A stretch of 24,077 bases of DNA from a virus, in IMG/VR virus record IMGVR_UViG_3300017769_000124, positions 1 to 24,077 of that record; one strand, 5' to 3'. This document shows, in pieces, positions 1 through 24,077 of the stretch. The notes beneath the pieces were generated by a model. That model was not told where the DNA came from. It ran no database searches and was given only the letters and a program-made list of their open reading frames with translations. Position 1 is the first letter of the stretch. The number at the start of each line of letters is the position of its first letter. The position numbers were made by a program, and so were the translations under genes.

Positions 1-1163
1 TAACCTGATCCTCCTCCTCCCCCTCCTCCACCAGAGGCAATGCTATTTCCATTATCTCCTTGAGAGTTGTTGACATTAATATCTGAGACTACAGAAAAAT
101 CTCCTGCATTAGAACCAGAGTTTGAGGTTCCAGAGTTTTGAGCTCCTCCTCCCCCTCCTCCACCGCCTCCAGCAGCGAGAATATATGCATCAAAAGTGGC
201 ATCACGGACAAAAGAACCAGATCCTGCTCCGCCTCCATCGGCGTTTCCACTTCCTCCTGTTCCACCTTTAATAAAGTTGTAATTAGTTGAGTTACCTCCG
301 GCAAGATTTGGTTTATCTGGATTCCCTCCTGCAGTTCCAATATAAAGTTCTAATTGTCTTCCTCCATCTGGGAGATTGAATGTGCCTCTTGCACCATACC
401 CTCCTCCGCCACCAGATCCATTTAAATAATTACTCCCACTTGCACCTTTACCACCAGAAATTTCTATCTGAACATCGGTGGCATTGTCAGGGATATCTAC
501 TATCAGTCTGCCGGTGCCGCCGGTATTGGCCTCCCCATATTTGTTTGAACTAGTTATCAGTGTTGATGTTGTGATGGTATCACCATCAGATGCAGGAGAC
601 CCGTTCACACTCCACTGATATGTTACTGCTCCTTGAGTAACATCAGTTAGAGTTGGTGTAACTGTAAATGATGCATTAGCGCCAATAACCGCTGTCTGAT
701 CAGATGGTTGAACATTAATTGCCAGACCAGGGTTGGTAGATAGTGTTGCAGTAGATGTTATAATCGGTTCATTAAATGCATCACCAGCAGTTCCCTCCGT
801 TACTCCAAGACCGACTGGATTGTATGTTGCTTCGAGGTAATATTGACTAGCATGAAAATCTGGACTCAGTGCAAAATCTATATTTAAAGTAGTGCTGTTT
901 TGACCTGAATAAAAAGTAGATCCAGCACCAAGAGCACTAAAAGAAGTCTCAGATGATAATTTACGATACCACTGATATGCGATTGCACCATCACTTTCAG
1001 CATCAGTCACTTCAGCAGGGAATGTTGCAGTAGCAACTCCAACAAAAGTCCCACTATCTCCACTATCTAAAGTGATACTAGAGGGTTCCGAAGTAAAAGA
1101 AAGTTTTGGTCCATTTAAAAATAATCTAGTGGGAGTTTCATCCCACTGTTGGTTTATACTCAT
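1..1163 (-). CDS. Ig-like and glycine-rich putative adhesin/fibre protein (3' end outside window)
   Basis: The frame is open from an ATG at 1163 to the window edge (387 codons, no stop), so the C-terminus is missing. The ATG overlaps the stop of the 1956 aa gene by 4 nt (ATGA), which fixes the start and suggests coupled translation. Residues about 25-230 look like two Ig-like beta-sandwich modules, marked by AYQWYRKL and TYQWSVNG and by an N-V-Q-P-S-D-Q segment that opens the second one. From about residue 235 the protein becomes extremely glycine-rich, with runs of five, nine and eight Gly separated by short strand-like segments such as LELYIGTAGG and YILAAGG. Known context: glycine-rich tips are typical of T4-type adhesins (gp38) and of Gly-rich lectin-like domains, where Gly runs pack as polyglycine-II helices. 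I infer a distal receptor-binding or capsid/tail decoration role. The exact family is not recognised. Confidence 0.8.
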   Translation of the reverse strand, partial: MSINQQWDETPTRLFLNGPKLSFTSEPSSITLDSGDSGTFVGVATATFPAEVTDAESDGAIAYQWYRKLSSETSFSALGAGSTFYSGQNSTTLNIDFALSPDFHASQYYLEATYNPVGLGVTEGTAGDAFNEPIITSTATLSTNPGLAINVQPSDQTAVIGANASFTVTPTLTDVTQGAVTYQWSVNGSPASDGDTITTSTLITSSNKYGEANTGGTGRLIVDIPDNATDVQIEISGGKGASGSNYLNGSGGGGGYGARGTFNLPDGGRQLELYIGTAGGNPDKPNLAGGNSTNYNFIKGGTGGSGNADGGGAGSGSFVRDATFDAYILAAGGGGGGGGGAQNSGTSNSGSNAGDFSVVSDINVNNSQGDNGNSIASGGGGGGGGSG

Positions 1164-4100
1164 CCGAAGTTCTGACCTCCAACTACACCATATAATGTGC
1201 TACATCCATCAAAAGATTTGAATGAATAGATGTCTGATTTTCCTGCACCCACGGTTACTACAGGAAGAACGCCACCTGGCCAGTAAATCGGAATGAGATT
1301 ACCGCCAGAGTTCTTAAATGTATCTATACCGACATTGCGACCGGTGCTTCCCTGAACAATTTTGATGGTAAACGTTGTTACCTCATCGGGTGTATTTAGT
1401 AGCGTAAACTGGGAAACATCTTCTGAGGTTGTCAGAGTGAAGTTTTGTGCACGACTCAAATCAATATTTACGTTATTAGAGGAACTAGAAACCGAATCAA
1501 CTGCTTCATGGTAACTCTTAAGGCGAAGTCTTGACTCAATATCAACTGGTGATCTTGGAACGACTGTGCCAAAACCAACCTTACCTGATGATGTGGTAAT
1601 CACAGTGCCGGAGGTTCCAACAATGAGATCTCCTGTGGTAACAATACCGGCGTTGATGTGACCAGTGCTGCTATTGTTCAGTCTGAAGTTATTAGCAGTA
1701 ATAACACCAACCGTGATATCAGATGCAGCAATTCCTGCATGGAATATAGAATTACCCTCAACAAAGAGTGCAGTTCTTGCAAATCCAGGACCACCCAAGT
1801 GTAAGTTAAACCTTGGTATCGTGGTTCCAATTCCAACATTGGTTAATGCGCTATTGTAAATACCAGTTCCAAGACCAGATGCTACTTGCTCCCAACCAGT
1901 TGCTGATGCATTCAAGTTTAACAGACCATTACCATCACCAACAAAAGATGTGGCAGTTATAACACCAGCTCTAATGTTTCCAGTGAATTCAGTGTCACCA
2001 ATAACGCGAAGTCTCTTACCATTAGCAGTGGTGCCGATACCAACACCATCATCACTAACATCAAACATGGAGGATCCAGAGACAACTCTAAGAGCAGAGT
2101 CACCAAAGGATGTTGTTCCAATGCCAACCTCATCAAACAGATACTGATCTGCGTCTTTAGAGAGACTTACATTACCAAATCTTCTCCACTCATTTGCTGT
2201 AGTGTAAACCCAACCAAGATACTTTCCTTCATCTGGGCTTTCAAAGTATACGATATCTCCAGGAGTTCCTGCAGTGACCGGGGTTGCGATACCAACGGTA
2301 TGAAGACGAGAAACAGTTGAGTCTCCCTGAAGGTATACCATCGCTGCTTCAATACTCTTACTGAACGAAACTTTGTTGGTAAAGATTACCGGACCAGTGA
2401 ATTCTGATGCAGATTTACCTTCTGCCCCACCATCAACACGAAGAGTGTTTGTAATGACACCATCAGTCGCATTAATAAGGTTGATTGATTTCTGTCCAGA
2501 AATATCCTCACCAGTCGTGGTTCTAACTGGACTATCAAAGACTTCTTCCTGTCCCGTGACACTACTCAGTTTCTTGTTACCAGAGAATGAAATACCTCTA
2601 TCATTCATTCCAGTGAAGAAGTTAACACCACCAGATTCCTTAATAGACTGTGATAATAACTCTTCTTTGGAATTAATACTACGATCTTGTCTATCAGGTA
2701 GTGCAGTTGAATAGTTACCTGGACCAAATCCAACATACTCAAACGTATGACCAGATGCTCTGTTAATAGAGTGTCTTCTTAATTCAGCTGCGAATGGTTT
2801 GATTCTACGAATAACTGATCCAGTATCGTGTGCCACTGCCCTTGTTCCAAGAACAGCACGGAATACCTCAATTGGATTAGTCGCTGGGTTAGCAGGAGCA
2901 GTTTTAATTCTGACAATCTCATCATCAATTGCAAGATAATCACCAATCTTTAATCCAAGATTAGCAACTCCAGTTAGAGAAACATTATTTGTCACCGCAT
3001 TTGCAATACCAGATGCAAGAGTCGTGGTGATTCCAGCATATTGTGGAACCATTCTACCATTAAGACTTTCATTCTCAATAGTTGGAATACCATCATTAGA
3101 TTGAATACCACCACGCAATGCGAACATGGAAGAACCAGTTACGGCTGTGGAACTCGTAGCACCAGATCCAACTAAGATACTAAACTTAGTTAAACTAATG
3201 TTCTCCTGGATAACGAAGTTATCATTAAATACTGCAAAAGTAGAGATACCGGTTGAGATCTTAATTTTGTTATTGACTCTCAGACCATGATTACCAGATG
3301 TTGTTACCGTTGCAATGCCAGAGGTTGGGTCAAACGTAAATGCACTGATCTTTAGTTCTTCGCCTGTTAAGTATGCAGTAGCATTACTCAACCTGGAAGA
3401 TCCGATACCTGCAGTTTGAACACCTGCTAGTGAGTCAGATTGTAGAACAAAACTCTTCGCTGCACCAACTTCTAAATTAGTCAGTCTATAGACTGTGTTA
3501 TATGGTTGATTGGTCTCTGAAGTAACACCTGCAATTCTAACAATGTCACCTCTATTATCATAGATTGACGTGACCGTGACAACTGCTGGTACGTGAGAGT
3601 TTCCTGTGGTTGCAATACCAACAACATGCATTGTGTTACCAACACCATATGCACTACCACCATCCATGATTTGAATTGCAGTGATTCCACCACTGTCAGC
3701 AACATTAACTTTTGCCGTAGCGTGATTACCAGTAGTTGAACTACCAATAGAGACTAGTTTTGCATTATAATAAGTTGCATTCGCACCAGTGCCATAGTCA
3801 TTTCCGCTACTTGCGATACTAACTCTGGTGACACGGTTGAATCCATGATCGATTTCAGTATGAATTGTATGAACTGTTCCATCAACTGATGTTACAATAT
3901 CTGTAACGCCAACCCCAATATCAGTATTAGAGATAAATTTGTCAATTGTCTCTCTAGTAATACTCTTCTTAACATCATCAGTGATAACTGAACCAATAGT
4001 CTCGCTTTCAGCAAATGAGGTAGATGGTTCTGGGTCAGAGATAGGGGTATCTCTGTCTCTTTGAGGGAATAGGTTTACAATTGGTTGTGCAAAATTTCTA

Positions 4101-7030
4101 TTGGTAAATGGTGCAGTTGCTGGTTTATTAGAAGAGTTAACTAAGGTGAAATAATAGATACCATCTTGCTGACCACCGATAAGTGGTTGAACTTCCTGTG
4201 AACTTTGAACAAGGAAATTAGTGCTATATTCTTGTCTGCTGAAGCTTGGCAGATCAGTTGTTCTTGTTATGGTATCACTTTGGAATTGACCTGGGTTGGT
4301 GCTAACTCCAATTGTAAATGCAAGAGCACTGCTAATACCAACAACATTGAATATACCATTGAAACCAGAGTTTCCAGCACCGAGAGTGTTACTAGCACTT
4401 TTAACATTATTAATTTTAACAAGTGATCCAACAGTCAGGTCGTGTGGAAGTTCTGCAACAATGTTAGCAGTGTTGTTTGACAACCACTTTGCATCTGCAA
4501 TGAATCTGGTGTTTCTTAATTGGTTGACATGAGTAAGAGATCCCGTACCAAAGTAAGTTTGAATCTCAGCATCTGTGCTTCCAGTTGTGCTCGATGATTC
4601 TTGTAAGACAAATGCATCTTGTGGAGGTCTAGATACCGCTCCACCAATAGAAGAAGGAACTACATATCTTACTCTGTAAGTGGTGTCAACAGCATTTCTG
4701 GTGTCTGACTTTCTCTTAACAAATGTTCTTGGGGTTGCTTCACCTAATACCGCTACACCTAAACCAGTTACAACATCATTGTAAATTTGGTTCTCTGTGC
4801 TTGCCGATGCAACTTTAACAAACCATTGTCCTTGAGCGGTATCAAACTGAACAGGATGTCCAACATCACCAGAGTTTTTATCTGATACTCTACTTACAAT
4901 CGATAATGTGCCGCCAAGATTATTAATAATCAGTTCTGATGCATTTTCAGCATCAGTTTTTGTCTTAGCAAGTTGAATATCAACGTTCGTGGTGATACCT
5001 GCAGCAGTATTTGAATCGGTGATTGCAAAATATACAGTGTTAGGATCTAATCCATCAGGCAATCTTCCGTTGTCACTGAAAACTCTAACTGATTCCGTGT
5101 TCTCAAAAGTGTGAGGGGTGGTCAGAGTAAAAGTATTGCTACTAATACTACTAATACCTGCTGCACTCTGTGCTACTAAGAACTTCTTCTCTGAACTTGA
5201 TTCAGAGTTAGGCATCACAATACGTGATTTGAATTCAGTGGTTGTTCCGCCTGAAGGAACTAAAACATGAAGTTGATCGTTCGTTCTAGCACCAACTCGG
5301 AAACCTTCTAATACGTTTTCTGGTGGAGCATCTGGGTTTGTCTGTTGATAAAGATATAAATGTGCGGTTGATGCTACGCCAACAGTTTTTGCTACATCAA
5401 TTGCATTGAATTCAATCGCACTTTCAGTGATTGGAACTTCTTTTGGTGGAATGATGTGAGTTATATATCCCTGGTCATCTTGGGTGAATGCCTCTGGTCT
5501 AAATCCTCTAGCAATCAGAGCATTTGATCCAAAGTTAGAGTTAGAGTTAGTGATGGACATGTCACCACCACTTTCAGATACAAAGTGTTCTGCATATCCA
5601 ATGGCGAAGATAGAAACTGCCTGAATAACAGAATTATTCGTACACTTAATGTGGAAAGTAGAGAAAGTAGGTTTATATATTGACCTAGAATCTGTGCTCA
5701 GTGTCTCATTACCAGAAATAGTGCTATCTTCATAAATTCCAGTTGTTGAATTATATTTTACGAATGCACTATCATCTTTCTGAAGACTAATACCAGTGAA
5801 CTGTGCGACGACCATTGACTTGAATCCGGTCGCCTTTGTTCCATCTGCGTGCATACCGCACATACCAAAAACAGATCTCAGAGAGAGGTTAAAGATATAT
5901 GGTGAAGCAGATGTAACGGTATCAGATTGAAGTGTGACTGATGAACCAGTTACCGCTGGTAATGCAGCTCCTGGAGGGTTTTGAACTTCGTATTTGAATT
6001 GTGTTGAACTTATTCTTTCTGCGACAACAAATTGTCCATCATAACCATCTGCAGTAATTCCTTCAATTCTAAACGGAGTATCAACGTCAAGTCCACTTAC
6101 TGCAGTTTCTGTAGTTACAGTAATATCAGTGGTTGAAGTAACACCATCTCCCGCTTTAATACTTGTAATACCTACTTCTTGTCCAGTTGAACCAACGATT
6201 CTAAATTCATCAATTTTTGGTTCAATATCAATTGCACTGGATGGATAATCTGGTTCAATTTCTCTACCACTTGCAGTTCCATAAACCAGTCCAACCTTTT
6301 CATAATACATGTCAAGGTCGGTTCTGTTGGTGGCAGTGTAAGTTTGGAAAGCATCCTTAATACTTACATCATTAACACCATCAGCATACTCAAAACAAGT
6401 TAACTTATGATGAGAGAAATTAGGTACGAAAAGGTTATCTGTATAATCCTTGTAGCAAGTTCCGTTTGGATCTGCATCAAACATAGTGAACTGCCAGAAA
6501 TAGCAAGCACCAGTGATTCTGAACAGTGCAGATCTTTCAATATTATCATTTGCTGGGTTTGGAACATATTTTGGTCTAACTTTTGTCTTTCTTAAGTCAA
6601 GACCAACAATGGAAGTACCACGAGGAACAATTACACCACCGTGAATACTATTAAGTTTGTATAGTTGGTTATCTGGGTTGTTTAAGTCATATACAGTTTC
6701 TAAATCCCAAGGTGGTAAATCACTAGTTGTTGAACCATCACGCTTTCTATAATTGTTTAGTCCATCTGGTATGAAACCAGGTCTATTATCAATTACGTGA
6801 TCACCAGGGTATAATAAGATGGTTGTTTGACCAAATCTATCATTATTCAGACCACGCTGATACGAAAACCTTGACGCTTCAATTAGTGCACGTTGAATGG
6901 TTTTAAAAGGTCTGGTAAGTGAATTACCCCTGTTTTCAACGCTATCTGTAGAATCCAGGTCATTAGGACTTACATACAGAATATTACCACGCGCATTCTT
7001 AAGAAAATTCTCTAATCTAGAAAGACCCAT
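1160..7030 (-). CDS. Very large tail fibre-like virion structural protein (1956 aa)
   Basis: One uninterrupted 1956-residue frame, the largest gene here. The N-terminus (ILYVSPNDLDSTDS, then RPFKTIQRALIEASRFSY and TTILLYPGDH) resembles the opening of right-handed beta-helix (pectate-lyase-like) phage fibres. I recall this opening from large cyanophage structural proteins, but did not check it. The middle is Ser/Thr/Gly/Val-rich beta-structure with no enzyme motif. It includes DSGG, MDGGSAYG and similar turns. From about residue 1640 there are recurrent VGIGTT-type turns (VGIGTTSFG, VGIGTTANG, VGIGTTIPR), common in trimeric phage fibre shafts. The C-terminal 120 residues form a distinct cap ending LYGVVGGQNFG. 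There is no S74 chaperone motif. The protein is probably a long tail fibre or baseplate-attached structural protein. An imperfect late-promoter-like box lies about 33 nt upstream. Which fibre it corresponds to cannot be decided from sequence alone. Confidence 0.85.
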   Translation of the reverse strand: MGLSRLENFLKNARGNILYVSPNDLDSTDSVENRGNSLTRPFKTIQRALIEASRFSYQRGLNNDRFGQTTILLYPGDHVIDNRPGFIPDGLNNYRKRDGSTTSDLPPWDLETVYDLNNPDNQLYKLNSIHGGVIVPRGTSIVGLDLRKTKVRPKYVPNPANDNIERSALFRITGACYFWQFTMFDADPNGTCYKDYTDNLFVPNFSHHKLTCFEYADGVNDVSIKDAFQTYTATNRTDLDMYYEKVGLVYGTASGREIEPDYPSSAIDIEPKIDEFRIVGSTGQEVGITSIKAGDGVTSTTDITVTTETAVSGLDVDTPFRIEGITADGYDGQFVVAERISSTQFKYEVQNPPGAALPAVTGSSVTLQSDTVTSASPYIFNLSLRSVFGMCGMHADGTKATGFKSMVVAQFTGISLQKDDSAFVKYNSTTGIYEDSTISGNETLSTDSRSIYKPTFSTFHIKCTNNSVIQAVSIFAIGYAEHFVSESGGDMSITNSNSNFGSNALIARGFRPEAFTQDDQGYITHIIPPKEVPITESAIEFNAIDVAKTVGVASTAHLYLYQQTNPDAPPENVLEGFRVGARTNDQLHVLVPSGGTTTEFKSRIVMPNSESSSEKKFLVAQSAAGISSISSNTFTLTTPHTFENTESVRVFSDNGRLPDGLDPNTVYFAITDSNTAAGITTNVDIQLAKTKTDAENASELIINNLGGTLSIVSRVSDKNSGDVGHPVQFDTAQGQWFVKVASASTENQIYNDVVTGLGVAVLGEATPRTFVKRKSDTRNAVDTTYRVRYVVPSSIGGAVSRPPQDAFVLQESSSTTGSTDAEIQTYFGTGSLTHVNQLRNTRFIADAKWLSNNTANIVAELPHDLTVGSLVKINNVKSASNTLGAGNSGFNGIFNVVGISSALAFTIGVSTNPGQFQSDTITRTTDLPSFSRQEYSTNFLVQSSQEVQPLIGGQQDGIYYFTLVNSSNKPATAPFTNRNFAQPIVNLFPQRDRDTPISDPEPSTSFAESETIGSVITDDVKKSITRETIDKFISNTDIGVGVTDIVTSVDGTVHTIHTEIDHGFNRVTRVSIASSGNDYGTGANATYYNAKLVSIGSSTTGNHATAKVNVADSGGITAIQIMDGGSAYGVGNTMHVVGIATTGNSHVPAVVTVTSIYDNRGDIVRIAGVTSETNQPYNTVYRLTNLEVGAAKSFVLQSDSLAGVQTAGIGSSRLSNATAYLTGEELKISAFTFDPTSGIATVTTSGNHGLRVNNKIKISTGISTFAVFNDNFVIQENISLTKFSILVGSGATSSTAVTGSSMFALRGGIQSNDGIPTIENESLNGRMVPQYAGITTTLASGIANAVTNNVSLTGVANLGLKIGDYLAIDDEIVRIKTAPANPATNPIEVFRAVLGTRAVAHDTGSVIRRIKPFAAELRRHSINRASGHTFEYVGFGPGNYSTALPDRQDRSINSKEELLSQSIKESGGVNFFTGMNDRGISFSGNKKLSSVTGQEEVFDSPVRTTTGEDISGQKSINLINATDGVITNTLRVDGGAEGKSASEFTGPVIFTNKVSFSKSIEAAMVYLQGDSTVSRLHTVGIATPVTAGTPGDIVYFESPDEGKYLGWVYTTANEWRRFGNVSLSKDADQYLFDEVGIGTTSFGDSALRVVSGSSMFDVSDDGVGIGTTANGKRLRVIGDTEFTGNIRAGVITATSFVGDGNGLLNLNASATGWEQVASGLGTGIYNSALTNVGIGTTIPRFNLHLGGPGFARTALFVEGNSIFHAGIAASDITVGVITANNFRLNNSSTGHINAGIVTTGDLIVGTSGTVITTSSGKVGFGTVVPRSPVDIESRLRLKSYHEAVDSVSSSSNNVNIDLSRAQNFTLTTSEDVSQFTLLNTPDEVTTFTIKIVQGSTGRNVGIDTFKNSGGNLIPIYWPGGVLPVVTVGAGKSDIYSFKSFDGCSTLYGVVGGQNFG

Positions 7031-7062
7031 CTTATCTAAACACTATAAGTTCTGTTATGGAT

Positions 7063-7070
7063 TATTTAGC
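7063..7070 (-). promoter_or_regulatory. Imperfect T4-type late promoter box (GCTAAATA)
   Basis: On the minus strand GCTAAATA lies 32 nt before the ATG of the 1956 aa gene, in the 57-nt gap after the 59 aa gene. It matches the NATAAATA late consensus except for C at the second position. Its spacing to the start codon is almost the same as that of the perfect TATAAATA box upstream of gp4. A separate late promoter here would make sense after the early-type cassette and its terminator. The call is weak because of the mismatch. Confidence 0.35.
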
Positions 7071-7087
7071 ATTAAAAGAACGAGGAC

Positions 7088-7267
7088 CTATTCAAATTTA
7101 TCAGATAAGATATATTCTACAGTATTTGCAACATCGTCCATCGCATCGCGGAGAAATGGTTGCTGACCGGAGTGTTGTTCTGTCTTAGTAACACCATTTT
7201 TCCATTCTTCAACAAGAGTCCAACGCCACTGACTCATGCCTTTTGAATACCATAAATTTATTTTCAT
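7088..7267 (-). CDS. Small protein of unknown function (59 aa)
   Basis: ATG at 7267, stop TAG at 7088-7090, 59 residues beginning MKINLWYSKGMSQWRWTLVE and ending YILSDKFE. A textbook Shine-Dalgarno (AGGAGA, 5 nt from the ATG) supports the start and makes this small frame credible. The sequence is soluble-looking, with four Trp/Tyr in the first 20 residues. It has no membrane segment or motif I recognise. The gene sits directly behind a hairpin-T6 terminator: the T-run ends one base before the ribosome-binding site. It is therefore either expressed by read-through or from RNA that terminates or begins around the hairpin. It is 57 nt before the 1956 aa fibre gene. The function is unknown; the strand-biased W/Y-rich beta character would fit a small beta-fold, but that is only a guess. 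Confidence 0.7.
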   Translation of the reverse strand: MKINLWYSKGMSQWRWTLVEEWKNGVTKTEQHSGQQPFLRDAMDDVANTVEYILSDKFE

Positions 7268-7277
7268 AAAATCTCCT

Positions 7278-7307
7278 AAAAAACCAAATAACAGATCTGT
7301 TATTTGG
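7278..7307 (-). terminator. Rho-independent terminator: perfect palindrome plus T6
   Basis: Positions 7284-7307 form a perfect 24-bp palindrome (half-site CCAAATAACAGA), and on the minus strand it is followed immediately by TTTTTT (7278-7283). It begins 2 nt after the stop codon of the 89 aa gene. This is where a terminator for the tRNA cassette is expected. The centre is AGATCT, so in RNA a 4-nt loop is possible with a 10-bp stem. Stem GC content is low. Because the palindrome is perfect, a protein-binding operator or a bidirectional hairpin is an alternative, but the one-sided T-run favours termination of leftward transcription. Confidence 0.75.
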
Positions 7308-7309
7308 CA

Positions 7310-7579
7310 TCAGTCTACAGGTAATAATTCTGGGTTTTCTAATTCTAACTCAAAAAGCATTGGGTGACAAGCTTCAGCAATCAAATATGTAGAATATCTA
7401 TACATATCTTCCGGTTCAAAAGTTCTACCTGCATTTGCTGCTTCTACTACCTCTGTAGTGTGAAGTGCAGTATGAGGCAACTCATCAAAAGTAAAAGGAA
7501 TATCGTTTATGAAATACATTAGAACAATAGTCTTTTTTTGACTATACCAACAGTATGCTGTTTCTATTCGATATTTCAT
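7310..7579 (-). CDS. Protein of unknown function (89 aa)
   Basis: The stop is TGA at 7310-7312. An upstream in-frame ATG at 7645 would put the start inside the tRNA-Leu gene, so I choose the ATG at 7579. This gives 89 residues beginning MKYRIETAYCWYSQKKTIVL. The leader between tRNA-Leu and this ATG is 24 nt, with a purine-rich GAAAAAAGAAT but no strong Shine-Dalgarno. The protein is acidic towards the C-terminus (LFELELENPELLPVD). It has a hydrophobic, aromatic N-terminal third that is too short and mixed for a convincing membrane helix. No family is recognised. It is the last gene of the putative early cassette, immediately ahead of the palindromic terminator, so an early accessory role (for example host takeover) is possible but not shown. 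Confidence 0.65.
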   Translation of the reverse strand: MKYRIETAYCWYSQKKTIVLMYFINDIPFTFDELPHTALHTTEVVEAANAGRTFEPEDMYRYSTYLIAEACHPMLFELELENPELLPVD

Positions 7580-7603
7580 ACTATTCTTTTTTCGTTTATT
7601 TAG

Positions 7604-7688
7604 TGCGAGTAGGGAGACTTGAACTCCCACGAGATTAATTCTCAACAGATTTTAAGTCTGGTGCGTCTACCGATTCCGCCATACTCGC
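7604..7688 (-). tRNA. tRNA-Leu (anticodon UAA)
   Basis: 85 nt on the minus strand. The acceptor stem GCGAGTA/TACTCGC pairs over 7 bp with discriminator A at 7604. The anticodon stem-loop is CAGA-CTTAAAA-TCTG, anticodon TAA at 7652-7654. The long class II variable arm (GAGA...TCTC) identifies Leu, and the T-arm is GGGAG-TTCAAGT-CTCCC. CCA is not encoded (the next bases are CT), so the host must add it. UUA is a favoured codon in AT-rich phage genes, which is the usual explanation for carrying this tRNA. It lies 4 nt downstream of the tRNA-CAU gene and is probably processed from the same transcript. Confidence 0.95.
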
Positions 7689-7692
7689 TTAG

Positions 7693-7765
7693 TGCTTCCT
7701 GTGAGGATCGAACTCACCTTAGGCAAATTATGAGTTTGCTGCATTCACCAGATTGCTAAGGAAGC
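7693..7765 (-). tRNA. tRNA with CAU anticodon (elongator Met, or Ile2 if lysidine-modified)
   Basis: 73 nt on the minus strand. The acceptor stem is GCTTCCT/AGGAAGC with discriminator A at 7693. The anticodon stem-loop is GCAAA-CTCATAA-TTTGC, anticodon CAT at 7730-7732, and the T-arm is GTGAG-TTCGATC-CTCAC. G1-C72 pairing argues against an initiator, which usually has a 1-72 mismatch. A CAU anticodon can mean Met or, after lysidine modification by the host TilS, AUA-reading Ile. The phage T4 CAU tRNA is the Ile2 type, so AUA decoding is a real alternative. The D-arm (TAGCAATCTGGTGAATGCA) is unusual. CCA is not encoded. Confidence 0.93.
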
Positions 7766-7840
7766 AGAAAAAAAGTAAAGGGGTCAAAATTTTGCCGGAA
7801 TTTTTTTCCCCCGTTTTTTGGAATTAAAGATCAATTTTGC
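7766..7840 (-). other. Homopolymer-rich leader between the 60 aa gene and tRNA-CAU
   Basis: A 75-nt spacer dominated by A/T runs. Read on the minus strand it contains GGGGG, then seven A, CCGG, AAAATTTT, then CCCC and, after TTTAC, seven T. The GGGG/CCCC and AAAATT/AATTTT pairs can form an imperfect stem followed by a T-rich tract, so a weak terminator or attenuator, or an RNase processing site ahead of the tRNAs, is conceivable. There is no ORF in it. Confidence 0.35.
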
Positions 7841-8023
7841 TCACACAGGGTCAGCATACGCTAGGATATCATCACCACATTTATCACGCACCAGTTCAAG
7901 CACCGACATGAACTGGTCTACAGTCTCGCAATCAACTATACGCTCATCACCATTCTCAGAGTACAAATAAAACTTACGTGCCACAGGGTCAACAACGCAG
8001 CGGGAAAGAAAGTCGTCTTGCAT
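7841..8023 (-). CDS. Small protein of unknown function (60 aa)
   Basis: ATG at 8023, stop TGA at 7841-7843, 60 residues: starts MQDDFLSRCVVDP and ends DDILAYADPV. It is acidic and soluble, with three cysteines (C9, C32, C49). A beta-hairpin-like segment (FYLYSENGDERIVDC) precedes a predicted amphipathic helix (ETVDQFMSVLELVRDKC). No family is recognised. The start lies about 17-20 nt downstream of the expected transcription start of the consensus sigma70-type promoter at 8047-8075. This makes it the first gene of the putative early cassette with the two tRNAs. The ribosome-binding site is weak (AGGT about 15 nt upstream). The reading frame is the best one in this interval, and the flanking promoter supports it as real. 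Confidence 0.65.
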   Translation of the reverse strand: MQDDFLSRCVVDPVARKFYLYSENGDERIVDCETVDQFMSVLELVRDKCGDDILAYADPV

Positions 8024-8046
8024 TAGGTTTATTTGATTACCTGCTC

Positions 8047-8075
8047 ATTATAGGACCAGAAGGGTCAGGTGTCAA
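8047..8075 (-). promoter_or_regulatory. Perfect-consensus sigma70-type promoter (TTGACA-N17-TATAAT)
   Basis: On the minus strand TTGACA (8070-8075) and TATAAT (8047-8052) are separated by exactly 17 nt (8053-8069). Both hexamers match the bacterial vegetative consensus without a mismatch. The -35 box overlaps the TGA stop of the 215 aa structural gene. Transcription should begin near 8040 and run into the 60 aa gene and the two tRNAs. Such promoters are typical of T4-like early genes read by unmodified host RNA polymerase, and are unexpected inside a late structural operon. Confidence 0.8.
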
Positions 8076-8719
8076 CCTCTTGCATCATAGTCATACCCAG
8101 AGATAGAGAACTGTCTTGATCCACCTGGATATTCTGCTGGAGTTTCTCCCTGATATTCAACAATTAATGGTTCTCCATCAATCCTAGAAGCATGAACCGT
8201 ATAATAACAATCAATCGCTGATGCATTTCCAGATTTAATGTAAATCGTTTTCCCCCATTCAATTTTATCCACAATCAGATCTTGAGATGATCCAATCTGA
8301 GTAAGAGAAACTGTAATTGTATTTGGATCAATCAATCCATGCCAATAATCAGGTAATATAATTCTATTATCACCTCCTTCCAAGCGTCCACGAACATAAA
8401 TTCCTGCTTCTGGACCTTCTAAACAAATGTGACGAAGACGCTGACCTTTTTTGTTAGGGTGCTTGATGTCAAAACCTTTCCAAGCTTGCTGATTGATTGT
8501 CCCTTGAAAAGTTGTTGCGGTACAAGTTTGATTCACCTGCAGGTTATCAATCTGTGCATTACCATGAACTAATCTACCACATGCATCACCGGGGTAACTA
8601 GTATCACCTGTTGTTGAGTATGAAATAAATTTCAGATCAGTTCTTTTTGTGCCCGTAGTAGATCCACCACAATCTTTAGTATCTGCAAGTGTACTTGGTG
8701 GTACAAATTCTTCTGCCAT
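8072..8719 (-). CDS. Structural protein with HP...LRH...EGP fibre-tip-like domain (215 aa)
   Basis: The start overlaps the previous stop by 1 nt (TAATG at 8719). Residues about 82-212 form a domain with the signature FDIKHPNKKGQRLRH, EGPEAGIYVRGRL, ILPDYWHGLIDPNTITVSLT and QIG. The same layout occurs in the preceding 264 aa protein. It also matches a domain I know from many bacterial and phage proteins, in which HP is followed by LxH, E(S/G)PE, a VxLPDYF/YW segment and QLTxIG. The N-terminal 80 residues are divergent, polar and cysteine-containing, probably the attachment part. It is likely a short fibre, baseplate-peripheral or tip protein. There are no catalytic motifs. It is the last gene of the late run before the early-type cassette, and its stop codon lies within the -35 box of that promoter. 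Confidence 0.8.
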   Translation of the reverse strand: MAEEFVPPSTLADTKDCGGSTTGTKRTDLKFISYSTTGDTSYPGDACGRLVHGNAQIDNLQVNQTCTATTFQGTINQQAWKGFDIKHPNKKGQRLRHICLEGPEAGIYVRGRLEGGDNRIILPDYWHGLIDPNTITVSLTQIGSSQDLIVDKIEWGKTIYIKSGNASAIDCYYTVHASRIDGEPLIVEYQGETPAEYPGGSRQFSISGYDYDARG

Positions 8720-9513
8720 TACTTAGTCTCCTTGGTGTCATAGTGGTATCCCGAGATAGAATACTCCTCATTATTTCCTGGGTAATCCGCAGGTGATTCT
8801 CCCTCATATTCAGGGATAAGTCTCTCACCATCTGCACGAGTAGCAAATACATGAAAGAAGCAATTGATAGGTAGTCCACCATTTGCTTGTAGGTGAATAA
8901 CATTCTCACCAATTCTTTTTACAATCACATTTTGATGTGCACCAATAGGTGTCAAGTTAACTGTAATTGTGGTTGGATCAACAAGTTCTTCCCAATACTT
9001 AGGTAGATAGATCTTGTCTTTGTTTGAAATCCTACCTCTAAAGTATACATCATTTGATGGACCTTCGGGGCAGGTATGACGTAATCTCCATCCCTCTTTT
9101 GTCGGGTGAGGAATATCAAAGTTCTTTTTAGCAGACAGAATATGTGCACCACAGCGTGATTTTACTTCACCCTGAGCGGTGATGTTTCCTCTTGCTAAAA
9201 TATCAGATGAAACAAAAAGGTTTGCTTTGATTGCCGTGTTTCCTTTCACATACAATGACAAATTACTTGCAGTAGATCCACAAATTGATCCTGTTAAGGT
9301 ACTAGATGGTCCAGCGTCTACTCTAGGACCAATCATTACTGTGGCAGGTGGTGGAAATGGGAATCCAGTGCTGCCCACATTCAATGGACCCTGAATATAA
9401 GAGGATCCAATGATTTTTTGCGGTCCAATACCCAGTGCTGTTGGTATAACATTCTCTGGGCAAACTAATAGTTGCCCATCATAGATATGTCCTTCATCAA
9501 ACTGAAATGCCAT
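8719..9513 (-). CDS. Structural protein with HP...LRH...EGP fibre-tip-like domain (264 aa), paralogue of its neighbour
   Basis: Start ATG at 9513 with AGGAG 5 nt upstream, 7 nt after the stop of the 181 aa spike gene. The N-terminal half (1-125) is Gly/Ser/Val-rich beta-structure with a proline cluster (FPFPPP) and fibre-like repeats (LYVKGNTAIKANLFV, DILARGNITAQGEV). These resemble the VKGN...TA shaft repeats of phage fibres. The C-terminal domain (about 130-258) carries FDIPHPTKEGWRLRH, CPEGPSNDVYFRGR, YLPKYWEELVDPTTITVNLT and PIG. It aligns along its whole length with residues 82-212 of the following 215 aa protein. The two genes therefore arose by duplication and diverged mainly in their N-termini. 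I infer a trimeric small fibre or baseplate appendage near the spike. No enzyme motif is seen. Confidence 0.8.
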   Translation of the reverse strand: MAFQFDEGHIYDGQLLVCPENVIPTALGIGPQKIIGSSYIQGPLNVGSTGFPFPPPATVMIGPRVDAGPSSTLTGSICGSTASNLSLYVKGNTAIKANLFVSSDILARGNITAQGEVKSRCGAHILSAKKNFDIPHPTKEGWRLRHTCPEGPSNDVYFRGRISNKDKIYLPKYWEELVDPTTITVNLTPIGAHQNVIVKRIGENVIHLQANGGLPINCFFHVFATRADGERLIPEYEGESPADYPGNNEEYSISGYHYDTKETK

Positions 9514-9520
9514 GATACTC

Positions 9521-10066
9521 CTACTTTATTTGTCCTGGTTTTTTCTTTGGATTGGTCGCACAAGATACACCATTAATTATAGGGGATATAAGTTGTGTTC
9601 CTAACTTACCATTAATAGTCAAAACTCCTGTGGTAAGAAGTTTAAGTGACTGCTTTGCATCAAGGGTGATATTTTTTGAGTCAAGTTTAATTGATTGATT
9701 TCCCTCAACCCAGACTACACCCTCTGGATCTTGTCCAGTAGCAACAATCTCTACATCGGTGCCTTCGATGCGAACTTTTCCATCTCTAGCTCTTAATATT
9801 ATATCACCATTTTCTGCATTTATAAAGACAGCGTTTTGACCTTTACTTAGATCCTCACCTGAGTTTATTTGAGTTGCTCCAGGAGCATTCATGGTGGTCC
9901 AACCCTCACGGACACCATCCTCTGTCATATCAAAGAAGTGTCTGCCATCAAGTCCCTTGAGTTCAACACTAGACGTGACAGATTTATCCTTGCTGATACC
10001 TCCAAAGGAGATAGCACCATTCATCGCACCAATAACTTGTGTCCAAAAATTTCTCTTTTCTGCCAT
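9521..10066 (-). CDS. Baseplate central spike-like beta-helix protein (181 aa)
   Basis: After a polar N-terminus (MAEKRNFWTQVIGAMNGAIS), residues about 78-155 show regular alternation of short strands and turns: FINAENGDIILRARDGKVRI, DVEIVAT, SIKLDSKNITLDAKQ and LLTTGVLTING. This is the repeat style of the gp5 C-terminal triple beta-helix of T4 and of gpV/VgrG-type spikes. The tail ends in a Cys and a lysine-rich stretch (CATNPKKKPGQIK). In T4 the beta-helix is fused to gp5. Here the gp5-like gene lies two genes upstream and lacks a recognisable beta-helix, so this protein probably supplies the membrane-puncturing needle as a separate chain. An AATAAATA late-type box lies 20 nt before the start. 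The spike assignment is by repeat pattern only. Confidence 0.75.
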   Translation of the reverse strand: MAEKRNFWTQVIGAMNGAISFGGISKDKSVTSSVELKGLDGRHFFDMTEDGVREGWTTMNAPGATQINSGEDLSKGQNAVFINAENGDIILRARDGKVRIEGTDVEIVATGQDPEGVVWVEGNQSIKLDSKNITLDAKQSLKLLTTGVLTINGKLGTQLISPIINGVSCATNPKKKPGQIK

Positions 10067-10086
10067 GACTTAAAGGATTGTCCTAA

Positions 10087-10094
10087 TATTTATT
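10087..10094 (-). promoter_or_regulatory. Possible T4-type late promoter (AATAAATA)
   Basis: On the minus strand AATAAATA overlaps the stop codon of the 407 aa gene and lies 20 nt before the ATG of the spike gene. It matches NATAAATA exactly. The leader would be short, so it could equally be chance in AT-rich sequence. Confidence 0.35.
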
Positions 10095-11316
10095 AGTAAC
10101 CACCATATGATGGAGGTGGTGGAGGTGCTGCCGGTGGTGGCGGTGGAGGTGCTGCTGGAGGGGGTGGAGGTGGCGCAGCAGGTGTTGAACGTGCTGGAGG
10201 AGGTGGAGCAGCAGGAGTCGGCGCTGGCGTTGGTGTAGAAGCAGGTGCTGCTGTGGTATCAACCGTGGGAGTTGATGCAATATCAGTTGTAGTTTGAGGG
10301 ACAAACGTAGCAACTACATCTGTGCCTGGGGTTATCGTTACTTCTGCTCCAATGCTTTCTGCTCTAGTGCTGTAAACTCTTACACCAGTGTTTCTCATTC
10401 CTGCATACTTGACTCCATTCTCAAAGAATATATTTCCATAGTAAGGGTCTCCTCCAACATACCCATTGATTTGCAAACCAACCAGGTCAAATACCTGAAC
10501 AACTTGTCCTGGATCAACCTCCTCTGCAACCAGTGGGTCTCTAACAACATCAAATACAGGAATAAAATCTGCATTCACCCCAGTTTCACTGTCCATAAAA
10601 ATTGTTGGAAGACTTGTAAAATTACCTCCATCATTAACTTTTACAGATTTAATCTTACCAAATGGATCGCAATTGTATGATAATGAAGTTCCATTATTAG
10701 GAACGACCACCAATTGATCTACTCCACAATTATAATTGATACCCGGATTTTTAACAATGACATCCGATAGTTTTATCAGTGCTGGATACTGAGGAACTGT
10801 CTGTCCGGGAGGAAGGTATCCTGTTCCACTGTCACGCACTATCACTCGAAGCACCCTACCAGTGTTCTTTCCATTTTTGTATACTAATTCAGTTTCTAAT
10901 ACTGCTCCATTGCCGTTGTTGCATGGATCAATCACCTGAACTTTGGGTGGTGTTTTATATCCATACCCTCTATCAATAAGATCAGCAGCGATAAGATTAC
11001 CCTGTACATCAACGATTGGATTTGCTTTTGCTCCTATTCCTTCACCACCGTAAAAATTAAGTGTTGGTGGTCCACATCGTTTTGGAGAGACATCACAAGG
11101 ATCACTCCTCTTCAAATTATTAATTGTAAGATCATTTACTTCAGCAATTGAAAGATATCGTACTTCATTATCACCATCAATGAATATGAATGTTGTTTTT
11201 GGAGCCAGTTTTTCATAACTATTTGCCTCCTCGATAGTAAGTCCTTTGACATATCCTCCAGTTTGACTGATATATCCAACTTTAATATTATCTTTTGATG
11301 GTGGTTGTATTGGCAT
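10093..11316 (-). CDS. Structural protein with GxGYxxPP-type repeats and proline-rich tail (407 aa)
   Basis: ATG at 11316 overlaps the gp5-like stop by 1 nt (TAATG). Residues 1-75 form an alpha/beta start (MPIQPPSKDNIKVGYISQTG). Residues about 100-260 carry degenerate repeats of the form V-x-D-x-G-x-G-Y-x-x-P-P: LIDRGYGYKTPPKVQVIDP, VRDSGTGYLPPG, VKNPGINYN and VNDGGNFTSLPTIF. These resemble beta-helical shaft repeats seen in other phage fibre-like proteins. After a folded segment to about 330 the C-terminus is disordered. A Thr/Ala/Pro-rich linker leads into three PPPPP(P) blocks separated by AA and a final SYGGY. Position between gp5 and the spike suggests a hub- or baseplate-associated structural role. 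The proline tail may be a flexible or polyproline-II tether. No named family is recognised. Confidence 0.8.
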   Translation of the reverse strand: MPIQPPSKDNIKVGYISQTGGYVKGLTIEEANSYEKLAPKTTFIFIDGDNEVRYLSIAEVNDLTINNLKRSDPCDVSPKRCGPPTLNFYGGEGIGAKANPIVDVQGNLIAADLIDRGYGYKTPPKVQVIDPCNNGNGAVLETELVYKNGKNTGRVLRVIVRDSGTGYLPPGQTVPQYPALIKLSDVIVKNPGINYNCGVDQLVVVPNNGTSLSYNCDPFGKIKSVKVNDGGNFTSLPTIFMDSETGVNADFIPVFDVVRDPLVAEEVDPGQVVQVFDLVGLQINGYVGGDPYYGNIFFENGVKYAGMRNTGVRVYSTRAESIGAEVTITPGTDVVATFVPQTTTDIASTPTVDTTAAPASTPTPAPTPAAPPPPARSTPAAPPPPPPAAPPPPPPAAPPPPPSYGGY

Positions 11317-13607
11317 TATGTGCTTCCTCTCGATGTAATCGTTCCGATGGTATTTCCTTGCTCATCAATAATTCTACCCTCTCTCACTGCTTGTCTTTCA
11401 GCATCAGTAATAGGTTTATCTAATTCATCTCCGATTACGTCGGTCTCTGGTATTGATGTTGGTTTTTCTGCTTGTGCCGCTGCATTATCAGCGACTTGAT
11501 TTGGATTTGGTTTTTCAACACCAGGTTTGCCGCTACCACCCTCTTGTAAGGTGTATGTGTCATTTGGAGAACACATTGGTTTTGGATCACAATCAAAGAA
11601 TTGAGTGATCGATGAAATAAATCCAAGTGATGCTGCGATGTCTAGGTTTATACCACCTAAAGCACCAAGTCCTCCAGCAAGACCAGCGATTGCTCCACCA
11701 CCAGTAATTGCTCCAAGTATTGCAGGGTTTGCTCCGGCAAGAGGTCCTATAATTCCAACGAGAGAGTTTAGATCACCAGATTCAATGGCAGAGAATGCCT
11801 GTCCAAAAGATGCCACATCAGGACCAAAGAGTGATGTAATACCAGTAACAACATCTCCACCTTGAAGAATATCAGCGGCAGTAGCGACTATCTCAGGATC
11901 AACTCCTGCAAGTCCTCCAAGAGCTGTTAATCCACTAACTAAATCACCAGTTTGTAGTGCAGATGTTACACCGCCAATTAATATGGGACTAACATCTAAT
12001 TGTTGTGCTAAGGCATTTGATAAACCTGCAACCAGACCACCAGATGCAAGTGCAGCAGCGACAGCAGGGATTGATATACCACTGTTAGATGTAGATTTAC
12101 TTGGTGAAGACCCTGCTGCTTGTTTTCCTGCGGCAGATGTTGTCGAAACTCTAGTAATCATTGGTCCTATCGCAGTTTCAACCGATGCCATGATTGTTCC
12201 CAAGGTTGAACCTAAAACTTCACCAACTAACTCTTCAGTGGAACAAATAGGATTTGGTGTGTAGTATCCCTCAGGTGGTAGTGGTGGAACACTATACGCA
12301 GGATCAAATTCAGATACAGTTCCAACTTGAGGTTCTGTAGAATTTTGAGGCGATTGTGCTGATGATGGTCCAACTGATCGTGAGGAGTTAGACTTTCTGT
12401 TCATAATATTTTGAAGTGCTCCCAAGATTGTTCCTAACAACTCACCGACGATACCATTGAAAGCACATACCAATCCTTCAAAACCCTTTACCAAATCATC
12501 TAAAAGTTGAATACGAATTGATGGTGGTGAAATTTTTAAGAGAGGTTGTGCAATATCATTAATTTGTTCTGTTACAAAGTTTTGAACTTTGCCAAAAATT
12601 TTCTTCATGTGCTTTGAGATTTCTCCCGCTGCTTCACTCAGAATTTCATTTATGTCTTTGAACGCATTTTTGATTGGTAGAGAAACAGCACTTGTATACT
12701 GCTGCAGTGCTTTCTGTGCATCCTGTATTTTTTCAGTCATATTTTCAATGACTGTTTGGATAGCAGTCATCTCTGAACTCTGCTCTGGGTCAGGACATGC
12801 CAGAGCGTGCTTTCTCTTCAGAATTTTTTCTTTCTTGTTATCTTCTGCTGTCTCTTGGTGAACAGAATCGGAAGCCTCTTTTGTGGGTAGTGTGCCAGAT
12901 GAGGGTTCCTCAGATGCTAACTCAGTATCAGCAACTTTCTTTGTAGTGTCTTTATCTACTCCTTTTGAATGATGACTCTGTGGAGTAAAGTTTTGTCCAT
13001 TTGCAGTTGTCTTAGTTTCCTGCTCTTTCTTCCACTTTTTTCTTGCCTTAATGAAAGCATTAGCACCAGATCTTCCCATAGGGAAATCACTTCTCTTTGG
13101 TTCTGGTGTTGCACTTTGAACAGAAGCTGCAGCACTTGTAGCAACAGAACTTGTTGCAGTAGATGATCCTGGTGTTGATGCACTTGGTGTTGGTGCACTT
13201 GGTGCTAAGGCAGTCTTGGTTTTTAATTTTGTAGATGCATTGTTTCCCAATACACCCATAATGACAGGAACCTGCTGATCCTGACCATCAAGGAAGAACC
13301 CAAAGACGAAGTTACCCTGTTTAAGTGCAGGAGTTTGGAATGATCCACCTTGACCACCACCAGCGGTGATCGGATACATTACCTGTGCCCAAGGTAATTG
13401 CTGAGACTTAATTGATGCCTCACCCTGATCATGCAGACCAATGATTCTTACCTTATATCTGTACCCCCAACCGGGGGTATCATTTTTACTCTTTATCTTT
13501 CCGGCACTTATGTTTTCTCTCCAAGTAGAATCGTCAGCAATTTGGCCAACCCACCAAAGAAAATTGCCGCCAAGAAATCCTGGATTAAATAGTGCTCCTC
13601 CTTCCAT
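11316..13607 (-). CDS. gp5: Baseplate hub protein, gp5-like (OB-fold; no lysozyme domain seen)
   Basis: 763 residues; the ATG overlaps the CP12-like stop by 1 nt (TGATG). Residues 1-125 match the gp5/VgrG OB-fold: NFLWWVGQIADD, YRYKVRIIGLHDQ, LPWAQVMYPITAGGGQGGS, GNFVFGFFLDGQDQQVPVIM and GVLGN, the same order as T4 gp5. Then comes a long Ala/Ser/Thr/Lys linker (about 130-280) and a helical, coiled-coil-like region (about 285-420). A glycine- and proline-containing segment follows. About residues 513-661 are hydrophobic repeats of about 30 residues, and the tail is hydrophilic. T4 gp5 (575 aa) has a lysozyme domain after the OB-fold and a C-terminal beta-helix. I find no lysozyme-type catalytic motif and no beta-helix here. 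These functions appear to be carried by the 761 aa protein and the 181 aa spike. It binds gp27 in the hub by homology. Confidence 0.8.
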   Translation of the reverse strand: MEGGALFNPGFLGGNFLWWVGQIADDSTWRENISAGKIKSKNDTPGWGYRYKVRIIGLHDQGEASIKSQQLPWAQVMYPITAGGGQGGSFQTPALKQGNFVFGFFLDGQDQQVPVIMGVLGNNASTKLKTKTALAPSAPTPSASTPGSSTATSSVATSAAASVQSATPEPKRSDFPMGRSGANAFIKARKKWKKEQETKTTANGQNFTPQSHHSKGVDKDTTKKVADTELASEEPSSGTLPTKEASDSVHQETAEDNKKEKILKRKHALACPDPEQSSEMTAIQTVIENMTEKIQDAQKALQQYTSAVSLPIKNAFKDINEILSEAAGEISKHMKKIFGKVQNFVTEQINDIAQPLLKISPPSIRIQLLDDLVKGFEGLVCAFNGIVGELLGTILGALQNIMNRKSNSSRSVGPSSAQSPQNSTEPQVGTVSEFDPAYSVPPLPPEGYYTPNPICSTEELVGEVLGSTLGTIMASVETAIGPMITRVSTTSAAGKQAAGSSPSKSTSNSGISIPAVAAALASGGLVAGLSNALAQQLDVSPILIGGVTSALQTGDLVSGLTALGGLAGVDPEIVATAADILQGGDVVTGITSLFGPDVASFGQAFSAIESGDLNSLVGIIGPLAGANPAILGAITGGGAIAGLAGGLGALGGINLDIAASLGFISSITQFFDCDPKPMCSPNDTYTLQEGGSGKPGVEKPNPNQVADNAAAQAEKPTSIPETDVIGDELDKPITDAERQAVREGRIIDEQGNTIGTITSRGST

Positions 13608-13840
13608 CAGTCGTCATATACCAGACATTCTGGTTCGGATGGGTTTTGGTCGCAGAATAATTCTAAGTAAGACGGATCGTGATGATCTCCGTCTTCAATT
13701 TCTTTTTTATGATGCTCTGCATATTCTTCCAAATCATGCAATTCGCCTTCAATGTGACGACGCATTTGTGGATTAGTTGTAGGATCTTGAAGGATCTCTT
13801 TGTCCTTCTTAATGTGTTGCTGAATAGATTTATTACTCAT
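13607..13840 (-). CDS. cp12: CP12-like small protein (77 aa)
   Basis: The C-terminus reads YLELFCDQNPSEPECLVYDD, with C63 and C72 spaced CX8C and a final YDD. This is the signature of the CP12 C-terminal half, which binds GAPDH (consensus like CDENPxxxECRVYDD). Upstream, ELHDLEEYAEHH (33-44) resembles the CP12 core WDxVEELxAExSH with Trp replaced. CP12 is a redox switch that clamps GAPDH and PRK of the Calvin cycle; cyanophages are known to carry it to redirect carbon flow to the pentose phosphate pathway. The N-terminal cysteine pair of full CP12 is absent and the Arg after the second Cys is Leu. The gene is locked between gp27-like and gp5-like genes by a 4-nt and a 1-nt overlap, so it would be expressed late with structural genes. 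A structural adaptor role is the alternative. Confidence 0.7.
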   Translation of the reverse strand: MSNKSIQQHIKKDKEILQDPTTNPQMRRHIEGELHDLEEYAEHHKKEIEDGDHHDPSYLELFCDQNPSEPECLVYDD

Positions 13841-15180
13841 AATGGAATATTAGTAGTGTGGTTTCCTTTTCTTCCGAAAGAGTCTCTAACAAGATTCAAT
13901 TTCGTATAAGTTTCTTTTGTTGATACGTAATGACATAAGTCAGCTATAATATATAGACCCCCATTCTCCTTGTCAATCTGATCTCCCTTTTCGGCGTTTC
14001 TGCCTGGAGTGTCTACAAAAACAACATCTCCTGCATGTAAACTAAAATCACCAGCGATTGTTATTGTTTGTGATCCGGCGAACATTTGATTGTATCTACG
14101 GATCGCTTGATTTAGAACTTGAGGCGTCTCAAAGTTGCTATCTGACGATGCATCAATTTGTTGATCGGTTGTCCCAGATGGCATGGTCCCTGTATCTATC
14201 AACATATAAGTTGTTCTTGTGAAATCTGTTTCAAATTTTTTGTTTAACGTTGGTAGATCTTTACCCCCAAGTGAGGTGCCATCTTTTGTTTCCTCCGCAC
14301 TCTGTTTAATAACTTTGTAGTGACAGTTGAAAGGATCAAAGGTAACTAATCGAGTGCTGTATGCTCCCATCTGAAATTTTGACTGAGCATCAATTGCATT
14401 GTCTGACTCTTGTGAAAGGACTTTACCATTATAACCCGATGGGACTTGATCGCCACTATCAGGTGTTTCATTGAAGATAAAAGACTTCTTCTTTTCCTGG
14501 GCAAACAGACCATCAATGGATTTAAACTTGAATCCTTCAGATGTTTCATAGAAAAAGAATCCAGCACTTGATCCTTTCTTACCTGCATCCTTTGGTATAG
14601 AAGTTTTAGACAACCAATTCAAAGCATAGTAAGGTTTTCTATTGTTGCCAATAAAATTATAATTGTTTCTTGTCTCCTCAATATCAAGTTTCTTTTTTGT
14701 TTTTAAAAATGATTTTAATATCTTAGTGATGTGGTCTGATATCTTACCATCAAACCTAACATTAAGTCTAGAGTCTCCCTCTTCATTTCTCATAAACTCT
14801 TCCGACACCATGTTTAGTTTGATGGATGACTTTCTGGTATCTTCACTAAGTGGTGTTACTTTATTGACATATAATGTGAGTTTAATTTTATTTTGCTGGT
14901 TATCCTCCATTGCAAAATTTACTTGTTCGGTTCCAACCAAAGGTAATCCTTCTACAGCAGACTTGCCATCAATGGCACCACCAGTATCTACAAAGATTAC
15001 TTCTGCTTTCACTGCGTCTTGTAGAATACTTTCATAATACATGAACCTAAAAAATCTAGGACCAGGAGTTTCTGTTCCACCTAACAAACTAATTTTTTTA
15101 TTCTCATCTTTATTAGATATTATTTCTAACTTTGTTATAGAAGAAGTCTCTGCTCCCTTTGATGTTCCCTTAGTTGTCAT
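13837..15180 (-). CDS. gp27: Baseplate hub subunit, gp27-like (447 aa)
   Basis: Located between the tape-measure/hydrolase genes and gp5, the place of gp27 in T4-like clusters. Length is 447 aa versus 391 aa for T4 gp27. N-terminal beta-rich part: RFFRFMYYESILQDAVKAEV, QVNFAMEDN and IKLTLYVNKVTPL, as in the barrel domains of phage hub proteins. The middle is typical of hub proteins that form a cylinder (SDHITKILKSFL, YYALNWLSKTSIP, GFFFYETSEGFKFKSIDGLF). The C-terminal domain has GDFSLHAGDVVFVDTPG and GLYIIADLCHYVSTKETYTK, the pattern of gp27/gpD-like hubs. The protein should form the trimeric torus holding gp5. It starts 3 nt from the preceding stop and overlaps the CP12-like gene by 4 nt. 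Direct similarity to T4 gp27 is low by eye, so the name rests partly on position. Confidence 0.7.
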   Translation of the reverse strand: MTTKGTSKGAETSSITKLEIISNKDENKKISLLGGTETPGPRFFRFMYYESILQDAVKAEVIFVDTGGAIDGKSAVEGLPLVGTEQVNFAMEDNQQNKIKLTLYVNKVTPLSEDTRKSSIKLNMVSEEFMRNEEGDSRLNVRFDGKISDHITKILKSFLKTKKKLDIEETRNNYNFIGNNRKPYYALNWLSKTSIPKDAGKKGSSAGFFFYETSEGFKFKSIDGLFAQEKKKSFIFNETPDSGDQVPSGYNGKVLSQESDNAIDAQSKFQMGAYSTRLVTFDPFNCHYKVIKQSAEETKDGTSLGGKDLPTLNKKFETDFTRTTYMLIDTGTMPSGTTDQQIDASSDSNFETPQVLNQAIRRYNQMFAGSQTITIAGDFSLHAGDVVFVDTPGRNAEKGDQIDKENGGLYIIADLCHYVSTKETYTKLNLVRDSFGRKGNHTTNIPL

Positions 15181-15183
15181 ATC

Positions 15184-17469
15184 TTATGCTCCCTTATAAA
15201 GAATATCTTTCGGACTGCTAGTTGCTCCGGCAGAGGGCACTGGTAGGTAAGATACACTACCCTCTCCTTGATTATACATCTGTTGAGATCCATTACCTGG
15301 TTGAGACATCACTACTGTTTGTTGACTAAGAGCATCATACGGAGCATAATCGCGAATTGCTTTTAAGATACCTTCATAACTATTTGCTTCGTTGATTGCA
15401 AGCAACATCTGCTTAGCAGGTCCAGCACTATCTGGGTCAATAACTATCTCTCCTTTATGTAGGAGCGCATAGAGATCTTTTGGAACCACACCACCTCTCT
15501 TATATGCAATATGAACGTGGTCTGCATGTCCTCTGGGATCGTTAGATTCATGGACAAACTCAGCACGTTTAGGATTATTATTCTTTTTCTCCCACTCTTG
15601 GATAGCCGCAATGATCTTTGTCTGATCATCTACACCTGCTCCTATCTTTCTCTTAAACAGATTTGGACCATATCCTCCAATGTCGATTGCTCTTCCACCT
15701 TGAGATTCATAATGCAGAGAGTTGGCTCTGTGACCAGACTCTCTAGGCCAAGGTGGGTGCTCTGGGTGTTGGTGCACACCTGATCCAAAACCACCAACTC
15801 CTTTTGCATCTAGGAATCTACCAAGTTCTCCTGCAAGTTTAGATCCTTCACTTTGATTTCTAATATCTGCACCAGAACTACTTGTATCAGTGTTCGCAGT
15901 AATGGAACTAGTGGAAGAATCTCCAGATCTCATTGATGCGGACTGCACATTTCTGTATTGACTCAGTAATCGTTTTAACTTGCCTGCATATCTTGGGTCA
16001 GTTGCATATCCTTCTCTTCTTAGCAGTTCCGCTGCTTCATCAGCACTACCAGCACGGTTGATACCACTATATCCTCTATAATCTTTATACCATTGTGTCA
16101 CCAAATGATTGACAGCATCTTGTGGTGTGGCAAAGTTTTTAAATTTACCTGCAGTGTTGATTGTAACTCCACCATAAACTTCTTGTGTTGCTGAAGTTGT
16201 TCCTGCCTCACTTGCTGTTGCTTTAATACCAAAGAAGTTGTTTGGTGCAGACAGTGCTGTGCCCCAGTTCGATTCTAGCGCAAACTGTGCTGCCACAAGT
16301 TCTGGGTATTTTGCTCCTGCCTTCTTCGCCATTGCAATTATTGCTGCCCACTTCTCTTCTTTTGTCCCTTTGAGATTACCGGAAACTTTACTACCAGCAA
16401 CAGGAGTTACTGAACTACCAGATACTCCTGGTCTTTGATCTTGTGTTTCATCTCCCGCTATAGGTTTCTTTCCAGAGAAGAATGCATCATACAACAATGC
16501 ACCACCGTAGTCACCAGCAACTGATCCTAAAAATCCACCAATTGCTGTTCCTACAATAGGAACAACAGATCCAGCAATTGCACCGAGAGCACCAAAGATT
16601 GCAGATCCAACTGCTCTTAGTGCCGCTTTACCTATGGGTTCTTTGAAAACAAAGTAACTGATTAAGAAATTAATTAAAGGACCAATGATTGGAATCTTTT
16701 TGAAGATAGGAGATGCTAATTTGAGACCTTTGAGAACTACTCTCGCTGCTCCTTTACCAACAAGTTTTGATATCCCTTTTACTGCTGCCGCTGCTACTGG
16801 TCTTGCAACTTTTTTGATAAGTGCTTTCTGTGCGTTTGCAGCTGCCTCACCAAAACCAGCGAATGCCATCCCTGTGATAAGAGTGTAGTTGGCAACCTTT
16901 TTAAATGAAGCAGCGAAGTCCTCTAATTGCTTTACTCCTTCATCTCCAAATAAATCACCGACGTTTTTCTTAAGACCATCATACATGCCATATCCAAAGT
17001 CAAGGAAGGTGACAAGACCATCAAAAATTTTACCACCAAAATCAATAATAAAATCACCTGCTGCAGCAGCACCATCTAAGAAAGATCCAATCTTTGGATC
17101 ATTAGCAGAGTCAACCAGTCTGGTTACAAAAAATCCTAATATTATTTTTCCAATAAAGTTCTTAACCTTATCTAAAAAACTAACCCCAGGAGTTTTAGTT
17201 GACTTTTTCTTTGCTTCTTTTTGAGTTGGTTGTTTCTCTAAATTAGTTTCCTTTGCACCTCTCTGTTCTCTCTCTTTAAGTTTTGCTTTTACAGATTGAC
17301 TTTTTTTCTCTCTGTCTACTCTATCTTTGAACAGGGTATCAAGGGTTATAACTTTCTTTTTAGTATTTAAAAAACCACTAGCAAGAGGTGATGACATACC
17401 ACCCGTGGTTGGTTTAGAAACTTTTGCGAGGGAACCTCCCTTGGATACTGGTGGTAATAATTTTGCCAT
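15184..17469 (-). CDS. Tape-measure-like protein with GH73-like and M15-like cell wall hydrolase domains (761 aa)
   Basis: A basic N-terminus with many Lys/Glu (1-95) precedes FIGKIILGFFVTRLVD (105-120) and long hydrophobic, Gly/Ala-rich segments to about 330 (for example IPIIGPLINFLISYFVF). Residues about 372-505 match FlgJ-type glucosaminidase (GH73): AAQFALESNWG with likely catalytic E399, NNFFGIKA, YKDYRGYSG and YATDPRYAGKL. Residues about 560-656 match an M15/VanY-type zinc peptidase: SLHYESQGGRAIDIG (H586, D596) and HADHVHIAY (H648, H651, H653). Residues 659-677 carry the tape-measure style GGVVPKDLYALLHKGEIVID. Inference: a tail-interior protein that degrades peptidoglycan during DNA entry, replacing the lysozyme domain missing from gp5. 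It starts 1 nt after the stop of the 593 aa gene, so it is coupled to it. Confidence 0.75.
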   Translation of the reverse strand: MAKLLPPVSKGGSLAKVSKPTTGGMSSPLASGFLNTKKKVITLDTLFKDRVDREKKSQSVKAKLKEREQRGAKETNLEKQPTQKEAKKKSTKTPGVSFLDKVKNFIGKIILGFFVTRLVDSANDPKIGSFLDGAAAAGDFIIDFGGKIFDGLVTFLDFGYGMYDGLKKNVGDLFGDEGVKQLEDFAASFKKVANYTLITGMAFAGFGEAAANAQKALIKKVARPVAAAAVKGISKLVGKGAARVVLKGLKLASPIFKKIPIIGPLINFLISYFVFKEPIGKAALRAVGSAIFGALGAIAGSVVPIVGTAIGGFLGSVAGDYGGALLYDAFFSGKKPIAGDETQDQRPGVSGSSVTPVAGSKVSGNLKGTKEEKWAAIIAMAKKAGAKYPELVAAQFALESNWGTALSAPNNFFGIKATASEAGTTSATQEVYGGVTINTAGKFKNFATPQDAVNHLVTQWYKDYRGYSGINRAGSADEAAELLRREGYATDPRYAGKLKRLLSQYRNVQSASMRSGDSSTSSITANTDTSSSGADIRNQSEGSKLAGELGRFLDAKGVGGFGSGVHQHPEHPPWPRESGHRANSLHYESQGGRAIDIGGYGPNLFKRKIGAGVDDQTKIIAAIQEWEKKNNNPKRAEFVHESNDPRGHADHVHIAYKRGGVVPKDLYALLHKGEIVIDPDSAGPAKQMLLAINEANSYEGILKAIRDYAPYDALSQQTVVMSQPGNGSQQMYNQGEGSVSYLPVPSAGATSSPKDILYKGA

Positions 17470-17470
17470 A

Positions 17471-19252
17471 TTATCCTATACCCAGTGTCTGCATTTTATT
17501 ACCAGACCCACTAGTGGATGCACTGAAAGATGGTATTTGAGATTCAGTTGGTGCTACCTGTGCACTCTGTCCATTAGCACCACCAGACCCTAACGGTAAG
17601 AATTCAACCTGTGGTTTTGGTTTTGTTGGTGGTCCAATCGGTGTCCTTTGAATTTGATCCTGAGATACACTCATGTTTTTCTTAGATCTCTGCTGACCAG
17701 GACTCATCATAACTCTATTATCTTGGTAGAGATCACCCTCATCAAACAAGATATTTTGAGGATCAATTTCTTTTTTCTTAAAGGCACCAAACATACCACC
17801 AAGAACAGCACCTATACTTCCAACTTTTGATTGTTCAGTTAAAGCATTGATGCCACCACCACCGCCACTCAGTCCAAGAATAGGATCCATTGCTAAAATT
17901 GGACCCATCATATTTGGCATCTTCGGTGCTTTAACCGTGTGTGTTAATTTTTTCTGTTCTTTAGATCTTTTTTGAAGTTGTGACTTATTGACATTATTCA
18001 CTGTACTATAAGGCATCATTCCACCACCCTTAGCATAGGTTGTGAAGGACTGATTAATTACAGGTACGTTTGTTCCTCCACCCACAGAGTTCATGGACTC
18101 AAGTGCTGATGTTCCATATCTTTGAACTGCACCTCTGCTCATCACAAACTCACCTGGAGACAGCATCGCAGGAACAGTGTCACTGTTTGGACCGCCACCA
18201 CCAACGAATCCACCTTTATTGAAACCGCCACCCATGCCACGTTGAAGAATTGATTCTTGCATCAACTGCGATGCACCAGGCGTCTGACCTTCCTCTCTTG
18301 TCTCCGTTGGTGTTACAACAGAATCATCGTCTTCGGCATCTAACTCTGATCTTCTCTTTTCATTCTGCTGTGAAGCCACGAATGCGCCACCAGCAGCAAG
18401 TGCACCTAGACCCAGTGCTGCACCCAAAGGAGTCATAAAGAACTTTGCAAATCTTGGAATTAATTTAACAAGTCCTACTGTTAGTTTGACAACAGTTCCT
18501 ATCAGACCTCTGACAATGCCACCAAAACTAGTCCCAAATAAAAGAACCGCAGCAGTAAGAGCAGGCCAGAAGTCCTCAATAAATCTGAATATTGTTTTTA
18601 TTTTACCTTGATTTTCATCATCAGCAAACCAATCAATGATCTTCATTAAGACATTGCCGAGTATTATTTTTTTAATAAAATCAAATACCCTATCAAAAAT
18701 ACCCTTAACTGGTTTTAATATCTTCTCTGCAGATTTCTTTAATACAGTAAATCCTTTTTCTAATTTATTCTCTGCCTTACTTCTCTTATCTCTTTCTGCG
18801 GATACTCTTTCTTTCTCTAATGATTTCCCTTCTAACTTTTGCTCCTCTCTAATCGTAGCGATGAGGTCATCAAGTTTCTGGTTAATCTCCTCTACAATTT
18901 TCTCAGTGCTTTCACCCACAGGTGATTGTATAAACTTCTGCATTGCACCACCAGGTGCCTTTACAATAGCACCCGAACGAGGTAATCCTCTACTACCAGT
19001 TGGTGCTACCGTTGCAGATTTTTTCTTTGCTAATACTTTATTGATGAACTTCTCAAACCCTATCTTATCGTTTCTCTTTTTAAATCCTTCCTTTCTTTCT
19101 TCTGGTGTAAGTTGCTCTCCACCAATGGATCCTTGTGCAGCAAGTTCCTCTTTATATTTCTCGTATCTATCCTCACCAAGAAATTTTGCAGGGACGATCT
19201 TTCCACCCTTACCTTCTTCTCTTATGGATTTAAGGAGATCATCAAGATCCAT
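17471..19252 (-). CDS. Tail tape-measure-like protein (593 aa, gp29 counterpart)
   Basis: The ATG overlaps the gp51-like 3' end by 11 nt. A charged N-terminus leads to a probable coiled coil at about 117-182 (KIVEEINQKLDDLIATI, KERVSAERDKRSKAENKLEK). Then come RVFDFIKKIILGNVLMKIID (188-207) and hydrophobic helices at about 228-293 (ALTAAVLLFGTSFGGIVRGL, PLGAALGLGALAAGGAFVA). Residues 346-379 carry the motif GGFVGGGGPNSDTVPAMLSP followed by GEFVMSRGAVQRYG, a hallmark of phage tape-measure proteins. The length is almost that of T4 gp29 (590 aa). It should act as ruler inside the tail tube and as hub component. The C-terminal 200 residues are polar and disordered-looking. The FIxKIILG segment and the GG-V...GE-V motif recur in the following 761 aa protein, suggesting ancient duplication. 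Confidence 0.75.
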   Translation of the reverse strand: MDLDDLLKSIREEGKGGKIVPAKFLGEDRYEKYKEELAAQGSIGGEQLTPEERKEGFKKRNDKIGFEKFINKVLAKKKSATVAPTGSRGLPRSGAIVKAPGGAMQKFIQSPVGESTEKIVEEINQKLDDLIATIREEQKLEGKSLEKERVSAERDKRSKAENKLEKGFTVLKKSAEKILKPVKGIFDRVFDFIKKIILGNVLMKIIDWFADDENQGKIKTIFRFIEDFWPALTAAVLLFGTSFGGIVRGLIGTVVKLTVGLVKLIPRFAKFFMTPLGAALGLGALAAGGAFVASQQNEKRRSELDAEDDDSVVTPTETREEGQTPGASQLMQESILQRGMGGGFNKGGFVGGGGPNSDTVPAMLSPGEFVMSRGAVQRYGTSALESMNSVGGGTNVPVINQSFTTYAKGGGMMPYSTVNNVNKSQLQKRSKEQKKLTHTVKAPKMPNMMGPILAMDPILGLSGGGGGINALTEQSKVGSIGAVLGGMFGAFKKKEIDPQNILFDEGDLYQDNRVMMSPGQQRSKKNMSVSQDQIQRTPIGPPTKPKPQVEFLPLGSGGANGQSAQVAPTESQIPSFSASTSGSGNKMQTLGIG

Positions 19253-19412
19253 GTGACTGCTGCTGTTTTAGTTTTTCTTCTTCAAGGTGGTATTGCAATA
19301 ACCCGACATAGATATCTCGTTCCCAAGGCATCATATTTTCAATCTCGGTCAAAGAGTATTTATGATACTGCATCAAGGCAAAGTTGAGTTTGAAATAACT
19401 AATGAGATCCAT
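19242..19412 (-). CDS. gp51: gp51-like baseplate hub assembly protein (56 aa; possibly expressed as a gp26 frameshift extension)
   Basis: Frame stops at TGA 19242-19244; ATG at 19412 gives MDLISYFKLNFALMQYHKYS... and 56 residues. An in-frame ATG at 19421 gives 59 residues (MIHMDL...), 2 nt after the gp26 stop. Neither has a Shine-Dalgarno. I prefer 19412 because cyanophage gp51 proteins, as I remember them, start MDLI. The sequence contains YHKYSLTEIENMMPWERDIY and ends in a Glu/Lys/Gln-rich helix, the style of the small second component of tail assembly chaperones. T4 gp51 (249 aa) is a non-structural helper of hub assembly. This protein is far shorter, so the name rests on position after gp26 and pattern. 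The whole frame is in the -1 register relative to gp26, directly behind a slippery heptamer, so it may be made as a fusion. Confidence 0.65.
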   Translation of the reverse strand: MDLISYFKLNFALMQYHKYSLTEIENMMPWERDIYVGLLQYHLEEEKLKQQQSHGS

Positions 19413-19436
19413 GTGGATCATTGCTACGCGAAAAAA
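19401..19436 (-). promoter_or_regulatory. Candidate -1 programmed frameshift site (T TTT TTC, spacer, stem-loop)
   Basis: At the end of gp26 the zero-frame codons read GCG TCT TTT TTC GCG TAG. The heptamer T TTT TTC (19430-19436) fits X XXY YYZ. After a 7-nt spacer (19423-19429) lies a 22-nt imperfect stem-loop (19401-19422): arm AATGATCC, loop ACAT, arm GGATCTCATT with a 2-nt bulge. A -1 slip would bypass the TAG and continue through R-V-A-M into the gp51-like frame. That gives a product of about 300 residues. Confidence 0.65.
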
Positions 19437-20143
19437 GACGCTAATCCCTCTAAGACTACCTCACTTTCGACCTTAGTATTTGGATTCGTTACCTTGACTG
19501 TATGAGAAAGTTTTGGCATAGTTTCAAAGAACTTTTCTATGTCTTTGAACTGTGAGGAGTTCATTGATTCAAGGAACTCATTTACCTCTTTCTTAGTGCA
19601 ATCTGCAGCGACCCAAACATCATCCTCAGTATAGATTTTATCAATACAAGATGCGATCAATTCAAATGATTGATCCATGGCACTGTTATCAGCAAAATCA
19701 AAATTGTTTTTAATGAACTGATCAAGTGATGGATACTTCATTTCCATCATAATTTTTTTATCAATCTTAATCTGATTGATGTGCTCTTTACTTTTAATTA
19801 CTTCAATATCATCAAGGTTAATCTTCACAGAGACTTGTGTCTCCTCATCATCAGGGCACATAATGTTTACATCAATTTCTTCACCAACTGACTTACCCCT
19901 GATATTAAGGAACAAGTATTCAATATCAAAAGTAGGAAGTTGCTCTACCTTGACACCTCTTGTTGTGATACAGTTTTTGATGACTGTTTTAATTGCATTA
20001 GTGATTTGTTTTGTATCCTCACTTTCTAATGCAATCACCAAAACCTTTTCTTCTTTTACAAGGAAGGGTCTATAAGTAATCGTTTGTCCTGTGGATGGCA
20101 ACTCAAGTTCATATGTGGGAGTCGCAATTTTTGGTAAAGGCAT
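19424..20143 (-). CDS. gp26: Baseplate hub protein gp26-like (239 aa)
   Basis: 239 residues, slightly longer than T4 gp26 (208 aa). The start MPLPKIATPTYELELPSTG leads to TITYRPFLVKEEKVLVIALE, a pattern I associate with the T4 gp26 family of baseplate hub proteins. It continues with ITNAIKTVIKNC, FDIEYLFLNIRGKSVGEEID and a helical C-terminal half. The ending, VESEVVLEGLASFFA, is read through a run of six T. CPDDEE is a short acidic turn rather than a metal site. The family acts in hub assembly. Related proteins stand immediately before tape-measure genes in other myophages, where the position belongs to tail assembly chaperones. A CATAAATA late-type box lies 28 nt upstream and no strong Shine-Dalgarno is seen. 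The next, gp51-like gene follows in the -1 frame. Confidence 0.82.
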   Translation of the reverse strand: MPLPKIATPTYELELPSTGQTITYRPFLVKEEKVLVIALESEDTKQITNAIKTVIKNCITTRGVKVEQLPTFDIEYLFLNIRGKSVGEEIDVNIMCPDDEETQVSVKINLDDIEVIKSKEHINQIKIDKKIMMEMKYPSLDQFIKNNFDFADNSAMDQSFELIASCIDKIYTEDDVWVAADCTKKEVNEFLESMNSSQFKDIEKFFETMPKLSHTVKVTNPNTKVESEVVLEGLASFFA

Positions 20144-20170
20144 AATATCTTATAAAGATTTCAGTATGAT

Positions 20171-20178
20171 TATTTATG
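20171..20178 (-). promoter_or_regulatory. T4-type late promoter (CATAAATA) upstream of gp26
   Basis: On the minus strand CATAAATA fits NATAAATA exactly and lies 27 nt before the gp26 ATG, in the 41-nt gap after the gp54-like stop. No other recognisable promoter is present in that gap. Late promoters are read by sigma gp55 with the sliding clamp in T4-like phages. Confidence 0.6.
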
Positions 20179-20184
20179 GGGTAA

Positions 20185-21087
20185 TCAGAAAACTCTTGAT
20201 TCCGATGCGAATTGCCCACCAAGGGAAATAGGTGCTGCTGTGACACCTCTTGCCCGTGCTTCGGCACTAATAGCATTACTAGTTGCATTAAATTGTGCTG
20301 CTGCTGCATTAATAGCTTGACCGTTACCAGTCAGTATCTGTGGAGGGAAAGATGTATCTGTTGCTCTGCTAGAATCACTTTGACCACCAGGAATGGACCC
20401 AGCAGTCACAGGTGGATTAGAACCATCAACGACATATCTGACGTATGACATTGAGACAATGCACTTCAAAAGATTAGACTGATCATATGATACAGGCATT
20501 GATGCTATAGAAAGAGGAAATGCTCTGATAAAAGTATATGTTAGTTGTCCTGCTGATTTTGGTTGTTGTCCAAGAAAACTTAGAAAATTATTACCAGATG
20601 TGCCGAAAGAACTTTTTTCAAACTTAGTAATTCTCATTCCACTATCAGACATGTACGTATCTGGGTATTCAAATCTATAGAAATAATCTTTATCTAGTGC
20701 TCCTGGTCTTCCTTCTACCCTCGCCGTGCTTTGTTGAGTAATATAATTTATCCACGTCTCAAAGAATCTAATTGGCATATAGTTTTCTGCATTGACATAG
20801 AATGTCAAGTCAATTCTATCATCATATATCTTCCTATGTGCGTGCTTCTCTGTCACACCAGTGCGATCATTATTTAATTCTAATGTTGCAAGTCTAGATC
20901 CAGGCAACACAGTTTCGCAACACATCAAATTTAATCTGTCCTGGTCGATTGGCACACCAGCACTATTGAAGTAAGCAAGGTTCAGAGGACCAGTGCTCGG
21001 CAAAGGAATCTGTACATAGTATAGAGAGGTGAGTGCAGGACTCAACAACTTGCTTTTAATTTGTCTAATACCTAGTGGTTGAGGCAT
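20185..21087 (-). CDS. gp54: Baseplate tail-tube initiator, gp54-like (300 aa)
   Basis: 300 residues (T4 gp54: 320). It has the tail-tube-like layout shared by gp19, gp48 and gp54: LYYVQIPLPS, then ETVLPGSRLATLELNNDRTG, IYDDRIDLTFYVNAENYMPI followed by RFFETWINYIT, DYFYRFEYPDTYM, and a late strand pair LTYTFIRAFPLSIASMPVSY and LLKCIVSMSYVRYVV. The C-terminal 80 residues are low-complexity Gly/Ser/Ala-rich, which is not part of the fold and may be disordered. In T4, gp54 and gp48 sit on the hub and start tube polymerisation; here gp48 is on the opposite strand across the divergent promoter. A gp19-like tube paralogue is the main alternative. The start is 41 nt from the gp4 start. No clear Shine-Dalgarno. 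Confidence 0.65.
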   Translation of the reverse strand: MPQPLGIRQIKSKLLSPALTSLYYVQIPLPSTGPLNLAYFNSAGVPIDQDRLNLMCCETVLPGSRLATLELNNDRTGVTEKHAHRKIYDDRIDLTFYVNAENYMPIRFFETWINYITQQSTARVEGRPGALDKDYFYRFEYPDTYMSDSGMRITKFEKSSFGTSGNNFLSFLGQQPKSAGQLTYTFIRAFPLSIASMPVSYDQSNLLKCIVSMSYVRYVVDGSNPPVTAGSIPGGQSDSSRATDTSFPPQILTGNGQAINAAAAQFNATSNAISAEARARGVTAAPISLGGQFASESRVF

Positions 21088-21128
21088 TTATAAATACTTT
21101 TTGACCTTATATATTATGTATAAGAGAA
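21088..21128. promoter_or_regulatory. Divergent control region between gp54-like and gp4
   Basis: Only 41 nt separate the two divergent ATGs. The plus strand carries a perfect TATAAATA. The minus strand offers only an imperfect candidate in CATAATATATAAGG, about 14-25 nt before the gp54-like start. Both structural operons therefore appear to be launched from this short AT-rich segment. Confidence 0.55.
21089..21096 (+). promoter_or_regulatory. T4-type late promoter (TATAAATA) for gp4-gp48-gp53
   Basis: An exact match to the T4 late consensus, 32 nt before the gp4 ATG. It is the best late promoter in the window and is expected to drive the rightward head-completion and baseplate genes. Confidence 0.75.
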
Positions 21129-21572
21129 ATGGGAGAAAGTATCAAAAGCAGATATAAACCATCATATCCTGAGAAGTATCAAGGCAATCCAAACAATATC
21201 ATTTGTAGAAGTAGTTGGGAGAGACGTTTTTGTAAATGGTGTGACTTAAATAAAAGTATTGTATCATGGGCATCTGAAGAGTTCAGTATCCCCTATGTGT
21301 CACCAGTTGATAATCGTGTCCATAGATATTACCCAGATTACTTGATTAAAGTCAAGGAGTCAACTGGTAAGGTTAAGACATATGTAATTGAGGTCAAACC
21401 AAAGAAGCAAACTGCACCACCAAAGAAACGAAAGAGGCAAACCAAATCATACATCTATGAGTGTCAGATGTATGCAGTCAATCAAGCAAAGTGGAAAGCA
21501 GCAAAAGAGTTCTGTGCTGATAATCGTGTTGAGTTCAAAATCATAACCGAGAATGAACTAGGAATTAAATGA
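21129..21572 (+). CDS. gp4: Head completion protein gp4, nuclease-like (147 aa)
   Basis: 147 residues, against about 150 for T4 gp4. The motifs are those of a PD-(D/E)XK endonuclease fold: CRSSWERRFCKWCD (E31), ASEEFSIPYVSP (E50/E51), VHRYYPDYLIKV (D70) and VIEVKPKK (E88, K90), followed by a basic stretch (PPKKRKRQTKSY) that could contact DNA. T4 gp4 is needed to finish the DNA-filled head before tail joining; the family is similar to TnsA/VSR-type nucleases. The start has no strong Shine-Dalgarno (AAGAGAA close to the ATG). The TGA stop overlaps the next ATG by 4 nt. It follows the perfect late promoter. Confidence 0.88.
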   Translation: MGESIKSRYKPSYPEKYQGNPNNIICRSSWERRFCKWCDLNKSIVSWASEEFSIPYVSPVDNRVHRYYPDYLIKVKESTGKVKTYVIEVKPKKQTAPPKKRKRQTKSYIYECQMYAVNQAKWKAAKEFCADNRVEFKIITENELGIK

Positions 21573-21913
21573 ACCGTTTAGAAGGAAATCAAATTAATAA
21601 TGCGACTAATGACCAAGAGGAAATGATGGAAGAAATCATGGAAACTTTAAAGGATACGGTCACTCCTATTCCAGATGTTGGTATGTATTGTACCTTTGTA
21701 TATAATGCAAAAACTCCAGGAATTACATATGATCAGCATCCTTTAGTTGCAGTCACTGATATTTTTCCATGGGGATTTCGTGCCATTAATTACCACTGGG
21801 GAGAGTCTAGGGCATATACTTGGGCAGAACTTGTCGGACAAGTTTACATTGTGCAACGAAATGAACTAGATGATCTACTTGCAATACCATATGCAAAGTT
21901 CATAACTAAATAA
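21569..21913 (+). CDS. Conserved-looking small protein of unknown function (114 aa)
   Basis: Overlaps the gp4 stop by 4 nt (ATGA), so translation is probably coupled. An acidic, Asn/Glu/Met-rich N-terminus (MNRLEGNQINNATNDQEEMM) is followed by a compact beta-domain: GMYCTFVYNAKTPGITYDQH, PLVAVTDIFPWGFRAINYHW and RAYTWAELVGQVYIV. The run Y-x-A-K-T-P-G...YD-x-x-PL-V followed by GF-x-x-INYHW looks like a small SH3-like barrel. I recall similar Y-D-x-x-P-L patterns in small T4-like phage proteins but cannot name the family. Its place between gp4 and gp48 suggests a late role in virion assembly. Confidence 0.8.
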   Translation: MNRLEGNQINNATNDQEEMMEEIMETLKDTVTPIPDVGMYCTFVYNAKTPGITYDQHPLVAVTDIFPWGFRAINYHWGESRAYTWAELVGQVYIVQRNELDDLLAIPYAKFITK

Positions 21914-21916
21914 ATA
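21909..21916 (+). promoter_or_regulatory. Possible late promoter (AATAAATA) upstream of gp48
   Basis: AATAAATA overlaps the stop of the 114 aa gene and lies 13 nt before the gp48 ATG. It matches NATAAATA, but the leader it would give is very short and no Shine-Dalgarno follows. It may be fortuitous. Confidence 0.3.
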
Positions 21917-21929
21917 AAAACCATCTCTA

Positions 21930-23423
21930 ATGCCAGAGTTTAAAGCAGGGACAAGAGAAGAAGTAGAGTCAGGTGCTGCTCAGTATACTAACACTGAAAC
22001 CTTCATCAATGAGGGGAGTCCTGCGCCTATTGTTCCTAATAAAACTTCTAGTATGATAGGTCAAGTAAGAAGAGGAAGTAGAGTTGTTAAATCAGGGACT
22101 CGTATCTATCATAGGTCTGTTGTATATCCAGTAAAAAATAGTAGCGGAGCAGTAACTGGGTCTAAGAGAGTTCTCTATATTGAAAAGAACGGAACATATC
22201 AACCTGCTGCAGTCTCTACTGATGGTGGAGCATCATATTCATTTTCAGACCCTCAGTTTCCCACCATGGAAGGTGTTGCTGGCGCTGGTTTACAAAAAGA
22301 TCTTAACATACCGGGATCTGCCATTAAGAAAGACGTTGATAAGACAGTAGCAGATAGAGTAAGAGGTGATGAATCTATTCTGCCTGCGGATAGGACAACC
22401 CTAATTGAAAGTGAAAAAAATACGGAGACCAAAGATCCAGTTCCCCCACCAACCGGTCCCACTCCAACAGATGGAAATAGAAATACAGAACCAGGACCAC
22501 AACCTCCACAATTTGGCACAAGTAAAAGTATATCTGAGAATGCAGGGACAAGAGATAAATTTCCAGGTATTGGAGGATCTGGTGCATTAACATATCCATT
22601 GAATTTAAGAGATTCAAAACAAGATAAAATGCAATTTAATATGATTAGATACGTGGCACCTGGTCTCGATAATTCTAATTTTGGATCTCCACCAAGACAG
22701 CAGCAGTTTAGGGAAGGAGAGAATGGAAATATAATCGGAAGAGTTTTCTTACCAATACCTAATGGTATTACTGATACAACAGGTGCTTCCTGGGGTGAAG
22801 GCACTATAACTCCCGTTCAAGCTGCCTTAGCGCAGATAGCAATGCAAGGAATTGGTGAGGGTTTTACAGGTGCTGCTGCAGCAGCTAAAGACGCTCTGGC
22901 AAAAGTAGCTGAAAGTGCTCCTGATGTAAAAACTGCATTACAAACAACAATCGCTGGAGATGCAGCAGGAGTTCAGGGTCTTTTAACGAGAACAACTGGT
23001 GCAATTCTTAATCCAAACCTCGAACTGTTATTCCAAAAACCAACACTAAGACCATTTGATTTTACATTTAAAATGTCTGCAAGAAGTGTCAAAGAAGCAG
23101 ATGAAATTATTAGAATTATTAGATTCTTTAAGCAAGGTATGGCACCAATTAGATCAGCATCTAATTTGTTTATTAAATCACCACATACTTTTAAAATTAG
23201 ATACATCCATGATGGTGGAGACCATCCATTCTTAAATAGATTCAAAGAATGTGCATTAAAGAATATGACTGTCAATTATACACCGGAAGGAAACTATGCA
23301 ACTTTCCGTGATGGCAAGATGATTTCATATCAAATTACCATGAGTTTCCAAGAACTTGAACCAGTATTCAATGATGATTATGGTAATTCACAAAATACAC
23401 CTGACACAGAATTAGGTTTCTAA
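21930..23423 (+). CDS. gp48: Baseplate tail-tube cap gp48-like (497 aa)
   Basis: 497 residues versus 364 in T4 gp48; the excess is an N-terminal extension. Residues 1-110 (MPEFKAGTREEVESGAAQYT, RIYHRSVVYPV, KRVLYIEKNG) are followed by a Pro/Thr/Asp-rich linker (about 160-215: DPVPPPTGPTPTDGNRN) and a helical Ala-rich stretch. The last 130 residues hold the tube-like domain: RPFDFTFKMSARSVKEADEI, IRIIRFFKQGMAPI, FLNRFKECALKNMTVNYTPE, followed by GNYATFRDGKMISYQITMSF and QELEPVFNDDYG. This ending is the typical tail-tube fold shared with gp19 and gp54. The protein caps the hub and connects it with the first tube ring. It ends 1 nt before the gp53 start. Confidence 0.85.
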   Translation: MPEFKAGTREEVESGAAQYTNTETFINEGSPAPIVPNKTSSMIGQVRRGSRVVKSGTRIYHRSVVYPVKNSSGAVTGSKRVLYIEKNGTYQPAAVSTDGGASYSFSDPQFPTMEGVAGAGLQKDLNIPGSAIKKDVDKTVADRVRGDESILPADRTTLIESEKNTETKDPVPPPTGPTPTDGNRNTEPGPQPPQFGTSKSISENAGTRDKFPGIGGSGALTYPLNLRDSKQDKMQFNMIRYVAPGLDNSNFGSPPRQQQFREGENGNIIGRVFLPIPNGITDTTGASWGEGTITPVQAALAQIAMQGIGEGFTGAAAAAKDALAKVAESAPDVKTALQTTIAGDAAGVQGLLTRTTGAILNPNLELLFQKPTLRPFDFTFKMSARSVKEADEIIRIIRFFKQGMAPIRSASNLFIKSPHTFKIRYIHDGGDHPFLNRFKECALKNMTVNYTPEGNYATFRDGKMISYQITMSFQELEPVFNDDYGNSQNTPDTELGF

Positions 23424-23424
23424 A

Positions 23425-24077
23425 ATGGCAAATCCTTACTTCCGCAATCTACCTGACTTTGAATATGTCAATACTACTTCTGATGGAAGGAGTATATCTG
23501 ATTATGTTACGGTCAAAAATTTATTTAAAAAAGGAAAGTTAAGAGAGGACCTCACCACCGAATCAACTTTCTTTGAAAAGTATACGGTCACAGGTAATGA
23601 TCGCCCAGACAATGTTGCCTTTGAGGTTTATGGAGACTCCACATTAGATTGGGTTGTATTACTCTCTAACAACATTATCAATGTTTATGAAGAGTGGCCC
23701 TTAGACCAAGAGGCTTTTGATGCATACACTGAAGAAAAATACCTTGATGTTTTTGCAGGGACAGCTGCTAATACTTTATTCAATGGAGTTCATCATTATG
23801 AATCAGTAGAAGTGAGAGATAGTAATGGAACAATTATTTTTCCTGCAGGATTACAAGTTGATAACAATCAAGGTGTAACTTTCTATGATGATAGATTACA
23901 AAAAGAAATTACTATTTCTAATGTAGCAACACCCATCACCAACTATACTTACGAAGAGAGATTAAATAATAGAAAGAGAATAATCAATATTCTTAAACCA
24001 AAATACCTTAACATCGTCTTCGATGACTTAGAAGAAATGATGCAATATAAAGAGGGTTCCACCCAGTATGTGAGTGA
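23425..24077 (+). CDS. gp53: Baseplate wedge subunit gp53-like (3' end outside window)
   Basis: Starts 1 nt after the gp48 stop and is open to the window edge (217 codons plus 2 nt), so the C-terminus is cut off. The opening MANPYFRNLPDFEYVNTTSD, then DYVTVKNLFKKGKLREDLTT, FEKYTVTGNDRPDNVAFEVY and GDSTLDWVVLLSNNIINVYE match gp53: a short beta/alpha domain found in T4-like wedges (T4 gp53: 196 aa). The later region (KRIINILKPKYLNIVFDDLE) is consistent with the gp53 C-terminal half. In T4, gp53 joins the wedge to the hub during baseplate assembly. The gene is a member of the rightward late operon. Confidence 0.87.
   Translation, partial: MANPYFRNLPDFEYVNTTSDGRSISDYVTVKNLFKKGKLREDLTTESTFFEKYTVTGNDRPDNVAFEVYGDSTLDWVVLLSNNIINVYEEWPLDQEAFDAYTEEKYLDVFAGTAANTLFNGVHHYESVEVRDSNGTIIFPAGLQVDNNQGVTFYDDRLQKEITISNVATPITNYTYEERLNNRKRIINILKPKYLNIVFDDLEEMMQYKEGSTQYVS

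Follow-up and report, generated by a model that had tools for sequence, protein, structure and literature searches.

A probable −1 frameshift joining gp26 and gp51 as one tail assembly chaperone gene in T4-like phages

The gp26/gp51 locus

The window analysed here is a whole viral record of 24,077 nucleotides, which is a genome fragment, and the copy number of PF12322 genes was taken from other genomes. A gene for the tail tube protein lies directly upstream of gp26, which is followed by a gene of 593 codons, all on the minus strand. The features are as follows.

20185–21087, minus strand: tail tube protein gene (PF23849, E=1.6e-10; phrog_45, tail tube, E=3e-27)
19424–20143, minus strand: gp26, the putative short form, TAC-N-like, 239 aa (PF12322, E=1.9e-77; phrog_150, E=5.9e-81)
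19446–19449, minus strand: Shine-Dalgarno (SD)-like AGGG inside GAG GGA, 9 nt 5' of the heptamer
19430–19436, minus strand: candidate slippery heptamer T TTT TTC (T TTT TTY in 245 of 248 loci)
19406–19419, minus strand: core of the putative downstream hairpin, GATCC-ACAT-GGATC, 10 nt 3' of the heptamer, with covariation
19242–19436, minus strand: −1 frame extension, stop codon TGA at 19244–19242 (phrog_634, E=3.9e-27)
17471–19252, minus strand: 593 aa gene, weakly tape-measure-like (phrog_35029, E=5e-103)

The 593 aa gene begins inside the −1 frame, the two sharing 11 nt. Its matches to tape measure families are weak (best E about 1e-5), phrog_35029 is a family whose function is not known, and comparison with T4 gp29 gave no convincing match. 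The −1 segment corresponds to phrog_634, 'baseplate hub assembly catalyst', and is annotated as gp51 in relatives; it also matches positions 241–279 of phrog_150, which therefore contains natural fusions.

Three other regions of the window deserve mention. The 593 aa gene is followed by a 761 aa gene (15184–17469, minus strand) with a glucosaminidase domain, possibly a tail-associated peptidoglycan hydrolase. Adjacent tandem paralogues at 8072–8719 and 8719–9513 (both minus strand) share 42% identity over 223 columns, and neither has a match in Pfam. At 21129–21572 (plus strand) there is a TnsA-like endonuclease N-terminal domain; the gene containing it is labelled head completion protein in several cyanophage records.

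The 3' end of gp26 reads TTA GAG GGA TTA GCG TCT TTT TTC GCG TAG, and the heptamer sits in the zero-frame register X XXY YYZ. The ending TCT TTT TTC GCG TAG, with T TTT TTC at 19436–19430, is read directly as the initial annotation gave it, and the −1 frame is likewise open through the gp51-like reading frame, its only stop being the TGA at 19244–19242. After a −1 slip the sequence would continue as RVAMIHMDLISYFKLNFALMQYHKYSLTEIENMMPWERDIYVGLLQYHLEEEKLKQQQSHGS in a frame of 62 codons, and where a 239 aa protein and a fusion of roughly 300 aa had been proposed, translation gives predicted products of exactly 239 and 300 aa. T TTT TTC is itself common by chance in this DNA, with 14 occurrences in the window (three on the gp26 strand and 11 on the other), and its significance comes from conservation.

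Conservation of the heptamer and of the elements around it

Junctions were compared at 248 loci with a readable gp26 end, from close and distant relatives in IMG/VR and INPHARED, the scans seeded with the gp26 of Moby and of nt-1 yielding only two loci each. The initial annotation had suggested such a comparison among cyanophages, together with a search for in-frame stops between the heptamer and gp51. All but three of the 248 loci preserve the heptamer, the −1 register and the open extension, with T TTT TTC in 229 and T TTT TTT in 16 (phiN3 and Melnitz-2 have the latter). The homologous −1 extension is open in all 245 and spans 56–73 aa wherever the stop lies within the contig; in four loci the contig ends first. 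The position of the zero-frame stop varies from two to ten codons past the first Phe codon, so that the stop shifts but the heptamer stays. The three exceptions are L097, L251 and D510. The first two look like local indels upstream, and D510, a distant Vibrio phage with A CTT TTC at the heptamer site, is a genuine variant.

Removal of sequences with more than 85% identity left a non-redundant set of 107 heptamer loci. The codon preceding the TTT of the heptamer ends in T in every one of these, even though the amino acid varies (AGT, TCT, GAT, AAT, GCT, ACT, GGT and CAT are all seen); the first Phe codon is TTT in 107/107, and the second is TTC in 102 and TTT in five. The gp26 protein alignment shows the Phe-Phe pair unchanged throughout, as would be expected if the pair and the open frame reflected a constraint at the protein level only, or if a recent indel had split one gene in two. 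However, codon choice is fixed as well, other Phe-Phe pairs in the same loci having the T TTT TTY context in only 47 of 522 cases (9%; p=6e-84, uncorrected for kinship), and the pattern spans the Kyanoviridae (including a Methylophilales phage) as well as phages of Sinorhizobium, Stenotrophomonas, Delftia, Vibrio and Aeromonas. We regard both of these explanations as next to impossible.

Three Vibrio phages that are Ackermannviridae-like, D510 (L089), SD25 (L258) and GR28A (L260), have the homologous −1 frame without T TTT TTY, and in each the stop and start codons overlap as TAATG. These phages may use a slip of one tRNA or may have switched to reinitiation, and the extension is thus perhaps made another way in some lineages.

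An SD-like AGGG, which the initial annotation did not include, is situated 8–9 nt 5' of the heptamer across the loci (9 nt in the window, at 19449–19446). It is present in 92 of the 107 non-redundant loci, compared with 43 ± 5 predicted by synonymous reshuffling, and Glu-Gly codon pairs contain AGGG in 89/94 cases at this site versus 127/361 elsewhere (p=6e-28, uncorrected for kinship). Of 22 GAA codons for the Glu, 17 have GGG after them, whereas any Gly codon can follow GAG; either choice thus preserves AGGG. Mean energies of pairing with the anti-SD sequence are −6.9 kcal/mol at the SD-like site, −3.2 kcal/mol at gp26 starts and −0.3 kcal/mol at gp51 ATGs. From the codon statistics, the element looks to be under selection. 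SD stimulators of −1 sites, of which that of dnaX is an example, are spaced 9–14 nt away (PMC5009743), and the spacing of 8–9 nt here is close to this range.

SD sequences near gene ends can also serve translational coupling (PMC5009743), and gp51 could be a separate small protein with its own initiation through termination-reinitiation, the T run being incidental. Many loci, among them the window (19421–19419), have an ATG 8 nt 3' of the heptamer, and stop and start codons overlap as TRATG in Moby, PhiW-14, nt-1, PVA23, D510, SD25 and GR28A. However, among the 245 −1 frames 28 lack any ATG within the first 20 codons and in a further 61 the earliest ATG is at codon 15 or later, and SD pairing 5' of the gp51 ATGs is nearly absent, reaching −4 kcal/mol or lower in 5%; the initial annotation's remark that gp51's own start lacks an SD agrees with the mean energy at these ATGs. 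The AGGG of the window sits 24 nt 5' of its gp51 ATG. Because the ATG is often missing and SD pairing is nearly absent, separate initiation of gp51 is unlikely, and coupling would leave both the synonymous invariance of the heptamer and the in-frame fusion in T4 gp51 (see below) unexplained. Taken as a whole, this explanation appears very unlikely to us.

The evidence for a downstream hairpin comes from covariation. Folding by energy gave no support, the 111-nt junction stretch of the window being no more stable than its shuffles (z = +1.08), and the hairpin was therefore judged by covariation, using 53 non-redundant sequences of the window's clade. In this clade a 5-bp stem closes over a CAYATG centre, 10 nt 3' of the heptamer, with 28 double-change cells compared with 9.8 ± 5.4 in shuffles (relatedness not removed) and pairing of 87.9% versus at most 53% when the stem is slid. 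The compensatory changes include ATC...GAT, GTC...GAC and GTT...AAC. RNAalifold gives the clade a consensus of only −0.15 kcal/mol, although three of four pairs covary. In a second clade the stem is of 11 bp and begins 5 nt 3' of the heptamer (about −14.8 kcal/mol); the most distant phages have no evident stem in common. The 22-nt stem-loop at 19422–19401 in the initial annotation is one possible fold, and covariation backs only its core, GATCC/GGATC at 19419–19406. The downstream hairpin looks to be under selection, for which covariation, here phylogenetically uncorrected, is good evidence.

Polymerase slippage, too, can be aided by an RNA hairpin, and tracts of six or seven T are present (seven in 16 of the 245 loci), such that an extra T in some mRNAs could join the extension by transcriptional rather than ribosomal slippage. 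The tract is usually of six T, though, whereas bacterial transcriptional slippage has been described, in a review, on runs of nine A or T, and the locking of the register to the zero-frame X XXY YYZ, together with an SD-like element that appears to be selected, fits ribosomes and not polymerase. We consider slippage by polymerase to be extremely unlikely.

Equivalence with T4 gp26 and gp51 and the proposed products

T4 gp26 and gp51 are both members of PF12322. A profile HMM of the fusion protein aligns with T4 gp26 at positions 11–238 and with T4 gp51 at positions 24–284, and a profile of the extension by itself matches T4 gp51 (E=6e-8) and not T4 gp26, at whose end there is no heptamer. T4 gp51 is the extension fused in frame to a gp26 paralogue, and this in-frame arrangement supports the fusion as a functional product. 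By these alignments, T4 gp51 is the equivalent of the long fusion and T4 gp26 that of the short form. The number of PF12322 genes follows the same division: ten complete genomes that carry the heptamer have a single copy apiece (SynMITS9220M01, DSL-LC03, phiN3, Moby, PhiW-14, nt-1, PVA23, CC2, Melnitz-2 and P-SSM2), and so do D510, SD25 and GR28A, which lack a canonical heptamer, and there are two PF12322 gene loci in T4, 44RR, phiKp_12 and ZZ1. T4-type phages thus appear to use two genes for the short and long forms, and the others one gene and a slip. In Acinetobacter phage ZZ1 (L256, 2501–3255), which also has gp26, gp51 is read in two frames as two PF12322 pieces, reflecting either a sequencing error or another frameshift.

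The AlphaFold2 model of gp26 has a pLDDT of 87, and in a Foldseek search of the PDB the chains of the HK97 tail assembly chaperone 2OB9 had the highest probabilities, 0.51 and 0.54, with non-significant E values of 1.7–2.3; a sequence search of the PDB with gp26 gave no match. For the extension, the predicted structure is helical (pLDDT 86). The two T4 proteins appear in PMC3004832 as chaperones of hub assembly, and by homology to them gp26 and gp51 here would be needed in tail assembly and absent from the virion. The two hub chaperones of T4 would then make sense as a single kind of tail assembly chaperone in a short and a long form.

The reading we favor, and in which we have high confidence given the comparative data, is that gp26 and the so-called gp51 are one frameshifted gene encoding a tail assembly chaperone pair. 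The sequence signal, its conservation and its covariation are observed directly, whereas slippage itself, how efficient it is and the role of the products as chaperones are inferences. Most ribosomes would stop at the TAG and yield the 239 aa short form, and a minority, held by the SD-like AGGG behind and the hairpin in front, would shift one nucleotide backwards, two Phe-tRNAs occupying U UUU UUC, and proceed to make the 300 aa long form, whose C-terminal extension is predicted to be helical. If the products act as lambda gpG/gpGT do, the tape measure protein would be coated by many copies of the short form and the tail tube subunit recruited by a few of the long form, and both chaperones would leave afterwards. 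This would also correct annotation, in that the feature tables read for cyanophage-type genomes list gp26 and gp51 as separate hub genes, or omit gp51, and contain no joined gp26/gp51 coding sequence.

Relation to known frameshifting systems

The G/GT frameshift of phage lambda is a textbook device, and the proposal of the initial annotation that gp26/gp51 is the same device is well supported, as a mode of operation, by the conservation of the junction and by the homology to T4. Vladimirov et al. (2022) reportedly assigned the tail assembly chaperones of T4-like phages; as far as that work is represented in the papers that cite it, the suggestion that such a frameshift was not described for T4-like gp26/gp51 is not supported. 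It is credited with poly-T slippery sequences in T4-like TAC-N genes (PMC12846349) and with phages having a short gene and a fused long gene (PMC10885494), and on the strength of these citing papers and the homology described above, the family concerned is the same (T4 gp26/gp51). The gp26/gp51 frameshift is therefore of a known kind, and its link to T4-like phages dates, by these citing accounts, from 2022. In the literature consulted, with Vladimirov et al. (2022) represented through citing papers, neither the cyanophage locus nor the covarying hairpins nor the SD-like element was found described, and the SD-like and hairpin parts may be as yet undescribed.

We see it as an evenly balanced proposition that the PF12322 chaperone of T4-like phages is a single gene with a dnaX-like three-part −1 signal and clade-specific hairpins, set alongside the two copies of Tequatrovirus-type phages and the Vibrio Ackermannviridae-like phages that lack a canonical heptamer. 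If true, the three arrangements would form a series of naturally occurring ways to fix a single protein ratio.

In phage P2, the E/E' chaperone gene of a myovirus likewise has a −1 frameshift, at a slippery site rich in T. The lambda-type device is widely conserved except in T4 (PMC5009743). As predicted for gp26/gp51, the −1 frameshift in lambda occurs towards the end of the first of two genes, and the long form consists of the short form with a C-terminal domain added (PMC5009743), although the heptamer and the proteins differ. The lambda site lies between the tail tube and tape measure genes; here the tail tube gene upstream is clear and the downstream gene is weakly tape-measure-like. The Vandenendeviridae TAC locus (PMC12846349) also has a −1 frameshift, a T-rich slippery site and the context of a myovirus chaperone gene, but has an invariant GTTTTT where T TTT TTC is found here in the PF12322 family. 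The arrangement of the signal resembles that of E. coli dnaX, which likewise has an upstream SD-like element, an X XXY YYZ heptamer and a downstream stem-loop. However, the dnaX heptamer is A AAA AAG, about 50% of ribosomes shift, and translation ends soon after, whereas the predicted shift in gp26 would lengthen the product.
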